A DNA stretch of 64,000 nt. Source: Myxococcota bacterium (GTDB lineage Bacteria > Myxococcota_A > Polyangia > HGW-17). Shown here in pieces: positions 1-64,000 of this stretch. The position numbers and the translations under genes were made by a program. Every line of letters starts with the position of its first letter. Positions within the stretch are counted from its first letter, which is position 1. Under the pieces are notes generated by a model. That model had not been told where the DNA came from. It saw only the letters and a list, made by a program, of their open reading frames with translations, and did not search any database. The stretch is taken from NCBI GenBank assembly GCA_018821305.1, contig JAHJMN010000146.1, positions 1 to 64,000 on the forward strand. Direction: 5' to 3'.

Positions 1-53
1 CATTATGATTGCAAGCTCTGAATCCAGACGCTCTTTGTACTTGGCGAGGTTAT

Positions 54-204
54 TTCGTGTTCTGAAAGTCAATTTTTGTCAAAATTGAGCATGTTTAAGA
101 AAACATGCTATTCAAAACACTACTTCACTTTTCAGGTCTTAGTTGTTACTGTCCTGCAGTTAAATCTGGAATTAACTTTTGTAATTTTTTTACAGGACAG
201 TAAC
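54..204 (+). repeat. Family B structured repeat, copy B1
   Basis: TTTCGTGTTCTGAAAGTCAATTTTTGTCAAAATTGAGCATGTTTAAGAAAACATGCTATTCAAAACAC...GTTACTGTCCTG(145-156)...CAGGACAGTAAC(193-204); matches 24707-24859 (reverse) and 37780-37932. Confidence 0.85.
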
Positions 205-446
205 TTGGTAGTTGTATTTTCCTTCCACAGTATTTCTGTAATCCTTCGGAACACAAAGCTTGATTGTCACCTTTTCAGGCAACTTGCTGTTTTTATTCCG
301 GAAGAACATCTCAAGCTTTGTCAGGCCGACCATTCCATCTCCTCTTTTTGGATTCTCTGGTTCTAACTCCATTTCAACCTTTAAGGGCTTTTGCCCTGGT
401 CATTGTACCCCCAATTTTTTCCCGGTTTTTCCCATTCGATGCTCAT
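190..446 (-). pseudogene. Coding remnant between a family C and a family B repeat; apparent -1 frame change
   Basis: Two adjacent frames read MSIEWEKPGKNWGYNDQG and QKPLKVEMELEPENPKRGDGMVGLTKLEMFFRNKNSKLPEKVTIKLCVPKDYRNTVEGKYNYQVTVL; last codons GTT ACT GTC CTG TAA are the repeat terminus. Confidence 0.4.
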
Positions 447-477
447 AAACTTAGCAAATCCATCAAAATCGCGTAAA

Positions 478-706
478 CAAAAAATCGAGATTAGAAAAGT
501 TTATATTTGCTTCCAGTCTTTGTAGTTTTGCATTGATATTGGATGTTTATGACCTGAGCCTGTCCCTGTTTACCTGATGCCTGTATCTCTGTTAAGAAAT
601 TTCAGGTATTCAGGAAAACAGTAGCACGATCAGGAAAACAGGGGCTAGTTCCTGAAGTATTTCTTTAAATATAATACTATCGTATTACTCAGGAAGCGGA
701 TTAGAG
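478..706 (-). repeat. Family C repeat, copy C1
   Basis: Reverse complement matches 40380-40675 and 58560-58790 (CCGCTTCCTGAGTAATACGAT...CAGGCTCAGGTCATAAACATCCAATATCAATG). Confidence 0.8.
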
Positions 707-709
707 CTG

Positions 710-1999
710 TTAGTCTTCAACTAGATCGTCTGTTAGATCTTCGTTGATATCTTCAGCTTCCATTACATCACGGAGTTGGGTAGTTGTATTTCTGAGTTTT
801 GTTGTAAGGTCCTCAATAAAGCTCCACAGAAGTTTAGTCGCAAGACGGTGCTCATCACGTATAATCTGGAAGAAGTCTTTTTTCTTCAGAACAAGAATTT
901 TTGCCGGTGTATCCGCAATTACTGTTGCGCTTCTTGGCTGCTTATCCACGAGAGCCATTTCCCCGAAATGAGTTCTGTCAGCAAGCATTCCAATATATCT
1001 TCCGTTTATTTCGACACGTACTTTGCCGCGGACTATAATAAACAGTTCTTCACCGATATCACCTTCTCGAACAATTATGGCACCGGGGGAGAAACTGCGG
1101 AGTTCTGTAAAGTTGTGAACGAGGACAAGTTCTTGATAATTAAGATGTTTGAACAGTTTAATATCTTTAAGTACATCGAGAGACAGGTTAATTTCCGCCG
1201 CACGATTGATGGCATCCTGCATATCGCCTTCCATAGGCATGCGAACAACTAAAGCAGTGATGTTATCGTGTCCTCCCCCTTCGTTGGCGATCTGAATAAA
1301 ACGCTTGGCAACTCGCTCCAGGTCTTCATCACGAAAAGTTTCATCAATTAAAATGTCATCAAGGTATGCGCTGAGACCATCACTGCACAGAAGGAAATTA
1401 TCTCCGGGCAGCACTGGAAAATCAAAAGTATCGGATTCAATGCTTTCATAGACACCAACGGCACGTGTAAGTGCGTTTTTCTGTTCGGCGTAGGGGCTTG
1501 CAAGGAATTCTTCCTTTGTAAATTTTCCGCGCCGCACCAATTCATTCATAAGGCTGTGATCCACCGTTAATTGGTGAACTTTACCCTGACGCATAAGGTA
1601 AACCCGTGAATCCCCCACATGAACAATGTAGCCGCGATCATTTATTACAAGTAAAGCATCGCAAGTGGTTCCCATACCACGTTTATCTGGATCTTTTTGA
1701 GCTTCCCTGAAAATACCGAGACAAGCACTTTGCACAGCTTGTTCTAAAAGCATAAGAATGTCGTACTTAGTATATTCGGGATTTCCTTTTGCAAAACCAG
1801 TTATAAGATCACGGTTTTCCAAAACGACTTTTTTAACTTCTTCCACCGCCAATGCACTGGCGACTTCTCCAGCGGCATGTCCTCCCATACCGTCAGCAAC
1901 GATAAATAAGTTAAGGTCTGTATCATACCCGTGACTGTCCTCGTTATGATCTCTCTGCATTCCAACGTCGGTAAGGGCAAAACTTTCGATAAGTGCCAT
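710..1999 (-). CDS. PP2C-family Ser/Thr phosphatase with C-terminal cyclic-nucleotide-binding-like domain
   Basis: DVGMQRDHNEDS, VADGMGGHAAGE, GDSRVYLMRQG, GGGHDNITALVV PP2C motifs; C-term LFIIVRGKVRVEINGRYIGMLADRTHFGEMALVDKQPRSATVIA. Confidence 0.9.
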   Translation of the reverse strand: MALIESFALTDVGMQRDHNEDSHGYDTDLNLFIVADGMGGHAAGEVASALAVEEVKKVVLENRDLITGFAKGNPEYTKYDILMLLEQAVQSACLGIFREAQKDPDKRGMGTTCDALLVINDRGYIVHVGDSRVYLMRQGKVHQLTVDHSLMNELVRRGKFTKEEFLASPYAEQKNALTRAVGVYESIESDTFDFPVLPGDNFLLCSDGLSAYLDDILIDETFRDEDLERVAKRFIQIANEGGGHDNITALVVRMPMEGDMQDAINRAAEINLSLDVLKDIKLFKHLNYQELVLVHNFTELRSFSPGAIIVREGDIGEELFIIVRGKVRVEINGRYIGMLADRTHFGEMALVDKQPRSATVIADTPAKILVLKKKDFFQIIRDEHRLATKLLWSFIEDLTTKLRNTTTQLRDVMEAEDINEDLTDDLVED

Positions 2000-2188
2000 A
2001 GGATAGCTCCTTTAAAATAATCATCCGAAAATACCGGAAATAAAACTGAATTCATCAAATCTGAGCAAACAAAGCTGTCTGGATACCCATTTAAATGCAC
2101 GAATCCGGAAATGTGCTTTATTTTAATGATAATTTATAGGTTTTTGCAACAGGAAAATAAAGGATATTCTAAACAGTTCATATCCTGT

Positions 2189-2300
2189 AGTTCGCTTTGC
2201 AAAGGATTTTATTATTAATCCTAACAGGCTACTATCAGTAAATTCAACACTTTTGGGGCATTGTCCTGAGGGAAAAATCAGGGAAACTTTGAAAAAAGTT
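2189..2300 (+). repeat. Family A repeat, degenerate copy A1
   Basis: TTCGCTTTGCAAAGGATTTTATTATTAATCCTAACAGGCTACTATCAGTAAATTCAACACTTTTGGGGCATTGTCCTGAG aligns with 13096-13178. Confidence 0.65.
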
Positions 2301-2571
2301 ATTTAATGTCAGTGATATAACAGAAAACGATTTCCTGCAGAATTACGTTGTAGACAATAAACCCAAGGTACTCTATTTATTGAAGAGTTTGTCGCTCACT
2401 GTTTTCTATGAAAACTGGAGGCCGACTTTGACGATTTTCTTCAGAAATACGTCTTAGTTATGATTTTTTCGAAAAATCCTTCTTTAAACGAGATGAGAGC
2501 TTAATATTAATATAAAAAACGGCCTGAATCCGAAAAACGAATTTTTCGGATATGAAATATGGAGTAATCGA

Positions 2572-4254
2572 ATGGATGGAATGAGAGTAATTTTAATCAG
2601 CGCAAAACCCGGCTCCGGCAAGTCTGCTTTAGCTATGAAAATTGCTGAACTTAACGGTTTTCATAAAACAGTGTATTTTCGGGATGAAAACAATGTCTTT
2701 TTCCCCGATTCCTTTCAGATGGCGGAAAAAATGTTTGCGGTACCATTTCCTCCGCTCTATTCGGATACATTCAGCCATGATATTGCCCTGCGGGATATGC
2801 TGATTTTTGCAAGCAGTGTTGAAAAATTCAATCTTGCTATTATTGAAACAACGACATCATCGGTTCTACACTACATCATTTCAGACATATTTAAATCTGC
2901 ACTCCCGCTGACCGCGATAGTTTCCGACGAGGCGTGGGGTACGATTTCCCTGATACAGGCTATTGATAACCCACAGATGGTAGTTGATCTGGAAGATGAA
3001 ATTGAAGAGTTCAGGTACTCCGGGCGGGAAAATATCCGCAACAGTTTTGTTATTGAAGGTGAAGGTTTTAAAAATAAGAATCCTTTCGGAGATATTCCCT
3101 GTCGCGTTTTTCGGCTATCGGATGATGCAGCGGTTCTTGATGGAAAGCCCCTTGGTGGTCGATGGGATACACTTCCAGCAAAATTAGTCATGCCCCATGA
3201 CATGGAACACGAGGGTTTTCCCGATGGTGGTTTTGAGGGAAGGGATTATTCTCTTTCATTTTCCACAGCAATTGAAGTATTCCTTGATCCTGATAACAAT
3301 GACTATCTGGAAAAGATGATATCTATAGGGGAAACCATTTTCCGTTTGAACACGGGAAACGCAATAGATCCCCGGGGATTGGAACAATCGGAAGTCAGCT
3401 CTCAGATATCTCAAATGATAGAAGATGGATACCCTCAAATGGCTCTTGCTCTTGCTCTGAGCAGTTTGTCGGTACATGGAAATTCCGCTGCCTGGGAAGA
3501 TATGGCAAGGTGTTTCAGTTCCATGGACTGCTATCGTGAAACCATGTTCTTTTTGCGTCTGGCAGGGAGGGTTGGGGATGAGAGTTCTCTGAAAAACCTG
3601 TTCCGCGTAACATCGGCATGGAGCAAAGCTCAGGATGCTACAGAGTTTGTCACCAAAATGGCAACTTTTGACACAGATGATACCAATTATCTTTTGGCCA
3701 AGTACTATCATGAAATGCTGAATTGGGCTGAATGCGAAAAGTACCTGGATAAGATCGCCGAAACAAATGATGACAACTATTATGATACTTTGCTGATTCG
3801 CTCGGACATATACATGATGACCGGCCGAACTGAAAAAGCTGTGGAGATTCGTCGTGAAATGCTGGAAATGTTCCCTGACGACGATGGCGTTTTGTATTTG
3901 CTGGGGATTGCCCTCATTCAGAATTTCCAGTGGGAAGACGCTCTGGGCGTCCTGAAAAGTGCTCTGGACATGGGAAATGATTTTCCACCGAATCTTATTA
4001 CATTGGCACTGTGTTTAAAGATGACCGGAGAAGAAGGTGCCGAAGAACTAATTGAGGAGGCTCTTGACAGTGCTACAGAAGATTACAGTGATAACCCCGA
4101 ATACACGGTCTTCATTGAAAACATGATTCTGGCACTCATGGCATGTGGTAAATGTGAGGATGCCGATGCCATTTTCGAATCAAACAGTGACAAGCTGTTT
4201 TCGACGGACTTTCTCGTCTTAAAAGAGCGAATTTACGATCCTCTGAAAATCTGA
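2572..4254 (+). CDS. P-loop NTPase fused to C-terminal TPR-like repeats
   Basis: N-term VILISAKPGSGKSALAMKIAEL (Walker A); C-term TPR-like (DTLLIRSDIYMMTGRTEKAVEIRREMLEMFPDDDGVLYLLGIALIQNFQWEDALGVLKSAL). Confidence 0.65.
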   Translation: MDGMRVILISAKPGSGKSALAMKIAELNGFHKTVYFRDENNVFFPDSFQMAEKMFAVPFPPLYSDTFSHDIALRDMLIFASSVEKFNLAIIETTTSSVLHYIISDIFKSALPLTAIVSDEAWGTISLIQAIDNPQMVVDLEDEIEEFRYSGRENIRNSFVIEGEGFKNKNPFGDIPCRVFRLSDDAAVLDGKPLGGRWDTLPAKLVMPHDMEHEGFPDGGFEGRDYSLSFSTAIEVFLDPDNNDYLEKMISIGETIFRLNTGNAIDPRGLEQSEVSSQISQMIEDGYPQMALALALSSLSVHGNSAAWEDMARCFSSMDCYRETMFFLRLAGRVGDESSLKNLFRVTSAWSKAQDATEFVTKMATFDTDDTNYLLAKYYHEMLNWAECEKYLDKIAETNDDNYYDTLLIRSDIYMMTGRTEKAVEIRREMLEMFPDDDGVLYLLGIALIQNFQWEDALGVLKSALDMGNDFPPNLITLALCLKMTGEEGAEELIEEALDSATEDYSDNPEYTVFIENMILALMACGKCEDADAIFESNSDKLFSTDFLVLKERIYDPLKI

Positions 4255-4268
4255 AAACTGCAGGTCTC

Positions 4269-6149
4269 ATGTTTAAAGATTCCCCGATTCTTTTGAGGGT
4301 TTTAAAACGTAATGGTCATCTCATTGCCATAAGCGGTATTATTGCTGTAATTGAAGCTCTGATTCTTATTGGAATACCTCTACTTACAAAGCAGCAACTG
4401 GAAATTCTCGAAGGAAAGCTTACACCGGGAAGTCTTTCCATGGCAACCTTGTTTGTAATAATTTGTGCTGCCATAGGCACCGCCATGTTACTGACTTTCA
4501 TAACTTCAATCATAGGGAGGATCATTGATGCCAGACTCAGGGAACAGCTCGCCATGGATACGGATGGAGAACTTTATGAAAAACTGGCATCTTTAGACAG
4601 CGGTTTTCTGGGAAATCCTCGCAACCGCAGGCTGATATATGTTTTCTTTGAAATAAGCCAATTGCCTCATTCTCTAATCAGTTTTGTAAGACGGAATATA
4701 AAATCCATTGTTTCCTTTGCCGGCGTAATTCCTCTTATGCTCATGAATTCTCTTGTATGTACAGGTATTGTATTTGCAGCAGGGGCAATGCAGGTAATTG
4801 TAATACGATTGAGGCTGCGTCGTGAAAATGCTTTTCGAATTCACCGGGAGAAAAAGCTTGCGGCCATAAATGAACTTGTGTGGCTTTATCGCTATCATTA
4901 TCATGAGTTAGCACAGATAAGGGGAGAAAACCGCACATTTCCGGCATACTGGGCTGCCAGGGTACAGGCTCTGGAGCTTGAGGTAAGACAGGAAAAGATT
5001 AATGCTGTCCGTGAAGTTCTTCTGCATTTTCTTGAGACCCTTTCCCTGATAACTGTTGCGGTAATATTAGGTTTTCAAGTCCTTAATGGGGTCATGACCA
5101 TCGGAACATTTACTATGCTTACTATGTATTCCGCTGCTATTTCCGGTAGTATTACGGATTTGAATACTAGTACCGGGGAGTGGTACCGTCTGCGTTCTGT
5201 TATTGCTCAGATGAATTTTTTCATGAATATGAAGCCTCGAATAAGTGCTCCTGTTGAGGACAATGACGCAAAGATCGAATCAGTGAAATCCATAACTATT
5301 GAAGATATAAAATTTTCATATCCGACATTAATGGATAGTGAGATCAGATATCTGGAGCATATTATAAAAGAGCTCTCCATCAGTTTAGAAAAGCAGGAGA
5401 GTTGGGCTGCAGATCATGAGTTGGTAAATGAGTGGAAAAGGCTACTTGAGGAAAGTCGTCTTGCCCCCCCGATAGTTTTATCTCACCTGAATGCGACAAT
5501 AAAAGCAAACGAAATAACTGCGGTAATAGGACCAAACGGCTGTGGTAAAACTACTCTCATGAGGCTTATTGCAAGGGTTTATGACCCTGAATCAGGCTGT
5601 ATTAAACTTGAAAACAGGGATATGAGAAGCTTTTCTATTGCTCAGACAGCCCAACTGGTGACCTTTGTTCCTCAGACTCCATTTCTTATGGAAGCATTTA
5701 GTCTGCGGGATAATATACTTAGTGGATGCCCATTTGCGAGGGATGATGAAATTTTTGATGTCCTTGAGAAACTGGGGATTCATGAAGAAATTAAAGAACT
5801 TCCCAGAGGGCTTGATTCAATAGTGGGGGATGAAGTTACACTTTCTGGCGGTCAGAGTCAGCTTATAGCTATTGCTCGGGCCGTTCTTCAGAAAAGGCCG
5901 GTTCTGATTTTAGATGAAGGAACAAACCAGTTGGATTCGGAGCACGAAGGCCACATTCTGAAACTATTACGTCAAATGAAGGAAGGTCGAATTATTATCA
6001 TCATAACCCATCGAATGACAACTGCCCGCAAAACCGACCGCATTTTAGTAATGGAAAAGGGGACCATCGTTGACGAAGGCCCCCATGATCTGCTTGTTGC
6101 AAAGAATGGTCTTTACAGAAAATTCTGGGAAATACAAGTGCTTGAATAA
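4269..6149 (+). CDS. ABC transporter, fused permease/ATP-binding protein
   Basis: N-terminal TM region; GPNGCGKTT, LSGGQSQLIAIARAVLQKRPVLILDEGT, ITHRM. Confidence 0.9.
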   Translation: MFKDSPILLRVLKRNGHLIAISGIIAVIEALILIGIPLLTKQQLEILEGKLTPGSLSMATLFVIICAAIGTAMLLTFITSIIGRIIDARLREQLAMDTDGELYEKLASLDSGFLGNPRNRRLIYVFFEISQLPHSLISFVRRNIKSIVSFAGVIPLMLMNSLVCTGIVFAAGAMQVIVIRLRLRRENAFRIHREKKLAAINELVWLYRYHYHELAQIRGENRTFPAYWAARVQALELEVRQEKINAVREVLLHFLETLSLITVAVILGFQVLNGVMTIGTFTMLTMYSAAISGSITDLNTSTGEWYRLRSVIAQMNFFMNMKPRISAPVEDNDAKIESVKSITIEDIKFSYPTLMDSEIRYLEHIIKELSISLEKQESWAADHELVNEWKRLLEESRLAPPIVLSHLNATIKANEITAVIGPNGCGKTTLMRLIARVYDPESGCIKLENRDMRSFSIAQTAQLVTFVPQTPFLMEAFSLRDNILSGCPFARDDEIFDVLEKLGIHEEIKELPRGLDSIVGDEVTLSGGQSQLIAIARAVLQKRPVLILDEGTNQLDSEHEGHILKLLRQMKEGRIIIIITHRMTTARKTDRILVMEKGTIVDEGPHDLLVAKNGLYRKFWEIQVLE

Positions 6150-6194
6150 TAGTAGTCAATTGAAAGGCCGTAAAAAACCGTGCCTTAAAGCTCA

Positions 6195-6246
6195 GTTATT
6201 CGTTGTAGTCAGGATTTTATATAAAATCCTTCGCTAAGCGAATAAC
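6195..6246 (-). repeat. Minimal family A-like double hairpin
   Basis: GTTATTCG...CGAATAAC outer arms; AGGATTTTATATAAAATCCT perfect palindrome at 6211-6230; TTCGCTTAGCGAA on minus strand. Confidence 0.6.
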
Positions 6247-6256
6247 AGGACCTTAA

Positions 6257-6370
6257 CTATTTCATAACATTTGTGCGGTGGCACTGACAGCAGTATCCCT
6301 TTTTTCCTTTTTTCTGTTCAGCTCTGCATTTAGCGCATTCAGTGTGTCTACAATAAGAACATTTAGCCAT
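6257..6370 (-). CDS. 37-aa Cys-rich mini-protein (putative zinc-binding)
   Basis: MAKCSYCRHTECAKCRAEQKKGKKGYCCQCHRTNVMK; AGGAGAT Shine-Dalgarno upstream of ATG; below ORF-track cutoff. Confidence 0.65.
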   Translation of the reverse strand: MAKCSYCRHTECAKCRAEQKKGKKGYCCQCHRTNVMK

Positions 6371-6469
6371 GTTGAAATCTCCTTTCGGCTTTAGTGTGTG
6401 AACTCCGATAAGCGATTATAGTGGAAATTTTCAATACAGGAAGTGGGATTTTAAAAAAAATTACAACCT

Positions 6470-8659
6470 TTATGGTTTTCTCCCGTTATAAGGGTGAAAG
6501 TTGCCATATTCATCGTAATAGCCCTGACTATAATATTGCTCATCGCCAGCATTTGTATTGTCCTGGCCGTAATAGGCATTGTATTCTGACTGGGATAGTG
6601 GATACCAACGGCCATCCTCACCGTAGTAACCCTGCTGTTGGGATTGATCGTAGGAATACCACTGGCCATCATCTGCATAATAACCCTGTGGCTGTTGTTG
6701 GGATTGATCGTAGGAATACCACTGCCCATCTTCCCCGTAATAACCCTGAGGTTGTTGCTGAGATTGGTAAGCGCCGGAATTATTCTGATTGTACTGCTGC
6801 TGTTGTCCCTGTTGCTGATATGGCCCGGAGCTATTTTGATTGTACTGTTGCTGTTGTCCCTGTTGCTGAGATTGGTAAGCGCCGGAATTATTCTGATTGT
6901 ACTGCTGTTGTCCCTGTTGCTGATATGGCCCGGAAGGATATTGTTGCCTTGACTGGTCATATGAATACCACTGACCATCATCCGCATAGTAGCCGCTGGC
7001 CTGATTGTATGGATACCACTGGCCATCATCTGCATAATAACCCTGTGGCTGTTGCTGGGACTGGTCATATGAATACCACTCACCGCTGTGAGGATAAAAC
7101 TCCGGTTGAGAATTGAACTGATTGTTTCCGTATCCGAAACCGTCTGTAAGTTGCGAGTTATCTTCTGCAATGAAGGAATTATGGTCAAGGTAGTTTGCAG
7201 GATAATTATTATTATTATACTCAGAGTTGAATGTGGGCTGATAATTATTGTAATCTTTGAATACTTCGGATGATTCCGTAAGAATTTCCCCTTCCCCTTC
7301 ATCTAAAACCACTTTCAATTCAAGGGATTTGGAATTTCGCTGCTGAGTTTCCGTCATTATTTCGCGGTCAAAAGTGCCACTGACTTGGACACGATCTGCA
7401 CCAAGTGAGCCAGCTTCTTTAGCACTGCGAAGGTTGGACGTAGCAACCTTTGATTTTGTTCCGGGGCGGCCAGGTTTTTGAGGGATTCTTTCCGCTGGCA
7501 TATCAGAAAGACTGTAAATATCAGTTTTTCCAGAAGAATCTTCACTGATTTCACTTATTTCTTCAATGTCGTCATCATCGAGGAGATCATCTACGTCAAT
7601 AACCTCCGATACCGAACTTCCGCTGCTTCCTTCTTCTTCTCCTACGGCAGCAGATGGATACTTATCAAAATCCTCAAAATTAATATTTGAGTACTTTTTA
7701 CGTTTTTCCCAGATTTCCTCGGCATCTTTTTTAAAGTATTCCAACAGGAACTTCTGAAGTTTGGAAGTATTCCACCAATCACCCATCTTGTAGGATATAT
7801 GGGTAAGATCGCTTCCCAGTTCTTCCGCATGGGAATATCGTTTATCACGGTCAAAAGCCAAAGCTTTCATAACAATAGTAACAAGTTCCGGAGAAAGATC
7901 TGGCCGGATATCACCTATGGATGGCCAGTCCCCGGATACAATTCGTCGGAGGTTGTCCATATCGTTGGGTTCATCAAATAGAAGTTTTCCGGCGAGAAGT
8001 TCCCACAAAACGACACCAAGGGAAAAAATATCACTTCGATTGTCAATGTCTTTGCCCTGGAGCTGTTCTGGAGTCATGTAGCCGAATTTACCCTTGACGA
8101 TGCCTGCCTGTGTCTTAGTGGCCCGCTGGGTGGCCTTTGCGATGCCGAAATCGATTAGTTTAACGGCGCCTTCAAAGGAAACGAGAATATTCGCTGGAGT
8201 AATGTCCCGGTGTACAATGTTTAGAGGTTCGCCATTTCGGCCTTTGAGGGAATGGGCATAGTCCATTCCGTCGCATACTTTTGCAATCATGTGAAGTGCG
8301 GCACCGACGGGCAACTGTGTCTTGTTGTCCCACATGTGTTTTTCGATGCCTTTGAGACTGAGACCGGCTATGTACTCCATAACCTGGTAGAAATCTTCAC
8401 CGATTCGTCCGAAATCGTAAACCTGACAAATATTTGCATGTTGAAGACCTGAAGCGATGTGGGCTTCGTCTTTGAACATAGTGACGAAACTTTCATCTTC
8501 ACAGATGTGTGGCAGTATCTTTTTAATGGCAACGGTTTTTTGAAAACCCTCAACACCGAAGTGTTTGGCCAAAAACACTTCCGCCATTCCGCCTGTACTT
8601 ATCCTTTCAAGCAGAAGATATTTGCCGAATCTGGCAGGATACGAAGTTCTAAGACTAAT
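6470..8659 (-). CDS. Ser/Thr protein kinase with C-terminal Q/N/Y-rich tandem-repeat domain (5' end uncertain)
   Basis: IVHRDITPANILVSFEGAVKLIDFGIAKA, GYMTPEQLQG kinase motifs; glycine loop (GKYLLLERISTGGMAEVFLAKH) lies upstream of the track ATG at 8587. Confidence 0.85.
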   Translation of the reverse strand: MSLRTSYPARFGKYLLLERISTGGMAEVFLAKHFGVEGFQKTVAIKKILPHICEDESFVTMFKDEAHIASGLQHANICQVYDFGRIGEDFYQVMEYIAGLSLKGIEKHMWDNKTQLPVGAALHMIAKVCDGMDYAHSLKGRNGEPLNIVHRDITPANILVSFEGAVKLIDFGIAKATQRATKTQAGIVKGKFGYMTPEQLQGKDIDNRSDIFSLGVVLWELLAGKLLFDEPNDMDNLRRIVSGDWPSIGDIRPDLSPELVTIVMKALAFDRDKRYSHAEELGSDLTHISYKMGDWWNTSKLQKFLLEYFKKDAEEIWEKRKKYSNINFEDFDKYPSAAVGEEEGSSGSSVSEVIDVDDLLDDDDIEEISEISEDSSGKTDIYSLSDMPAERIPQKPGRPGTKSKVATSNLRSAKEAGSLGADRVQVSGTFDREIMTETQQRNSKSLELKVVLDEGEGEILTESSEVFKDYNNYQPTFNSEYNNNNYPANYLDHNSFIAEDNSQLTDGFGYGNNQFNSQPEFYPHSGEWYSYDQSQQQPQGYYADDGQWYPYNQASGYYADDGQWYSYDQSRQQYPSGPYQQQGQQQYNQNNSGAYQSQQQGQQQQYNQNSSGPYQQQGQQQQYNQNNSGAYQSQQQPQGYYGEDGQWYSYDQSQQQPQGYYADDGQWYSYDQSQQQGYYGEDGRWYPLSQSEYNAYYGQDNTNAGDEQYYSQGYYDEYGNFHPYNGRKP

Positions 8660-8958
8660 AGCACACCTCGGACAGTCAAAACAAAAAATTGTTATGAGAC
8701 ATTCAGTTCATGTAAACCAGATGACTCCGGAGCTGAATTATATAGCAAAATTCAGTTTTATGAAATTTGTAAAGATACTCAACACAAAAAATTAACATTT
8801 TCCAAGCAATTCGCTCTTTTTTCTTATACCCTACAATAGATTAGGATGCGTCCTTTTTTTGACGAAATATAGATATTTGCTCATAAGGTGTTGACTTTGT
8901 ATTGGTTTTTCTATGTAAATACTATTGATCTGGTAACAGATCTGAAAGGAAGAAAATT

Positions 8959-9411
8959 ATGAGTGATCTGCCCGAAATAACTCTTTTAGATATGAATGGA
9001 AATTCAGTTTCTCTTGATGGTTTTAAAGACCAGAACGTGATCATTTATTTTTACCCTAGAGACAATACCCCAGGATGTACTACGGAAGCCTGTGAATTCA
9101 GAGATTTTAACGGCGAAATAATTTCAATGGGATATAAAATTATAGGAATCAGTCGGGATTCCGCGGATTCTCACCGGAAGTTTACAGAAAAATATGGTCT
9201 CGATTTTACATTGTTATCAGATCCGGAGATGGAAGCACACAAGGCTCTTGGTGCCTGGGGAACAAAAAAAATGTACGGTAAAGAAACTCAGGGGGTAATA
9301 CGATCAACTTTTGTTTTTACCAAGGGCAAGTTAATTAAATCCTGGACGAATGTAAAAGCCGCGGGCCATGCGGCCAGAGTACTGGAATACATTAGAGATA
9401 AAGTGTCCTGA
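8959..9411 (+). CDS. bcp: Thioredoxin-dependent peroxiredoxin, Bcp/PrxQ type
   Basis: YFYPRDNTPGCTTEACEFRD; SD ggaag upstream. Confidence 0.95.
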   Translation: MSDLPEITLLDMNGNSVSLDGFKDQNVIIYFYPRDNTPGCTTEACEFRDFNGEIISMGYKIIGISRDSADSHRKFTEKYGLDFTLLSDPEMEAHKALGAWGTKKMYGKETQGVIRSTFVFTKGKLIKSWTNVKAAGHAARVLEYIRDKVS

Positions 9412-9426
9412 AATTCGCTTTGCAAA

Positions 9427-11379
9427 CTAAAGAGACAGGGCTGGGCAGGCTTTAATAACGGAAGAGTTGTTTTTTTCAAGCCCGTAAATGTGCTTTATCC
9501 AACCGGAAATAAGTGGATCAATACGATTATCCTTATTTCTGAATGATTTTGATACGATTTCCGCAATCCAATCCGGTAGATCTTTTCGACCTATTCTAAG
9601 TTCTACCAGATCAAGACGTCTTAATATGTCCGGATCCATGGATGGAAACTGTGCATATTCCCCCAGTTGTTTCTGGTCAGTTTCTTCAATTCGGCCGCGG
9701 CAAATTAATCTATCCAGAGCTTTCAGTTGTTTCTGTTTCTCTCGATAGGGACTGATGTCACTTATTTTAAGTCGGTTGTTCTTTAACGATTTTGTTATTC
9801 GACGTTCCAGTGAATTAATTGCAGCATTGTTAAGTTTTGTTCGCAGAGGTCCCTCTTCGGTAACAAAAATTACAGATCTGGATGTTGCAGGAAAAGCTGC
9901 AGCATAATGATCTCTTCCTCGACAGAGATTTCCCCCCGTAAGTCCGCAGAGGACTGAACCAAGGGCGATAAGTTTAGTGTTACTGCCTTTTTCCTTTAAA
10001 AGTGGTGAAAATAGAGAGGCAGTCATCTGGGTACTGTTAATCGTTTTACGATTCCAAAAAAGGGTAAAAACTGGTATTCCATTTTTGTTAAAATTAGTTA
10101 TTAAATCATTAAGATACTCGATTTGAGATGGTTTATTGAAGTGGATCCAAACGAAAAAAGGTTGTTTAAGAAGATCCAAAACTTTAAAAACCTTATTGAT
10201 ATCTTTTGAAACCATGGGTTTTGAAAAACCGAAATAAGGGTTTGTTCGGAGCCATGGACTGTCTGGTAAATTAGTATCAGTGAAGGCGTAAAGATGGTAT
10301 CCCCACTTTTCCTTCATTGCAGATGGCAAAGTAATTGTATCCATGGGCAACCATGGAGCAAGGTGAACTCTCATACCATAGTGATTTCCTGAAAAAAGAG
10401 TAGCAAGATTGACCAGAGTGTTTTTGTGGGCAGCTCTAACATTAGTATAATGTGAGCCGCCTGGAGATGTAATGTTCATTCCAGAGTCTGAAGTAATTAA
10501 AACCATGGAGGTTGATCGATTGATCCTGAATTTTCCGGGAACAGATTGTTCCACCGAAGGAGAATTATTCACTGTAGTTTTAGGAATGTATTTTTTTCCG
10601 GAAGTTAAAAAGGTGTAACATCGTTCACATGAAACACCAATAGTTTGAGGACTATGCTTCATTGTCCACGACACCCAGGTAATCCCAGCGAGGGCGGCAA
10701 AAAGCAGGACAACGGAAGACATTGGTCTCGCAAGTATACTGCCATCAGTCATTCTTCGGCGGAGACTTTGTTTACGGGATCTTATAGAAAGAACTGTCCA
10801 TATTAGAAGCATGCTTATTAAAAACAGTCCGAGAGCTAGAACTTCCCAGAAAAGAAAAGAAGGAATATACCTGAAACCAATACTTTCCGTGGCAGCGGCA
10901 AAACCAGCAGCGGCAAAAAATACTGCTGTTATTAACAGAACAGATGATGATATATATGCGCTTGAAATTTTTTTAAGAATGGAAAATAGAAAACCCGATG
11001 AGAAATAGATCCCTGCAGTGAGAATTGCGGCTATGCCTGCTTTAGAGAATGTATCAATTTTCAAAGCAGTGATTGGGTAGAGAGCCAGTACACCAAGGGT
11101 CAGGGTGATTGAGTATTTGTAATAGGTCGTCTTTACAACGGTATCTGCTCCAAATTTTTCTATTGCGAATACAATAAGTCCGACAATAAAACCCATGATT
11201 CCCGCTGTACATACCGATATTGCAACATGGAAAGCAGTGATAATTGATATTGCGTTGTAGTTACCCGAACTTATAATTTTAACAAGATCAGGAATTGCAA
11301 GACATAGACCCGCTGGAAGTCCCAGAGCCAGCCCACCGGTTAAATACCTTCTTATAATATTGCGTCTTTCACTAATCAT
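9427..11379 (-). CDS. Integral membrane protein with large C-terminal domain, possibly degenerate sulfatase-like
   Basis: Several N-terminal TM segments, then soluble region VLITSDSGMNITSPGG ... QPFFVWIHFNKPSQIEYLNDLITNFNKNGIPVFTLF. Confidence 0.5.
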   Translation of the reverse strand: MISERRNIIRRYLTGGLALGLPAGLCLAIPDLVKIISSGNYNAISIITAFHVAISVCTAGIMGFIVGLIVFAIEKFGADTVVKTTYYKYSITLTLGVLALYPITALKIDTFSKAGIAAILTAGIYFSSGFLFSILKKISSAYISSSVLLITAVFFAAAGFAAATESIGFRYIPSFLFWEVLALGLFLISMLLIWTVLSIRSRKQSLRRRMTDGSILARPMSSVVLLFAALAGITWVSWTMKHSPQTIGVSCERCYTFLTSGKKYIPKTTVNNSPSVEQSVPGKFRINRSTSMVLITSDSGMNITSPGGSHYTNVRAAHKNTLVNLATLFSGNHYGMRVHLAPWLPMDTITLPSAMKEKWGYHLYAFTDTNLPDSPWLRTNPYFGFSKPMVSKDINKVFKVLDLLKQPFFVWIHFNKPSQIEYLNDLITNFNKNGIPVFTLFWNRKTINSTQMTASLFSPLLKEKGSNTKLIALGSVLCGLTGGNLCRGRDHYAAAFPATSRSVIFVTEEGPLRTKLNNAAINSLERRITKSLKNNRLKISDISPYREKQKQLKALDRLICRGRIEETDQKQLGEYAQFPSMDPDILRRLDLVELRIGRKDLPDWIAEIVSKSFRNKDNRIDPLISGWIKHIYGLEKNNSSVIKACPALSL

Positions 11380-11954
11380 TTATTACCCACAGGGACTCTT
11401 TTAAGAGCCGTGTAAACAGGTCCCGATGCATTCAGATCTGAAGAAAAAAGAACGATCTCGGACACGGTAAATCGGGGACCTGATCTTTCTTCATCGGTAA
11501 AAGAGATGAGTTGCGAGATCTGTTCACGATCAGGCGATTTCCTTCTGCCGATTGTTATGTGAGGGTGGAAATTCTCACGGGAAAAACCCTTGAGGCTCCG
11601 GTTTAAATTATCAAGTTCTCCAGTTTCATCTTTAACGGAAATAAAAACAGAACCCGAATTTCCCGGAGATCCGAAAAATTTGCAATTTCCGCAGGAGAAA
11701 GAAAAAGGTTTAGTGTTAACTGCACGTTCAATGCGCTCTGTAATATCATCTATTTCGTGAATTGAGGTGTCACCAAGAAATTCAAGTGTAAGATGAAACT
11801 TTTCGTTGACATCTGAACAGTTACGACCGGTATAACGTATTGAATCACCGGCAAAGGCTTTTAGAGAGTTTTGAACGTTTAGACAATACACCGCTGCTTC
11901 CCCGGCAATGGGGATTGCTACAAAAAGCCGCTTGGTGTCAGTGCTATTTTTCAA
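11376..11954 (-). CDS. thpR: RNA 2',3'-cyclic phosphodiesterase (2H family), probable TTG start
   Basis: FHLTLEFLGD and FHPHITIGRR 2H motifs; track start 12038 lies deep inside the methyltransferase; TTG at 11954 or 11963 more likely. Confidence 0.85.
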   Translation of the reverse strand: MKNSTDTKRLFVAIPIAGEAAVYCLNVQNSLKAFAGDSIRYTGRNCSDVNEKFHLTLEFLGDTSIHEIDDITERIERAVNTKPFSFSCGNCKFFGSPGNSGSVFISVKDETGELDNLNRSLKGFSRENFHPHITIGRRKSPDREQISQLISFTDEERSGPRFTVSEIVLFSSDLNASGPVYTALKRVPVGNK

Positions 11955-12879
11955 AGCGTTCAATTCTTTCTTCCGCACCGGAGCAGACTTCAGTAAGTCG
12001 CTGCCAGGTAATATCAATGGCAGCTTTTTCAATATCACACCCTGCCCAGGTTATACCAAGGTTTTCGGCGGCAATAAAAGTTGTACCGCTACCGCAGAAC
12101 AGGTCTATAACCCGACCACCTGAAGGTACATGAATTTTAAGTATTCTTTCTAAAAGAGCAACGGGTTTCTGTGTCGGCCAGTGAGTTCGTTGGGGATCAA
12201 GTTGATGAAGATGGGGAATGTCATTCCATACATCAGTAAGAGTTGGATTTCTATCATCATTATAAGTATATGTTTTTCCACCCGATTTGATTGATTTTAC
12301 GATAGAACCATCAGGCATGAGTGTTTTTTTAAGGTGGTTTCTCACCAGCTTTTGACCACATGATGAACATCGATTTGTATCAACCACTGCATTGGTAGAA
12401 TTAAAATGATAATTCGGGGACTTTGAGTACCACAAAAGAGTGTCATATTTCCTGGGATAAGAATTGTGGGGTCTCCCTCCGGTCCGATAAGACCAGATTA
12501 TTTGATTTCTAAAGTTGTTGCCTCCAAAAATCGTATCTCCAATAATTCTTATATGATGACTCAGTGTATTATCAACATGGATTATGATGCTACCAGTTCT
12601 ATCCAGAAGGTTTTTAACGTGGTAGATAACTTCTTCAATTGATTTAAGTATTTCAGAAGGTTTTGGATCCTCATAGCCTGTTTCTTCACTGCCGAAATAT
12701 CTGTTTTTGCCAAAAGGCGGATCTATATACACCAGATCAGGAATGAACGAATCCTCTGCTAAAACAGCAAGGCATTCCAATGCCGAACAATGAAAAAGGC
12801 GTCCACTGGAGGAAGCAACCGCAGAAAGGTGCTTTTTGAAAAGTGGTGGTGACGGAAGACAGAAATTGTTGTGATTCAT
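11944..12879 (-). CDS. DNA methyltransferase (N6-adenine/N4-cytosine class), apparently solitary
   Basis: VYIDPPFGKNRYF; VIDLFCGSGTTFIAAENLG; no restriction subunit adjacent. Confidence 0.85.
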   Translation of the reverse strand: MNHNNFCLPSPPLFKKHLSAVASSSGRLFHCSALECLAVLAEDSFIPDLVYIDPPFGKNRYFGSEETGYEDPKPSEILKSIEEVIYHVKNLLDRTGSIIIHVDNTLSHHIRIIGDTIFGGNNFRNQIIWSYRTGGRPHNSYPRKYDTLLWYSKSPNYHFNSTNAVVDTNRCSSCGQKLVRNHLKKTLMPDGSIVKSIKSGGKTYTYNDDRNPTLTDVWNDIPHLHQLDPQRTHWPTQKPVALLERILKIHVPSGGRVIDLFCGSGTTFIAAENLGITWAGCDIEKAAIDITWQRLTEVCSGAEERIERFEK

Positions 12880-13070
12880 AACAGTCCGTCGGTGAATAGA
12901 ATTGCAAGAGATCCGAAAAAACCTGCGAGAAAAATCCAGGAGGAAATGGCCGCGGCGAGTCTTGTTTTTACAGGTATATTCTTATATACCATGCGCCTGA
13001 ATGAGAAACTGATTCCCCATACGCAGACTGTACAAAGAGTTACTCCAATGAATATCATGATTTGTAGCAA
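12876..13070 (-). CDS. Small two-TM membrane protein
   Basis: MLQIMIFIGVTLCTVCVWGISFSFRRMVYKNIPVKTRLAAAISSWIFLAGFFGSLAILFTDGLL; 4-nt overlap with methyltransferase start. Confidence 0.55.
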   Translation of the reverse strand: MLQIMIFIGVTLCTVCVWGISFSFRRMVYKNIPVKTRLAAAISSWIFLAGFFGSLAILFTDGLL

Positions 13071-13083
13071 TCGGGATTAAGTA

Positions 13084-13225
13084 GTTCGTGTCCGGAAATT
13101 CGCTTCGTGAAGAATTTTATTAAAAATTCTATCCGGCCACTAGTAATATTTTCAACACCTTGCGGTTACTGTCCTGAGCAAAAATTGGGCGAAAAATTTG
13201 ATTTATTGTATTTCAGGACAGTAAC
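13084..13225 (+). repeat. Family A structured repeat, copy A2
   Basis: GTTCGTGTCCGGAAATTCGCTTCGTGAAGAATTTTATTAAAAATTCTATCCGGCCACTAGTAATATTTTCAACACCTTGCG-GTTACTGTCCTGA(13165-13177)...TCAGGACAGTAAC(13213-13225). Confidence 0.9.
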
Positions 13226-13241
13226 TAACTAAAAAGCGCAA

Positions 13242-13751
13242 TCAAGTTGCGGGCTGAACGTCTTTAAAAATGTCTTCAAGATCTTTTTCGACTTCTTCAT
13301 CAGTTTTTTCCTGAACAACGCACAGTTCACGCTGAATAAGCGCTTTTGCTGTTTCAAGCATACGTTTTTCACCAAAACTAAGGGTTTTTTTAAACTTCAG
13401 AAGAGAAAGATCTCTAAAAACTTCCGCCACATCAAAAAGTGAGCCAGTTTTTATTTTTTCAACAAAACCACGATAACGGCGATTCCAGGTTTGTTTGTCA
13501 AAAACTACATCTCGAGTTCCAAGAATATCAAAAAGTAGTTTAACTTCATCCGTGGTAATGAGTTTTCTGAGACCCACGGCCTCCGCTTTGTGAACAGGAA
13601 CCATGATTTTGATACCTGTTTCCAGCATGACAAGTTCAAAAAAAATAATGACAGAACCGCCAAGAGATTTTTCAATTACTCCTGCAATCTCTGCAACACC
13701 CTGACCGGGATAGGCAACCATGCCGCCAACTTCAAACTTGATATCTGCCAT
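13242..13751 (-). CDS. CarD/CdnL-family transcriptional regulator
   Basis: MADIKFEVGGMVAYPGQGVAEIAGVIEK; NRRYRGFVEKIKTGSLFDVAEVFRDLSLL; SD GGAG upstream of ATG 13751. Confidence 0.9.
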   Translation of the reverse strand: MADIKFEVGGMVAYPGQGVAEIAGVIEKSLGGSVIIFFELVMLETGIKIMVPVHKAEAVGLRKLITTDEVKLLFDILGTRDVVFDKQTWNRRYRGFVEKIKTGSLFDVAEVFRDLSLLKFKKTLSFGEKRMLETAKALIQRELCVVQEKTDEEVEKDLEDIFKDVQPAT

Positions 13752-14110
13752 AAATAACTCCTGCCGAACCACAAACTTAACTGCTCCAGATCTATGTGAA
13801 CTGAAACTACCTGTTGATACCTGAATATTCTACTCATACGTAATGAAATCAGTGCACAATGAGTAATTTACACTTTGTCCTGAAGCAGAATTTTATCAAA
13901 AACTCAAAAACCGGCAATTTCAGAACAAGGACAATAAACCCGGATCAGCATAAACAAAACCAACCGGACGCCTATTTTATGCCAATAGAAGCGCATATTC
14001 AATACTTTTTTATTAATTATACTGTGTATTTATAAAAGTGCTTCTGATTTTTTTTTCACGCATGTTAATTATAGTATATTTCCTTCAAAATCAGAATTGA
14101 GCCTGAAAAA

Positions 14111-14980
14111 TCAAGATCTGAATATTCTTTCGGAGACTATCGCCCGGAGCCTTTTTGATTTGTAAATAAAAGCCCATGCTGTAAGTGCCAGAATCCAACC
14201 GGAAATCACGTCGATTGCAAAATGCTGTTTTGTGGTGAGGGTTGATAGTGAAATGGCAATGGCACTACCCATTGTGAAAATACTGATAAAAAGACGTTCT
14301 TTTTTAAATGACATTAAGCCTGCAAGGAGGGACACAGAACAGTGCGAAGAGGGGAAACAGTTGTGGGCAACATCATGTTTTTGAAGGAGTCTCACAACTT
14401 CAGCACTAAGATGAGTGCCCGATGGGGATGGGCGAATCATTTCTACGGGCCATAAAAGCATCAGGATGTAGTTAAAGGAAAGCATAATGCCGAAAGAAAT
14501 CAAAATCATAAGAGCATCGGAAGCATTATCGGAGGCCGCAAAAGGAATCAGAAAGATCATATAAACTGTAAGATAAATAAATACCGTCGATGTAAAAAAA
14601 CCAAAACATGAGTCAATGGGCGAAAAAAGTGTGTACATAGTGCGCCCTTCCTGGAAAAAACCGGTGAGAAAATACCCGGAAGACCACACCGCGAAGGCAA
14701 CAATTCCGATAAAAATGACAAGGTGGTCCGAAATCCAGGTTCTGGTGGTTTTGAAAGTTTCTTTACCTGTGAGGTTTTCTCCTATTAATATATTGAAATA
14801 TCTATGTATTATCATGGAAAGTAAAAATGGAAGGACAAATACTGCGAGGATGAGGGCAGTAGAAATAGAAAATTTCAATGTAAAAACAGAGTCAATAATT
14901 GAGAGTAAATACATCCCCGACATGGTTGAAATGATCCATACAAGAATTATTCTGCGGGAATATTCGCTGGCCAAATTCAT
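14111..14980 (-). CDS. PAP2-superfamily membrane phosphatase/phosphotransferase
   Basis: HNCFPSSHCSVSLLAG ... KQHFAIDVISGWILAL; multiple TM segments. Confidence 0.85.
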   Translation of the reverse strand: MNLASEYSRRIILVWIISTMSGMYLLSIIDSVFTLKFSISTALILAVFVLPFLLSMIIHRYFNILIGENLTGKETFKTTRTWISDHLVIFIGIVAFAVWSSGYFLTGFFQEGRTMYTLFSPIDSCFGFFTSTVFIYLTVYMIFLIPFAASDNASDALMILISFGIMLSFNYILMLLWPVEMIRPSPSGTHLSAEVVRLLQKHDVAHNCFPSSHCSVSLLAGLMSFKKERLFISIFTMGSAIAISLSTLTTKQHFAIDVISGWILALTAWAFIYKSKRLRAIVSERIFRS

Positions 14981-15073
14981 TCAGACTGCCTTCAGGTTAA
15001 AAGGATAAAAGAATAATCAAACAATGATAATATTTTAATAATGCTATCTCGTATTGACATGATTGTATTATTT

Positions 15074-16408
15074 CTAAAACGCTGGCATAGCGCATCCGAA
15101 CAAAGTATGTGTCCGCACTTCTTCTACTTTGATGGATATGATTCTACCGACGAGACTTTGTGGGTCTGAATCTGTAATGAAATTAATTACATGGTTTTGT
15201 GGGGTTCGTCCTCTTGCAACGAGTGGATCTCTGAGGGAAGGTCCTTCCACCAGCACTAAAATGGCTTGTCCACAATATTTCTGAAGAAGTGAGGGCAGTT
15301 TTGCTTCAAACATGGTTTGGAGTTCGGTTAACCGCTTTCCCTTGATTTCTTCGGTAATATGATCCGGCATCAAAGCCGCTGCTGTGTTCGGCCTGGAGCT
15401 ATATTTAAATGAGAACATACCTTCGTACTCGATTTTTGATACCGCATCGAATGTTTTTCGGAAGTCATCTTCTGTTTCCCCAGGAAAGCCAACAATTATG
15501 TCTGTGGTTAAGGCAATATCAGAACGTATAGATCTGATATTGTTAACTATATTAAAGTAATGATCAATGTGGTATTTCCGCTTCATGGCATCTAAAATAC
15601 GATCTGATCCGGACTGTAAAGGCAGATGAAGCCATGGCATTAATTTATTATTGTTTCCAAAAGCTTTTATCAGTTCCGGACTGATGTCCGCTGGATGGGA
15701 CGTTGTAAAGCGTATGCGTTTTACCCCTTCAATGGTTGAAATCTTTGATATGAGACCTGCAAAACCGCCATCGCCCTTCCACGAATTGACATTCTGACCA
15801 AGAAGAAAGATCTCTGAGGTGCCTTTATCAACTACATGGTGCACTTCCTGAAGTATTTCTTCAAAGGGACGGGACCTTTCTGGCCCTCTTGCCGCGGGAA
15901 CAACACAATATGCACAATAATTGTCACAACCTTTCTGGATTGGGATAAATGCACTCACTTGAAACTTTTCTGAGCTGTTTGCTAAAAACCGGGGATCTCC
16001 CTGATCCAACCAGGATATGCGATCTCCCGTCAGTTCATTTCGGCTTAACATTGAAGGTAGTTCTTCGTACCAATCAGGACCGGCTATAATATCTGCACCA
16101 TCGGCAAATAATTCTTCCCCTTCAAGTTGAGCAACGCAACCGGCAATGACAATCTTGACACCGGCATTTCGTGAGCGGACATTCTCAATTACAGAAATTA
16201 CGCGGTTACGAGGCTTTTCCCTTACAGAGCATGTGTTAATTATCAGAATATCGGTTTTTTCCACATCCTGCTCCGGTTCATATCCGCTTCCCTTCATTAT
16301 TTCAGATATTCTGTCGGAATCGTAAACATTCATCTGGCACCCGAAAGTTCGGATGGAAAACTTCTTTTTTATGTTATATGTTTTTTTACTATGGTCAGTT
16401 TCGTTCAT
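15074..16408 (-). CDS. miaB: tRNA (N6-isopentenyl-adenosine(37)-C2)-methylthiotransferase MiaB
   Basis: FSIRTFGCQMNVYDSD; IPIQKGCDNYCAYCVVPAARGPERSRP; LLGQNVNSW; C-term TRAM-like. Confidence 0.95.
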   Translation of the reverse strand: MNETDHSKKTYNIKKKFSIRTFGCQMNVYDSDRISEIMKGSGYEPEQDVEKTDILIINTCSVREKPRNRVISVIENVRSRNAGVKIVIAGCVAQLEGEELFADGADIIAGPDWYEELPSMLSRNELTGDRISWLDQGDPRFLANSSEKFQVSAFIPIQKGCDNYCAYCVVPAARGPERSRPFEEILQEVHHVVDKGTSEIFLLGQNVNSWKGDGGFAGLISKISTIEGVKRIRFTTSHPADISPELIKAFGNNNKLMPWLHLPLQSGSDRILDAMKRKYHIDHYFNIVNNIRSIRSDIALTTDIIVGFPGETEDDFRKTFDAVSKIEYEGMFSFKYSSRPNTAAALMPDHITEEIKGKRLTELQTMFEAKLPSLLQKYCGQAILVLVEGPSLRDPLVARGRTPQNHVINFITDSDPQSLVGRIISIKVEEVRTHTLFGCAMPAF

Positions 16409-16913
16409 GGAGCAACTAATGCCTTACTTGAGTAAAATATCTATGTTATTGATTCTACTGGTATTTATTGCCGGATGCAAAAAATCGAAAGAACCTTCCT
16501 GTTCCGAAAATAATGAAATTACAAAAAAATTCCAGCACGGAAATCTCATTAAATTTCAAATAATGCTTCTCAAGTCTCTAAAAAAGGGTGTTTTTGAAAA
16601 GGCAAATCAACTTCTTATGGGAAATGGGAAGGTAGTCGATAAGTGCTTGAAAAACACTAAACTCTGTAGTTTAAAGTCATGTTTGAAGGATGTAGATCTT
16701 CCATCCATAAGGATAACTAATAAACAAATAGGTGGATGTAAAGTAGACTGTCGGGAGTTTGACTGTATTGCAGATATTGTCTGCAAGGATATACTCTGGG
16801 AACTTGAGGATAATACTAAGACTAAAGTCATTATCAAATTTGAAAAGTTAGCGGAAATTAAAGGACATATTTATGCTCCGGACAAAATCCATTGTGAAAT
16901 AAAGCGGAAGTAG
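16407..16913 (+). CDS. Putative lipoprotein (start 16407 or 16419)
   Basis: MPYLSKISMLLILLVFIAGCKKSKEPSC lipobox. Confidence 0.65.
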   Translation: MEQLMPYLSKISMLLILLVFIAGCKKSKEPSCSENNEITKKFQHGNLIKFQIMLLKSLKKGVFEKANQLLMGNGKVVDKCLKNTKLCSLKSCLKDVDLPSIRITNKQIGGCKVDCREFDCIADIVCKDILWELEDNTKTKVIIKFEKLAEIKGHIYAPDKIHCEIKRK

Positions 16914-16924
16914 TTCGTTCGAAA

Positions 16925-18367
16925 ATGCATGAAGACAGCAATATTCTTATAATTGACGACGATGAATACCTCCAGAGAGCATGGGCCAAGGTTTTAAAAA
17001 ACTATAACCTGTCTCAGGCTTTTAATTATATGGATGGTATTCGGCTGTTCAGAGAATTTGAACCGGATATGGTTTTACTTGACGTTGTTTTGCCTGATGG
17101 CAGCGGTCTTGATCTTCTTGCGGAACTTAAAAATACTAATCCGAATATCCCTATTGTTGTTATGACCGGGCGTTTTGATATGACTGTGGCGGCACAGGCC
17201 GTAAAAGGTGGTGCTTATGACTTTCTGTCTAAACCCATCAATATGGAAAAACTGAAAGTTACGATAAAGCGTGCTCTGGATGCCAGTGCGCTGGCCAATG
17301 AAGTAACTCGCCTTCGCCTTGAAAGTACTCTTGGGGAAAGTCTGGGGCTTTCAAGTTTTGTAGTCAATTCAAAAGCAATGCAGGATGTTATGGCTAAAAT
17401 GAGTACTGTGTCTGCGATGCAGACTACGGTGCTTTTACTGGGCCCGTCCGGTGTTGGAAAGAGCAGGCTGGCCCGGATGCTTCATCAAATGAGCAATCGG
17501 AAAGACAAGCCTTTTATTGAAGTTAACCTTACAACAATAAATGAAGGTGTTCTGGAAAGTCAACTGTTTGGACATATGAAGGGAGCATTCACCGGAGCTA
17601 CTCGAGAAAATGCCGGTTTCTTTGCTTCAGCGGATACGGGAACAATTTTTCTGGATGAAATAGGTGAGATTCCAAGGAATATTCAAGTAAAGTTGCTTCA
17701 AGTTATACAGGATAGGATGTTTTATCCCGTTGGAAGCACAAAACCCGTCGAAATTGATGTGCGTATTGTGGCTGCAACGGTACAGGATCTCAGAAAACTT
17801 GTGAGTGAAGGAAGTTTTCGCGAAGATCTTTTCTATAGACTCAATGTGTTTCCCATCCACGTTCCTCCTTTAGCAGAACGGAGAATGGATATTCCGGCTC
17901 TGGTGCAATACTTTGTAAGCAGGATATGCAGGCGTGAGGGACTTCCGCCCAAGAGTCTGGCGTCAAACTTTCTGGACATTATAATGTCTTATGATTGGCC
18001 TGGAAATGTCAGGGAACTTGAAAATGCCCTCGAATATGCCATTACTGTGTCCAAAGACAGGCCAGAACTCAGGGAAAGGGATCTTTCCGGGTTTCGTATT
18101 ATCAAGGATGAAAATACGACGAAAGAAAATCAAGGTTTTATTGATCCATCGGATCATATTCCCGAAATTTCCGGAAATTTTAATCTTGATGCATATATGG
18201 ATGGACTTTATACAAAAATTATTTCTTATGTTCTGGCCCGGGAGAATGGAAACTTGACAAAAACCTCAGCAGCCTTGGGAATTACAAGGCGAAGGCTTTC
18301 TTTGCTTATGAATCGACTTAATATTGATGTTGTTACTGCAAAGGGACGGCCTCGAACCTTCGATTGA
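16925..18367 (+). CDS. Sigma-54-dependent response regulator (REC-AAA+-Fis HTH)
   Basis: [15 protein letters not shown]...[51 protein letters not shown]; Fis-like C-term. Confidence 0.95.
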
Positions 18368-18468
18368 TTTCCAACCGTTAAAAAAATTAATTTTTTTTAT
18401 CCATTATTCATTTTTCATGCTATTTTTTTACGGACAGTTTGAAGTCAATATTATGAGGAGATTTTGCT

Positions 18469-18864
18469 ATGAAGACTGGTAATTTTCTGAGAAAGGCCAT
18501 TATTGGTGTTTTAAGTGCTGGTTCAACTCTTCTAATTGCCGCATGCTATGGGGTTTATGATCGGTTTGACGTGGCGAGAGGCTACGTAAAAGACGCTGAT
18601 GGCAATCCAATTCCTAATATTCAGGTATGCGCACAGCATCCAGAATATGGGGAAGAATGCTCGGTAACCTATGAAGATGGTTATTATTATATAAATACAG
18701 ATATAAGTGATGAATCCTATAACACTCAAGGCTTTGTGATCTGTGCCACAGATACGGACGGGGCTTTGAACGGTGAATTCGAACAACGCTGTGTAAATAT
18801 TCCTGCAGGTACCGAACTTCCACTGGATCTTAATCTACCCATGGATCCTGTTATTGAAAAGTAA
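18469..18864 (+). CDS. Putative lipoprotein with carboxypeptidase-regulatory-like domain
   Basis: STLLIAACYG lipobox; VARGYVKDADGNPIPNIQVCA. Confidence 0.6.
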   Translation: MKTGNFLRKAIIGVLSAGSTLLIAACYGVYDRFDVARGYVKDADGNPIPNIQVCAQHPEYGEECSVTYEDGYYYINTDISDESYNTQGFVICATDTDGALNGEFEQRCVNIPAGTELPLDLNLPMDPVIEK

Positions 18865-18946
18865 CATGTTTCTAACTTAAGTTAATTCATGTGCTGAAAT
18901 TCACTTTAGAAGAAATTTACCAAAACAAGAGACAAACTGGATAAAA

Positions 18947-19420
18947 ATGGACTTTGATGAACTGAAAAAAATATCAGAATCAAGAAATTCAGAGGGTATC
19001 TATCTCGTTACCGTCAAAAAAGGCAAAGTAAAAGTCTCGGATGTGAATGAAGTAGAAATAATAGTAAAGTCCTTTGAAAAAAGGTCAAATACTTTAACCA
19101 ATTTGGTTTTCGCTGTTTGCGGTCTACTTCTAATATCTCTTTTGATTACAGTAAATACACCACTCATTAAGTATATTCCTCAAATTTCCTTTTTAAAGGG
19201 AGTTTTTGCAGGAATTGGTGTCAGCGTGGCTTTGTTTATTATATTCGGCCTTGTTACGGATTTCATATCAAGTGCAAAACTTCAGAATATGAAAGACGAA
19301 TTTGCTTCAGATCTTTCACGGCTGGGTGTTGATACCCAGTGGCTTTTATCACAGGATTGGCTGGAAAAAAAATACTCTACTGTTTTTAATGCGTTATCAA
19401 AAGGATTTCCCGAAAAGTAG
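18947..19420 (+). CDS. Hypothetical two-TM membrane protein
   Basis: TLTNLVFAVCGLLLISLLITV ... GVFAGIGVSVALFIIFGLV. Confidence 0.55.
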   Translation: MDFDELKKISESRNSEGIYLVTVKKGKVKVSDVNEVEIIVKSFEKRSNTLTNLVFAVCGLLLISLLITVNTPLIKYIPQISFLKGVFAGIGVSVALFIIFGLVTDFISSAKLQNMKDEFASDLSRLGVDTQWLLSQDWLEKKYSTVFNALSKGFPEK

Positions 19421-21922
19421 TTATTTTTTATCGTCGTCGTCGTCTGCGGAAGATAATTCCTCAATCCGTTTACAAACATGCCAGTTTATACTGCCTGCTG
19501 TCCATGTTCCATCTTCTTCCAGAACGCCAGCTTTAACACCAGTTAGTATTTCGATACCTTCATCAATAGTTGAAATGGCCCAGATTTTAAATTTTCCATC
19601 TTCAACTGCATCAATAACTTCATCATTAAGCATGAGATTTCGAAGATTTGCCCTGGGAATAATTACGCCATTTCCCCTATCAGGAGTGAATCCCTGCATT
19701 TTGCATACTTCGTAAAACCCTTCGATTTTCTCGTTAACACCGCCGATTGCCTGAATTACGCCCTGTTGATTGACACTCCCAGTTACGGCAATGCCCTGAT
19801 AGATGGGAATACCGCTCAGAGACGACAAAAGCGCAAAAAGCTCAGTGGAAGAAGCACTGTCACCTTCCACCTGACTATAACTCTGTTCAAAAGTGATGGA
19901 TGCGGAAATATTCATGGGTTTTTGCTGGGCAAAACGTCCGGAAAGATAACCCACCATGATCATGCTGCCTTTATCATGAATGTTCCCACTGAGGTTGACT
20001 TCTCGATCGATATTTATGATGCCCTTGTCACCGGCAAAAGTAATGGCTGTAATGCGTGAAGGAATACCAAATGCGTAATCTCCCATGTCATATACTGCCA
20101 TGCCATTGATTTGGCCTACTACATCACTGGATGTGTCAATCAGAATTATATTTGTTTTAATTTCACGTAGAGCAAGTTTCTCGATGCGGTCATGCCGTCG
20201 TTTGCGTTCTTCCATGGCCCGATCGACGTCCTTATCATCAATAAATCGCGGTCGTTTTGTACGTTGCCTGGACCAGAAATCAGATTCAGCAATGATCTCA
20301 ATGAGGTTAGATGTGCGATTTGTTATCAGATCCTGATCTGCTGTAAAGCGACAACTGTACTCAACGATTCTAGCTACAGCTCTGGCATGGAGCGGATTGA
20401 AACCCTCCTCATCACATATCTGCCCTAGAAATCCTGCCATGTTGCGGATGTTTTCAGGAGTACGATCCATGAATAGGGAAAAATCGGATTTTACTTTGAA
20501 AAGACGATTGAATTCTTCATCCTGATTCTGAAGAAAGTAAAAAATGTCATCGTTTCCGACAAGTATGATTTTAACATCAAGGGGAACCGGTGATGGTTTA
20601 ACAGTTCCGGTAATGCGCGGGCGACCTTCATCACGAAGTTCTTCAACACGAATTTCCCGATGGCGCAGGGCTTTTTTAAGAGCAAACCATGCGGCTCCAT
20701 TAAGCAAAACATCTGTACACTGAAGGATAAGATACCCTCCGTTAGCTTTGTGGAGAGCTCCGGGCATAATATGGCTGTGGTCGGTGTTTAAAGCACCATT
20801 CATTTCGTTATATTCAAGGTAGCCCAAAAGGTTTGAATATGTCGGGAGTTTTTCAATAATAACAGGAGCACTGGTGGCTTTTGACCGATCAACCAGAACA
20901 TTGATTCGGAATTCCAGTGGAAGATCATCTCCTCCAAGAATTACAGTGCGAGCCTGTTCCATGGCTTCCATCATTTCATTAATTTCTTCATCTTTGGAAT
21001 GATGGGGCTCCCGGGGCATGAATTCCATGTATGATTCAAGGTAGTGATCTCTGATTCCGGCAAAATATGCGTCAACAACCTTGCTTTTTATTCCAAGTCT
21101 TTCTTTTGTTTCTTTTAAAAGGCGGTCGATAAGAGGAGTAAGACGCTTTTCCTCCTCCCTGGAAATAATTTCCTGAAACTCTTTTTCAAGAGCACGCTGG
21201 CGACGGTCGAATTCAAGTGTAAGTTCAAGAAGTTCAAGGTTAGCTTGATTAAGTTGCTGCTGAAGTGACAGAATTTCTGCATCCACTTCTTCAAAATTTA
21301 ACATTTCTTCTTCAGTGATAAGTTCGCCATTATATTCAGCTGCAGGAACAAGATCTCCATCCTCGGACACCTTGATATGAATACCACGCTTGGCAGCCTC
21401 CTCCATAAGTTCCTGAAGGCTGTCGTTGAGAGATTTGCGAGCCCTCGTGGTCATATCGCTGCGAAGTCTGTTCATCCCCTGTGCTGTAAGAATACGCTGG
21501 GTTTCCACCATCAGTTCAGAATGAGCCTTGCGCATGAGATCTGCCCAGAGAATACCCTTGCCCGCAGGAATGATTACACCTGTTGGTTCATAAGTATCTT
21601 CAAAATTATAAATATAACAGATATCTCCAGGAATTGGGTCTTTAGCCGCTCTTGCTTTTACGATTCTGGTAATAGTGCTGGTTTTGCCGCTTCCAGAATT
21701 CCCAACTGCAAAAATATTGTAGCCACGACTTTTTATAGAGAGTCCAAACTCAATGGCATCCACTGCGTCTTTCTGATCAAGGGTGCCGGACCATTCCGTT
21801 ACCTCCCTTGTCGTTGTAAAGCCCAGCTCTGCGGGGTTGCAACGATGCTTTAATTTTTCAGTTGGAATGAGATTTTTTTTAAGAACAGAAGCGGATACTT
21901 TTTTCAGATTTTTTTTTGTCAC
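19421..21922 (-). CDS. LonB-like ATP-dependent protease
   Basis: AVGNSGSGKTSTI; EGDSASSTELFALLSSLSGIPIYQGIAVTGSVNQQGVIQAIGGVNEKIEGFYEVCK (Lon Ser-Lys protease domain). Confidence 0.9.
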   Translation of the reverse strand: MTKKNLKKVSASVLKKNLIPTEKLKHRCNPAELGFTTTREVTEWSGTLDQKDAVDAIEFGLSIKSRGYNIFAVGNSGSGKTSTITRIVKARAAKDPIPGDICYIYNFEDTYEPTGVIIPAGKGILWADLMRKAHSELMVETQRILTAQGMNRLRSDMTTRARKSLNDSLQELMEEAAKRGIHIKVSEDGDLVPAAEYNGELITEEEMLNFEEVDAEILSLQQQLNQANLELLELTLEFDRRQRALEKEFQEIISREEEKRLTPLIDRLLKETKERLGIKSKVVDAYFAGIRDHYLESYMEFMPREPHHSKDEEINEMMEAMEQARTVILGGDDLPLEFRINVLVDRSKATSAPVIIEKLPTYSNLLGYLEYNEMNGALNTDHSHIMPGALHKANGGYLILQCTDVLLNGAAWFALKKALRHREIRVEELRDEGRPRITGTVKPSPVPLDVKIILVGNDDIFYFLQNQDEEFNRLFKVKSDFSLFMDRTPENIRNMAGFLGQICDEEGFNPLHARAVARIVEYSCRFTADQDLITNRTSNLIEIIAESDFWSRQRTKRPRFIDDKDVDRAMEERKRRHDRIEKLALREIKTNIILIDTSSDVVGQINGMAVYDMGDYAFGIPSRITAITFAGDKGIINIDREVNLSGNIHDKGSMIMVGYLSGRFAQQKPMNISASITFEQSYSQVEGDSASSTELFALLSSLSGIPIYQGIAVTGSVNQQGVIQAIGGVNEKIEGFYEVCKMQGFTPDRGNGVIIPRANLRNLMLNDEVIDAVEDGKFKIWAISTIDEGIEILTGVKAGVLEEDGTWTAGSINWHVCKRIEELSSADDDDDKK

Positions 21923-21995
21923 GAATTTCTCACCTTATGAACTTGGTCAATCAAAGTTTCTAAAAAATTTATTTATTTCAGTATAAAACACTAGT

Positions 21996-22832
21996 TTACG
22001 GTTTGGTTACATTCTTTTTTACAGCTGGGGCAATAGATGTGTCTTCAGCCCTGAGCTTTTCAACCGTTGCACCTTTGTCAATTTTCAGGTGCTTATATTT
22101 TTCACTCTCAAAGCGTCCGTCTTTATTGCGAATTCGATCCATGTCACCATCACAATCGATATCCCAGGAAATACTGATAAGTACTCCGTCCGTGTCAAAG
22201 TTTTCAAAATAGTTATACTGGGGGCAAACTCGCATTGGTGAGCCGGAAGGATTGATAACCTTGAGTGCTATCTGGGTTATAACGCCATCATTGTATGTTT
22301 TTTCTACTTCCCAGAATTTTTCGTCAGCATCAGTATTCTGGAGCTCTTTAAAAATAACGCCATTCCGATAAATTATTTTGTGGTCTATTATCCCGTCCCG
22401 GTCCCAATCCTGTTGGACTTCTTTTATATTTTTCCCCGAACCATCGTAAAAATAAAATAAATCCATAAGGCCATCACCATTGAGATCTGCTTCCCTGCAG
22501 GCCAGTGTGTTGTCAGTTCGATAATACTTAATTATACCTATGGGATTAACTGATGTTATGTAAAGCTCTTTGCGGTTGAGGTTCGGTTTTTCCGCTTTCG
22601 GATCAATGCTTTTCATTTCCTCGAATTGCCAGTTAGTGCAACGTTCCTTGACTCTTTTGATAGCTTCGCTACTGGCACATACCTTTACCTTGGGACAGTT
22701 GCATTCCACTTTGGCTTTTTTGTCAGTCTTATCGGTGGTTGTTTTTGATTTCTTTTTTGATTTGCAGGCACTAAGGCTGACTACTGCTACGGAAATAAAA
22801 ATAAGTAATCGTTTTAGAGACAAGGTGCACAT
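21996..22832 (-). CDS. Putative lipoprotein with Asp-rich calcium-binding-like repeats
   Basis: VVSLSACKSKKKSK lipobox; DLNGDGLMDLFYFYDG, DWDRDGIIDHKIIYRNG, DIDCDGDMDRIRNKDG. Confidence 0.6.
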   Translation of the reverse strand: MCTLSLKRLLIFISVAVVSLSACKSKKKSKTTTDKTDKKAKVECNCPKVKVCASSEAIKRVKERCTNWQFEEMKSIDPKAEKPNLNRKELYITSVNPIGIIKYYRTDNTLACREADLNGDGLMDLFYFYDGSGKNIKEVQQDWDRDGIIDHKIIYRNGVIFKELQNTDADEKFWEVEKTYNDGVITQIALKVINPSGSPMRVCPQYNYFENFDTDGVLISISWDIDCDGDMDRIRNKDGRFESEKYKHLKIDKGATVEKLRAEDTSIAPAVKKNVTKP

Positions 22833-22860
22833 CCTTTCGGTTACTGTTACCCGCTTTATT

Positions 22861-23030
22861 CATGTCCGGAAACTTTGATTATTTTCAACCGTTTCGCCAT
22901 GCGAAATCGGATGAAGTACTTTATGGAAAATCCTATCCGGCCACTAGTAATATTTTCAGCGTCTTATAGTCTGTATCCTGAATTAAAATTTCGGAAAAAT
23001 CCAACTATTCCCAGAATAGAGACTGCATGG
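22861..23030 (+). repeat. Family A repeat, divergent copy A3
   Basis: ATGTCCGGAAACTTTG...AATCCTATCCGGCCACTAGTAATATTTTCAGCGTCTTATAGTCTGTATCCTG...CAGAATAGAGACTG. Confidence 0.75.
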
Positions 23031-23112
23031 TTAGCGTTTCAACCGCTTATATTATCTTCATATTTTTAGAAACTTCAACTTACTTCACAATAAAAAAGTA
23101 CTTTTATAAGTT

Positions 23113-23260
23113 GTTTGTGTCCGGAAATTAGCTTCATGAAGAATTTAATAAATAATTATATCCGGCCACTAGTAATATTTTCAGCATCTCGCAGCGTATA
23201 TCCGGCCTTAAAAATTTGATGAAAAACTGGGTTTTCCTAATTTCCGGAAAGACACTAAAC
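23113..23260 (+). repeat. Family A repeat, copy A4
   Basis: GTTTGTGTCCGGAAATTAGCTTCATGAAGAATTT...ATCCGGCCACTAGTAATATTTTCAGCATCTCGCAG...TTTCCGGAAAGACACTAAAC. Confidence 0.8.
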
Positions 23261-23374
23261 TGATGGTCCATGGCTCAGGTACATTCGACAAATGATCCCG
23301 ATCCAAAAACTTCTGACAATAAACAGTAAATTCAGTTGTACTCTGATATATTTTTATTGAAAAGGATAAAAATT

Positions 23375-24532
23375 TTACAGGCGGGATTTTATGGCGTCGA
23401 TCTTGTCCGTGCGTTCCCAAGTGAAGTTCGGTTCTGTACGACCAAAGTGACCATAGGCTGAAGTAGCTTTATATCTGGGTTTGAGAAGATCCAGTGTGCT
23501 GATGATGGCTCTAGGACGGCAATCAAAAATATCTTTTACGATCTGTTCAATTTTTTCATCAGGAATAATACCTGTGCCATACGTTTCTACCATGAGAGAA
23601 ACAGGGGTTGCAACGCCGATTGCATATGCAAGTTGAACCTGACAGCGTTTTGCAAGCCCAGCGGCCACAAGGTTTTTAGCAATATAGCGTGCCATGTAGC
23701 ATGCACTGCGATCAACTTTGGAAGGATCTTTTCCGGAGAAAGCACCGCCACCATGCGCCGCCATTCCACCGTATGTATCGACAATAATTTTACGTCCAGT
23801 GAGACCACTATCGCCCATGGGTCCACCTATGACGAATCTACCAGTCGGATTAATGAAGAATTTAATATCTTTTGCCATGAGGTTAGCAGGGACGACTTTT
23901 TTCACGACTTCTTCGATGATTCCTTCTTCGATCTGCTTGTGGGTTACATCAGGGCTGTGCTGACTTGATACAACGATGGTATTGATATCTTTGGGAATAC
24001 CGTCAACGTAATTAACAGTTACCTGGGTTTTTCCATCGGGGCGGAGGAAGGGAAGTGTTCCGTCCTTACGAACTTGAGCCAGTTTATAAGCCAGTTTGTG
24101 GGCTTTCATTATTGGTAAGGGCATGAGTTCGGCGGTTTCATCAGATGCATAACCGAACATCATTCCCTGATCGCCCGCTCCCTGGTCTTGCTCATAAAAA
24201 CCGTGACCATTTACACCCATTGCAATATCAGTACTTTGCTGCTCTATTGCAGAAATAACTGAGCAAGTCTCATAGTCAAAGCCCATAGCACTTTCGGTAT
24301 AGCCAATTTCTTTAACTGTTTGTCTGACTACATCAGGAAAATGAACATATGTTGAAGTTGTTATTTCTCCGGCAATGAGAACCATACCGGTTTTGGTAAG
24401 GGTTTCACAAGCCACGCGGGCATTGGGATCCTTTTCGATAATACTGTCTAAAATGGCATCGGATACGGCATCACAGACCTTATCGGGATGTCCTTCAGTA
24501 ACTGATTCTGAAGTAAAAAGATGAGAAGCCAT
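23375..24532 (-). CDS. metK: S-adenosylmethionine synthetase
   Basis: [52 protein letters not shown]. Confidence 0.97.
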
Positions 24533-24706
24533 TAGATTTTCCTTTCTTGTTTTAATTGCAAAAACCGGGATGAACCGATTTTTAAGTTAACACTTATTAC
24601 AGTAAAAAACTATTCCGGTCAATAAGCCTGTTAGAGATCTTATGCCAATCGTATGTAACAGAAGTGATCCGAAATCTCTTTACAAAACCGGCGGATTAAC
24701 TAGTTA

Positions 24707-24859
24707 GTTACTGTCCTGAAATACGACATTTCGAAGCTAGCTACGAAATTCAACACAGGACATTAAGAATGAAGACTTTGAAATTATTGTAGTGTTATGA
24801 ATAGCATGTTTTCCTAAACATGCTCAATTTTTACAAAAATTGAATTTCAGAACACGAAC
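24707..24859 (-). repeat. Family B structured repeat, copy B2
   Basis: Reverse complement GTTCGTGTTCTGAAATTCAATTTTTGTAAAAATTGAGCATGTTTAGGAAAACATGCTATTCATAACAC...TTAATGTCCTG...CAGGACAGTAAC; aligns with B1 and B3. Confidence 0.9.
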
Positions 24860-24927
24860 ATACTATTTCATTTACGACTTTGAAAAGTCCCTAACCTGAA
24901 GGTGGCTTTTCAGGTCCGGAGATTGTT

Positions 24928-26790
24928 ATGACAGATTTCGATGTAATAGTTGTTGGCGGTGGTCACGCCGGTATGGAAGCGTCATTTGCATCCGCACGGC
25001 TTGGTTGTCGAACGGGGCTGGTTACGCTGGATCCGGATCTTCTGGGGGAAATGCCCTGTAATCCTGCGGTGGGTGGAATTGCAAAAGGCCATCTGGTAAA
25101 GGAAATAGACGCTCTTGGTGGAATAATGGGTATTATGACGGATCTTGCGGCAATTCAATATCGTCGATTGAACACTCGCCGTGGTCCTGCGGTTAGAGCA
25201 ACAAGGGCTCAAGTTGACAGACATCGCTATGTAAAAAATATGGTTGAAAGAGCCGAACTTCAGAGTAACCTGAGTGTTATTAAAGGCGAAGTCGTAGATG
25301 TTATTATCAAAAATGGTGCTGTTTGTGCAGTTAAAACAGCTGATGGCAGAGAGATCTCCACCGGAACTTGTGTAATAACTACAGGAACTTATCTTAATGG
25401 ATTGTTGCACACGGGGTCAGTTATCACTGCTGGAGGAATTTATGGTTTACCGCCGTCAAAGGGGCTCAGTGAAAGTCTGGAAAAAGCAGGGGCAAAAATA
25501 GCCCGACTTAAAACCGGAACTCCCGCAAGACTGGCAAAACATTCAATCGATTTCACAAAACTGATTCCACAGGGTAGTGAAGACCATGTTCAACAATTCA
25601 GTTTCTATGGTCCACGGGGGGCACTGCCTCAGGTTGATTGCCACATAACATGGACAAATGAAATCACCCATAACCTTATATCATCCGGTTTTGCTACGGC
25701 TCCTCTTTTTAACGGGCAAATAAGTGGAACGGGGCCTCGCTATTGCCCATCCATTGAAGATAAAGTCGCAAAATTTCCCGATCGCCATCGTCATCATGTC
25801 TTTTTAGAACCGGAAGGTCTTGATACGGACTGGATTTACCCAAATGGTGTCAGTACATCATTGCCCGCAGAACTCCAACTTTCTTTTCTTCGCTCTATTG
25901 AGGGACTTGAAAATGTTGAAATACGTCGTCCCGGTTATGCGGTGGAATATGACAGCGCCGATTCAAAAGATCTGCAGCGCACACTGGAAACAAAATACTG
26001 TTCAGGGCTTTATCTTGCAGGTCAGATCAATGGCACAAGCGGTTATGAGGAAGCTGCAGCCCAGGGGCTTATTGCGGGAATTAACGCAGCTCTTCGCATC
26101 ACCGGCAGGGAACCATACACCGTGGAACGCTGGGAAGGCTATATTGGTGTAATGATAGATGATCTGATCACAAAAGGCACCGATGAACCCTACCGTCTGT
26201 TTACAAGCCGCAGTGAATACCGTCTTTCTTTAAGGGAGGATAATGCCGATGAACGGTTTACTCCGGCAGGTCGTGATTTGGGACTGATAGATGATGATGC
26301 ATGGGCTGTATATAATAAACGTCGTGAACTGCTTGAATCCGAAACTCAGCGGCTTGAAAATATAAAAATTCCCAAAAGTGCTATAAGCGGGGTATGTGAA
26401 ACTCTTGGAATTTCAAATCCCGACCGGGGAATGACTCTTTCGGAACTTCTCAAGCGACCGGAAGTTGCCTACCAGGATCTCATTGACCACAATATTATAG
26501 AACCCGTCCTTTCCGCTCAACTTGGAGAGCGAATGGAGAGTCGGATAAAATATGAAGGATATCTTGCCCATCAGGAAAAAGAAATAGGTCGGCTAAAAAA
26601 AGTAAAATCTGTTAAGTTGCCAGAAGATTTTGATTTTGCAGCTGTTTCCGGTCTCAGAGTCGAATGGGTACAAAAACTGAAAAAAGCCCGACCTTCGAAT
26701 CTTGCGGAAGTTTTAGCAGTTCCCGGAATTGCTCCCGCTGCTATTACAGCTATTGCTGCCCACCTGCGAACCGATAAAACTGAGAAGTAG
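24928..26790 (+). CDS. mnmG: tRNA uridine-5-carboxymethylaminomethyl modification enzyme MnmG (GidA)
   Basis: [61 protein letters not shown]. Confidence 0.97.
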
Positions 26791-26818
26791 GGTTTTTAAA
26801 AATAGTTGGATTTAATAA

Positions 26819-27316
26819 CTATTTCCCTGCTGCAGAAGCTGCAACTCCAACTAACAATAGTACGCCAAGGATTCCAAAAAATCCTCCAATTGAGTAGCCA
26901 AGTATTTTATTAAAGGTTCCGACTGGTTTGGAGGGACCTGTTTCACTTCCATATGTAATAGATATTCTTTTTATTTTCTTAATTGGAACTAATTTTTCTG
27001 ATAAGTTCGCTCCTGCAATAGATAAGTCTTCACCTTTGATGCGTGCCAAAATTGGATAATGAATATCTCTTTTTCCCCATTCCGTAAAAAGAGTTATAAA
27101 CTGAAATTTTGTTGGCAATTCATACACTCTGCCATCTTCCAGATAAACTGACTTTTTAGTATGAATTGTTGCTGAATGGAGTGAGGTATCACTTGTTATA
27201 CTATAAGTTTTTTGTCCGCTCAGTTTTACGATTTCTGTGGGACGAATGAAAACTGTGGAACTACAGGAAGCAAAAATGTAAATAAAAGCAGGAATAAGAA
27301 GAAAAAGTTTTTTCAT
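26819..27316 (-). CDS. Putative lipoprotein
   Basis: MKKLFLLIPAFIYIFASCSST lipobox; C-terminal hydrophobic segment; start placed at ATG 27316. Confidence 0.6.
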   Translation of the reverse strand: MKKLFLLIPAFIYIFASCSSTVFIRPTEIVKLSGQKTYSITSDTSLHSATIHTKKSVYLEDGRVYELPTKFQFITLFTEWGKRDIHYPILARIKGEDLSIAGANLSEKLVPIKKIKRISITYGSETGPSKPVGTFNKILGYSIGGFFGILGVLLLVGVAASAAGK

Positions 27317-27433
27317 ATGTTCTCCCTTGAAGATAAACATATATTGCAAGGAATAGTTGTATAGTCAATAAAAAAAAGAATGTCTTATAATCGTTGGAGG
27401 AATAATAGGAACGATATTGGGAAATTGAATGGT

Positions 27434-28921
27434 TTAGAATTGATGCAGTTTTTCTTGATCAGTAACAGTCAGAAGAGCTCGACGCTTTATTGAAATGGCG
27501 CCATCTTTTTCGAGTTTTGTCAGACAGGAAAAAACTCGTTCCCTTGGAATTCCTGTATCTGCAGATATTTCTTCAGTGCTTATATCAAGATTTTCCAGCT
27601 CTTGTTTAGCAATCCATTGGGCAATAGTTGTCAGATCCAACTTGAGATTGTCCGGATGGTGGTGAGAAAGCAGGAAAGAATCAAGGGCTTGAGTTCGCTG
27701 GATTTCCAGATGTGTTTTTGGTCGGTAGTAACGAGAATTTTCCAGTTCTTCCGGTCGGTAAGAAATCCGTTTAGCACCCACAACATGAGGGTAAACATAG
27801 CCGTTTCCGGAACCTTCGATTCTGGATGCTGCAAAACTGGAATCCTGCAGGGGCAGGGGTACGGAAAATGCGGGTTTAGAGCGCACATCCGTTAAAGCGG
27901 CATCAATTGCTTCCACGACAGAATTACTCTTCGGGGCTGATGCGATGTGAATTACAGCCTGAGCGAGGAGGATGCGTGCTTCGGGGAATCCTGTTTTACG
28001 GACGGCTTCACAAGCACTTTGAGCAATTACTAAAGCCATAGGATCTGCCATTCCAACATCTTCCGCGGCGCAAACCACAAGTCTCCGGCAGATGAACTCA
28101 GGATCTTCACCTCCTTCAATCATTCTAGCAAGCCAGTAAAGACTTGCATCCACATCGGAACCCCGCAGACTTTTTTGAAAAGCGCTGGCATGGTCGTAAT
28201 GCTCATTGCCACCCTTGTCATATCGACTGAGAACAGTTTTAGTAACCGCATCAAGAAGGTCTTCATTAAAAATAAGGACACCATTTGTATCTATAGACAT
28301 ACTGTAGAGATCTTCCAGTAACTGTAGAGACTTTCTGATATCTCCACCACCGCGAAGAGCAACGGTTTGAAGAATATTATTGTGATCAATTCTATAGCCG
28401 CTCCAGTTTTCAATCCAGGTTACAGCTCGACTTAAAACTAAAACGACATCGTCAATCTGAGGTGAGTTAAACTTGAGGGTTCGCAGGCGAGATCTCAGGG
28501 CCGGAATAAGCCCCGAACCTGGATTTTCCGTCGTTGCTCCCAGAAGAGTCAATTTACCATTTTCAACGTGAGGAAGCAGGGCATCCTGCTGAGTTTTACT
28601 GAAACGATGAATCTCATCAATAAATAAGGCAACCTTTTGAAGCCCGGCGGTTTCATCTACAACTTTGCGAATCTGTGCTACACCTGCATTGACGGCACTT
28701 ATTTCGTAAAAAGCAGCTTCAGCATTACTGCACAGGATTCTAGCCATTGTAGTTTTTCCTGTACCGGGTGGTCCCCAGAATACACACGATGAAAGATTCT
28801 TTTCCCCGTAAAGTTTTCCAAGATAAGTGCCTGATCCGGTCAAGTGTTGCTGTCCAACAAAATCCTCCATACAGGCGGGTCTCATGATTTCAGGCAAAGG
28901 TATTTCAAATTTTTTTTTCAT
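27434..28921 (-). CDS. rarA: Replication-associated recombination protein RarA/MgsA with C-terminal wHTH-like extension
   Basis: RPACMEDFVGQQHLTG; FWGPPGTGKTTMARIL; IDEIHRFSKTQQDALLPHVE; GSDVDASLYWLARMIEGGEDPEFICRRLVVCAAEDVG. Confidence 0.93.
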   Translation of the reverse strand: MKKKFEIPLPEIMRPACMEDFVGQQHLTGSGTYLGKLYGEKNLSSCVFWGPPGTGKTTMARILCSNAEAAFYEISAVNAGVAQIRKVVDETAGLQKVALFIDEIHRFSKTQQDALLPHVENGKLTLLGATTENPGSGLIPALRSRLRTLKFNSPQIDDVVLVLSRAVTWIENWSGYRIDHNNILQTVALRGGGDIRKSLQLLEDLYSMSIDTNGVLIFNEDLLDAVTKTVLSRYDKGGNEHYDHASAFQKSLRGSDVDASLYWLARMIEGGEDPEFICRRLVVCAAEDVGMADPMALVIAQSACEAVRKTGFPEARILLAQAVIHIASAPKSNSVVEAIDAALTDVRSKPAFSVPLPLQDSSFAASRIEGSGNGYVYPHVVGAKRISYRPEELENSRYYRPKTHLEIQRTQALDSFLLSHHHPDNLKLDLTTIAQWIAKQELENLDISTEEISADTGIPRERVFSCLTKLEKDGAISIKRRALLTVTDQEKLHQF

Positions 28922-29011
28922 TCAGCTTGATTTCTCCGTAAAACAGCGCTAAAAATATAATATGGATTTTTTAGTAATTTAAATTACAAAAAAATCTCAG
29001 GAGTAATAACA

Positions 29012-29620
29012 ATGCGCGCACTGCTTTTTAATATAACGATAATTACTGCAATAGTCACTTCCTCCGGTGCTGTCCGGGCAGACAACGACAGTTGGTTCAC
29101 ATTAGGATTTGCTTTTCACACTGTAAAGAGCAATCTTTCCGATGCTGGTTCTCCCTTCGGTCAGGGAATCAACATGGGATGGCAGCTCAGAGCCCGTATT
29201 TTCCGCTCAATTCATGTGGAATTTGATTACAATATGTCCCGGCTTCCCTCTGATGCCCAGTCTGAAATTCTTAATCCGTCATCAGTTACACGGGAACCCC
29301 TTAAAAGTCTAACCATCAGTCTTGACCTCGCGCATACTCCCGTGGGAACTCCCTATATTCTCGCAGGGACAGGTTGGGGTGAAAGTTCCGGGGACTTCTC
29401 CGGAAATGTTTATCACGCAGGTCTCGGTTATGAACTCGGGTTCTGGAAAAACTGGGCCTTTTCTGCAGAAGTTAGATTTTTAGGGCCTTCTATAAATGAT
29501 ATTCAGACCTATATGAACAGTTCTTCATCAAAAAAATCCGCTTCGGAGATCCCAACGATGCGTGATTTTTATAATTCCAGTCAGTATCAGGTAATGGTTG
29601 CTTTAAGATACTACTTCTAA
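29012..29620 (+). CDS. Outer-membrane beta-barrel-like protein
   Basis: Signal peptide; alternating hydrophobic strands; ends YQVMVALRYYF. Confidence 0.6.
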   Translation: MRALLFNITIITAIVTSSGAVRADNDSWFTLGFAFHTVKSNLSDAGSPFGQGINMGWQLRARIFRSIHVEFDYNMSRLPSDAQSEILNPSSVTREPLKSLTISLDLAHTPVGTPYILAGTGWGESSGDFSGNVYHAGLGYELGFWKNWAFSAEVRFLGPSINDIQTYMNSSSSKKSASEIPTMRDFYNSSQYQVMVALRYYF

Positions 29621-29710
29621 AAACCATTGTTATTTTGTGAAATATTACAGGAAATCGTTGCTTTTGCTGATTTTTTGATCTTTTACTGAAACAATGTTTT
29701 GTTTGTCAGT

Positions 29711-31972
29711 ATGAGAAACTATAACCGTACTGCTACTGATACCGTTAGAAACAATCAACTTCCGCCGCCGCCACCGCCACCCCCACCATCCTACTCGAGG
29801 AAAACATCACCTCCATCTTCTTCATCCGCGGGAAGTTTTTTTACTGCAATCATTGTTATTGCAGCCTTTTCGATGCTTGTTTACACACTGTTTAACAAGT
29901 TTGCAGGTACATCGGAGAATGGAAGTAAAAATGGGAAAAAATCAATAGTTGCGGGGAATAAAGATGATAAAGGAATAAAAAAATCAGATAGTAAAATAAA
30001 AAATCTTTCCGTGTCAATTGCTCCTTCCCTTATTAAGGAAGATGAAAATATACCGCCTGAACAATTAGTATATGTTGCTCAAAAAGGGAAACTCAAGGCT
30101 CAGCGAATTGAGGATGCTGTTAAATTTGGATATTCAATCATTGATTTAAGTGATGATTTTGCACCCTTTATTTTTACGGATGGACCTGATACGCCCAACA
30201 AATATCGAAAAACTTATTTAAACCTAGCAAATGATCGAACGGATGAAGAAGGAAAACCGCTGAAGGCAGGGGACCATAATTATGCTGAATTATATGGAAT
30301 TATTCCATCTTTCGGTGTTATTGCTAGACGTTTTGTCGAGGATGACTCAAAAGAGTGCTTTAAAAAATTAAATTATAAATATTTTAATCAGGCAAATTAT
30401 CACGTGACCTATGTTTCCCGCAGAGATCTGCGCAAAGAAATGGAAACACTTAAAAAGGAAGCGGCAAAGTCAAAGAAGAAAAACAGTTATGCTTCCCGAC
30501 GTCATCGACTTATCACTGCTAAATATTATATGGTTACCGAAGCTCAAAAACGACTTAAATGCGAAGGGCTTTTGAGCTCATATTCTCCGGGTTATATTAA
30601 TTATTCAACTATTGAAGCCATAAAGGATTTTGAGCACAAACACATGATTTTCGGATGGGGAATTCTTTCCGGCGACACAAGAAAAGGTTTTGGCCGAACG
30701 CCTCTGGAAAACAATTACAGATCATTACGCCGCGCAGTGCGGGAACGAATAGTTCACAATCTTGGCTTAATTGAAGACGGAAGTGTTAATAAGGTAAAGG
30801 GATTGTCCGATGAGTTCAAGGATCGGGAAGGAAAAAGCCAGCGAATTCCAAATCTTGTGAAAACATACACGGATATCTTTATGAAGGAAATGGGACTTGA
30901 AACACCGGAAAAAGCGCTAAAGTTTTTTAAGGATTTAAAAGGCCGACCCTTTGAACGAATGAAAGTTGCTGTTAAATTTCCACCTCTTCCAGATTATTAT
31001 GATAAGTTCAACTTCAGTGTTGTAATTGATCGTGGCGATGTTTATTACGACGCTCCATTTGATGCCTCGGGAAAGAATCGCTTTCAGCCCGTTTCCCGCC
31101 GACCAAGATTGATACTCTACACTACCTGGAAGGGCCAAAAAGTCCCTCTGGTTCGCTGGGGAACAACCATCGGGGGCTGGCGAAGTGAATTTAAAGATGG
31201 CAAAGAATATTACGCCTACAAAGAGAGCGATGTTGGCCCAAGAATCTGGAAGGACATTTTTTCTGCACCTGTTTGGATTCCGCCGAAAAGTTCACCTCCA
31301 TCAGGACTTCTCCGTTCACATCGAAATAAAGATGGCCGCTGGATTACCCGTGTGAACCGGGAAGAAATAGGCCCCAGTTATTTGAGTGCTTACGGACTTG
31401 TAGCTGCTCACCATATAAGAAATCGCTCTGACAGTGGAAAATCCATCTGGTTTGATAATGGAATCCGAACTCATGGCAGTATGGATTATATGAGTATTAT
31501 GCGACGCCACAGCCATGGTTGTCACAGACTTCACAATCATCTGGCCGTGCGATTGTTTTCCTTTATACTTATGCATACGGACCATAAGCGGAAGGGACAG
31601 ACTAAATTGATCTATACGAGATCGTTCAGTCATAAAAATAAAGATTACAAAATTAAGTTGGATACACGGGGGTATCAGTTCAGTTTGACAAAACCCATTG
31701 AAGTTGAAGTTATTCGGGGCAGGGTTTTAGGGAAATTAAAACAGCCTTTCAAAGGATATCTGCCAAAACCTGGTGTTGAGTACGAAAAAGATGATCCAAA
31801 CTTATCCGGAGAAGTTGACAGCACAGATAAATCCGGAGCGGGCCAGGGAGCTGCAGAGGCTTCTGTTGAGACAAAAATTAAGGAAAAGGAAGAAAAAAGA
31901 TCCGATGAAAAACTCCTAAAAAGTAACCGGAAACTTCCACCACCACCAATGGGTGTCAAACCCCTCGACTAG
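29711..31972 (+). CDS. L,D-transpeptidase (YkuD)-like membrane-anchored protein with N-terminal poly-Pro tract
   Basis: IMRRHSHGCHRLHNHLAVRLF; TM SFFTAIIVIAAFSMLVYTLF; nine consecutive Pro at 29762-29788. Confidence 0.75.
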   Translation: MRNYNRTATDTVRNNQLPPPPPPPPPSYSRKTSPPSSSSAGSFFTAIIVIAAFSMLVYTLFNKFAGTSENGSKNGKKSIVAGNKDDKGIKKSDSKIKNLSVSIAPSLIKEDENIPPEQLVYVAQKGKLKAQRIEDAVKFGYSIIDLSDDFAPFIFTDGPDTPNKYRKTYLNLANDRTDEEGKPLKAGDHNYAELYGIIPSFGVIARRFVEDDSKECFKKLNYKYFNQANYHVTYVSRRDLRKEMETLKKEAAKSKKKNSYASRRHRLITAKYYMVTEAQKRLKCEGLLSSYSPGYINYSTIEAIKDFEHKHMIFGWGILSGDTRKGFGRTPLENNYRSLRRAVRERIVHNLGLIEDGSVNKVKGLSDEFKDREGKSQRIPNLVKTYTDIFMKEMGLETPEKALKFFKDLKGRPFERMKVAVKFPPLPDYYDKFNFSVVIDRGDVYYDAPFDASGKNRFQPVSRRPRLILYTTWKGQKVPLVRWGTTIGGWRSEFKDGKEYYAYKESDVGPRIWKDIFSAPVWIPPKSSPPSGLLRSHRNKDGRWITRVNREEIGPSYLSAYGLVAAHHIRNRSDSGKSIWFDNGIRTHGSMDYMSIMRRHSHGCHRLHNHLAVRLFSFILMHTDHKRKGQTKLIYTRSFSHKNKDYKIKLDTRGYQFSLTKPIEVEVIRGRVLGKLKQPFKGYLPKPGVEYEKDDPNLSGEVDSTDKSGAGQGAAEASVETKIKEKEEKRSDEKLLKSNRKLPPPPMGVKPLD

Positions 31973-32157
31973 ACCCAATGCTGTTCGGTTAGTACTTTTT
32001 TGAAGTAAATAACCAATAAATACAACGTCATATAATAATTAAATGAAAACAGTAAGTCAGGAAAATAGAAATTATTAGCTGGAACAGGATAATAAGGGGC
32101 TTTCCTCTAACGTATTTCTTTTAAAAAGCCACAATTATATTACTTCAGGACACGAAC
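31970..32157 (+). repeat. Family C-related composite repeat, copy C4
   Basis: ACCCAATGCTGTTCGGTTAGT matches 40332 ACCCAATGCTGGTCGGTTAGT; ends TTCAGGACACGAAC, an A/B-type terminus. Confidence 0.65.
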
Positions 32158-32243
32158 AATTTCTGCAATTCTTAATATAAATTATAAAATCGATTACAAA
32201 TTAAAAAATTCGGAATAAGGTACACCGTATTCCACAATTGCCA

Positions 32244-32271
32244 TTGACTTTCAAAAATCAAGTATTAGGAT
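32244..32271 (+). promoter_or_regulatory. Candidate promoter/Rrf2-type operator upstream of the Rrf2 gene
   Basis: TTGACT-N16-TAGGAT; reverse strand carries ATACTTGATTTTTGAAAGTCAA. Confidence 0.35.
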
Positions 32272-32307
32272 ACTCATATCTCATTTGGTTCTGCTGGAAG
32301 GAGTCAC

Positions 32308-32748
32308 ATGTTCAACGCACTAAACATCAGCGAAGCATCAAATCTTGCAATTCACGCACTCATTGTACTCAATAACCTTGGAGGTAAGAAAAAGCTCTCC
32401 ACTCAGTACATTGCCAAATTACTGAAAGTTTCTGAGTCACATCTGGCCAAAGTTATGCAACGCCTTGTAAAGAAAGGGATTCTACAGAGCGTTCGCGGAG
32501 CAAAAGGCGGATTTAATCTGAAGAAAAAGCCTGAAGATATTACATTGCTGGAAGTTACAGAAATCATAGATGGAAACGTTCCAACAAAAAGATGCCTTTT
32601 TCAGATTCCCCGTTGTCAGGATGGGGATTGCATAATTGCAAGGCTGCAACATGATGTGAGTGTAATGGTAAGAGAACGATTAGCTCAGCATTCCATCGCC
32701 GATTTTATGGTCGATTTTAAGTATATGAGCGAAATGGAAAACAGTTAG
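32308..32748 (+). CDS. Rrf2-family transcriptional regulator with Cys triad
   Basis: STQYIAKLLKVSESHLAKVMQRLVKKGILQSVRGAKGGFNL; three Cys in RCLFQIPRCQDGDC. Confidence 0.9.
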   Translation: MFNALNISEASNLAIHALIVLNNLGGKKKLSTQYIAKLLKVSESHLAKVMQRLVKKGILQSVRGAKGGFNLKKKPEDITLLEVTEIIDGNVPTKRCLFQIPRCQDGDCIIARLQHDVSVMVRERLAQHSIADFMVDFKYMSEMENS

Positions 32749-32852
32749 TTCCTTTGTTTCAGGACACGGACTAATTAATATTCTGGATGATTTTCCATGT
32801 TTTCAGAATTATTTTTTCATTTTTGAGTTGAGTTTATACGTAAGGAGGCCCA

Positions 32853-33068
32853 ATGGCAGAGAAAACTATCACAACGGAAGAAAAGAAAGTTTTAACAGCG
32901 TTTAACTCTATTGGAGGAAATACTACCCCAAAGGCAGTTGCAGAGGTTTCAGGACTGGATTCAAAAATTGTTACAAACGTAATTAAATCCCTGAAGGAAA
33001 ACGGGCTTATTGACAGCCCCGTTCGATGTCGCTACTGTATTACCGAAGCGGGAAAAAATAATTTATAA
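32853..33068 (+). CDS. Small winged-HTH-like protein with CxxC
   Basis: 71 aa, AEVSGLDSKIVTNVIKSLKENGLIDSPVRCRYCITEAG; SD aaggagg. Confidence 0.7.
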   Translation: MAEKTITTEEKKVLTAFNSIGGNTTPKAVAEVSGLDSKIVTNVIKSLKENGLIDSPVRCRYCITEAGKNNL

Positions 33069-33109
33069 AATCAAAGTGATTTTTTAATCATACACACAAG
33101 GAGAAATCA

Positions 33110-33484
33110 ATGGAAGTAAAAGTTTTAAAATGTGATAAATGTGGAAATATCGTTGAAATGCTTCATGAAGGACCTGGGGCAATGAGCTGCTGTGGTGAAG
33201 AAATGAAGCTCATCGTGGAAAATACCGTTGATGCTGCTCGTGAGAAACATGTTCCGGTTATTGAAAAGATCGATGGCGGAATTCGTGTAACAGTGGGCAG
33301 TGTTGAGCATCCTATGCTTGATGCTCATTTTATACAGTGGATTGAAGTAATTACTGAAAATATGGTACTCCGGGCTCATCTGAAACCCGGGGAAAAACCC
33401 GTTGCTGAATTCAAAATTGATAACACACAGAAATTCTATGTCAGAGAATATTGCAATCTGCATGGATTATGGAAGGCGGAATAA
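33110..33484 (+). CDS. Desulfoferrodoxin / superoxide reductase
   Basis: LKCDKCGNIVEMLHEGPGAMSCCGEEM; EKHVPVIEKIDGGIRVTVGSVEHPMLDAHFIQWIEV; REYCNLHGLWKAE. Confidence 0.95.
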   Translation: MEVKVLKCDKCGNIVEMLHEGPGAMSCCGEEMKLIVENTVDAAREKHVPVIEKIDGGIRVTVGSVEHPMLDAHFIQWIEVITENMVLRAHLKPGEKPVAEFKIDNTQKFYVREYCNLHGLWKAE

Positions 33485-33486
33485 TC

Positions 33487-33978
33487 ATGGACGCAAAACT
33501 TGTTAGTGAACTCAATAAACAAATTAACGAAGAAATGTTTTCTTCATATCTCTATCTGTCCATGGCTGCATACTTTGAAAACGCTAATTACGGCGGTTTC
33601 GCTGCCTGGATGCATGCCCAGTCCCGGGAGGAAATGGGTCATGCAATGAAAATGTTTAAGTTCCTTCTGGAACGTGGAGAAAAAGTAGAACTTGAAGCTA
33701 TTGCTAAACCACAGGCATCATGGGAAAAACCTTATGATGTTTTTAAGGCAAGTTTAGCTCATGAGCAGCATATAACTTCGAGAATTAATCATTTATATTT
33801 TCTTGCTAAAGAAGTTAAGGATTCCGCTGCCGAAATTTTCCTCCAATGGTTTGTTACAGAACAGGTGGAAGAGGAAGCATCCGTATCCGAAGTCGTTGCA
33901 AAAATGGAAATGCTCAATGAAGCTCCCGTTGCAATGTACATGCTGAGTAAAGAACTCGGAGCCCGCGGAGCTCACTAA
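33487..33978 (+). CDS. Ferritin
   Basis: LNKQINEEMFSSYLYLSMAAYFENANYGGFAAWMHAQSREEMGHAMKMF; start ATG 33487. Confidence 0.93.
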   Translation: MDAKLVSELNKQINEEMFSSYLYLSMAAYFENANYGGFAAWMHAQSREEMGHAMKMFKFLLERGEKVELEAIAKPQASWEKPYDVFKASLAHEQHITSRINHLYFLAKEVKDSAAEIFLQWFVTEQVEEEASVSEVVAKMEMLNEAPVAMYMLSKELGARGAH

Positions 33979-33996
33979 AACTCTCCTGATCTTATA

Positions 33997-34024
33997 AAGA
34001 TATTCCTTGCTTACGGAATATCTT
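33997..34024 (+). other. Perfect 10-bp stem-loop between ferritin and flavodiiron genes
   Basis: AAGATATTCC-TTGCTTAC-GGAATATCTT; no T-run follows, so not a clear intrinsic terminator. Confidence 0.6.
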
Positions 34025-34119
34025 GACCGTTTCCTCAATTGTATGGCAGAAAATACTTCGTATCGATCCTTTCTTTGCAAATTTAATATTTGATAAACGA
34101 TTTTATTAAAGGAAATATC

Positions 34120-35334
34120 ATGAATCATATCAGTGCAGTAAAAATAAGCGATCATGTATACTGGGTTGGAGCAATTGACTGGAGTGTCAGGGATTTTCAT
34201 GGCTATGATACATCCCGCGGTACGACCTATAACGCATATCTTGTAACCGGATCAAAAAATATACTTATCGACACAGTTAAACGTGACTACGTTGATGAAC
34301 TGATCAGTCGTGTTCAAAGCGTTATCCCTCTTGATAAAATAGATTATATTATTTCCAACCACGCCGAGCCTGATCATAGTGGCAGCCTGGACATTATGAT
34401 TGAAAAAATTAAACCAGAAAAAGTTTTTGCCTCAAAGATGGGCGTCAAGGCCCTTGCAGAGCATTTTTTATGGGAGCACGACATTACGGCAGTTGATGAT
34501 GGCAGTGAAATTGAACTGGGTGGTCTGAAGTTCCGTTTTTATGAAACCCGCATGCTTCATTGGCCGGATTCAATGTTTACTTTTCTCGTAGATGACAATC
34601 TCCTGTTCAGTCAGGATGCTTTTGGAATGCATCTTGCCTCATCCGAACGATTTGCCGATGAGTGTGAATGGCCGATACTTGAGTATGAATCAGCAAAATA
34701 CTTTGCTAATATCCTTCTTCCCTATGCTCCCCTTATTGGCAAACTTGTTACAAAAATTGGAGAGTTAGGATTGAATCCTGCGGTTGTTGCCCCGGATCAC
34801 GGACCTATCTGGAGAGGAGATGATATTGGAAAGATCATAAATCTCTATCTTAGATGGACAAAACAGGAAATGACGTCAAAGGTTGTTATTATTTATGACA
34901 CCATGTGGGGTGCTACAAAGAAAATGGCTCAGTCAATGGCTGATACCTTTGCTGCTGCGGGGCATTACGTTAAAGTTCTTCCACTCAAAGGTGTTCACAG
35001 ATCCAATGTAATAACGGAAATTCTTGAGGCTGGTGCTGTAATAATTGGGTCACCAACTCTCAATAATAACCTGTTTCCGACACTGGCTGATGTTCTTACC
35101 TATTGCCGGGGTCTAAAACCTAAAAACCTTATCGGTGCAGCTTTCGGGTCCTATGGCTGGAGTGGTGAAGGTGTTCCTCAGGTAAAGACAATTATGGAAG
35201 AAATGGGCATTGAGTTCATTGGTAGTTGTAAAGCAAAATATGGACCTTCTGAAAAAGATATTGAGTGCTGTCGAGATCTCGCACGACAGGTTTCCGAAGT
35301 ACTAAAAGAAAAAATTGCCAATAAAACGAACTGA
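34120..35334 (+). CDS. Flavodiiron protein (A-type flavoprotein, FprA-like)
   Basis: SNHAEPDHSGSLD metal site; flavodoxin domain VVIIYDTMWGATKKMAQSMADTF, FGSYGWSGEGV. Confidence 0.93.
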   Translation: MNHISAVKISDHVYWVGAIDWSVRDFHGYDTSRGTTYNAYLVTGSKNILIDTVKRDYVDELISRVQSVIPLDKIDYIISNHAEPDHSGSLDIMIEKIKPEKVFASKMGVKALAEHFLWEHDITAVDDGSEIELGGLKFRFYETRMLHWPDSMFTFLVDDNLLFSQDAFGMHLASSERFADECEWPILEYESAKYFANILLPYAPLIGKLVTKIGELGLNPAVVAPDHGPIWRGDDIGKIINLYLRWTKQEMTSKVVIIYDTMWGATKKMAQSMADTFAAAGHYVKVLPLKGVHRSNVITEILEAGAVIIGSPTLNNNLFPTLADVLTYCRGLKPKNLIGAAFGSYGWSGEGVPQVKTIMEEMGIEFIGSCKAKYGPSEKDIECCRDLARQVSEVLKEKIANKTN

Positions 35335-35363
35335 CCTCCAATAATCAGGCAGCAGGTAAAACA

Positions 35364-36527
35364 ATGTCCAATGAAAAAATCATTATAGTTGGCGGTGGTG
35401 GTGCAGGTGTCAGTGCCGCTCAGGCTATTCGCTCTGTTAATTCAACGATTCCTGTAACAATTGTTACTAAAGAATCAATAAAACCGTATTTTCGTCCTGT
35501 ATTAACATCTCTCCTCGAAAGTCTGGATGGAGAAAATAAAAAAGGCTTTTTTGTAAAAGACGAACAGTGGTTTTTAGATAACAATATTGAATTTATAACA
35601 GATTTCAATGTTGCCAAAATTGATTCCGAAAATAAAACTCTGGTGAATTCCAATGGTATGAGTCTGTCGTGGTCAAAGCTTATTATTGCTACGGGATCTG
35701 AGCCTCTGGTGATTCCTGATGCATTCCGACACAGAAAAAACGTTTTTACAGTTCGAACCATTGAAGATACTCGAAGGTTATATAATTTTATTTCCGGGGT
35801 TTCTTCAGTCCTCATTTCCGGGGGTGGTTTGCTCGGTCTGGAAGCTGCATGGTATATTCTTCGCCGGGGCATAACAGTACATGTTTCAGAATATTTCAAA
35901 CGCCTTTTACCTCGCCAGTTGGACGAAGATGGTGGTGCTTATCTTACAGATATTATAAGTAAATCAGGGGTAAAGCTGCATACTGGTGCATGTATTAAAG
36001 ATTTCTCAGGTGAGACATACCTGGATGTCGTTCTTGATAATGGTGAAGAACTCAAAGCAGGATGTATTGTATATTCCGTAGGAGTTAAAAGTTCATTTCC
36101 AGAATTAACTCCGGAGCCACCGAAATTGGAACGCGGAATTATTGTAGACGAACATATGCGTTCATCAATTGATAATATCTACGCATGCGGTGATTGCGCT
36201 CAGTTTGGAAATTTTATTCCAGCTCTGTGGATGGTTGCCCTGAAACAGGGGGAAACCGCCGGAAAAAATGCCGCCGGGGGAGATGCAGTTTATCAGCATC
36301 AACTCTATCCGGCTATGCTAAAGGCTTTTGATACCCATGTGATGAGCGTTGGATCGATTGAAGGAAGTTTTATTGAAAATCGCACGGCAAACTCCTTTAT
36401 GCGATTGTTTCACGACGAGAATGGAAATTCTAAAGGAGCCTGGTGCATAGGTGATCCTCAGCGAGCGACTAAACTTATCAAAATGGTAAAAGACTCATCT
36501 CCTGCAGAATCATCAGTATTTCATTGA
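35364..36527 (+). CDS. FAD-dependent NAD(P)H oxidoreductase (rubredoxin-reductase-like)
   Basis: KIIIVGGGGAGVSAAQAIRS; IATGSEPLVIP; IYACGDCAQF. Confidence 0.88.
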   Translation: MSNEKIIIVGGGGAGVSAAQAIRSVNSTIPVTIVTKESIKPYFRPVLTSLLESLDGENKKGFFVKDEQWFLDNNIEFITDFNVAKIDSENKTLVNSNGMSLSWSKLIIATGSEPLVIPDAFRHRKNVFTVRTIEDTRRLYNFISGVSSVLISGGGLLGLEAAWYILRRGITVHVSEYFKRLLPRQLDEDGGAYLTDIISKSGVKLHTGACIKDFSGETYLDVVLDNGEELKAGCIVYSVGVKSSFPELTPEPPKLERGIIVDEHMRSSIDNIYACGDCAQFGNFIPALWMVALKQGETAGKNAAGGDAVYQHQLYPAMLKAFDTHVMSVGSIEGSFIENRTANSFMRLFHDENGNSKGAWCIGDPQRATKLIKMVKDSSPAESSVFH

Positions 36528-36583
36528 ATTTGTTTTAATAAGATTCTTGGCGGTGTTTATAATAATATTATTGAGGAGTTAAT

Positions 36584-36922
36584 ATGGCATCTACACTGGA
36601 TTTTGTTGAGTTTGTTGCAGGTCAGATAACCGGGGCGGGTCTTATTACGTTCAGAAAAATGTTCGGCGAATATGCTTTTTACTGTAATGGAAAGGTTGTA
36701 GCTTTAATATGTGACAATCAGTTTTTCGCAAAACCGCACCCCCAAATCAGAGAGTTTATTGGAACTGTTACTGAAGCTCCACCATATCCTGGTGCTAAAA
36801 TGCACTTTTTAATTTCTGATAAACTTGAAGATGCTGACTGGATGAGCGAACTTATTAGAATCTCATACAATTGTCTTCCTGAGCCTGCCCCTAAAAAACC
36901 CCGGAAAAAGAAAACGAAATAG
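36584..36922 (+). CDS. TfoX N-terminal-domain protein
   Basis: ITFRKMFGEYAFYCNGKVVALICDNQFFAKP. Confidence 0.85.
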   Translation: MASTLDFVEFVAGQITGAGLITFRKMFGEYAFYCNGKVVALICDNQFFAKPHPQIREFIGTVTEAPPYPGAKMHFLISDKLEDADWMSELIRISYNCLPEPAPKKPRKKKTK

Positions 36923-36949
36923 TATCAGAGAATTACCAATGTAGAAAAT

Positions 36950-37645
36950 TTATTCAATGCGTGCAGTGGCCATGGAGTGAACCTTTGTGGTGAGTTCGCC
37001 TGTGGGAACAGGATCACCTGCCATAAAGGCAGTCTGGCCTCCGATAAAGAAATAAAATGGAACACTTGGGGCCTGACAGTAGTCCGTAAGGATGTTTTCC
37101 CCGTTTGATGTAAGAATAATATCGTAAACTCCAGTAGCTCCTGCGGGAATAGATGCGAGAGTTCCGATGAGGCTGGCTCCTGGATTTATGTCTCCATTGG
37201 CGTCATACAATGCCGTGACATTTTGCGGTGCAAGATAAATTTCAAGGGGTGGAAGATCAAAATTAAGAGTATTAACAGTTACTTCCATTTGGATGTACTT
37301 GAACGATACTGTGACATGATCTTTAGAACTGACTACAGCGAGTTCTTCTACTTCTTCCTGAAGATTGACTAAAGCACTGCGGAGTACATATTCGCCAATG
37401 GCCATGCAAGTAGAAGATGCGGTGTCGCACTTAAAGTTTTCACCACCGGCAGTTTGACATACGGTATCGTCTGTGCACGCTACTTCAGGAATCTCACCTT
37501 GGACATCAATATTGAAATCATTGGTATTAATAGTGAATTCTTTTTCCGGAAGAATAAAATTGAAATCGGTGATGTCTTCGGCAATAAAATCGCATGATGA
37601 TGTGAATAAAAGCAGGAAAATTAAAAATAAGTTAGTTTTAAACAT
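36950..37645 (-). CDS. Putative lipoprotein with Cys-rich module
   Basis: LLLFTSSCDFIAED lipobox; CTDDTVCQTAGGENFKCDTASSTC. Confidence 0.65.
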   Translation of the reverse strand: MFKTNLFLIFLLLFTSSCDFIAEDITDFNFILPEKEFTINTNDFNIDVQGEIPEVACTDDTVCQTAGGENFKCDTASSTCMAIGEYVLRSALVNLQEEVEELAVVSSKDHVTVSFKYIQMEVTVNTLNFDLPPLEIYLAPQNVTALYDANGDINPGASLIGTLASIPAGATGVYDIILTSNGENILTDYCQAPSVPFYFFIGGQTAFMAGDPVPTGELTTKVHSMATARIE

Positions 37646-37779
37646 TCTGAACCTCTTTTCATGTACTTTTCAGAACTCGTCCGAAAAAGTATAACAATAA
37701 ATATATTGAAACCATAAAACAAAAATCATACACAGTATAATTATATTACTTTAGAGAACAACAGGACAGTAACTAAATC

Positions 37780-37932
37780 GATCGTGTCCTGAATTTCAAT
37801 TTTTATCAAAATTGAGCATGTTTACGAAATCATGCTATTCAGAACACTGTAATAATTACAAAGTCTTCATTCTTAATGTCCTGTGTTAAATTAAGTCGTT
37901 AACTTGAAAAAATAGTATTACAGGACATTAAC
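37780..37932 (+). repeat. Family B structured repeat, copy B3, with a solo right terminus 7 nt upstream (37761-37773)
   Basis: ATCGTGTCCTGAATTTCAATTTTTATCAAAATTGAGCATGTTTACGAAATCATGCTATTCAGAACAC...TTAATGTCCTG(37873-37883)...CAGGACATTAA(37921-37931). Confidence 0.9.
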
Positions 37933-38165
37933 TAACTAGATCGGCGGAAAAGGTAATAAATTTACCTGATCCCTCGAAACAGTGTACCACTCTTTGTCAC
38001 TTTGGTTGCCTTTTTTCAAGTATTTTTTATATTTCCTGATATTTTGGTTGCAGTATCTAAGAGTCTGGTGTTAAAAAACGCAGTTTTCTTCGCGAAGTAA
38101 AATTCCGGACGCGAAATAATTTGGATTTTAAAGAATCGATAGATATATTCTCAGGGTATTTGATT

Positions 38166-40328
38166 ATGCTTATAGAACCGGAAAAAAGACGTATACGCCT
38201 CAGACAAGCTCCTCCTTTTCCCATGGGAGCATCTCATCACTACGGCGGAACTCGATTTGTTGTGTTTTCCAGACATGCCACGGCAGTATCCCTTTTATTT
38301 TTTGACAACGCCAATGATGTGAATCCATCAAAAGAATGGAAATTGAGTCCCGATCTTCATCGTTTCGGTGATATCTGGTCCTGTTTTATTGAAGGGTCAA
38401 GAGAGGGGCAAATTTACGCATGGAAAATGGATGGGGATGAAGTTATTGATGGAATAAAAAGTTTTACCCCCGAAGCTTTCCTTATTGATCCTTATACAAA
38501 AGCAATATGCGGACCATATGAATGGCGGGATGGACTTGGTTCCAGGGATATTCCCACTGCACCAAAATCAGTAGTAACATCACCAGTTTACAACTGGAAA
38601 CGCACAATTTCTCCTAAAATACCAATGGAAAAGACCGTAATCTATGAAGTGCACTTGCGAGGATATTCAGCACACCCTTCGGCACAAGTGGATTTCCCCG
38701 GGACATTTGCAGGGTTCATTGAAAAAATAAAATGGATAAAAGAACTTGGCATAACAACCGTTGAACTTCTTCCTATTCAGGCTTTTGCTGAAAATGAAGT
38801 CATCAATCGAAATCCATTCACTGGGGAAAGGTTGAAAAACTACTGGGGATATTCCACCATGGCCTTTATGGCAGTTCATCCACCGTATGGAGCTTTGCCC
38901 GGAGAAGAGAAAGAAGAATTCAGTCAATTCGTAAGGACTCTTCATGACAACGGACTTGAAGTTATTTTAGATATTGTTTTCAACCATACAGCAGAAGGCA
39001 ACCAGACGGGGCCCGTTTTAAGTTTTCGCGGCCTTGATAACTCCATCTACTACATGATGGATACGGAAAATAAATGTTATCTGAACTACTCCGGCTGCGG
39101 AAATACACTTAACTGCAATCATCCCGTGGTGAGAGATTTCATTATGGACGTTTTGCGTTACTGGGTGGTGGAAATGGGAGTTGACGGATTTCGATTCGAT
39201 CTGGCAAGTATACTTGGCAGGGATCAGGATGGAAATCTTCTGGATAATCCTCCCCTTGTGGAAAGGATTGCAGAAGATCCGATACTGCGAAATGTAAAAA
39301 TAATAGCAGAAGCATGGGATGCGGGCGGCGCGTATCAGGTGGGAAGTTTCCCAGGTACACGCTGGGCGGAGTGGAATGGTCGTTTCCGTGATGATATTCG
39401 AGCTTTCTGGCTCACGGAAGGTGGAAGTATTGCGGATTTTGCCACAAGACTTGCGGGAAGCGAAGATCTTTACGGCTCATCGGGTAGAACTCCTCTGCAT
39501 AGCATTAATTTTGTAGCGAGTCACGATGGATTTTCCCTGAGAGATCTTGTTTCTTATGATTATAAACACAATGAAATAAATGGGGAAAATAACCGTGATG
39601 GTGACAATCATAACCTGAGTGATAATCATGGTATTGAAGGCTATACACATGATCATGAAATCAGGAATCTGCGGCTCCGTCAGATGAAAAACCTACTTCT
39701 GACCCTTTTCGTCTCTCAGGGAGTTCCAATGATTTACTCCGGAGACGAATATGGCCATACCAAACTTGGAAACAACAACACCTACTGTCAGGATAACCCT
39801 GTTACATGGTTTGACTGGCGGCTCACAGGTAATTCCCTTGTTGATGAATTTACAGTGAGCGGATTTGCAGATCCCCTTGATGTGGATATTGAAGAAGGTC
39901 GTCACATCACAGATTTTATCAGAAACCTCATAAGTTTTCGTAATAACCATCCACATTTACGCCGCAAAACATTTTTTTCAGGCTCTATAGTAAAAAATTC
40001 ACCATCTCCATTTTCTGGTATGCGAGATATCATGTGGATAAATGAAAAAATGGAAGAAATCGACTGGAGCTACCCGAGAAAGTTTATTGGTGTCATTCTA
40101 GGGCCTGTCATTGAGAATGATTGTGTTAATCTTCCGGTTCAAATGTACTTTAATGCCACGGATGAAGATATCGTTGCGGTGATAAGAAGTATTCCCGGTT
40201 ACCGCTGGAAAATCATGTTTGATACCTCAGATATGAGGATTTCCGACAACTCAGATCGCATACTCGAAGATACCATAATTACAGTAAAATCCAGAAGTTC
40301 CGTAGTAGCTTCGCTGGTTAAAGTATGA
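38166..40328 (+). CDS. glgX: Glycogen debranching enzyme / isoamylase (GH13, GlgX-like)
   Basis: VEVILDIVFNHTAEG-type motif (GLEVILDIVFNHTAEGN), GVDGFRFDLASILGRD, NFVASHDGFSLRDLVSY, NGENNRDGDNHNLSDNHG. Confidence 0.93.
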   Translation: MLIEPEKRRIRLRQAPPFPMGASHHYGGTRFVVFSRHATAVSLLFFDNANDVNPSKEWKLSPDLHRFGDIWSCFIEGSREGQIYAWKMDGDEVIDGIKSFTPEAFLIDPYTKAICGPYEWRDGLGSRDIPTAPKSVVTSPVYNWKRTISPKIPMEKTVIYEVHLRGYSAHPSAQVDFPGTFAGFIEKIKWIKELGITTVELLPIQAFAENEVINRNPFTGERLKNYWGYSTMAFMAVHPPYGALPGEEKEEFSQFVRTLHDNGLEVILDIVFNHTAEGNQTGPVLSFRGLDNSIYYMMDTENKCYLNYSGCGNTLNCNHPVVRDFIMDVLRYWVVEMGVDGFRFDLASILGRDQDGNLLDNPPLVERIAEDPILRNVKIIAEAWDAGGAYQVGSFPGTRWAEWNGRFRDDIRAFWLTEGGSIADFATRLAGSEDLYGSSGRTPLHSINFVASHDGFSLRDLVSYDYKHNEINGENNRDGDNHNLSDNHGIEGYTHDHEIRNLRLRQMKNLLLTLFVSQGVPMIYSGDEYGHTKLGNNNTYCQDNPVTWFDWRLTGNSLVDEFTVSGFADPLDVDIEEGRHITDFIRNLISFRNNHPHLRRKTFFSGSIVKNSPSPFSGMRDIMWINEKMEEIDWSYPRKFIGVILGPVIENDCVNLPVQMYFNATDEDIVAVIRSIPGYRWKIMFDTSDMRISDNSDRILEDTIITVKSRSSVVASLVKV

Positions 40329-40675
40329 CTATACCCAATGCTGGTCGGTTAGTGAACTTCCGAGTAAATTAGTCAATAAATACAATCTTGTAAAACAATT
40401 ACAGGCAGACAGGAATTCAGGAAAACAGGGGTCAGGAGCAAGGATCGAAATTTAAAAAGTGAATATTTGCTTTCAACCTTTGTAATTTTCCATTGATATT
40501 GAATGGTTAACCGCTGATCCTGATCCTGTTTGCCTGACTACCCGAGTCCCTGTTAAAAAATTACAGGTAGACAGTGAATCAGTAGCAGGAACAGGACAAT
40601 CAACTCTTTCCTGAAGATTTTCTTTAGAATAACTCACAATCGTATTACTCAGGAAGCGGTCTAACCAAAATCTGA
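40329..40675 (+). repeat. Family C repeat, copy C2
   Basis: ACCCAATGCTGGTCGGTTAG...TCAGGAAAACAGGGGTCAGGAGC...CAGTAGCAGGAACAGGACAATCAACTCTTTCCTGAAGATTTTCTTTAGAATAACTCACAATCGTATTACTCAGGAAGCGGTCTAACC. Confidence 0.8.
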
Positions 40676-40950
40676 GAAGAAACCATACGTTAACAATAGT
40701 TCATGTAAAACAAATCATACAATAGTAACTTTATTTTCACACACTGAACCGCGGACCTGCTTTTTCGGAAAAAGGTTCCATGTTCAGTAACCGTTTGTAA
40801 TAAAATAATAAACTTAGAAAATTGAAGAAAAATCATCAAGTGGCATCATCATTGCGCCTGTAAAAAGACGTAGCCGCCAGAATCCTGAAACTTTTATGGA
40901 TTCAATTGATTCTGTCGAATTTAACGCTCATTTTCCACAGGAGGTATCCA

Positions 40951-41487
40951 ATGTTTCGTATATCAATCTTTATGCTCGTTACGGTTTTTTCAATTCCTGC
41001 GGCAAACGCCCGAATCAGACGACATCATCGCCAACATATGAGTTTATGGAATGTCGGATATTCGTATGTACCGGTTTCGTGGACTGATCAGTGCATGCTT
41101 GATATATTAGAAGAATATCCGAATGCAAGTCTGACCACACAGAAGATCCTGTACATCCGATGTCTGAATCGTTATCAGAGACCTGTGGTCACTATTAATC
41201 CGGTCTATTCGAGACACTACGTTCGTCATTCACATCGAAAACCGGTTTATAATAGGCCCCGTCACAATTATCGTCGCGACAGAATCAAACCGGCTCCCGT
41301 AAATCGTCGTCCTAGAATTCACTCGAGGACCACCCCTGTCCGGAGACCAACTGTGGCTAAAAGCAGATCCCGCTCAAATAATTCGGGTTACTCAAGATCC
41401 TCAAGCCGCAGTTCCTCAAGATCTTCCAGTTCCTCAAGATCCTCAAGATCCTCAAGCTCCTCCAGTTCATCCCGCTCTCGCCGCTGA
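40951..41487 (+). CDS. Secreted basic protein with C-terminal Arg/Ser-rich repeats
   Basis: Signal MFRISIFMLVTVFSIPAANA; SD aggagg; C-term YSRSSSRSSSRSSSSSRSSRSSSSSSSSRSRR. Confidence 0.65.
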   Translation: MFRISIFMLVTVFSIPAANARIRRHHRQHMSLWNVGYSYVPVSWTDQCMLDILEEYPNASLTTQKILYIRCLNRYQRPVVTINPVYSRHYVRHSHRKPVYNRPRHNYRRDRIKPAPVNRRPRIHSRTTPVRRPTVAKSRSRSNNSGYSRSSSRSSSRSSSSSRSSRSSSSSSSSRSRR

Positions 41488-41799
41488 AAAAATCCACTGG
41501 TCTTTTAATAATATCTATCAAATCAATAGTTTTACATAAATATAGAGAAAACACAGGAACTTAATATTAAAAAAAAATTAGATTATTTGTTACGTATGTT
41601 GAGTTTCAGATACGAACTGCCTTGAAAATCCTCTAAATTAATGGCAAGTTATGGCACTGAATCGCCTGTCCGGTAAAGACCCTCAAGGTAACTCACTGGC
41701 TTTCGATTCTTTATTTTTTAAGAATTGACGTTCAGTATTTCAGGTATTTCTACTTTCTACCCGGGGGGTTAACTGTTTTCCTGAACTACTGGGTTGTCA

Positions 41800-41935
41800 A
41801 CATTCGGGGTCTTTTGTGAATTTATTAAAAATTCTATTCGGCCACTACTAATATTTTCCGTATCTCTTAGTCTCTATCCGGACTATAAAGATGCAGAAAA
41901 CAGTGTTTTTTCGAATTTCCGGATAGAGATTAAAC
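41800..41935 (+). repeat. Family A repeat, copy A5, directly upstream of glyQ
   Basis: GAATTTATTAAAAATTCTATTCGGCCACTACTAATATTTTCCG; right-half stem TTAGTCTCTATCCGG(41867-41881)/CCGGATAGAGATTAA(41919-41933). Confidence 0.8.
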
Positions 41936-41946
41936 GGAGGTCTGAA

Positions 41947-42822
41947 TTGCTTTTTCAACAGGTAATCCTGGAACTTACAAAATTCTGGGCTGATCACGGA
42001 TGCATCGTATGGCAGCCCTTTGATATTGAAACCGGAGCCGGAACATTCAATCCTGCAACCTTCCTTATGTCTCTGGGTCCTGAGCCATGGAAGGTATGTT
42101 ATGTTGAGCCATCTAGAAGGCCTGGAGACGGAAGATATGGGGAAAATCCCAATCGTCTTGGTCGTTACTATCAGTATCAGGTGGTTTTAAAGCCAAATCC
42201 TGAAAATACTCAGGAACTTTACCTCGATTCACTTCGTCGCCTTGGTATCGATCCCTATGAACATGATATTCGTTTTGTCGAAGATGACTGGGAATCGCCT
42301 ACTCTCGGGGCATGGGGGCTTGGCTGGGAGGTTTGGGCTGACGGAATGGAAGTCACTCAGTTTACATATTTCCAGCAGGTTGGCGGTTTCGATGTAAAAC
42401 CCGTTTGTGCTGAACTCACGTATGGTCTTGAACGTATAGCTATGTTCCTTCAAAATGTAGATAACGTATATGATCTTGAGTGGGCCCCGGGTGTTTATTA
42501 TGGCCAGATTCACCGACATGATGAACTAGAACTTTCAAAATACAACTTTGAAATTGCGGATACGGCTATGGCTTTTGACCTTTTCAATAAATACGAAAAT
42601 GAGGCAAACCGCATTTTCGATGAAGGGCTTGCACTTCCTGGCTATGAATACTGTCTTAAATGCAGTCATGTTTTTAATATCCTTGATGCCCGGGGAGCTA
42701 TTTCCACAACGGAACGTCAAAGATTCATCCTTCGGGTTCGTACACTTGCCCGCAGAGCGGCTCAGGTATGGCTGAAAGTCCGGGAAGATCTCGGTTATCC
42801 ATTACTTCCGAAAGGTGCATAA
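41947..42822 (+). CDS. glyQ: Glycyl-tRNA synthetase alpha subunit
   Basis: [58 protein letters not shown] cggagg at 41935-41940 before TTG 41947. Confidence 0.95.
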
Positions 42823-44874
42823 ATGAAAAAAGACTTCATCTGCGAACTTTTATGCGAAGAAATTCCCGTTAAAGAGCAACTGGTGTTTCTTAACGAGAAA
42901 AAAGCTTTTGAAAACATTCTTAATTCTTCACGACTGGGTTTCGAATCAGTTCAGATTTTTGTTACTCCAAGGCGCCTCTCCATTTATGTTCATGGACTTG
43001 ATGAAATGCAAAAAGGCCTGAAAGAAGAAATTCTTGGTCCTCCTGTGGATATTGCTGAAAAAGATGGCGTTCCTACAAAGGCCGGCGAAGGTTTCGCTAA
43101 AAAAACCGGCATAGATTGGAAGGATTTCCATCGAGCAGAAAAAGGCGGAAAACTCTGCATTGCATACTGGAAAATTGAAGAAGGTCGCAAATCCACCGAT
43201 GTTCTGGGGGCGGTTCTTCCTGATTTTATTAAATCAATTCATTTCAGTAAATCAATGCGCTGGTGTGATTACGAGTACACATTTTCAAGGCCTCTCAAGT
43301 CTGTTCTAGCTTTGCATGGTACGGATCTTGTTCCTTTCAATATCTATAATCTCGATAGTTGCCGAAAACTATACGGTCATCGCTTTTTGTCTCCGGATTT
43401 TGTTGAGATCGAAAGAGCTGAAGATTACATCGAACTTCTAAAACGATATAATGTAAATATTGATCATAAAGAAAGGCAGCGGCTTATTTATGTAGAACTT
43501 CAGGCACTTGCACAAGATCATAAGCTTGACCTTATAGAGGATCCTGACCTTCTTGAAGAAGTTTCTCTTCTCCTTGAACAACCCACTGTAGTCCTGGGAC
43601 AATTCTCCGAATCCTTCCTTGAAGTGCCCGAAGAGGCTATTTTAAGTGCCATGAGGAAACATCAGCGATATTTCGGATTCCGAAAAAATGGAGCATTGGC
43701 TCCTTATTTTGCTACGGCTCTGGGTACTCGACTGAAAGATCCATCTCTTGCTCTCCGGGGAAATGTACGCGTACTCAGCGCAAGATTGAGTGATGCTTCA
43801 TTTTTCTTCCGTGAAGATCTTTCCAGACCACTGGAAAGTAGAAAACCTCGTCTTGAGGCTATGGTTTACCATCAGAAACTCGGAACTCTCTGGGATAAAG
43901 TAGAACGCATTATTTCTCTTTCCAAGTGGTTTGCTCCAATTTGCGCAGCAGATCCCCAAAAGGCAGAGAGAGCGGCATTTCTCTGCAAAATGGATTTGGA
44001 AACACACATGGTATATGAGTTTCCTGAACTTCAAGGGCTCATGGGTCGCTATTATGCCTCAAAACAGGGTGAAGATGCTTCGGTTTCCGCTGCGGTTTTT
44101 GAACACTATCTTCCTAGAAATGCACAGGATTTTCTTCCGTCTGTTCCCGAGGGGGTCACAGTAGCTCTTGCAGATCGTCTTGATACTATAACCGGTGGGG
44201 TAGCTGCGGGACTTAAACCAACAGGTAGCGCAGATCCATTTGCTTTAAGAAGGAATGCTCTTGGTCTTATACGCATCACTCTTGAACACGGACTCAGTTG
44301 GTCTCTTGAAGAAGGTATCTTAAAAGCTGCTTCAAATTTAAAAATTCCGTGTAATGGAACCGATATTAAGGCATTTATAATTGATCGTCTTCGTAATTAT
44401 CTCGCGGAAAAATTTCCGAAGGAAATGGTTGAAGCCGTCATTAGCTGCGGTGATGATAACATCTGTGATGTTAATGAGCGGATCAACGCTATTTCGCGCA
44501 TGAGCCAGACTCCATCGTTCAGTCCTCTGGTTGCTTTGTTTAAACGCATGAACATCCTAAAAAAAGCAGAAAATATTGGTGATCAGATTGATGAAACTGC
44601 CCTTGTTGAAAAAGCAGAGATTGATCTTAACAGAATTCTGCAGGATGTTACGGGTAGAGTCGAAAACAAGACAAATATCGGAGAATATACCGATGCTCTT
44701 GAAATTCTTTCAACATTGTATGAACCGGTTGATACATTTTTTGATGATGAAAAAGGCGTCAGGGTAATGGCAGATGATGAAAAATGCCGGTCAAACCGAC
44801 TTACTCTTTTAAAACAACTGGATCAACTCTTTAGAAAAATAGCAGACTTTAAAATGCTAGCGGGGCTATCATGA
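42823..44874 (+). CDS. glyS: Glycyl-tRNA synthetase beta subunit
   Basis: FICELLCEEIPVKE; ILGPPVDIAEKDGVPTKAGEGFAKKTG; LPRNAQDFLPSVPEGVTVALADRLDTITGG. Confidence 0.96.
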   Translation: MKKDFICELLCEEIPVKEQLVFLNEKKAFENILNSSRLGFESVQIFVTPRRLSIYVHGLDEMQKGLKEEILGPPVDIAEKDGVPTKAGEGFAKKTGIDWKDFHRAEKGGKLCIAYWKIEEGRKSTDVLGAVLPDFIKSIHFSKSMRWCDYEYTFSRPLKSVLALHGTDLVPFNIYNLDSCRKLYGHRFLSPDFVEIERAEDYIELLKRYNVNIDHKERQRLIYVELQALAQDHKLDLIEDPDLLEEVSLLLEQPTVVLGQFSESFLEVPEEAILSAMRKHQRYFGFRKNGALAPYFATALGTRLKDPSLALRGNVRVLSARLSDASFFFREDLSRPLESRKPRLEAMVYHQKLGTLWDKVERIISLSKWFAPICAADPQKAERAAFLCKMDLETHMVYEFPELQGLMGRYYASKQGEDASVSAAVFEHYLPRNAQDFLPSVPEGVTVALADRLDTITGGVAAGLKPTGSADPFALRRNALGLIRITLEHGLSWSLEEGILKAASNLKIPCNGTDIKAFIIDRLRNYLAEKFPKEMVEAVISCGDDNICDVNERINAISRMSQTPSFSPLVALFKRMNILKKAENIGDQIDETALVEKAEIDLNRILQDVTGRVENKTNIGEYTDALEILSTLYEPVDTFFDDEKGVRVMADDEKCRSNRLTLLKQLDQLFRKIADFKMLAGLS

Positions 44875-45149
44875 GATCTTTTGTCGGTCTTTTAGGACTT
44901 GCCATTGTTATCGGTGCTATTTTACTCGCCGTAAATGCGGGTATGGATGCCCATAGCCTTTACAAAAAAGGTAAACTATCATTTGAAGTTATGAATCCTC
45001 GTTTTTGGCTCAATGACCCCTCAAATTATGTTCAGGGAATAGCTCCAAACGGAAAATGGTTAATAAAAGGCTTCGGATCTCTCATTTTATTTTTTATTGG
45101 GAGACATATTCAAAATCAGTCAAGCCCTATGCATGACGGTTGGAAATAG
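44871..45149 (+). CDS. Small membrane protein
   Basis: ATGA overlap with glyS stop; VGLLGLAIVIGAILLAVNAG and IKGFGSLILFFIGRHI. Confidence 0.55.
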   Translation: MRSFVGLLGLAIVIGAILLAVNAGMDAHSLYKKGKLSFEVMNPRFWLNDPSNYVQGIAPNGKWLIKGFGSLILFFIGRHIQNQSSPMHDGWK

Positions 45150-45152
45150 CAA

Positions 45153-46454
45153 ATGAAAACATATATTTCTATATTAATGGCACTGTTGTTATTAAATGCC
45201 TGTGCAAAAGAGACTCCGGGTATTGATCCTGTGGAAACGGAAATTTTCTTCCCCACGGGGCTTTTGCTCAAAGAAAACACTCTGTTTGTAACCAATGGAA
45301 ACAGTGATCTTAAGTACAACGGCTCCACGATATCAGCCCTTGATTTTCAGGAAATTCTATCCATGCTTGAGAATCCTCTGGAAAAAGCCGGTTGTTATCC
45401 TGATCCTGAAAACATAAGCGAATTTCTGTGCGATCTGACATCTGATTATGTTCAGACAACCCTTCGTACGGGCAACTTTGCCGGGTACATGATTGCGGCA
45501 AATCACCCCGGGACCGACTTTGATTATCGCTTATATGTAAGCGTGCGTGGTGATCCATCAGTTACATTTATTGATGTATCCGTTGATAATGATGGAAAAA
45601 TTACCTGTATGGACTGCGGAAACGGTTGTGATGACTCTTTTCCCAGGGATTGCAAACGTTCTAACCGCATTGAACCGGATGATGCTTTATATTCGGATCC
45701 GTTTCGTTTCCACTATGATTCATCAAGAGAAATCATAGTTGTTTCACACCTTAGTGAGGCAGCCTTAACGGTTATAGATAATGCCGTGGATCCGCCTATG
45801 GTTTCTCAGGTTCTGGAAAATGTTTTCACGGAGAACTCCGTGGGATATGCCGGAGGATTCTCCATGGCATCTGTTGGCAATGATCGCTTTTTTGCAACAA
45901 ATGCATACGGGCCGGAGATTATGAGTTTTTCATTTGTGGATGCCGACCCGATTGATTTTATAATTCCCTCAAGTAATTATTATCTTCAGGCACCATGGGG
46001 GCCCTTCGAATATGGTGCGGAAGCTCGTGGGATGGTGGTTTCCTCCGACGGGAATACTTTATATTCCACGGTCAGGTATCCGCCTTTACTTCTTGCTCAT
46101 GATCTGACTCCTGATGAAAACCATCTTCCATCTATGGATCTATTGGGAGCATTTGAGATTCCCATGCAGCCGTCTCTTATAAAAACCTCCAGTATTGCTT
46201 TCGGATACGAGCTTATTTATATTGCAAATTTTTCAATTGGACAGATAACAGTTGTTGATCCAGTTCAGGGTAAAGTCATTGAAAATATTGATGCGGGCAG
46301 TGGTCCGAGTGATTTTATTTTTGTGGAAGAACCGGAATTTACCGGAATAATATCCGCAAACTTTGGTGAAGGAACTATATCCTTCATAAAAATTGAGAAT
46401 GGAATCCATAAACGGATAGGACGTTTGGGAAAACCACAGAAAATCGGAAACTGA
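45153..46454 (+). CDS. Putative lipoprotein, beta-propeller-like
   Basis: MALLLLNACAKETPG lipobox; TVVDPVQGKVIENIDAGSGPSDFIF repeat-like segments. Confidence 0.65.
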   Translation: MKTYISILMALLLLNACAKETPGIDPVETEIFFPTGLLLKENTLFVTNGNSDLKYNGSTISALDFQEILSMLENPLEKAGCYPDPENISEFLCDLTSDYVQTTLRTGNFAGYMIAANHPGTDFDYRLYVSVRGDPSVTFIDVSVDNDGKITCMDCGNGCDDSFPRDCKRSNRIEPDDALYSDPFRFHYDSSREIIVVSHLSEAALTVIDNAVDPPMVSQVLENVFTENSVGYAGGFSMASVGNDRFFATNAYGPEIMSFSFVDADPIDFIIPSSNYYLQAPWGPFEYGAEARGMVVSSDGNTLYSTVRYPPLLLAHDLTPDENHLPSMDLLGAFEIPMQPSLIKTSSIAFGYELIYIANFSIGQITVVDPVQGKVIENIDAGSGPSDFIFVEEPEFTGIISANFGEGTISFIKIENGIHKRIGRLGKPQKIGN

Positions 46455-46465
46455 CAGGCTAAAAA

Positions 46466-48910
46466 ATGCACTATAAACTTCTATTTTTATTATCTGTATC
46501 CTTGTTTTTTATAATTTCCTGCGATGAAACAACTTCCGAAGCCCCGGATCGCCTGTTAGATGGTCCTATACAGTCTGTGTTTTTCTGCACAACCACTGAT
46601 GCATCTGGAAACCAGCAATATCTGAGCGCCACCGAGTGCAGTACTTCTGATGAAAACACCGTGAAATATGCACTGACTCTGGCTTCCACAAGGGGAGAAT
46701 TGGCTTTAGTCAGTCTCTCAAGTGAGAAGTTCATTGATCTGGATAAATATCAGCCTGGTTATAATTTTATCCCCGTTGGCAAACCGGTGTCTGGGATGGT
46801 TATCAATGAAGATACCGGTGTTGTAAGCATTCTTGGATCAGAACCCGCTAAGATTACTAAAGTCAACATAGAAGACATTGTTCAATTTTTAAATGGAAAC
46901 AGCACTTCAATACCAACAGTTACATCCAATTTCGCCACAACAAGTGGTTTTTTAAGGGCAAACGCCACTTCAATCGAGATGTTACCGTCTTCGGAGAATT
47001 TTCTCGCAGTTATGCCGAGATGCGGGGCTGTTGTTGCCCTTAGTGGAGACGCTACAGTCCTTAATGCACTGAGAATGGAAGATGCAACTTCACTCTCAGT
47101 AGTAACAGGAGATTTTCAGTGTCCCGCAGAAGGTGCCCCCATTGAAAATGAAGCACCGTCTTCAGAAGAGACGTTTTCTCGATTTCCAACAACCCTTTTA
47201 TCCTCAGATGGTTATGTATACATGGCATTCTATGACGGTTCAGATGCTTCTGTTTTTCAAGTGGAACTGGACTCTGCGGGAGCAATCCTGAACACAACGC
47301 CCATCACTCTTGAAGGTAATACCGGTGGGATTGCACGCATGAGAATGTCTCCCCAAACAAGGTGGGGAAAGTTTCTTTACCTGATCACCCGAGCGGGAGA
47401 TGTGAGAGTTGTCCGCGTTGATGATCTTACAGAATGCGACACTAACGTTGAAACAGGTGCTTTGGGAAATATTTCTATTGATGATCCAAACCGAGGGTGT
47501 GTACCTGTGGGTTTGATGCCTCGAAACCATATATCTACTGCACCAGGTATCAGGCCCGGGCGCAATCAGATTGCCGTGGACGTTGCCTTTTTTGAAGATG
47601 AAGTTACATCAGATCTTGATTCCAAAACGACTCTCAATGGAATTTTTGCTTTTATCCTCACTATGAATGGGAATCTTTATGTAACTAACCTTGATGAAAC
47701 TTTTTCTGAAACTCTTTATAGTTATAGGCTGACTGATGATAATGAAGTTTTTTATCCCGCCGAAGTAATGGCTCACAGACTTAGAAATCTTACTGCGGTA
47801 GAATCAAATGGTTTTGAAACCACCGGTAGACCTCGAGTGACAAATGATCCCTATTATCGTGTAGATGGATATTCAATTATTCCCGATGATAGACCTGCTA
47901 TGGTTATTGAAAATGATTCACTGGTTTCTGATATCGAACAATACATGAGTCGAAATGAAACCTGGTCTTTCGTCTGGCAGGGGACAATTCCAGATACAGC
48001 TAGAAGTTCAGGTATAGTTCCCGAAGATGATTCATTCCTCGAACTTTATGATCCAGGAACAAGTTTCTGTGAAAAAGATATCAGGCCCGGTGATGTAGTA
48101 ACTTTTGCAGGATGCTATGATAGTGACGACTGTGATCCTGGTTTTCAGTGTCTTAGAACTCCCCTTCAGAGCTATGATACAAACGGAATGTGTTTCCCGG
48201 AAGATTCCAGTATCGACTACAGTAATGTATGTCGAAAGCTACTTGCTTCAGACAGGGAATATTTGATCACCGAGGTTTATTCCGATTCCCTTACCCTTGA
48301 ATTGAATTATCTGCATGAAACTATTGATTCTACTGCTCTTGTTTCCTGTGAAAGCAATATTGACTGTACTCGCTTGACTGATAGAGGCGGTGGTGTATGT
48401 ACTGAAATAAATGGACAAAAATACTGTGTCAGTGCTCCGATACCATTAGAATCCGTGGGAATGGATGTAGAGAAATGGTGTCTCACCGGGTTTCAACCTT
48501 ACAATATAAGAACGGGAAATGAGTTTTTCGTATACAGCAGTTCCACACCGTATGTTTTTGAAACTTCAACAAATTCAGGAATGCAATGTGTATATGAGGG
48601 TCCATCTCAAAATCGATTTGCTCCCGTTAATGGAATTGTTGAATTGCCCTTCTTTAAATTTAACATGACCTTCAACCCATCTCGATTAATTGAGTGGAAA
48701 TATTCCATCAGTTTCGAAATGGAAGGAGCATTCAGTTATTTCGTAGGCGATATGGGTGCTCGATTCCCTGCTTCAATTTCCTATGGCCCTGATGGTAATT
48801 TCTACATATCCGATGCCGGTGATACAGGTTCTTCAGGGACAACCGTGGGCCAATTGATCCGTCTTGTTCCAGATGATTTCTACATTGATTCAGATTTTAT
48901 CATCCGCTAA
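46466..48910 (+). CDS. Large putative lipoprotein with Cys-rich modules
   Basis: LFFIISCDETTS lipobox; CYDSDDCDPGFQCLRTP and CESNIDCTRLTDRGGGVCTEINGQKYC. Confidence 0.65.
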   Translation: MHYKLLFLLSVSLFFIISCDETTSEAPDRLLDGPIQSVFFCTTTDASGNQQYLSATECSTSDENTVKYALTLASTRGELALVSLSSEKFIDLDKYQPGYNFIPVGKPVSGMVINEDTGVVSILGSEPAKITKVNIEDIVQFLNGNSTSIPTVTSNFATTSGFLRANATSIEMLPSSENFLAVMPRCGAVVALSGDATVLNALRMEDATSLSVVTGDFQCPAEGAPIENEAPSSEETFSRFPTTLLSSDGYVYMAFYDGSDASVFQVELDSAGAILNTTPITLEGNTGGIARMRMSPQTRWGKFLYLITRAGDVRVVRVDDLTECDTNVETGALGNISIDDPNRGCVPVGLMPRNHISTAPGIRPGRNQIAVDVAFFEDEVTSDLDSKTTLNGIFAFILTMNGNLYVTNLDETFSETLYSYRLTDDNEVFYPAEVMAHRLRNLTAVESNGFETTGRPRVTNDPYYRVDGYSIIPDDRPAMVIENDSLVSDIEQYMSRNETWSFVWQGTIPDTARSSGIVPEDDSFLELYDPGTSFCEKDIRPGDVVTFAGCYDSDDCDPGFQCLRTPLQSYDTNGMCFPEDSSIDYSNVCRKLLASDREYLITEVYSDSLTLELNYLHETIDSTALVSCESNIDCTRLTDRGGGVCTEINGQKYCVSAPIPLESVGMDVEKWCLTGFQPYNIRTGNEFFVYSSSTPYVFETSTNSGMQCVYEGPSQNRFAPVNGIVELPFFKFNMTFNPSRLIEWKYSISFEMEGAFSYFVGDMGARFPASISYGPDGNFYISDAGDTGSSGTTVGQLIRLVPDDFYIDSDFIIR

Positions 48911-49039
48911 CGCAACCTTTCCATATTTTCCGCGATAATAAGTCAATGTCGGTGAAAACTTGAAAATACAGTAGTTCAGGATATTGACTGATTCAAGATA
49001 TTGATTTTTTCCTGATTTTTTTTATTTTCATTGCAGAAC

Positions 49040-50083
49040 ATGGAGATTGCTGTGTCCGATCGACCCGGAGGGGAGCCTAATCAGGAGCCAACCCCAAAAA
49101 GACTTGAAAGAGCTTACAAAGAAGGCGAAACCGCTTGGTCTACCCGAATAGTTGCAGCCATTCAGTTTTCCGTTTTTCTTCTTATCTTTTCGGCAGTTAT
49201 AAAATCTTCGTGGAATTTAATATTGGAGTTCGGTGCAGGGATTTTTTCCGGAAAAACGACGGTTAATGGAATTCATCTTGTGCTTTATGACAGGATTCTC
49301 GCAATTACACTTCCTGTCATTATTGCCATTGGTGGCGCTACTCTGGCAGCGGGATTTCTTCAAATTGGTTTCCGTTTCAATATTCACCGACTTCAACCTA
49401 AACTTTCCAATCTAAGCCCAGTGCGCGGAATTAAACAGATATTCAGTCTGAAACGTGTAACAGATATGCTTCTCAGTCTGTTCTTTATTGTTTTCGTTTT
49501 AATATTACTAACTGAGACTGTTTGGAATCATCGAAAACACTTTGTTCAAAGCGCATTGAATCAGGAACTGGGTAACATTGGTGTTTATACCGATATTATT
49601 TTCTCGTTTTCTACTAAACTTCTTGTATTTACGATCATTTTTGCGGCAGTAGACTGGTTTATAATATATAGAAGGTATCGTCAAAATCTTATGATGACTA
49701 GATATGAAGTAGAAAAGGAAATGAAACAGGATGAGGGTGATGCAAATATTAAGAGTCAGCGTCGGCAAATGCACGCAGAACTCTCAATGTCCGAAGGTAT
49801 AAAAGCAGTCAAGGAGGCAGACATCGTGATAGTAAACCCCACAAAAATTGCTGTAGCCCTGAAAAGTTTTGATGGCAGTATTCCTCAAGTAGTGGCCAGT
49901 GGAGAAAATGCTAATGCACTGAAAATAAGAAAAGAAGCGGAGAAGCATGGTGTACCCGTTTATCGTGATGTTCACCTTGCCAGAAATCTGAAATCAATCA
50001 ATGTGGGAAGTGAGATACCACAAGAGCTTTTCGATGCAATTGCTATAATTCTGGCAACAATCGAGAAAGATGGCACAGTATGA
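49040..50083 (+). CDS. FlhB/SctU-family secretion protein with NPTK cleavage-site variant
   Basis: EPTPKRLERAYKEGE; NLSPVRGIKQIFSLK; ADIVIVNPTKIAVAL; HGVPVYRDVHLARNL. Confidence 0.88.
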   Translation: MEIAVSDRPGGEPNQEPTPKRLERAYKEGETAWSTRIVAAIQFSVFLLIFSAVIKSSWNLILEFGAGIFSGKTTVNGIHLVLYDRILAITLPVIIAIGGATLAAGFLQIGFRFNIHRLQPKLSNLSPVRGIKQIFSLKRVTDMLLSLFFIVFVLILLTETVWNHRKHFVQSALNQELGNIGVYTDIIFSFSTKLLVFTIIFAAVDWFIIYRRYRQNLMMTRYEVEKEMKQDEGDANIKSQRRQMHAELSMSEGIKAVKEADIVIVNPTKIAVALKSFDGSIPQVVASGENANALKIRKEAEKHGVPVYRDVHLARNLKSINVGSEIPQELFDAIAIILATIEKDGTV

Positions 50084-50325
50084 AAATAACAAATGGAATA
50101 CGAAATATTTTACTAAAGGTAACCCAGACACAATCTGGGGAACCAGTTCCTGAGGTTACGTTTTCAGATTTACAAAAAGACAAAAAGTCAACATGGTCTT
50201 CTTTCGATTTTAATCAGGCAATTTCCGGATCGGAATTGATTGATAAATACTTTCCTGGGCTAGAAAAAATGAAACAGATGCGTCAAAAAATCCGGGGTCG
50301 GATGGGTTCAATAATCTGCGGTTGA
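50080..50325 (+). CDS. Hypothetical 81-aa protein translationally coupled to the FlhB/SctU-like gene
   Basis: ATGA overlap; no recognised family. Confidence 0.5.
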   Translation: MKITNGIRNILLKVTQTQSGEPVPEVTFSDLQKDKKSTWSSFDFNQAISGSELIDKYFPGLEKMKQMRQKIRGRMGSIICG

Positions 50326-50346
50326 TCTCGTGAACAATGGGCCGTT

Positions 50347-52137
50347 TTAATTGCCAGAGATTCTCGGATAAAAATCAAGGTAGTAATCTACTGCGTCAAT
50401 AGAGTGTCTGTAGGTTACTCTTCCATTAACAACCCTCATTTGGGCTGGCATATAAAATCTTACAAAGGGAAGAGCATCCATATATTTTCGTTTTATTTCT
50501 TTCAGTTCGTCTGAGGATAAAAATTGTTCAGGTTTAGGCATTTTATCCATTACTGCTTTAAGTCTGTCTGGAGTAGGACTTACAATAATCTCCATCAAAG
50601 ATTTCAGTGATGTTGTAAGCTCAGAATTCTTAAATGCTTCGGGAAAAACGTCTTCATGGAAAAAGTTTTTAACATTTTTCCATGGAGCTACTTGAGGATT
50701 GCCTTCAGACCGCTTTATTTCTCTGAGACCTAAAACCAATCGAATGAGTGCCTCATCGGCAATAACATCCAGGGAAGGGATTTCAGAAATTGACCGGTGG
50801 ATAAGATATCGATAACTCCAGTACTGAATCGGAGTCTTCTCGCATCCTGATTTTTGGGAAAAACCTGTAACTGAATGATTTATCATAATTAATTGTATAA
50901 CGAGCCTTCGCCAGATAGTTTTTATTACTTCAGAATCATCATACTCCTTATGAAATGTTCTGGTTTTAAGATTATCCGAAGACAGTTGTACGGCATCCTT
51001 TATTCGGTAATCCATTTCAGTCAGAAGCTCATTCATCCCCGAATAGCAGGAGTGAAAATTTTTTGCATCATTTTCGGAAAAGATCAGTTTTGCAATATTA
51101 AAACCAGTTTTTCTCCAGTCTGTGTTGTAAATATTTCCCGGCAAAACATCACTACCTGGATAAACTTCCCTTTTAATACACATCGAGCAGGGCCCTGCCG
51201 CACGGATCAAATATTCATCAGTGTATTTTTTATCCTCAAGCGTGTACTTGGTTTGTGGAAAATAATTTTGAGCCGTATCAATAAATGTTTTCTGGAACAG
51301 ATCAAAAGCAAAACGCTTACTCTCAGCATTGAAAGTAAGCCATAATCGGAAATCATCGCCAAAGGGCTTTATATGCAGACGATATCTTGCGATTTCAAAA
51401 TGGCTCTCTGCAGGTTTTATTTTTTTTGACAAAATATTAATCATTCTACGGAAGGCGTTTCTCTGGTCTCGGGAGAGCTTTAATTGGAGTGATTTTAATA
51501 GTTCGATGCTGTTTTTTGGCTCCACAATGCCGTTTCTTCTACCGTTCCACACAATCTCCGTGAGGGAAGTGAGAAATAAGTCGAGATCTTTTTGGGTTGT
51601 ATGCCTGAGATTATAGCCTTTACTGTAAAGCTTTTTAACAAGTTCCCTAAAATCCTTTTCTTTAAATGTCGGTTTGTGATTTGAAGGAATTGTTTTTAAG
51701 GCGAATAGAGGCAATGTATAATTTCTAATATTCTGTAACAAATCAGAAGCGGAAGACTCTTTCTCAGAAGAATTGAGCAGTGAAGCTATAAAACTTGCAG
51801 TGTCAAATTCATCAAGACTCTGGAAAATCTTCATTTCCCAGGAATTCATGAATTCAATTATCGTGTTCAGCGTCTTTGTTTCATCCGTAGACAAAGCGTA
51901 GGAAGGCGCAGACGAGAGATTGTGAAAAAGATACTGATTTTTTCCATCGAAAAAATCGAAAACAACTTTTCTTGTTTCAACAGTTTTTCGTTTCTTTTCG
52001 CGGCTTATCCCATCACTGGCTATATCACTATTGCTCTGATCTTTTGTTTCCGTTGAGGATTTTCCTTTACCGGATAAAACAAGAGTCTCATCAGAGCATG
52101 ATGTTAAAATTGCTATGATAATCAAAATTCTATACAT
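50347..52137 (-). CDS. Putative lipoprotein
   Basis: MYRILIIIAILTSCSDETLVLSG lipobox. Confidence 0.6.
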   Translation of the reverse strand: MYRILIIIAILTSCSDETLVLSGKGKSSTETKDQSNSDIASDGISREKKRKTVETRKVVFDFFDGKNQYLFHNLSSAPSYALSTDETKTLNTIIEFMNSWEMKIFQSLDEFDTASFIASLLNSSEKESSASDLLQNIRNYTLPLFALKTIPSNHKPTFKEKDFRELVKKLYSKGYNLRHTTQKDLDLFLTSLTEIVWNGRRNGIVEPKNSIELLKSLQLKLSRDQRNAFRRMINILSKKIKPAESHFEIARYRLHIKPFGDDFRLWLTFNAESKRFAFDLFQKTFIDTAQNYFPQTKYTLEDKKYTDEYLIRAAGPCSMCIKREVYPGSDVLPGNIYNTDWRKTGFNIAKLIFSENDAKNFHSCYSGMNELLTEMDYRIKDAVQLSSDNLKTRTFHKEYDDSEVIKTIWRRLVIQLIMINHSVTGFSQKSGCEKTPIQYWSYRYLIHRSISEIPSLDVIADEALIRLVLGLREIKRSEGNPQVAPWKNVKNFFHEDVFPEAFKNSELTTSLKSLMEIIVSPTPDRLKAVMDKMPKPEQFLSSDELKEIKRKYMDALPFVRFYMPAQMRVVNGRVTYRHSIDAVDYYLDFYPRISGN

Positions 52138-52138
52138 T

Positions 52139-53575
52139 TTATTTCCTTAACCCCTGCAACTCAAATCCATGTCTTTCAAAAGCTCTTGTAATTCTTTGAC
52201 TTTCTTCCTGCATTCTTGTGCGGGTTTCTTCATAGGATATGCGTTCTATCTCAACTTGAAAGTTTAACTTCAGTGGACTACCACTCATTATTTTCATATC
52301 GTCCTCTTTTGGGATAAAAACAATAATATCAACTTCAGGATGCTGATCTGCCAGATGAGGAAGCATTCCCATGAATCTGGTATTAATAAGAGCTTTTAAT
52401 CCTTGTATACTTGCAAAAACGCCTCCCTTGCTTTTAACAAAACCACTTTGAGCAGATCTAACGGGTACTAATGGATCTGTTACAACAATCAAAGTGGCTC
52501 CATGTTCTATGGCTAATTCAATTTCAGAGGTTCTCGTATAAGAACCGTCAATAAACCACCTGCCATTTATGTATTGAGGAGTATAAAAGGGTATTAAGGA
52601 CATACTGGCATGAATGGCCCGGCTTACGGGAACATCATCCCATCCTTCTGTTCCAAATACAATGTGCTCATAAGTATCCTGGTCCGTCGCACCAATAAAT
52701 AGACTATGACCGAGTTCCTTAAAACTATTGGTCATCCCGGGTAAACTGAATGTTTTTTCAACCACTTTTTCAATAATATCCCCCTTGAAAAAGGCATTAG
52801 GTACTGCACGGAAAAGCTTGTGTATCAGAGATTCAGAGGTAAATGCAGTTGCGCTGAATGAATGGATAAGGGCCCGGGCAAACTCTGAAAAAGCCGGATC
52901 AAATAGTTTTCCCGGACTTATTGATGACAGTATCGTTGAATCCTGCATAAAAGCGCGGGCGAGTTCAATTGGCGGTATTCCATTTGCAAGACTGGAAGCC
53001 ATGATTGCTCCTGCGCTTATCCCATAAAATAGATCGAAATCAATAATACTTGAGCCAACAAGAGACTCGTCCAGAGCCCGAAGAGATCCTATTTCATAAA
53101 TCAGCCCTTCAATTCCTCCTCCGGCACAGCACAGAGCGGTCTTACCTTTTTTTTCCGGAAGGGCAACTTTTCTTAGCCTTTGATAAAAATCACTACCACC
53201 GGAAATAAATACATCTCCGATATTCAGTTTTCCAAGGGAAAGCAATGTATCTGATGTTACAGATTCAGCGAGAAAAAAGCAGAGTACTTTGGGGCAACTC
53301 AAATGCCTCTGATGGAAGGGTACCGAAGTAATAATATTGATAAAACGAAGATAATTTAGACCGCAGTCACAATCCAGGACAGCTGCGTCCCAGGCCTTTG
53401 CCCGTGATTGGGCTACTGCCTCCTCTATGGAAAATGCGAATGTAAAATCAAAAATATGATCTCCATCTTTGCATCGAACATAGTCTGAATGATTCCATTT
53501 TTCTTCTCCAAGAATTTTTGCAAAAACTTGTTTGCGCTCGGGAGTCGTAATACTGAGTATTTCCAATCTAGTCAT
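52139..53575 (-). CDS. Patatin-like phospholipase with N-terminal receiver-like domain
   Basis: CCAGGGIEGLIYEIGSLRAL oxyanion motif, FYGISAGAIMASS nucleophile elbow, FIDGSYTRTSEIELA catalytic Asp. Confidence 0.85.
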   Translation of the reverse strand: MTRLEILSITTPERKQVFAKILGEEKWNHSDYVRCKDGDHIFDFTFAFSIEEAVAQSRAKAWDAAVLDCDCGLNYLRFINIITSVPFHQRHLSCPKVLCFFLAESVTSDTLLSLGKLNIGDVFISGGSDFYQRLRKVALPEKKGKTALCCAGGGIEGLIYEIGSLRALDESLVGSSIIDFDLFYGISAGAIMASSLANGIPPIELARAFMQDSTILSSISPGKLFDPAFSEFARALIHSFSATAFTSESLIHKLFRAVPNAFFKGDIIEKVVEKTFSLPGMTNSFKELGHSLFIGATDQDTYEHIVFGTEGWDDVPVSRAIHASMSLIPFYTPQYINGRWFIDGSYTRTSEIELAIEHGATLIVVTDPLVPVRSAQSGFVKSKGGVFASIQGLKALINTRFMGMLPHLADQHPEVDIIVFIPKEDDMKIMSGSPLKLNFQVEIERISYEETRTRMQEESQRITRAFERHGFELQGLRK

Positions 53576-53698
53576 GATTTTTCCAGTAGATATAAGCAGG
53601 GGTATGCCATTGACTGTAGTGGACATTACATTTATAATCCGATGACAACATCAGACATCTACGGTCTGAACCTGCTACCCACGTGAGTTGAAATTAAC

Positions 53699-55213
53699 AT
53701 GATGATGAAAAAAATCCAGCTGACGCTTCTCCTATCCGTATTTCTTATTTCCGGATGTGGTAAAAAGAAGAAATCAATAGAAAGTCTTGTATCATCAAAC
53801 AGTTACACTGAAATGGGTCAGATTGTTTCAAGTGAATCTGAATCAACTGATCGCAAAACTCAGGCAGTAGTTGCTCTGGTTAAAGCAGGAAAATATTCTA
53901 CAGTTCTTCAATCAATTCAAGGAAAACCGGAAGCAGAAAAAATAATAAAACCAGCCATTTCATGGAGTCTTGAGCAACTTAAGGGTAATACTACTCAGGC
54001 TGTCGTGGCAAAAGATGCTCTCACAGGCTTGGTAAATTATACTTCTACGGCCGCTTCCAGCGCTGTCTTCAACTGGTTTGCTACTGATATTGAAAAAAGG
54101 AAAGAAGCTGGTGATTACAAACTGAAAAACTGTTTAGAGATTCATTGGAACCGTGCCGACGCTTTGGCTAAAGAGGCTGTATCAAAAGCTCATGCATCAT
54201 GGATGGTAAAAGACTTGAAAAAGCGAGGACATGAGGGTGTGGTTCTCTTTAAAAGGGGCCGACTGGATAAGCCTGATTTGAAAAAAATCACTAAAGTAGA
54301 AAGTATTTACCGAAACTACTTTGAATATTTTAAAAAAGCCACCAGTAATGCAATTATTGACGCATTGACTCCAGTTACACCGTCGGATGTTTTACTTTTA
54401 CAGATATCATTCCTCTTTGATTATGCGGATGAAAACCAACGAAAAAAAGCTGGAGATGTTCTTCTGAAAAAAATGATTGAAACCCGCCGATTTACTCTTG
54501 TTTCTCTTAAAGCAATGGGGGATTTTAAACCAGTTGGAGCAACTGATTATCTCAAAACACTGCTGAAACCAGGAATGCAGAAAGATGTACTTGAGGCCGC
54601 ACTGACTGCTCTAATTGCAATTACTGCCGATGCAAAATCCACAGAAATTCTATTTGATCATGCTCTTCCGCTTTTTAAAGCTCTTGCTGGTGGTAAAGCC
54701 CCAGACCACAAAACTATGGCTCTGGCAATCACAAGTGCAAAGGGATTGGAGTATCCACGTGAATGTCAACTGAACCGTTCTCATGGAACCATCCTCAAAG
54801 CAGTTTTCAATGCAAAACTGAAGGGAGATCTCTTTGAATTGCGAAACTCAATAATTAAATCCATCTATCGTATGATCATTTGTACAGAAGGCGTGGATGG
54901 GCTTGATTATCTTATTAAGTCAACTAAATTTCCGATATCATTTGAACAACTTAAATCGCTGGTTACAAGTTTCAACACTCTTAACGAGAAAGATCTTAAT
55001 AATTACCTGAGTAAATCAATCAATTCAAAAAACCTGTTAAACACTGTTGTATCTGTTTGGGGTATTTCCGCATTTTCAGGAAAAGAGTCCATTGAAATAA
55101 TAAACAAATACAAGAACGATCTTCGACAAATTCCTCAGTGGAACCAGACTGTGGGAGATTTTACTAAGTCACTTGTTTCAACTATGGAAAAAAGACTTGC
55201 CCTGAAAAAATAA
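53699..55213 (+). CDS. Putative lipoprotein with alpha-helical repeats (HEAT-like)
   Basis: LLLSVFLISGCGKKKKS lipobox; repeated helical segments. Confidence 0.6.
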   Translation: MMMKKIQLTLLLSVFLISGCGKKKKSIESLVSSNSYTEMGQIVSSESESTDRKTQAVVALVKAGKYSTVLQSIQGKPEAEKIIKPAISWSLEQLKGNTTQAVVAKDALTGLVNYTSTAASSAVFNWFATDIEKRKEAGDYKLKNCLEIHWNRADALAKEAVSKAHASWMVKDLKKRGHEGVVLFKRGRLDKPDLKKITKVESIYRNYFEYFKKATSNAIIDALTPVTPSDVLLLQISFLFDYADENQRKKAGDVLLKKMIETRRFTLVSLKAMGDFKPVGATDYLKTLLKPGMQKDVLEAALTALIAITADAKSTEILFDHALPLFKALAGGKAPDHKTMALAITSAKGLEYPRECQLNRSHGTILKAVFNAKLKGDLFELRNSIIKSIYRMIICTEGVDGLDYLIKSTKFPISFEQLKSLVTSFNTLNEKDLNNYLSKSINSKNLLNTVVSVWGISAFSGKESIEIINKYKNDLRQIPQWNQTVGDFTKSLVSTMEKRLALKK

Positions 55214-55351
55214 GTTCATGTTTTGAAATTTAAATTTTGAAATTTAATGGCATTTGTGTTTTTATACTGTGGTTGTTTTTACTGATATTTTTAAAGTATG
55301 TAGTAACTTCATCCTCTGGTGAGGTTAGGGTTTTTTATAACGGAGGACATT

Positions 55352-55963
55352 ATGGATTCCCGTAAATCAATGAGACATTTCTACTGCCGTGACGTGTTAT
55401 GGGAAACATTTGAACAGATGGCAACTGATTTTGCTGTTAGTGTGGATTATCTTATTAACGAGTCAATGCGTCACTATGCAAAAAATAAAGGTTATGAAGT
55501 TGGTGACACGAAGGGGATGCAGGCACCTTCAAATCTTGTGAATCCGCCTACGGTGGAAGTCCAAATTGGAAAAAACAGCCCTCCACCACTGCCTGGGCAA
55601 ACTTCAAGAAAACCTTCAAGACAAAGTGGTGCTTTTTCTCTTTCTCAAGAAATTTATGCGGATATTCCAACAGATAGTCCGCCTATGACCCTTTATGTTA
55701 TGTATGATGGAGAGAAACATCCGATTGATAAAGATCAGTATATTATTGGTCGTGTTGGTAAACTTTGTGATCTGGTAATCAAAGACTCCAATATATCGAG
55801 AAAACATGCTGCTGTAATCAAGCGCAATGGAAATTATTACATAAAAGATCTTGGTTCCACTAACGGTATTGAATATAACGGGATGAGAATTGATAATAAA
55901 CGTATAGATGAGGGTGATTCCTACCTTCTTTGCGATAACAAGGTTACTTTTACGTTCAAGTAG
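55352..55963 (+). CDS. FHA-domain protein with N-terminal RHH/HTH-like segment
   Basis: IIGRVGKLCDLVIKDSNISRKHAAVIKRNGNYYIKDLGSTNGIEYNGMRI; SD cggagga before ATG 55352. Confidence 0.88.
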   Translation: MDSRKSMRHFYCRDVLWETFEQMATDFAVSVDYLINESMRHYAKNKGYEVGDTKGMQAPSNLVNPPTVEVQIGKNSPPPLPGQTSRKPSRQSGAFSLSQEIYADIPTDSPPMTLYVMYDGEKHPIDKDQYIIGRVGKLCDLVIKDSNISRKHAAVIKRNGNYYIKDLGSTNGIEYNGMRIDNKRIDEGDSYLLCDNKVTFTFK

Positions 55964-56017
55964 TCGATTAGATTCTCCCAAAGCTTATTTTTTACATCTC
56001 CAATTATAGACTTTCCA

Positions 56018-58336
56018 ATGAAGCCTTCTTCAGAATTCCGAAAAAATCTATGTGATTTCCTGATGGGACAAGGGAATGTAAGGTTTCCCGATATTCCTGA
56101 TAATATTGGTACCCAGTCCGAAAATGCCAAATTGTGGTTGAAATCTGTTTGCGAAGGTGTCTCGGAACATACAAAAATCCAAGCGGCTCGTGGTATTCGA
56201 TTGATTGATAAAGGTGAATTGATTATTCGAAATGTTGACAAGGCAGCAGAGGATGATCGAGTTGAAAAACACAGTGATATACACCCGCTTCTTTCTTCGA
56301 TAACACTTTTAAAAGGGTGTGGTCCTCAGACGGCAGAAAAATTCTCTAATGCTGGAATATTCACCATCTATGATTTGCTTTCCTGTCACCCTGTGGAATA
56401 TCGGGACTTGCGCAAAGTATTGAAAATAAATGAGATTCAGGAAGGCGTTTTCTGCTGTTTATGTGTTACGGTCACTAAGCGCTCCATGTTTTCAGGCAAG
56501 CTATTCGCTGATGCCAGCGATGAAACCGGTGTAATCAAACTTAACTGGTTCAGAACATGGCCGGCCCTTGCAAAGCAGGTAATTCCAGGACAAACCATAT
56601 ATATTTCTGGAAGGTGTACTGTTCGCGGTACCTTCAAGACTTTTTCCCATCCGGATGTAAGCATTGAACGACCCCATTACTTTTTTATTCGCTACAGTGG
56701 TGAAACAACAGGAAATCTAATTAAAAGATTTGTTTCTCAAGCTATTGAATTTGCATCAAATTCTCAAGCGGAAACACTGCCAGATTATATTCTTAAAGAA
56801 CGCTCTCTCTGGGCTGTTGCAGATTCACTGAAATATATTCATAATCCACCTGAAGATATTTCGTTGGATGATATAAGGCAACTTGCTAGGGGGTATCACA
56901 GCTCCCAGAAGCGTTTTGCCTACGAGGAATTGCTTCAGATTCAATTGACAATGTTATCAAGGAAAAAGGCTGTTACAGAAGTTGAAGGTCCCGTCATAAA
57001 CACTGGTTCTGTACATAGTTTTTTAAACCTTTTACCCTTCAAACTGACAAATGGGCAAAATAAAGCACTTTTGGAAATTCTGAAAGATATCTCTTCGGGG
57101 AAAATAATGAACAGGCTCCTTCAGGGGGATGTGGGTAGCGGGAAGACTGCCGTTGCCATTGGTGCATGCATCGTTACAGCACTTTCAGGTTATCAGGCTG
57201 CTTTCATGGTACCCACAACCATCCTTGCAACTCAACAAATGGATACTTTTACCCGTATAGCTGAACAATTGAATTTGAAATGTGCAATACTCACAGGAGA
57301 CACTCCTTCTCCCGTTCGTAAATCAATTCTTGCAATGCTTGAAGGGGGCGCAATTGATATACTGATAGGGACTCATTCCTTGATTCAGCAAAATGTGCTT
57401 TTTCAGGACCTTGCTCTTGCTGTAATTGATGAGCAGCATAGATTTGGAGTATCACAACGGGCCACATTGAGGACTAAAAGCGGATTTGGAAATTGTCATC
57501 TTCTTGTTATGACTGCTACTCCGATTCCCAGAAGTCTCGCTCTTACTGCTTATGGTGATTTGGAAATAAGCATCATTGATGAACTTCCACCCGGCCGCAA
57601 TCCCGTGGAAACTGTTGTAATTAAAACGAAAAAAGAAAAGAAACAATTAGTTAATAAATTGAATGATTATCTCTCAAAAGGTGAGAAGATATTTATAGTT
57701 GTACCATTGATTGATACGGGAGAAGAAAAAGACCGGCCCGACATACACATCATCCACCGTTTTTTTTCAGAAAATCTTCCGGAAGCAAGATCAGCTCTTC
57801 TTCATGGAAGGATGTCAAATCACGAAAAAAATGAAACTATACAGAATTTTCGTGATGGCTTGCTGAATATGGTTGTTGCTACAACAGTGATCGAAGTTGG
57901 AATGGATATACCAGACGCATCGATTATTGTAATTATTGAAAGTGATCGATTTGGACTTGCTCAACTTCATCAATTACGTGGAAGAGTAGGTCGAAAATCT
58001 GGAAGTGAAGCATTCTGTTACCTGCTTGTCTCCGAAAAACCCACGGCAGATGGTTTAGAGCGACTGGAAATAATGAAAACCTGTTCAAATGGATTTGAAC
58101 TCAGCGAAGAAGATCTTAGAATGCGTGGCGCTGGAGACATTCTGGGAACAAAACAATCGGGAATAATGGCCCTGAAATTTGGCAGCCTTATTCATCATAG
58201 AGAAATTCTGGAGTTGGCTCGTGAAGATGCCCAGAAAATCCTGACCAGAGACCCTCAACTTCAGAGTCAGCCTTTTTTAAGGCAGAAGACAATAGATTTG
58301 TCACTGCGAGAAATATTTGGAGCCGAAAGTGGCTAA
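56018..58336 (+). CDS. recG: ATP-dependent DNA helicase RecG
   Basis: LLQGDVGSGKTAVA; IDEQHRFGVSQRATLR; MTATPIPRSLALTAYGDLEISIIDELPPGR; QLRGRVGRKSGSEAFCYLL. Confidence 0.96.
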   Translation: MKPSSEFRKNLCDFLMGQGNVRFPDIPDNIGTQSENAKLWLKSVCEGVSEHTKIQAARGIRLIDKGELIIRNVDKAAEDDRVEKHSDIHPLLSSITLLKGCGPQTAEKFSNAGIFTIYDLLSCHPVEYRDLRKVLKINEIQEGVFCCLCVTVTKRSMFSGKLFADASDETGVIKLNWFRTWPALAKQVIPGQTIYISGRCTVRGTFKTFSHPDVSIERPHYFFIRYSGETTGNLIKRFVSQAIEFASNSQAETLPDYILKERSLWAVADSLKYIHNPPEDISLDDIRQLARGYHSSQKRFAYEELLQIQLTMLSRKKAVTEVEGPVINTGSVHSFLNLLPFKLTNGQNKALLEILKDISSGKIMNRLLQGDVGSGKTAVAIGACIVTALSGYQAAFMVPTTILATQQMDTFTRIAEQLNLKCAILTGDTPSPVRKSILAMLEGGAIDILIGTHSLIQQNVLFQDLALAVIDEQHRFGVSQRATLRTKSGFGNCHLLVMTATPIPRSLALTAYGDLEISIIDELPPGRNPVETVVIKTKKEKKQLVNKLNDYLSKGEKIFIVVPLIDTGEEKDRPDIHIIHRFFSENLPEARSALLHGRMSNHEKNETIQNFRDGLLNMVVATTVIEVGMDIPDASIIVIIESDRFGLAQLHQLRGRVGRKSGSEAFCYLLVSEKPTADGLERLEIMKTCSNGFELSEEDLRMRGAGDILGTKQSGIMALKFGSLIHHREILELAREDAQKILTRDPQLQSQPFLRQKTIDLSLREIFGAESG

Positions 58337-58429
58337 GGTGGGTGGTGGGGTAATCACATCAGCCCCAATGACAACACCCCTGTATTCCTATACGACGCTT
58401 AATCCGCGGATCTCCGGTGCCCTGATTTC

Positions 58430-58810
58430 TTAACAGGGGAGTCAGGAAGTCAGGAAAACAGGATCAGGCTCAGGTCATAAACATTCAATATCAAAGCATA
58501 ATTACAAATGGCAGGATGAAAACAAGTACTTTTCCCGTTTCGATCCTTTTATTCCGAGAGCGGTCTAGACCGCTTCCTGATTAATACGATTGTGACTCGT
58601 TTAAAAAAAATGCTTCAGGAAAGACCCCTGTTTTCCTGTTCCTGCTACTGATTTCCTGGTTACCTGAAATATTTTAACAGGGACTCAGGAAGTCAGGAAA
58701 ACAGCGACAGGCTCAGGTCATAAACATCCAATATCAATGTAAAATTACAAAGACTGGAAGAATATATTCACTGTTCTACTCTCGATCCTTTTATTCCGAG
58801 AGCGGTCTAG
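58430..58810 (+). repeat. Family C repeats in tandem/inverted array, copies C3a and C3b
   Basis: CAGGAAGTCAGGAAAACAGGATCAGGCTCAGGTCATAAACATTCAATATCAA and again at 58685; TTTATTCCGAGAGCGGTCTAG at both ends; AGCGGTCTAGACCGCT palindrome at the junction. Confidence 0.85.
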
Positions 58811-58892
58811 CAATATTTACAGCACCTTGCGGTTACTGTCTTGAATAATAAACTGACGAAAAATTTGATTTCTTGTATTTCAGGACAGTAAC
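58811..58892 (+). repeat. Family A repeat, right half only, copy A6, fused to C3b
   Basis: CAATATTTACAGCACCTTGCGGTTACTGTCTTGA...TCAGGACAGTAAC. Confidence 0.85.
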
Positions 58893-59024
58893 TGATTAAA
58901 GAACATGAACAAATTTCAGGATGTGACCAATTTATTAATGAGATTTATGAATTACCATGGTAAAATAACTTTCGCATTGGTGAAACCTGTAATATCCAGT
59001 CATTACAGTAGTTTTCTTTAGAGG

Positions 59025-60923
59025 TTGATTTTGCTGAACAAAATCGGTAAGTACGAACTTATTGAAGAAGTTGGACGGGGTGGAATGGCCGTTGTCTACA
59101 GGGCAAAGGATTCCATTTTAGGGAGGCAGGTTGCACTTAAACTTCTTCATCCGTATCTTGCAGAAGACCATCAGGCAAAAATCCGACTCGAGAGTGAGGC
59201 GAGGGCAGTAGCCAGTCTTCATCATCCCTTAATTCCTGAAGTCTATGATTTTTCAGGACATGACTCTGAGCATGCTTATATTGTAACAGAGTATGTTGAT
59301 GGTGTTACGCTCGCAAAATTTCTAAAACAAAACGCTTTTGATTTGCCAGAATGTGCTCTGGTTGTTTTTCATCGTATTGTCACCGCTCTTGATCATGCAC
59401 ATAAAACTGGGATTGTTCACCGGGATCTGAAACCTGAAAATATAATGATAACGGGTGATGGCGAAATCAGACTTATGGATTTTGGAATCAGCAGAGTCGT
59501 CGAAAACCCGGGAATCACTTCCACCGGGCAGATCCTTGGTTCTCCAGCCTACATGGCTCCAGAAATTGTTCGAGGACAGATAGCAGATGAAAAATCTGAT
59601 ATTTTTGCATGCGGAATACTCATTTATCAGATGACAACCGGTTGTCTACCGTTCACTGGAACAAATCCCCATGCGGTGCTCGTTAAAATTGCAGAAACAG
59701 AATATGAGGATCCAGAAGTTAAGAAACCGGAAATAGGTACCCGTGTTTCTCGTTTTATACGACGACTCCTTTCAAAAAATCCCGAAGATCGACCTCAGAA
59801 TACATCAATACTCCTGAAAGAAACAGAGGCATTACTTGCAGATTCAAACATAAATAGTAATGAAATCATTGATTTAAGTCGAAAAGTTATTACCCGTGGA
59901 ACTGAATGTGAAAAGAAACTTAAACCACGAGTTATTAATTCACTGATAAAATTGACTCGTACTGAAGGAAACTCTGCTCTTGCACACCAGACAATAAACC
60001 GCCTGCTATGTATCGCACCAGACAACAGTGAGGTAAAACTCCTCTGGGAAAATATTTACGCTGATGATAACAGGTTTAAATTCAAACCTGCAATTGTTAT
60101 CTCAAGCTTGATTACAATTACAGTGTTGATAATTGCTATTTTTATTTTTCTTAATCGTAACCGAACAAAACCGGATTTGTTCAGATTCAGTTTATACTAT
60201 CCTGATACTCAGGTGCTCTTTGTACCTCAGGATAAAGATCTCATATCTACGGATATTGCCGATCCCGATGCTGATACAAGTTACAGTTATGTTCCGATTC
60301 TCGTAAATGACGCAACACAGCTTGCTGTAAATAGCATGGTCCCGATGGATAAAAAAAACAACGGTCATAAACCTCCGGTTGATATGAAACAACCGGTTTT
60401 TGTTAAGAATGGAACACCGGTCATGCCGGCGGATCCTATGATGGAGTCTGCTCTAGAACGAGAATTTACGATTTTTCCTTTTCCTCAGGGTAAAGTTAAA
60501 GTTTATCTTGACAATAAATTCCTGGGGTTCTGGGGTCCATCACCGGGTATTTCTTCTGTCCGCATTGGTAATGGAAAACATGCGGTAAAGTTGACCCACC
60601 CTCTTTGTTATTCTAAGACTATTACAATTCCTGAAAACATGAAGTCTGGAAGGATAAATGTCAGGTTGAACTGGAAACCAGCACGTCTAATCGTTGAAGC
60701 TCCAGAAGGCAGTGTTGTTGCAGTAAAAACACTTGAAGGCAACCTGAAGACTCTACCAGGCATTCCTGGCGCTCCCATTGAAGTAGTTTTTCCCCAATTC
60801 TGGGATAAATCCAATATCAGGGTAAAAGTAATTGTTGCTTCAGGTAAATTCCGAACCAAGGAGAAAAATATTACCCTTATGGCCGGTAGACTCATGAAAA
60901 TGCCTTTCGAATCATTTGATTAA
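59025..60923 (+). CDS. Membrane-anchored Ser/Thr protein kinase (PknB type)
   Basis: IGKYELIEEVGRGGMAVVYRAKD; IVHRDLKPENIMITGDGEIRLMDFGISR; TM AIVISSLITITVLIIAIFIFL; TTG start. Confidence 0.93.
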   Translation: MILLNKIGKYELIEEVGRGGMAVVYRAKDSILGRQVALKLLHPYLAEDHQAKIRLESEARAVASLHHPLIPEVYDFSGHDSEHAYIVTEYVDGVTLAKFLKQNAFDLPECALVVFHRIVTALDHAHKTGIVHRDLKPENIMITGDGEIRLMDFGISRVVENPGITSTGQILGSPAYMAPEIVRGQIADEKSDIFACGILIYQMTTGCLPFTGTNPHAVLVKIAETEYEDPEVKKPEIGTRVSRFIRRLLSKNPEDRPQNTSILLKETEALLADSNINSNEIIDLSRKVITRGTECEKKLKPRVINSLIKLTRTEGNSALAHQTINRLLCIAPDNSEVKLLWENIYADDNRFKFKPAIVISSLITITVLIIAIFIFLNRNRTKPDLFRFSLYYPDTQVLFVPQDKDLISTDIADPDADTSYSYVPILVNDATQLAVNSMVPMDKKNNGHKPPVDMKQPVFVKNGTPVMPADPMMESALEREFTIFPFPQGKVKVYLDNKFLGFWGPSPGISSVRIGNGKHAVKLTHPLCYSKTITIPENMKSGRINVRLNWKPARLIVEAPEGSVVAVKTLEGNLKTLPGIPGAPIEVVFPQFWDKSNIRVKVIVASGKFRTKEKNITLMAGRLMKMPFESFD

Positions 60924-60943
60924 AATGGCATTTATATCCTGTT

Positions 60944-61030
60944 TCAAACCTGTTTTTTTAGATTAACAGTCGCATATAGGAGAGCAGCACTTATTGCCAT
61001 TATTATAATATTTCCAAAAATTGCCACCAT
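60944..61030 (-). CDS. 28-aa hydrophobic peptide
   Basis: MVAIFGNIIIMAISAALLYATVNLKKQV preceded by AGGAGGTTTCCT; below ORF-track cutoff. Confidence 0.5.
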   Translation of the reverse strand: MVAIFGNIIIMAISAALLYATVNLKKQV

Positions 61031-61134
61031 AGGAAACCTCCTGTGTGTAGGAACAAGTACCTACAAAACCTACATTAAACCACCATTAGTCACACGTCAA
61101 TCTTTTCTTTAAAAAAAATTGTAAATAATTGATA

Positions 61135-62682
61135 TTATGCATAGAAACCGTTGTATGCTTTTGGAAGAGGCTTTGTATCGGCAGTACGCAATTTTGATGC
61201 TTCCTTTATATGTGCCATTGTAATATGACTGGATCCTTCAAGATCAGCTATTGTTCTTGCAATCTTAAGGATTTTATCCACGCTTCGCACTGAAAGACTG
61301 TTTCGCTCAACGGTTTTCTCCAGCCATAACTCCGATTGAAAGTCAATATTGCAGTATTGGCGGATCATTCGACTATTCATTCTGGAATTGTTTTTTTCAA
61401 CTTCGTCCTTGTATCTATTTTGCTGAATCTCCCATGCTTTTATTACTCTGTGTCTGATATCACTACTATTTTCACCAGCACTAGAACTGCTTCTTATTTC
61501 GGCATAAGTAAGACCTGGAACTTCTATCTGAATATCAATGCGATCAATCAGGGGGCCTGAAAGACGATTTCGGTAAATTTCAACTGTTCTATTTGTACAG
61601 ATGCATTCTTTTCTGGGATCACCATAATGCCCGCAGGGACATGGATTCATAGCTGCAATCAATTGGAAGTTACAAGGAAATGAAATACTACCCCGTGCTC
61701 TTGTGATCGTTACAATGCCATTTTCGAGAGGCTGACGAAGAGTTTCCAGAGTTTGTCTCGAAAACTCGAGCAGTTCGTCGAGGAATAAAATTCCATTGTG
61801 AGCAAGACTGATTTCCCCAGGTCTTGGCCCTGGTCCTCCACCAACGAGTCCTGCACTTGTAATAGTATGATGAGGATTCCTGCAAGGCCTGGAATATATA
61901 AGATTATTGCCCTTTAAAATGCCTGCAACAGAATAGATCTTTGTACATTCAATTGCCTGCTGGTTATCCATCGGTGGAAGAATTCCTGGTAATCTGCGGG
62001 CAAGCATACTTTTCCCACTTCCAGGTGGTCCTATCATCAAAAGATTATGACCTCCGGCGGCAGCTATTTCCATTGCCCTTATGGCAGGATTCTGACCACG
62101 GATATCACAGAAATCCGGAATGTCATTTGAATGAAAAGTCGGCTCATCTCTGTAAGTGTTTTCCCATTCTCGTTCACCGGTTAGACATTGCATCACTTGA
62201 ATGAGAGAATCAGCAATACAAACTTCAATTCCACTAATAAGTGCCGCTTCACTACCATTTTCTCTCGGTACAACAATCCGATTGTATCCTTTTCTTGCGG
62301 CCATATCTGTTATGGATAGAACGCCGTGAACTGGCCTGACAGTGCCGTCAAGGCTCAATTCACCGATGAAAAGGGTTCCACTAAAAATATCAGTTTTAAA
62401 TGAACCATCAACTGCGATGACACCAAGAGCGATTGGTAGATCAAAAGCGGTAGTATCTTTTCGGATTTCAGCTGGCGCGAGGTTTACGGTAATTTTCTTG
62501 CTTTTCAAAATAAATCCTGAGTTTTCTACAGCTGTCTTTATTCTTACTTTTCCTTCAGTTACTGCCGTGGATGCCATTCCTACAAGATGAAAACCGGGCA
62601 GTCCTACCCTTGAATCAACTTCAACAATAATTTCAAAAGCATCAATTCCAATGACATCTCCTGTATGTACTTCTGTAAGCAT
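61135..62682 (-). CDS. comM: ComM/YifB-family Mg-chelatase-like AAA ATPase
   Basis: MIGPPGSGKSMLARRLPGILPP; GEISLAHNGILFLDELLEFSRQTLETLRQPLENG; AAMNPCPCGHYGDPRKECICT. Confidence 0.95.
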   Translation of the reverse strand: MLTEVHTGDVIGIDAFEIIVEVDSRVGLPGFHLVGMASTAVTEGKVRIKTAVENSGFILKSKKITVNLAPAEIRKDTTAFDLPIALGVIAVDGSFKTDIFSGTLFIGELSLDGTVRPVHGVLSITDMAARKGYNRIVVPRENGSEAALISGIEVCIADSLIQVMQCLTGEREWENTYRDEPTFHSNDIPDFCDIRGQNPAIRAMEIAAAGGHNLLMIGPPGSGKSMLARRLPGILPPMDNQQAIECTKIYSVAGILKGNNLIYSRPCRNPHHTITSAGLVGGGPGPRPGEISLAHNGILFLDELLEFSRQTLETLRQPLENGIVTITRARGSISFPCNFQLIAAMNPCPCGHYGDPRKECICTNRTVEIYRNRLSGPLIDRIDIQIEVPGLTYAEIRSSSSAGENSSDIRHRVIKAWEIQQNRYKDEVEKNNSRMNSRMIRQYCNIDFQSELWLEKTVERNSLSVRSVDKILKIARTIADLEGSSHITMAHIKEASKLRTADTKPLPKAYNGFYA

Positions 62683-62728
62683 TTCTTATCCTTCCTGACC
62701 CTTTGAACAGGTAGGTCGATATGAATTC

Positions 62729-62869
62729 GTTCGTGTCCGGAAATTCGCTTCGCGAAGAATTTTATTAAAAATTCTATCCGGCCACTATAATAAATTCAAC
62801 ACCTTGCGGTTACTGTCCTGAGCAAAAATCGGGCGAAAAATTTGAATTTCGGTATTTCAGGACAGTAAC
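62729..62869 (+). repeat. Family A structured repeat, copy A7
   Basis: GTTCGTGTCCGGAAATTCGCTTCGCGAAGAATTTTATTAAAAATTCTATCCGGCCACTATAATAAATTCAACACCTTGCGGTTACTGTCCTGA...TCAGGACAGTAAC; flanked by GAATTC on both sides. Confidence 0.92.
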
Positions 62870-63210
62870 GAATTCAAGTTACTGACGGTGTGTAATCACT
62901 TTTTATGCCATTCTTTTGCTATTGTATTTTGTATACGGTTTCAATTTGCAATTAAGACGAGTTTTAATATAAATTCTGTTGTAATAGTTGTATAAAAACA
63001 ATATCTTGAAGTTTATGATCTTAAAATGATCTTTATGGAAAATTAAAAATCTTTATTTTTAAATGGTTGCCAAACAATACTTCTTTTTTAAAAGTTCCCA
63101 TGAACTTACATCGATATTTAGACAATACCGTCCGCATATGGTCTTTTTTTTTTCAAGTTTTAATGATACATTCCCACCGTATTTTTATTGTTTTAACAGG
63201 AGTTGAAAAT

Positions 63211-64000
63211 ATGGAAAAACTTATTATTACCGCAGCAATAACCGGCGCAGAAACTACTCGGGAACAACAAAGTGCTCTTCCGGTAACCCCACTGGAAGTA
63301 GCAAAAGCAGTGTCAGACTGTGAGAAAGCTGGAGCTTCCATCATTCATCTCCACGCAAGGGATGATGATGCAAATCCAACAGCGAGTATAGAGCGCTTTG
63401 GTGAGTATTTGCATGAAATTCGCAAAGTAAGCAATATTGTAGTCGAATTCACCACTGGCGGCGCTATTGGAATGACTGATGATGAAAGACTTGGGCCGAC
63501 TTCAATGAAGCCTGAAATGGCTTCTCTGGATTGTGGCAGTGTGAACTTTGCCGATGAAATTCTTCCAAATTCGCTACCCTCAATGAGGACATTTGCAAAA
63601 ACAATGATGGAATACGGTGTGAAACCTACGTTTGAATGTTTTGACGTGGGTCATGTTTATAATGCAAATATGCTCATAAAAGAGGGACTTGTTAAACCAC
63701 CATTCCATTTTACATTTGTTTTAGGAGTACCAGGCGCCATGCCTGCGACAGTTGAGGCCCTTCTCATGATGAAATCCGCTCTACCGCAGGAAGATCTTGA
63801 ATGGACAGGAATTGGTATAGGGGGACGGGGAAGTGTTCTTATTCCTCCCGTAAGCGCCCTTATGGGTGGACATGCCCGCGTTGGGTTTGAAGATAACATT
63901 TATTATCGTAAAGGTGAGATTGCTGTATCAAACGCTCAACTTGTCGAACGTATACGATTATTGGCTGAGATGTTTGGGAGAAAGTTAGCGACTCCGGATG
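63211..64000 (+). CDS. BKACE/DUF849 (3-keto-5-aminohexanoate cleavage enzyme-like) protein, truncated at window edge
   Basis: MEKLIITAAITGAETT; GASIIHLHARDDDANP; FECFDVGHVYNANMLI; no stop before 64000. Confidence 0.85.
   Translation, partial: MEKLIITAAITGAETTREQQSALPVTPLEVAKAVSDCEKAGASIIHLHARDDDANPTASIERFGEYLHEIRKVSNIVVEFTTGGAIGMTDDERLGPTSMKPEMASLDCGSVNFADEILPNSLPSMRTFAKTMMEYGVKPTFECFDVGHVYNANMLIKEGLVKPPFHFTFVLGVPGAMPATVEALLMMKSALPQEDLEWTGIGIGGRGSVLIPPVSALMGGHARVGFEDNIYYRKGEIAVSNAQLVERIRLLAEMFGRKLATPD

Follow-up and report, generated by a model that had tools for sequence, protein, structure and literature searches.

In most bacterial MITEs, the 5' and 3' ends pair with each other to form one long stem (PMC2229807). 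CIR elements are the exception among bacterial repeats and consist of two arms and a linker, and RUP elements have been proposed to be mobilised in trans by IS630-Spn1, an insertion sequence with the same ends (PMC2229807). Transcripts of bacterial MITEs form stable stem-loops, some of which are cut by RNase III (PMC10969869). Compensatory changes have also been described in REPINs, which are dispersed, hairpin-forming elements (PMC3116915).

Here, we describe two repeat families, A and B, from a Myxococcota bacterium (Polyangia; assembly GCA_018821305.1). The window that was analysed is a stretch of 64,000 nucleotides, positions 1 to 64,000 of the forward strand of contig JAHJMN010000146.1 (C170 below). 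Similar to Correia/NEMIS, RUP and ERIC elements, A and B copies are shorter than 200 bp, carry inverted ends (TIRs), are flanked by a target duplication, lie mainly between genes and contain no conserved ORF. Unlike in most of those elements, the ends of A and B pair internally, into a three-way junction (3WJ) on the left and a hairpin on the right, and the target duplication is 6 bp long. Two independently folded arms joined by a linker are likewise found in the CIR elements of Caulobacter and Brucella (PMC2229807). In contrast to CIR, which has no long TIR and for which the duplication is unknown according to the same source, A and B show clear TIRs and duplications of 6 bp and can be linked to a candidate transposase; the 3WJ of their left arm sets them further apart. 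We classed A and B as MITEs and, because of their fold, as a new variant of these elements. A first-pass annotation of the window had drawn attention to the junction; it overlooked that the left arm of the junction forms the TIR of a transposable element, that this element is flanked by 6-bp target duplications, and that a matching transposase is present in the genome.

Ends, target duplications and distribution of the two families

A search of the genome to which the window belongs (5.22 Mb in 216 contigs) returned more than 40 matches for each family, among the matches listed. Copies were collected from stretches totalling 1.49 Mb, which were partly picked for holding copies and yielded 112 copies of A and B together; since copies are over-represented in these stretches, densities derived from them are not genome averages. 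Full copies of A and B are 142 bp and 153 bp long, respectively, with inverted ends GTTCGTGTCCTG...CAGGACAGTAAC. The left and right TIRs matched at 10 of 12 positions in 58 of the 112 copies and at 9 or more positions in 92. The end motif, GTTMVTGTCCTG, was present in 965 exact copies in the genome, as compared to 5 for a reversed control pattern. Extending the motif by two bases gave a 14-mer with 720 occurrences in this genome, whereas each of 58 relatives, one of them from the same genus, had no more than one (0-1). The family B repeat was not found in any of the 38 relatives searched for it, nor was any copy found in viral contigs (searched with the B motif), plasmids (B) or phages (A).

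The sequences on either side of the copies were 84.6% identical when compared at a length of 6 and 25-33% identical at lengths of 4, 5, 7, 8 and 9. Of 103 copies, 54 were flanked by a perfect pair of 6-mers; shuffling the flanks between copies gave 4.9 such pairs on average and 13 at most. The consensus of this 6-bp target duplication is TANNTA. Head-to-tail copies were common and had a single shared duplication between them, as in a group of three at C61:18501-18948. Only 3 of the 112 copies overlapped an ORF of at least 100 aa, though such ORFs hold 85% of the sequence. Six-frame translation of the A and B consensus met stops in most frames, the few open frames being shorter than 50 codons, and revealed no resemblance to a conserved protein in any of the six frames. 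With TIRs, a duplication of fixed length, no conserved coding sequence, a high and mainly intergenic copy number and a partner with matching ends (see below), A and B are two MITE families with a few hundred copies per genome.

The copies in the window, along with the parts of the one that opens it (B1), are listed in Table 1. B1 lacks an intact 6-bp duplication (AGGTTA versus TTGGTA).

Table 1. Family A and B copies in the 64,000-nucleotide window and the folded parts of copy B1
Feature	Position	Strand	Remarks
B1, family B MITE, older copy	53..204	+	first TIR base mutated (T for G)
B1 3WJ closing arm, 5' side, GTGTTCTGAA	57..66	+	also within left TIR
B1 3WJ hairpin 1, CAATTTTTGTCAAAATTG	70..87	+	
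B1 3WJ hairpin 2, GCATGTTTAAGAAAACATGC	89..108	+	
B1 3WJ closing arm, 3' side, TTCAAAACAC	111..120	+	one mismatch against 5' arm
B1 linker joining the two fold domains	121..144	+	from full-length fold
B1 right hairpin	145..204	+	arm GTTACTGTCCTG (145-156) pairs with right TIR CAGGACAGTAAC (193-204); core variable
Diverged family A copy	2170..2287	+	69-71% to reference copy
Family A MITE, subfamily A2	13084..13225	+	GTGTCCGGAA arm
Diverged family A fragment	22912..22999	+	75%
Diverged family A copy	23107..23224	+	73-87%
B2, family B MITE	24707..24859	-	
B3, family B MITE	37780..37932	+	
Degenerate family A copy	41783..41900	+	63-68%
Family A remnant	58775..58892	+	right half, with intact right hairpin (58832-58892); another repeat replaces left half
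Family A MITE	62729..62869	+	exact 6-bp target duplication GAATTC on both sides

Shorter and longer relatives of these elements were also found. A 61-bp element at C131:26285-26345 consists of the right hairpin only and is flanked by a perfect TAATTA duplication, and an 89-bp element at C4:62494-62582, which carries an extra module of two hairpins, has a perfect 6-bp duplication as well. These two elements suggest that movement does not strictly depend on the 3WJ. The extra two-hairpin module recurs in longer A-derived elements of 206 bp (C146:9224-9429) and 245 bp (C4:96203-96447), each with a perfect 6-bp duplication. We considered whether right hairpins of about 60 bp form independent transposons and rejected the idea, as most solo hairpins belong to diverged A or B copies, of which they form the right half, and only one of them is a true 61-bp unit with a duplication. 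A candidate composite transposon at C145:5650-7803, in which an A and a B copy enclose an aminotransferase gene, has TACTTA on its outer sides and inner flanks that differ. It is probably due to chance, because TACTTA is a common target and this is the single such case.

Two other features of the window were observed. A dispersed repeat at 469-644, 40440-40663 and 58437-58801, present in both orientations, has CAGGTCATAAACATYCAATATCAA and CAGGAAAACAG tracts and AGACCGCT ends, and is probably a different small element. On the minus strand, positions 6470-8587 hold a kinase-like ORF with a C-terminal Q/Y-rich repeat, QGYYADDGQWYSYDQSQQQ, which forms a low-complexity, prion-like tail.

Folding and conservation of pairing

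In the left halves of A and B copies, the lowest-energy fold was a 3WJ on both strands, with RNA as well as DNA parameters. This result was obtained for the three B copies of the window, the B consensus and the consensuses of three A subfamilies. Compared to dinucleotide shuffles, the energies had z values between -3.6 and -7.2. No more than 2 of 500 shuffles matched the stability of the left halves, and a 3WJ topology of any kind arose in 2-12% of them. RNAalifold recovered the identical junction on both strands from 38 A and 29 B left halves, with a consensus energy that none of 200 column shuffles attained. Thus, the junction that the first-pass annotation had placed at 54-120 is present there with its arms and two hairpins, and the consensus folding that it had proposed as a check returned the topology common to both families, with closing arms that covary in family A. 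The fully paired B arms that it had quoted do not occur in any copy of the window, as they combine the left arm of B1 and B2 with the right arm of B3. We conclude that the 3WJ of the left halves is real as a predicted fold.

The A subfamilies A1, A2 and A3 (26, 21 and 12 copies) differed in their left halves at paired sites only. Six sites that differ between A1 and A2 formed three compensated pairs, and four that differ between A1 and A3 formed two. The probabilities of these outcomes under random placement of the sites were near 1e-6 and 5e-5, respectively, and serve as a guide rather than a formal test because the subfamilies represent few events. Single copies contributed a few extra compensated pairs. 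In family B, there were 0.57 private substitutions per paired site versus 4.29 per unpaired site, the latter value being dominated by two loop positions. The closing arms of B formed 9 of 10 Watson-Crick pairs in 44 of 49 copies, around a C-A mismatch that was itself kept in 47 of the 49. Those of A formed 8 of 9 pairs in 42 of 59 copies, with a conserved T-C mismatch (kept in 51 of 59).

When folded at full length, copies formed two domains, the left 3WJ and a right hairpin, separated by an unpaired linker of approximately 22-24 nt. The right hairpin is closed by an internal arm, GTTACTGTCCTG or CTTAATGTCCTG, which pairs with the right TIR. Each end of the MITE is hence paired with an internal partner of its own, the left end in the 3WJ and the right end in the hairpin. 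Of 107 copies, 97 had a right TIR that agreed at two diagnostic bases with the internal arm, whereas only 2 had one that agreed with the left TIR. Paired changes were observed in this hairpin too (AC/AC versus AA/AA), so that compensatory changes preserving one fold are present in the left half and in the right hairpin. The description of the repeat as a 3WJ accordingly covers its left half, the right half being a separate hairpin. The two families had been thought to have little primary identity and one architecture. The shared architecture was borne out; outside the hairpins, their unrelatedness was not, as their ends, linker and right half can be aligned. Five copies (L031, L039, L041, L042 and L046) were chimeric, with a B left module and an A-type right module, indicating that halves have been exchanged between the families.

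It is conceivable that the pairing is a by-product of mutation and not of selection: one arm could be rewritten from the other by hairpin-templated repair (quasipalindrome correction), or by recombination of the inverted partners. Such a process would fit the paired changes of the right hairpin and the modular chimeras, which show that copies exchange parts. Simple templated correction would be expected to erase the C-A and T-C mismatches, which persist in most B and A copies, unless the left TIR is under constraint, and we consider this explanation rather unlikely. Throughout the expansion of the elements, the pairing has been maintained.

A probable ISNCY-type insertion sequence with the same ends

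Contig C216 opens with the gene of the sole PF01609 transposase in the genome, after which come the right end TATTTCAGGACAGTAAC and a TATTTA target. The left end of the same insertion sequence, GTTCGTGTCCTGAAATT, is carried by eight contig ends, and both ends are as in the MITEs. On these contig ends, the left side reads GTTCGTGTCCTGAAATTAAG... and is usually preceded directly by a TA..TA target, frequently with a MITE adjoining it. The contig that contains the window is among them, its far end carrying this sequence at C170:85172-85249. An asymmetry between the ends, with GTTCGTG on the left and CAGTAAC on the right, is common to the MITEs and the insertion sequence. The assembly has collapsed the insertion sequence at contig ends, so that it is nowhere contained whole in one contig; summing the contig-end pieces would give a full length of about 1.68 kb. 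Its left end does not fold into a 3WJ. Many contigs (for example C102, C109 and C200, as well as C170 at position 85249) end within a MITE or the insertion sequence, which makes the repeats the probable cause of these breaks.

The C216 transposase was closest to the NCBI ISNCY model NF033593 (E 1.8e-87), with a score of 293.9 bits that lies below the curated equivalog cut-off of 325. The protein could be aligned over its length with ISRm17-like members of ISNCY, including the catalytic D, D and E residues, and these members have related ends (GTnCnnGTCCnnAAA) and TA..TA duplications of 6-7 bp. It differs from known members in that it is approximately 27-31% identical to the annotated ISNCY proteins. 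Annotated ISNCY elements on Sinorhizobium and Marinobacter plasmids have GTGCCCGTCCATAAAC-like ends and the duplications TAGCTA, TAGCCTA and TAGGCTA. Such 6-7 bp TA..TA duplications were found in three of the four annotated relatives examined; for the fourth, a Microvirga element, only CTAG was found at the ends. We take these relatives to belong, probably, to the ISDol1 group. In the literature searched, no MITE linked to an ISNCY-type transposase was described.

These observations suggest, with a probability of roughly nine in ten, that A and B are non-autonomous transposons mobilised in trans by the ISNCY-type DDE transposase of the same genome. The arrangement resembles that of RUP and IS630-Spn1, in which an insertion sequence with matching ends acts as the trans mobiliser (PMC2229807). 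For A and B, we infer movement in trans from the ends and the target duplications, because only the outermost ~17 bases are common to the MITEs and the insertion sequence. The transposase would bind these ~17-bp ends, excise or copy the MITE unit and join it to a 6-bp staggered TANNTA target. This target may often be the duplication beside an earlier copy, which would produce the head-to-tail arrays.

A different origin, as REPIN-like or IS200/IS605-like elements that move as single-stranded hairpins by means of a Y1 transposase (RAYT or TnpA), was also weighed. A and B are palindromic, intergenic and of high copy number, they fold as single strands, and like REPINs they are dispersed, hairpin-forming and marked by compensatory changes (PMC3116915). 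In contrast to REPINs, which are moved by tyrosine (Y1) transposases, A and B have TIRs and 6-bp duplications. To our knowledge, Y1 transposition makes no exact target duplications. We rejected this origin as highly improbable, given the exact 6-bp duplications and the presence in this genome of a DDE insertion sequence whose ends are identical.

Possible roles of the fold

The first-pass annotation had suggested that the junction might act as an ncRNA. No Rfam family matched, and no sigma-70-like promoter was found within positions 1-710, around B1. The orientation of the copies relative to co-directional genes was not significantly biased (14:19 for A and 8:16 for B; P = 0.49 and 0.15, respectively), a bias of 9:2 seen for B in a first sample having weakened to 16:8 with more data. 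There was no excess of wobble pairs over A-C mismatches on either strand, with 9 G-T and 15 A-C single-sided changes on the plus strand. The ncRNA suggestion was thus not supported, and we rejected a stand-alone ncRNA gene given the lack of an Rfam match, a promoter and a significant orientation bias.

In a broader form of this idea, the 3WJ and hairpin would constitute a structured RNA, either a small RNA or a processing or stability element in read-through transcripts, which was dispersed by transposition and whose pairing is under RNA selection. The compensated changes and conserved stems are consistent with it, as is the tendency of known bacterial MITE transcripts to form stable stem-loops (PMC10969869). 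The predicted B RNA was also more stable on the minus strand than on the plus strand (-26.5 versus -21.0 kcal/mol), since the minus strand pairs fully, with a G-U pair replacing the C-A mismatch; this gain is due to one fixed position. The compensatory changes do not distinguish between RNA and single-stranded DNA. With no Rfam match, no promoter at B1, no significant orientation bias and no wobble asymmetry, we regard selection on a structured RNA as unlikely.

The transposition part of our explanation is strongly supported, and what follows on the function of the fold is inference. On the same four grounds, we ranked a role at the DNA level first and a role in RNA second. Most likely, the predicted fold acts at the DNA level, where it might supply extra or subterminal end sequences, or serve as a foldback that prevents end-to-end pairing. 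The cruciform that the first-pass annotation had named as its other option, or a single-stranded form of the DNA, may have such a role. Alternatively, the fold may affect read-through mRNA. It is possible, though only tentatively proposed, that the entire fold of 3WJ, linker and hairpin has been selected for a function in the element. The transposase or the replication machinery might act on it as a DNA foldback, or it might be an RNA module that helps host genes to tolerate insertions. The two left-module families would then share one topology through convergence or through constraint.

The A and B elements probably account for many of the contig breaks of this assembly. Their pairing is preserved within each end and not between the ends, whereas bacterial MITEs are usually pictured as a single long hairpin that joins both ends. 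Their few hundred copies, well-defined ends, clean target duplications of 6 bp and candidate transposase make them a useful natural data set in which to ask whether the internal folds of MITEs are selected or accidental.
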